The notes under the pieces are model-generated. The model was not told the DNA's origin. It ran no database searches and worked only from the letters and a program-made list of their open reading frames with translations. The position numbers and the translations under genes were made by a program. 6,096 nt of DNA from JBGPLH01 sp041486365 [NCBI: Thermodesulfobacteriota bacterium] (lineage in GTDB: Bacteria; JAUYMQ01): the NCBI GenBank assembly GCA_041486365.1, contig JBGPLH010000207.1, positions 1 through 6,096 on the forward strand, read 5' to 3'. Positions 1 to 6,096 of this stretch are shown in pieces. Numbering within the stretch: the stretch's first letter is position 1; the number at the start of each line of letters is the position of its first letter.

Positions 1-1278
1 CGGCTCGCCGCGCCGCTCGGCCGGGAGCGCGGGATCGATTGCCGCGGAGACCGCAGCCGCCGCCTCTCCGCTCGCCCGGACCGCGCGCGCGGCCACCACC
101 CCGAGGAGGCTCTCGAGAGCCGTCACGTACCGGCCGCGCCAGTCGCGCCAGGCCGCCTCCGATTCGCCGGTCAGCACCCCATCGAGCGACGACAGCGTCT
201 GCGTCACCGCCGGGACGATGGCCCCGCCCAGGATCTGCCGCCAGTGAGAGAGGCCCTGCAGATGGGGGATCATCTCCCGGATCTCGTCTGCCCAGCGGAA
301 GAAGCGATCGGGCGGGAGGCTCTCCGCCGGGACGCGGATGTGCGGCGCGAAGAGCGCGCGGAACTCGTCCTCCAGCCCCGCCACTTGCGCCAGCGCCTGA
401 TCGAAGGGCACCGGCTCCTCGATCGCGGGGGGATCGGCCAGACGCACCATCCCCGACCCCGCCATGGCGTTCAGCGGCCGGTTCGCGAGCACGCCGATGC
501 GGGCCGCGAGCGCGGCCTCGAGCACGGTGAGTCCCTCCTCCTTCCGCTCGAAGGCGGGGGCCGATTCGAAGAGGTTCATCGGGAGCTGGAGCACGCCGAA
601 GTGATGGTACGGCCCGCCCGCGTCGCGCGCGGCCTCCAGCATGGCTGTGAGCGAGGTCGCTTCCGGATCGCCGGGCGGGGCCGCCGCGGTATTGGAGGAG
701 ACGCCGTACCAGCGGACGCGCTCCGCGGCAACCTCCCCCTCCAGGTACGCGAACGCCTTCCGGAGCCGCGCGTGGAACGCTTCCCGCGCTCGCCCGGGCT
801 CCTCGCCCCGGTGCTTCACGGCATCCGACAGGAAGTATTCCGGGTTGTGGAGCAGGCACACGTCGAGCGTGCGGACCCGGAGCCGCTCGAGCGATCGCGC
901 GAGCTGGTCCTTCAGGAACTCCGGGTGGATGCAGTGCCAGACGTCGTCGCCGTACTTCACCATGTCGGGGTACGGCCGGCCCGCGGCCTCCCGCTCCCGC
1001 GCGGCCGCAAGGTTCGTCCCCTGGACGTACCCGATCTTCGAGACGACGACGATCTCCTCGCGGCGCAGGGCGCCGCGCGCGGCGAGGTCGGCAAGGGTGG
1101 CGCCGACGAGCCGCTCGCTGCCGCCGTCGGTGTAGTTCGTCGACGTGTCGATCAGGTTGCAACCCGAGAGCAGGGCGCGTTCGAGCGCCTCCCGGTGCCC
1201 GGCGGTTTCGTCGTCCACGCGGTAACCGCCGAATCCCACGCGGCTCACGGTGAGCCCCGTGCGTCCGAGCTCCGCGTA
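1..1278 (-). other. Aldo/keto reductase domain of the fusion protein
   Basis: This is the second half of the fused protein, from about residue 738 to beyond the window. It opens with the family's usual [19 protein letters not shown] (740-758). The catalytic tetrad of aldo/keto reductases can be assigned: D781 and Y786 in [10 protein letters not shown]818 in VVVSKIGY, and H881 in [12 protein letters not shown]. Later strands give [21 protein letters not shown] and [11 protein letters not shown]. The family catalyses NAD(P)H-dependent reduction of aldehydes, ketones or sugars; no substrate can be inferred here. Two departures from the compact family of about 320 residues are visible. The segment between the catalytic Lys and His is about 30 residues longer than usual and contains [16 protein letters not shown]. 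The chain also continues for well over 100 residues after the last barrel strand, with a Trp-rich helical-looking part ([16 protein letters not shown]) and then an Ala-rich tail still open at base 1. Confidence 0.85.
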
Positions 1279-3489
1279 GCCCTGCGGGCGCCTCGCACGG
1301 TGGCGGCCCGCGAAGGCTTCCGTCCCGGTCGCCGACGCATTCCCGGACAGTGCCGCGCCCAGCCCTTCGCCCCGCCGCGCGCCGCCCGCTTCCTCGCGCG
1401 CGAGCGATTGGAGCAGGCCGGAGGCGGCGAGCGCCTGCGCTGCGAGGACGGGATCGGTGATCGGCGCCTCGCAGGCGAAGTTCTGGCAGAGGTAGAGGGC
1501 GGGCCTGCCGTCCACGAGCGTCTTGTCCCGCAGGAGCGGCAGGGCCGAGACGCCCCGCGCGGGATCGTGGTGACCGACGATCCGGTTCGGAAGGTAGGGC
1601 CGATGCGCCTCCCGGAAGAGCGCCTCCCGCGCCGGGTCACCGGGGGCGCCGATCACGGCGATCTCCACGGGCGCGTCGCGCAGGAAGTCCACGGCCTCGA
1701 GGCTCTTCGCGAAGCCCCGCGGCCAGCGCCGGATGAGGCCGCCGTGCGCCAGAACGGCCGACCCCGCCGCTTCCCGCCAGTCCTCCCGATCGAAGTGATA
1801 CGAGAGGCGCGCGAGCGCCATGGCCGCGGCCGCGTTGGGAGAGGGCGTGGCGCCGTCCATCCCTTCCCGCCGCCGCAGGATCAGCCGCTCGTGATCGCGG
1901 GCGGTCGTGTAGAAGCCGCCCGTCTCCGGATCCCCGAAGTCCTCGACGATCCGCTGCGCCAGCCGTCCCGCTTCTTCCAGATACCGCGCGTCCCCGCCCG
2001 CTTCGTGGAGATCGATCAGCGCCTCCGCGAGATACGCGTAGTCCTCGAGCACCGCGTCCAGATGCGCCTTCCCGTCGCGGTAGGTGCGCAGTAGCCGGCC
2101 GTCATCTTTTCGCAGCGGGCCGAGGAGGAAATCCGCCGCGCGGCGCGCGGCGTCTAGGTAGCGGGCGTCGCCGATCACGCGGGCGCCGGAGGCCATCGCG
2201 CGGATCATAAGGCCGTTCCAGCCCGTGAGGATCTTGTCGTCGAGCCCCGGCGGCACGCGGCGCGATCGCGCGGCGTAGAGCTTGCAGCGCGCCTCCTGGA
2301 CGCTCGCTTCCAACTCGGCCGGCGGGAGGCCGAGGGTCGCGGCCACCTCCTCGATCGGGCGCGGCGCGTGCAGGATGCTCTTCCCCTCCCAGTTGCCGCC
2401 GGACTTCACGTCGAAATACGCACAGGCGCGGCGCGCGCTCTCGGGACCCAAGGTCGACTCGATCTCCTCGCGGGTCCAGACGAAGAACTTCCCCTCCTCC
2501 CCCTCCGAGTCGGCATCCGTGGCCGAGAAGAATCCCCCCTCCTTCGAGGTCATCTCGCGCAGGATGTAGTCGAGCACCTCCCGGCCGATCCGGTGGAAGA
2601 GCGGATCCCCGGTGACCTGGAAGGCCTCCAGGTATACCGGCACGAGCAACGCGTTGTCGTAGAGCATCTTCTCGAAATGAGGGACGAGCCAGCGCGCGTC
2701 GGTCGCGTAGCGCGCGAAGCCGCCGCCGACCTGGTCGTAGATCCCGCCGCGCGCCATGCACGTGAGCGTGTGGGTCACCATGCGCAGGGCGTGCGCGTCC
2801 TTCGTGCGGCGATGGTGGCGGAGAAGGAGCGAGAGGGCGCTGGAGGGCGGGAACTTGGGCGCGCCGCCGAAGCCGCCGAACTCGGGATCGAAGGCCTCCG
2901 CGAGCTGCGCGGCGGCCTTCTCGATCTCGGCGGGCCCCACGGCCATCGCCTGCGTGGCGGAGACCTGCTGTCGCAGGTGCTCCGTGATGGCGCGCGCCTC
3001 CTCCTTCACCTGGTCGGGACGCTCGCGCCAGGCCTCCGCGATCCGGGTGAGCAGCGAGGGAAACCCGGGGCGGCCGTGGGCGTCCCGGGGCGGGTAGTAG
3101 GTGCCGGCGAAGAAGGGCTCCTGCGCCGGCGTGAGGAAGACCGTCATCGGCCAGCCCCCCTGGCCGGAATTCAGGGCCTGGGTCGCCGCCATGTAGATCT
3201 CGTCCAGGTCGGGGCGCTCCTCGCGATCGACCTTCACGCAGACGAAGTGCTCGTTCATGAGCGCGGCGATCCGCTCGTCCTCGAAGGACTCGCGCTCCAT
3301 CACGTGGCACCAGTGGCAGGCCGAGTAGCCGATCGAGAGCAGGATCGGCTTGTGCTCCTCCCGCGCGCGGCGCAGCGCCTCCTCGCCCCAGGGATACCAG
3401 TCCACCGGATTGTAGGCGTGCTGGAGCAGGTAGGGACTGGTCTCCTGGGCGAGCCGGTTGGGACGGCGGCCCTCGCGCTGCCCGCTCAT
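1..3489 (-). CDS. YyaL/Spata20-type DUF255 protein fused in frame to an aldo/keto reductase (C-terminus beyond window)
   Basis: Reading triplet by triplet from ATG at 3489, I find no stop in 1163 codons to base 1, so the gene is 3'-partial here. Residues about 12-170 form the DUF255 thioredoxin-like domain: SPYLLQHA (18-25), [12 protein letters not shown] (27-38), the redox-type motif C58-H-W-C61, KVDREERPD, and GGWP then GTYYPP. Residues about 200-560 resemble the (alpha/alpha)6-barrel part of the family: [11 protein letters not shown] (204-214), [14 protein letters not shown] (248-261), [10 protein letters not shown] (270-279), [14 protein letters not shown] (325-338) and [13 protein letters not shown] (417-429). 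The usual C-terminal CQNFAC motif is at 668-673. B. subtilis YyaL is about 690 residues, so this half is complete. A linker (about 700-736) leads into an aldo/keto reductase. The start overlaps the upstream stop as ATGA, with GAAGGGCGG just before it. The biochemical role of YyaL proteins is unsettled. The barrel is related to sugar epimerases, so a sugar or aldehyde redox role is only a guess. Confidence is high for both domains and good for the fusion. Confidence 0.88.
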
Positions 3490-3821
3490 CCGCCCTTCAG
3501 GGCTTCGTCCGCCTTGGCGGCCAGCACGAAGTCGCTCTCCGTGAGCCCGTTGATCTTGTGCGTCCAGATCTCCACCCGCACGCTCCCCCAGGTGAGGTGG
3601 ATGTCGGGGTGGTGCCCCTGCTCCTCCGCGATGGCGCCGATGCGGTTCACGAAGGCGAGGGCCTGGACGAAGTCCTTGAACCGATAGGTCTTGCGCAGGT
3701 GGTGCTCGTCCACCGCCTCCCATCCGTCGATCTGGGCGAGGAGCTGTCCGATGGCATCCCCCCGGAGCGGCGGAACACCACCCTTGCAGGGGACGCAGTT
3801 CTTCTTCGCGAGTTCCGACAT
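3486..3821 (-). CDS. phhB: Pterin-4a-carbinolamine dehydratase (4a-hydroxytetrahydrobiopterin dehydratase)
   Basis: This 111-residue protein dehydrates 4a-hydroxytetrahydropterin, recycling the cofactor of aromatic amino acid hydroxylases. The whole family motif is visible: E66-x3-H70-H71-P72, W78, H88 and D97, as in [14 protein letters not shown] and [13 protein letters not shown]70, H71 and H88 are the expected active-site histidines. The N-terminus carries C9-x2-C12 followed by KGGVPPL, a common form in bacterial members. The frame stays open far upstream, across dtd in antisense. The ATG at 3821 is chosen because GGGAGG lies four bases before it and because the protein then has the family's usual length and N-terminus. 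The stop overlaps the start of the fusion gene as ATGA, so the two are probably one operon with coupled translation. No pterin-dependent hydroxylase gene is in the window, so the pathway served here is unknown. The symbol is by family; some genomes use pcd. Confidence 0.95.
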
Positions 3822-3824
3822 GAT

Positions 3825-3831
3825 CCCTCCC
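3825..3831 (-). promoter_or_regulatory. Ribosome-binding site of the pterin dehydratase gene
   Basis: On the minus strand the bases read GGGAGGG and end three bases before the ATG at 3821, with the GGGAGG core four bases away. This purine-rich match to the 16S rRNA tail decides the start in a frame that stays open for another 146 codons upstream. Confidence 0.75.
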
Positions 3832-3842
3832 GGTGCGCGTCG

Positions 3843-3866
3843 CGCGGCCCGTCGCGACGGGGCGCG
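3843..3866. repeat. Imperfect inverted repeat with a perfect 14-bp palindrome in the divergent gap
   Basis: The core CCCGTCGCGACGGG (3848-3861) is exactly self-complementary. A further CGCG on each side (3843-3846 and 3863-3866) also pairs, with a single G:G mismatch between core and flank. It lies in the leader of the dehydratase gene, just upstream of its ribosome-binding site, and about 12 bases before the predicted -35 box of dtd. It could be a dimeric regulator's operator or an RNA hairpin (CCCGT stem with a CGCG loop). In sequence this rich in G+C, chance is also possible. Confidence 0.35.
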
Positions 3867-3878
3867 GCGGCTTTTCCC

Positions 3879-3907
3879 TTGACGCGGGTTTCCGCAAGAC
3901 AGATACC
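3879..3907 (+). promoter_or_regulatory. Possible sigma70-type promoter of dtd
   Basis: TTGACG (3879-3884) is a five-of-six match to the -35 consensus. It is followed by a 17-bp spacer and GATACC (3902-3907), a weak -10 with three of six matches. The spacing to the dtd ATG at 3939 suits a short leader of about 25 bases. The segment is also the least G+C-rich part of the gap. No equally good promoter was found for the opposite strand. Confidence 0.4.
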
Positions 3908-3913
3908 ACAATT

Positions 3914-3928
3914 CGGCCGGAGAGGCCG
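3914..3928 (+). repeat. Short inverted repeat in the dtd leader
   Basis: CGGCC (3914-3918) and GGCCG (3924-3928) are perfect inverted arms around the loop GGAGA. They sit immediately before the G-run (3928-3933) that probably serves as the dtd ribosome-binding site. A 5-bp G+C stem could form in the leader RNA, but an arm this short can easily arise by chance here. Confidence 0.25.
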
Positions 3929-3938
3929 GGGGGCGTGC

Positions 3939-4430
3939 ATGCGACTCGTGATCCAGCGCGTTAGCCGCGCAAAGGTCTCGGTGGATGGTGAAACCGTGGG
4001 CGCCATCGGCCCCGGACTGCTCATTCTGGCCGGTGTGGCACAGGGCGACACGCCGGCCGATGCGGAGCGGCTCGCGCGGCGCTGCGCGGAGATTCGGATC
4101 TTCGCGGACGCGGAGGGGAAGTTCAATCGATCGCTCTCGGACACGGGCGGCGAGGCGCTCGTGGTGAGCCAGTTCACGCTGCTGGCGGATACGCGCAAGG
4201 GGCGGCGGCCGAGCTTCATGGCCGCCGCGCGGCCCGAGGAGGCGGAGCCGATCGTCCATGCTTTCGCGCAGGCGCTTCGCGACGCCGGTGTGCCGACGGA
4301 GACCGGCCGCTTCGGCGCGATGATGGCCGTGGAGCTGGTGAATGACGGGCCGGTGACGGTGCTCCTCGAGAGCGCGCCGGCGGGCCGAGTCGATGACGGA
4401 TTTCAGGCTTCAGACGGATCTAACCGATAA
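3939..4430 (+). CDS. dtd: D-aminoacyl-tRNA deacylase
   Basis: This cytoplasmic proofreading enzyme hydrolyses D-amino acids (and glycine mischarged on tRNA-Ala) from tRNA, protecting translation. The 163-residue product starts [18 protein letters not shown], the standard N-terminus. It contains the SQFTL motif (77-81), followed by [11 protein letters not shown], and ends its conserved part with TGRFGAMM and VNDGPVT (134-140), where G137-P138 is the Gly-cisPro motif of the active site. Both hallmark motifs are intact, so it should be active. E. coli Dtd has 145 residues; here about 18 extra polar residues follow the last strand (from about S145). The frame is open upstream, but ATG 3939 gives the canonical first residues and follows a run of six Gs at 3928-3933. 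It diverges from the dehydratase gene and probably has its own promoter. Confidence 0.96.
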
Positions 4431-4528
4431 GCCTGGGGTCTTGCGATTCGCGCGATCCGCTCAGGGTCGCTGAAAGGCCCACGGTGGTCGGCCGAAGAGA
4501 TCCGGGCAGAACTCCACTCCGCGCGAGA

Positions 4529-4560
4529 GGCGCCTGTGGCGATGGCGGCGACAGCGCGCC
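4529..4560 (+). promoter_or_regulatory. Possible leader stem-loop abutting the ribosome-binding site
   Basis: GGCGCCTGT (4529-4537) can pair with ACAG (4551-4554) and, after one bulged C, with GCGCC (4556-4560). This gives nine base pairs around a 13-base loop. The stem ends exactly where the GGAGGGG ribosome-binding site begins at 4561. It could influence ribosome access or stack next to it. It does not resemble a c-di-GMP riboswitch, and chance pairing is possible. Confidence 0.3.
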
Positions 4561-4567
4561 GGAGGGG
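4561..4567 (+). promoter_or_regulatory. Ribosome-binding site of the GGDEF-EAL gene
   Basis: GGAGGGG lies five bases before the GTG at 4573. It is the strongest Shine-Dalgarno match on the plus strand and supports the GTG start over the ATG at 4542, which is in another frame. Confidence 0.8.
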
Positions 4568-4572
4568 AGCCC

Positions 4573-6096
4573 GTGAGCCTGCCTCGGATCCTCATCGTCG
4601 ACGACGACCGCATGATCAGGACCATGGTCCGGGACGCCGTGGAAGCCATCGGCTTCGACGTCCAGGAGGCCAAGGACGGCCGAGAGGGCCTGCGCGCCGT
4701 GGAGGACTCCCCGCCCCAGCTGATCATTCTCGACGTGCAGATGCCCCACATGGACGGGTACGCGATGTGCGCGGCGGTTCGCAGGCTGGAACCGGGAAAA
4801 GACATCCCCGTCCTGATCCTGACGGTACACGGCGACGCGAAAGCCATTCAGAGGGCCTTCGAAGCGGGCGCCACCGACTTCATCTCGAAGCCCTTCGACT
4901 TGCAGATCCTCCAGCACCGCGTCCTGTTCATGATGCGAGCCAGGAACGCCTTCGCCGAACTGCGAGAGCTCTTCAACGAGCTCGGGAAGAATCGGGAGCG
5001 CCTCGCCACCGCACAGCGTCTCGCGCAAATCGGCCACTGGGAGTGGGATCCGCAAGAGGAGCAGATGCTCTGGTCCGAGGAGCTGTACCGCATCTTCGAG
5101 ATGCAACCGCTTCCGGGTGCTTCAACCTACGCCCGGTTCGTGCAGATGATTCATCCGGATGATCGGGAGGAGGTCGAAAAGGCCATCACCTGCTCGCTCT
5201 CTGATTTCAGGGGTTGGAACCTGGAACACCGGATCATCGCGGCAACGGGCGCCGAGCACATTGTCCACCACCAGGCCGAAATCTCCGACGGGGCTTCCGG
5301 AGCCCCCAGGACGCTCATCGGCACCATCCAGGACATCACGGGGCCCAGACTCACGGAGGAAAGGATCCGCCGTCTCGCGTACTACGACACCCTGACGTCG
5401 CTGCCCAACCGCAGAATGATGATGGAAAACCTGACCCGGGCCATCGAGCGAGCACACCGGGCAGGGCTTCAGGCGAGCGTGCTTTTCCTCGACCTGGATC
5501 GGTTCAAGCGAATCAACGATACGTTCGGGCACGAAACAGGCGATGAGCTGCTCAAAGCCGTCGCCGAGAGGTTATTGAACTGCGTTCGCTCGACCGACTA
5601 CGTGGGGCAGCGAGGACTGACGATGAACAACGCGGCGCTATCGCGGCTCGGAGGCGACGAGTTCACGATCGTGCTCGGCGACCTTCACAAGGCGGAGGAT
5701 TCGGCTCTCATCGGCCGCAGGATTATCGAGAGCATGCGAGAGCCATTCATGGTGAGCGGCCGGGAAGTCGTGATGAGCACGAGCATCGGAATTTCCGTGT
5801 TTCCCACGGACGGGACCGATTCAGGGGCCCTGCTCAAGAACGCCGATACCGCCATGTACCATGCCAAGGAGTCCGGGCGAGGGAACCTTCAGTTTTTCTG
5901 CGAGTCGATGAACAGCAAGGCGGTGAAGCAGTTGCACATGGAGATGGGATTGCGAGCCGCACTTCAGCATGAGGGGTTGATCCTGCATTATCAGCCCAAG
6001 TACGACGCCCGGTCCGGACGTATCTCAGGGATGGAAGCGTTGGTGCGCTTGCGCCTCCCTGACGGCGGGCTGGCGCAACCCATGGAGTTCATCCCG
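4573..6096 (+). CDS. Response regulator-PAS-GGDEF-EAL c-di-GMP signalling protein (3'-partial)
   Basis: 508 codons are present and the frame runs off the window. Residues 1-120 are a receiver domain: acidic pocket D10-D11-D12, phosphoacceptor D54 in LIILDVQMPHMDG, T84 and K106 (ISKPFD). A charged linker helix (about 122-150) leads to a PAS domain (about 146-258; GHWEWD at 154-159, MIHPDDREEV, closing with GTIQDITG). The diguanylate cyclase domain begins YYDTLTSLPNRR (270-281) and has LDLDRFKRINDTFGHETGDELL and an intact GGDEF at 360-364. The EAL phosphodiesterase domain begins at about 457, with LHYQPKYD and an intact EAL motif at 488-490. It is then cut. GGDEF makes c-di-GMP and EAL degrades it; which prevails cannot be told because most of EAL is outside. 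An RxxD (R339-D342) is present but unusually far from GGDEF. No membrane segment is seen, so it is a cytoplasmic output protein presumably phosphorylated by a histidine kinase not in the window. The GTG start has a strong Shine-Dalgarno and gives the usual receiver N-terminus. Confidence 0.95.
   Translation, partial: MSLPRILIVDDDRMIRTMVRDAVEAIGFDVQEAKDGREGLRAVEDSPPQLIILDVQMPHMDGYAMCAAVRRLEPGKDIPVLILTVHGDAKAIQRAFEAGATDFISKPFDLQILQHRVLFMMRARNAFAELRELFNELGKNRERLATAQRLAQIGHWEWDPQEEQMLWSEELYRIFEMQPLPGASTYARFVQMIHPDDREEVEKAITCSLSDFRGWNLEHRIIAATGAEHIVHHQAEISDGASGAPRTLIGTIQDITGPRLTEERIRRLAYYDTLTSLPNRRMMMENLTRAIERAHRAGLQASVLFLDLDRFKRINDTFGHETGDELLKAVAERLLNCVRSTDYVGQRGLTMNNAALSRLGGDEFTIVLGDLHKAEDSALIGRRIIESMREPFMVSGREVVMSTSIGISVFPTDGTDSGALLKNADTAMYHAKESGRGNLQFFCESMNSKAVKQLHMEMGLRAALQHEGLILHYQPKYDARSGRISGMEALVRLRLPDGGLAQPMEFIP

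What the first reader, a model, noticed from the sequence alone, without database searches (positions are those of the whole stretch)
1..3489. In-frame fusion of a complete YyaL/Spata20 protein to an aldo/keto reductase
The sequence shows one uninterrupted frame of at least 1163 codons carrying all the YyaL landmarks ([30 protein letters not shown]) and then a full aldo/keto reductase with its D-Y-K-H tetrad. Between codons 660 and 747 there is no ATG, GTG or TTG, so the reductase has no ordinary start of its own; the first candidate is a GTG at 1248, inside its first conserved strand. That argues for one polypeptide. I do not know of this domain pair as a described architecture. YyaL proteins lack a settled function, so a physically linked NAD(P)H oxidoreductase is a clue: the epimerase-like barrel, the CxxC thioredoxin-like domain and the reductase may act on one sugar or carbonyl substrate. 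The substrate idea is inference only.
Basis: partly seen in the sequence, partly recalled or inferred. Interest (0 to 1): 0.65.

Follow-up and report, generated by a model that had tools for sequence, protein, structure and literature searches.

The report
Conserved YyaL–aldo/keto reductase fusion enzyme
One bacterial gene makes a single large protein that joins an enzyme of unknown job, related to human SPATA20, to a carbonyl-reducing enzyme; the same joint protein recurs in many other bacteria, so it is real and gives a handle for finding out what the first half does.

Summary
The minus strand carries one open frame from ATG 3489 to the window edge (1163 codons): a YyaL/DUF255 module and an aldo/keto reductase (AKR). 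The last ~57 AKR residues lie outside the window. The fusion is conserved: 79 of the 80 best related loci keep both modules in frame at the junction, and all 54 Nitrospirota genomes with a close AKR (198 searched) have it fused. CHWC, a C-terminal CX4C pair and the AKR D-Y-K-H tetrad are invariant in 66 aligned fusions. A complete relative folds confidently (pLDDT 94, pTM 0.89). Fused YyaLs form one clade, with some later AKR losses. In 24 genomes with AKR outside a fusion frame a YyaL gene was also found, while YyaL often occurs without AKR; this hints that AKR acts after YyaL, but kinship is uncorrected. Side finding: YyaL is also fused to DsbD, whose dithiol domain takes the place of the CX4C tail, pointing to a dithiol relay. 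Substrate unknown; hand-over is inference. No description of the fusion was found in the papers searched.

The parts
1..3489 (-). Open frame of the YyaL-AKR fusion (1163 codons, start ATG 3489, runs off the window; about 57 codons missing at the 3' end)
2974..3459 (-). Thioredoxin-like domain (PF03190, residues 11-172)
3307..3318 (-). CHWC redox motif, C58 and C61; present in 27/27 fused, 58/58 unfused and 7/7 DsbD-linked rows
1666..2943 (-). (alpha/alpha)6 barrel, about residues 183-608 (mapped by eye from the model of L049), fold of cellobiose 2-epimerase / N-acylglucosamine 2-epimerase type
   Evidence: Z about 30 to 5zhb, 3vw5; weak PF07221
1471..1488 (-). C-terminal CX4C pair C668/C673 (CQNFAC), in 27/27 fused and 58/58 unfused YyaL rows
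1279..1428 (-). Junction, residues about 688-737, without ATG, GTG or TTG; contains the conserved GxAT....T stretch (G716, A718, T723 invariant in 66 fusions) also seen at the N-terminus of many unlinked AKRs
1246..1248 (-). First in-frame start-like codon after 659 (GTG, residue 748), inside the AKR module
1..1278 (-). Aldo/keto reductase module, residues 738-1163 (C-terminus cut by the window)
1147..1149 (-). Tetrad Asp781
1132..1134 (-). Tetrad Tyr786
1036..1038 (-). Tetrad Lys818
847..849 (-). Tetrad His881
82..435 (-). Helical insertion in the AKR, about residues 1019-1136 (limits read from the alignment); absent in the five short-form fusions aligned and in the compact unlinked AKRs
3486..3821 (-). 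Upstream gene: pterin-4a-carbinolamine dehydratase (PF01329); its stop overlaps the ATG of the fusion (ATGA). Neighbour, not part of the enzyme

Best explanation
It is a bifunctional redox enzyme, most likely cytoplasmic. Shown: one conserved polypeptide, a thioredoxin-like domain with CHWC, an (alpha/alpha)6 barrel, a small C-terminal YyaL part with a CX4C pair, and an aldo/keto reductase with an intact tetrad and a helical insertion. Inferred: the barrel binds a small carbonyl compound, probably a sugar or sugar-like molecule; the CHWC pair does the thiol chemistry and is recharged through the CX4C pair by cellular thioredoxin; the AKR then uses NAD(P)H to reduce a carbonyl that the YyaL part forms or hands over. 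The fusion keeps the second step next to the first. My odds: real fusion 0.97, both modules catalytically active 0.85, same pathway 0.65, direct hand-over 0.35. The confidence given is for the statement as a whole short of direct hand-over.
For: 79 of 80 loci in frame at the junction. Tetrad and both Cys pairs invariant in 66 aligned fusions. All 54 Nitrospirota genomes with a close AKR relative have it fused (198 searched). Where the AKR lies outside a fusion frame, a YyaL match was found in 16 of 16 Acidobacteriota genomes (base rate 195 of 247; Fisher one-sided p 0.02 with no correction for kinship; one of the 16, G415, is cut by a contig edge, so its link is unresolved) and in 8 of 8 Methylomirabilota genomes (base rate 85 of 95). 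The reverse is not true: YyaLs of the fused clade without AKR occur in G167 and G171 and probably in G472 and G481. High-confidence model of a whole relative; barrel of sugar-epimerase fold, AKR near 7utf, AKR11, AKR14 and L-galactose dehydrogenase folds. In all 8 YyaL-DsbD type proteins read, the CX4C tail is gone and a DsbD_N-like part with its own CX4C follows, as expected if the tail is an electron relay.
Against: No substrate, product or activity is known or tested. Co-occurrence is confounded by kinship, and YyaL is common anyway; four Chloroflexota genomes with unlinked or partial AKR matches were not tested for YyaL. Repeated absence of AKR in the fused YyaL clade shows that YyaL does not need it. 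Genes beside the fusion and beside unlinked AKRs give no consistent pathway. I could not see coordinates or PAE, so the distance between the two active sites is unknown.
Confidence: 0.5

Rival explanations
1. Plain tether: both halves are active enzymes in the same stress or redox response but share no substrate. The fusion only fixes their ratio.
For: YyaL occurs without a close AKR in many genomes. No consistent neighbours.
Against: YyaL trees give a single fusion clade found in loci named from several phyla, and AKRs outside a fusion frame still go with YyaL.
Confidence: 0.32
2. The AKR half is a cofactor-sensing or scaffold module, in the way Kv-beta subunits regulate channels (recalled), and does little catalysis.
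For: Foldseek places Kv-beta chains among the nearest folds. The AKR can be absent.
Against: All four tetrad residues are invariant in 66 fusions.
Confidence: 0.1
3. The AKR module passes NAD(P)H electrons directly to the YyaL dithiols, acting as a thioredoxin reductase.
For: A physical link of a nicotinamide enzyme to a dithiol enzyme; elsewhere YyaL is linked to DsbD, which feeds electrons to thiols (function of DsbD recalled).
Against: AKRs transfer hydride to carbonyls and have no flavin or redox cysteines (established knowledge); no Cys is invariant in the AKR part.
Confidence: 0.05
4. Artefact: an assembly misjoin or sequencing indel joined two genes.
For: The window is one sequence of unknown source; at least four of the 80 related loci have broken frames elsewhere in the gene (L001, L042, L059, L063).
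Against: 79 of 80 loci have the same junction, including the complete Nitrospira moscoviensis chromosome. Codon-position GC is unbroken.
Confidence: 0.01

Closest known systems
YyaL / SPATA20 / DUF255 family (Pfam PF03190 Thioredox_DsbH); solved example 7tkv
   Same: Residues 1-690: near full-length match, 7.9e-135 by sequence; a relative's model aligns to 7tkv with Z 50.0, 615 residues, rmsd 2.2. CHWC and CX4C conserved.
   Different: An aldo/keto reductase is joined at the C-terminus.
Aldo/keto reductase superfamily (7utf, AKR11, AKR14/YghZ, L-galactose dehydrogenase)
   Same: Fold (Z about 29-30 over about 290 residues) and D-Y-K-H tetrad.
   Different: 12-26% identity to the solved AKRs listed by the fold searches, a GxAT N-terminal stretch, a helical insertion of about 120 residues after the seventh strand, and fusion to YyaL. 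No NCBIfam model reaches its cut-off.
Cellobiose 2-epimerase / N-acylglucosamine 2-epimerase
   Same: (alpha/alpha)6 barrel fold (Z about 30); the YyaL relative L206 does pass the PF07221 cut-off (35.1 against 23.4 bits).
   Different: PF07221 below its cut-off in the window protein (14.8 against 23.4 bits); catalytic histidines were not tested.
DsbD (protein-disulfide reductase) and the YyaL-DsbD fusions of Acidobacteriota (L168-L173)
   Same: YyaL module fused to a redox partner.
   Different: Partner is a membrane electron transporter that takes the place of the YyaL CX4C tail; predicted periplasmic from an N-terminal signal-like stretch (my reading).

Membership tests
YyaL/SPATA20/DUF255 (PF03190) | N-terminal Thioredox_DsbH domain above Pfam gathering score | tested here: met
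   259.4 bits against 27
YyaL/SPATA20/DUF255 (PF03190) | CHWC motif | tested here: met
   C58/C61, invariant
YyaL/SPATA20/DUF255 (PF03190) | Following (alpha/alpha)6 barrel and C-terminal CX4C part | tested here: met
   near full-length sequence match to 7tkv, model of relative L049, C668/C673
Aldo/keto reductase superfamily | Aldo_ket_red profile above gathering score | tested here: met
   56.4 bits against 24
Aldo/keto reductase superfamily | Catalytic tetrad Asp-Tyr-Lys-His | tested here: met
   D781 Y786 K818 H881, invariant in 66 fusions
Aldo/keto reductase superfamily | (beta/alpha)8 fold | tested here: met
   on the complete relative L049; the window copy is cut short and was not folded
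Aldo/keto reductase superfamily | C-terminal nicotinamide-cofactor segment | tested here: inconclusive
   lies outside the window; present in relatives
Aldo/keto reductase superfamily | NAD(P)H-dependent carbonyl reduction | not testable with these tools
   needs an assay
N-acylglucosamine / cellobiose 2-epimerase (PF07221) | Profile above gathering score | tested here: not met
   window protein 14.8 bits against 23.4; the YyaL relative L206 is above it (35.1); the fold is shared
N-acylglucosamine / cellobiose 2-epimerase (PF07221) | Catalytic histidine pair | not tested
   no residue-level structural alignment was available
YdjG methylglyoxal reductase (NF049922) | NCBIfam equivalog cut-off | tested here: not met
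   31.2 bits against 550
DsbH disulfide reductase (NF043050) | NCBIfam equivalog cut-off | tested here: not met
   21.4 bits against 190

The most novel reading that the evidence does not exclude
YyaL/SPATA20 proteins are two-dithiol enzymes in which the C-terminal CX4C pair relays electrons to the CHWC pair beside a sugar-type barrel. Nature has plugged two redox partners into the same place at the C-terminus: DsbD, which replaces the relay, and an aldo/keto reductase, which removes a carbonyl product. The fusion in the window would then be a self-contained thiol-to-carbonyl reduction enzyme of a kind not described before, and would reveal the reaction type of a protein family found from bacteria to humans.
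Probability: 0.25. Interest if true: 0.78.

Novelty: new variant of a known kind. Interest (0 to 1): 0.5.

Why it matters
YyaL/SPATA20 is widespread and, as far as I recall and as the two papers seen say (PMC7084401, PMC6822775, passages), has no settled function. A conserved link to a carbonyl reductase, with intact active sites, narrows the guess to chemistry that makes or tolerates a carbonyl, and a second link (to DsbD) points to a dithiol relay. Both predictions can be tested on one protein of a cultured bacterium.

Tried and rejected
Gene neighbourhood: ten representatives of recurrent ORF clusters around the fusions were scanned (malic enzyme with ACT, DnaJ, exonuclease with HRDC, OmpA, Ppx/GppA, Competence, AAA/TPR, citrate synthase, thymidylate kinase, one without a family); they look like ordinary synteny and give no pathway. 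Beside unlinked AKRs I scanned one representative per place: CopD and glyoxalase types in L106, a UbiE type in L125 (by BLAST support also beside three more loci), a nitrogenase-component type in L104. No shared clue.

SelO link: a phyletic-coupling paper (PMC6822775, passages seen) lists DUF255 and SelO/YdiU (PF02696) as negatively coupled, which would hint at a shared function. In Nitrospirota I found the opposite: 52 of 54 fusion genomes have SelO against 11 of 144 others (two of the 52, G028 and G135, are weak or partial SelO hits). Kinship probably explains it. I do not use SelO as evidence.

Papers: passages were seen of three papers only: PMC7084401 (Leptospirillum; YyaL near trxB, role stated as unclear), PMC6822775, and PMC13098258 (names 'YyaL/DsbD' among redox maintenance proteins). 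All others were seen as search listings. No description of a YyaL-AKR fusion appeared; one search listed 30 of 129 papers and 15 of 1,000. Subscription papers and preprints are not in that library.

The plasmid collection gave no match to the AKR part at E 1e-20. Methylglyoxal reductase and DsbH assignments were rejected because the scores are far below the curated cut-offs. The absence of the CX4C pair in 7 of 7 DsbD-linked rows was built in, because those rows had been trimmed there; I rechecked on the untrimmed proteins.
Full report
What is in the window. The minus strand has one uninterrupted frame from ATG 3489 to position 1. Pfam places Thioredox_DsbH (PF03190, DUF255) at residues 11-172 and Aldo_ket_red at 753-935. 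The junction has no ATG, GTG or TTG between codons 660 and 747, and codon-position GC stays coding-like through it. The window cuts the AKR short: in complete relatives the frame goes on about 52-62 residues, and that tail holds the conserved LSRKALW..STPGV..VL.GMR stretch. The gene starts inside the stop of a pterin-4a-carbinolamine dehydratase gene (ATGA overlap).

Is the fusion real? A search of the species-genome collection with the AKR part alone confirmed 206 relatives and kept the best 80 loci; the other 126 were not seen. In 77 of 80 the YyaL match and the AKR lie in one open frame. Two of the remaining three keep the frame at the junction: L057 begins at a contig edge inside YyaL, and L001 has an in-frame stop upstream inside YyaL. 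Only L014 (Acidobacteriota) is a separate AKR gene. L042, L059 and L063 have frames broken elsewhere in the gene, which may be MAG errors or decay. The loci carry names from Nitrospirota, Methylomirabilota, Gemmatimonadota, Acidobacteriota, Chloroflexota and a Deltaproteobacterium, and include the complete chromosome of Nitrospira moscoviensis (L011). A caution: only 5 of 77 fused loci lack a start-like codon in the junction, so internal initiation of a separate AKR is not excluded in the others.

How common? With the whole protein as query, 54 of 198 Nitrospirota genomes have a full-length match with no stop inside. The AKR part alone finds the same 54, all in frames of 1224-1292 residues; the only other AKR matches at E 1e-30 are distant compact ones in G129 and a second one in G153. 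In Methylomirabilota (E 1e-40), 18 of 95 genomes have the AKR in a frame of 1000 residues or more, and one more (G478) has an in-frame stop in its YyaL part; 8 have unlinked compact AKRs of 39-43% identity. Gemmatimonadota: 5 of 200, four with frames over 1200 and one broken at 774. Chloroflexota: 5 of 251 at E 1e-30, one fused. Acidobacteriota: 16 of 247, all in frames of 726 residues or fewer. I read the surroundings of 15 of these 16 and found no YyaL beside the AKR; in G415 the AKR touches a contig edge in one place and a second place was not fetched. Fused loci named Acidobacteriota exist outside that sample (L019, L049).

Conservation. In 66 aligned fusions (the window and 65 of the 80 loci; 15 loci were left out as unfused, incomplete, broken or without a clear start) the AKR tetrad D781, Y786, K818, H881, the CHWC pair and the C668/C673 pair are invariant. 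A thinned set of 92 YyaL rows (15 of the 80 fetched unfused or DsbD-linked rows left out) shows CHWC in all rows and the CX4C pair in 27 of 27 fused and 58 of 58 unfused rows. Over all 80 fetched rows CHWC-type motifs are in 78; the two misses, L130 and L173, are cut at the 5' side. The junction is not a random linker: a GxAT....T stretch is conserved (G716, A718 and T723 invariant in the fusions) and is seen at the start of many unlinked AKRs, so it seems to belong to the AKR.

Forms of the AKR. Long forms carry a helical insertion of roughly 120 residues after the seventh strand. It is missing in the five short-form fusions that I aligned (L113-L117; one search shows about eight such rows) and in the compact unlinked AKRs. 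The AKR tree (95 rows, quick method, SH-aLRT; one short row left out) groups the short fusions (98) inside a group of long Methylomirabilota fusions (99), so the insertion was probably lost there.

History. In the YyaL tree (92 rows, quick method) the fused YyaLs form one clade (100) that includes two unfused members, L128 and L129. Their genomes G167 and G171 have no AKR at E 1e-20, so the AKR was probably lost. In the AKR tree most unlinked AKRs fall outside the fusions, but four Acidobacteriota AKRs (L122-L125) are placed among them with weak resolution; their genomes' YyaLs fall outside the fused YyaL clade. So fission and an early separate lineage cannot be told apart, and long branches make this tree unsure.

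Dependence. Among genomes with an AKR outside a fusion frame, a YyaL match was found in 16 of 16 Acidobacteriota (base rate 195 of 247; G415 unresolved as above) and 8 of 8 Methylomirabilota (base rate 85 of 95). One-sided Fisher p for the first is 0.02 with no correction for kinship. Four Chloroflexota genomes with unfused or partial AKR matches were not tested for YyaL. YyaL without a close AKR is common. This one-way pattern is what one expects if the AKR works on something that YyaL makes. It is weak evidence.

Structure. AlphaFold2 on the complete relative L049 (1200 residues, 62 sequences) gave mean pLDDT 94.0 and pTM 0.89; the lowest ten-residue block, 681-690, is at 69. The AKR alone gave 93.1 and 0.89. 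The window's own protein was not folded. The whole model matches 7tkv, a solved YyaL-type protein, with Z 50.0 over 615 residues; the barrel matches cellobiose 2-epimerases at Z about 30; the AKR matches 7utf, AKR11, AKR14 and L-galactose dehydrogenase at Z about 29-30 over about 290 residues. Coordinates and PAE were not available, so I cannot say how far apart the active sites are.

A second fusion. Six Acidobacteriota proteins (L168-L173; L173 is cut by its contig) join a YyaL module, with a signal-like N-terminus where complete (my reading), to a DsbD: DsbD_N, DsbD_TM and a C-terminal thioredoxin were found by Pfam in the two that I scanned (L168, L172), and the other four read alike. L206 and L207 carry only a DsbD_N-like part (Pfam on L206). 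In all eight, the YyaL CX4C tail is absent and the DsbD_N-like part brings its own CX4C followed by L(A/L)PET, which resembles YyaL's C....C.AP.T. The simplest reading is that the tail is a dithiol relay that DsbD_N can replace. This is inference.

Mechanism. Shown: one protein, two complete active-site sets, conserved together. Inferred: barrel binds a carbonyl compound; CHWC does thiol chemistry and is recharged through CX4C; AKR reduces a carbonyl product with NAD(P)H. I give 0.65 to a shared pathway and 0.35 to direct hand-over.

Novelty. Both families are known; the joint architecture sits in public genomes, but no paper describing it was found in the searches listed under Tried and rejected. 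I file it as a new variant of a known kind.

Noticed in passing
L168-L173 (Acidobacteriota), also L206 and L207: YyaL fused to DsbD (or to a DsbD_N-like domain alone), with the YyaL CX4C tail replaced by the CX4C of DsbD_N. The six full types occur in genomes that also hold an AKR of the family outside a fusion frame (link unresolved in G415).
   Followed up: partly
L113-L117 (Methylomirabilota): Short-form fusions that lack the helical insertion of the AKR; it appears to have been lost.
   Followed up: partly
Nitrospirota genomes: SelO (PF02696) occurs in 52 of 54 fusion genomes and 11 of 144 others, opposite to the negative coupling reported for DUF255 and SelO across bacteria.
   Followed up: partly
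window 3486-3821, minus strand: Pterin-4a-carbinolamine dehydratase gene overlaps the start of the fusion by ATGA; it is not among the 45 most widespread neighbour clusters listed (rarer ones were not listed).
   Followed up: partly
window 3939-4430, plus strand: D-Tyr-tRNA deacylase (PF02580), divergent to the fusion.
   Followed up: no
window 4573-6096, plus strand: Response regulator with PAS, GGDEF and the start of an EAL domain, cut by the window edge.
   Followed up: no
L005 1299-3347: A second, more distant YyaL gene (34% identity) a few kilobases from the fusion; a second YyaL match is also seen in many fusion genomes.
   Followed up: no
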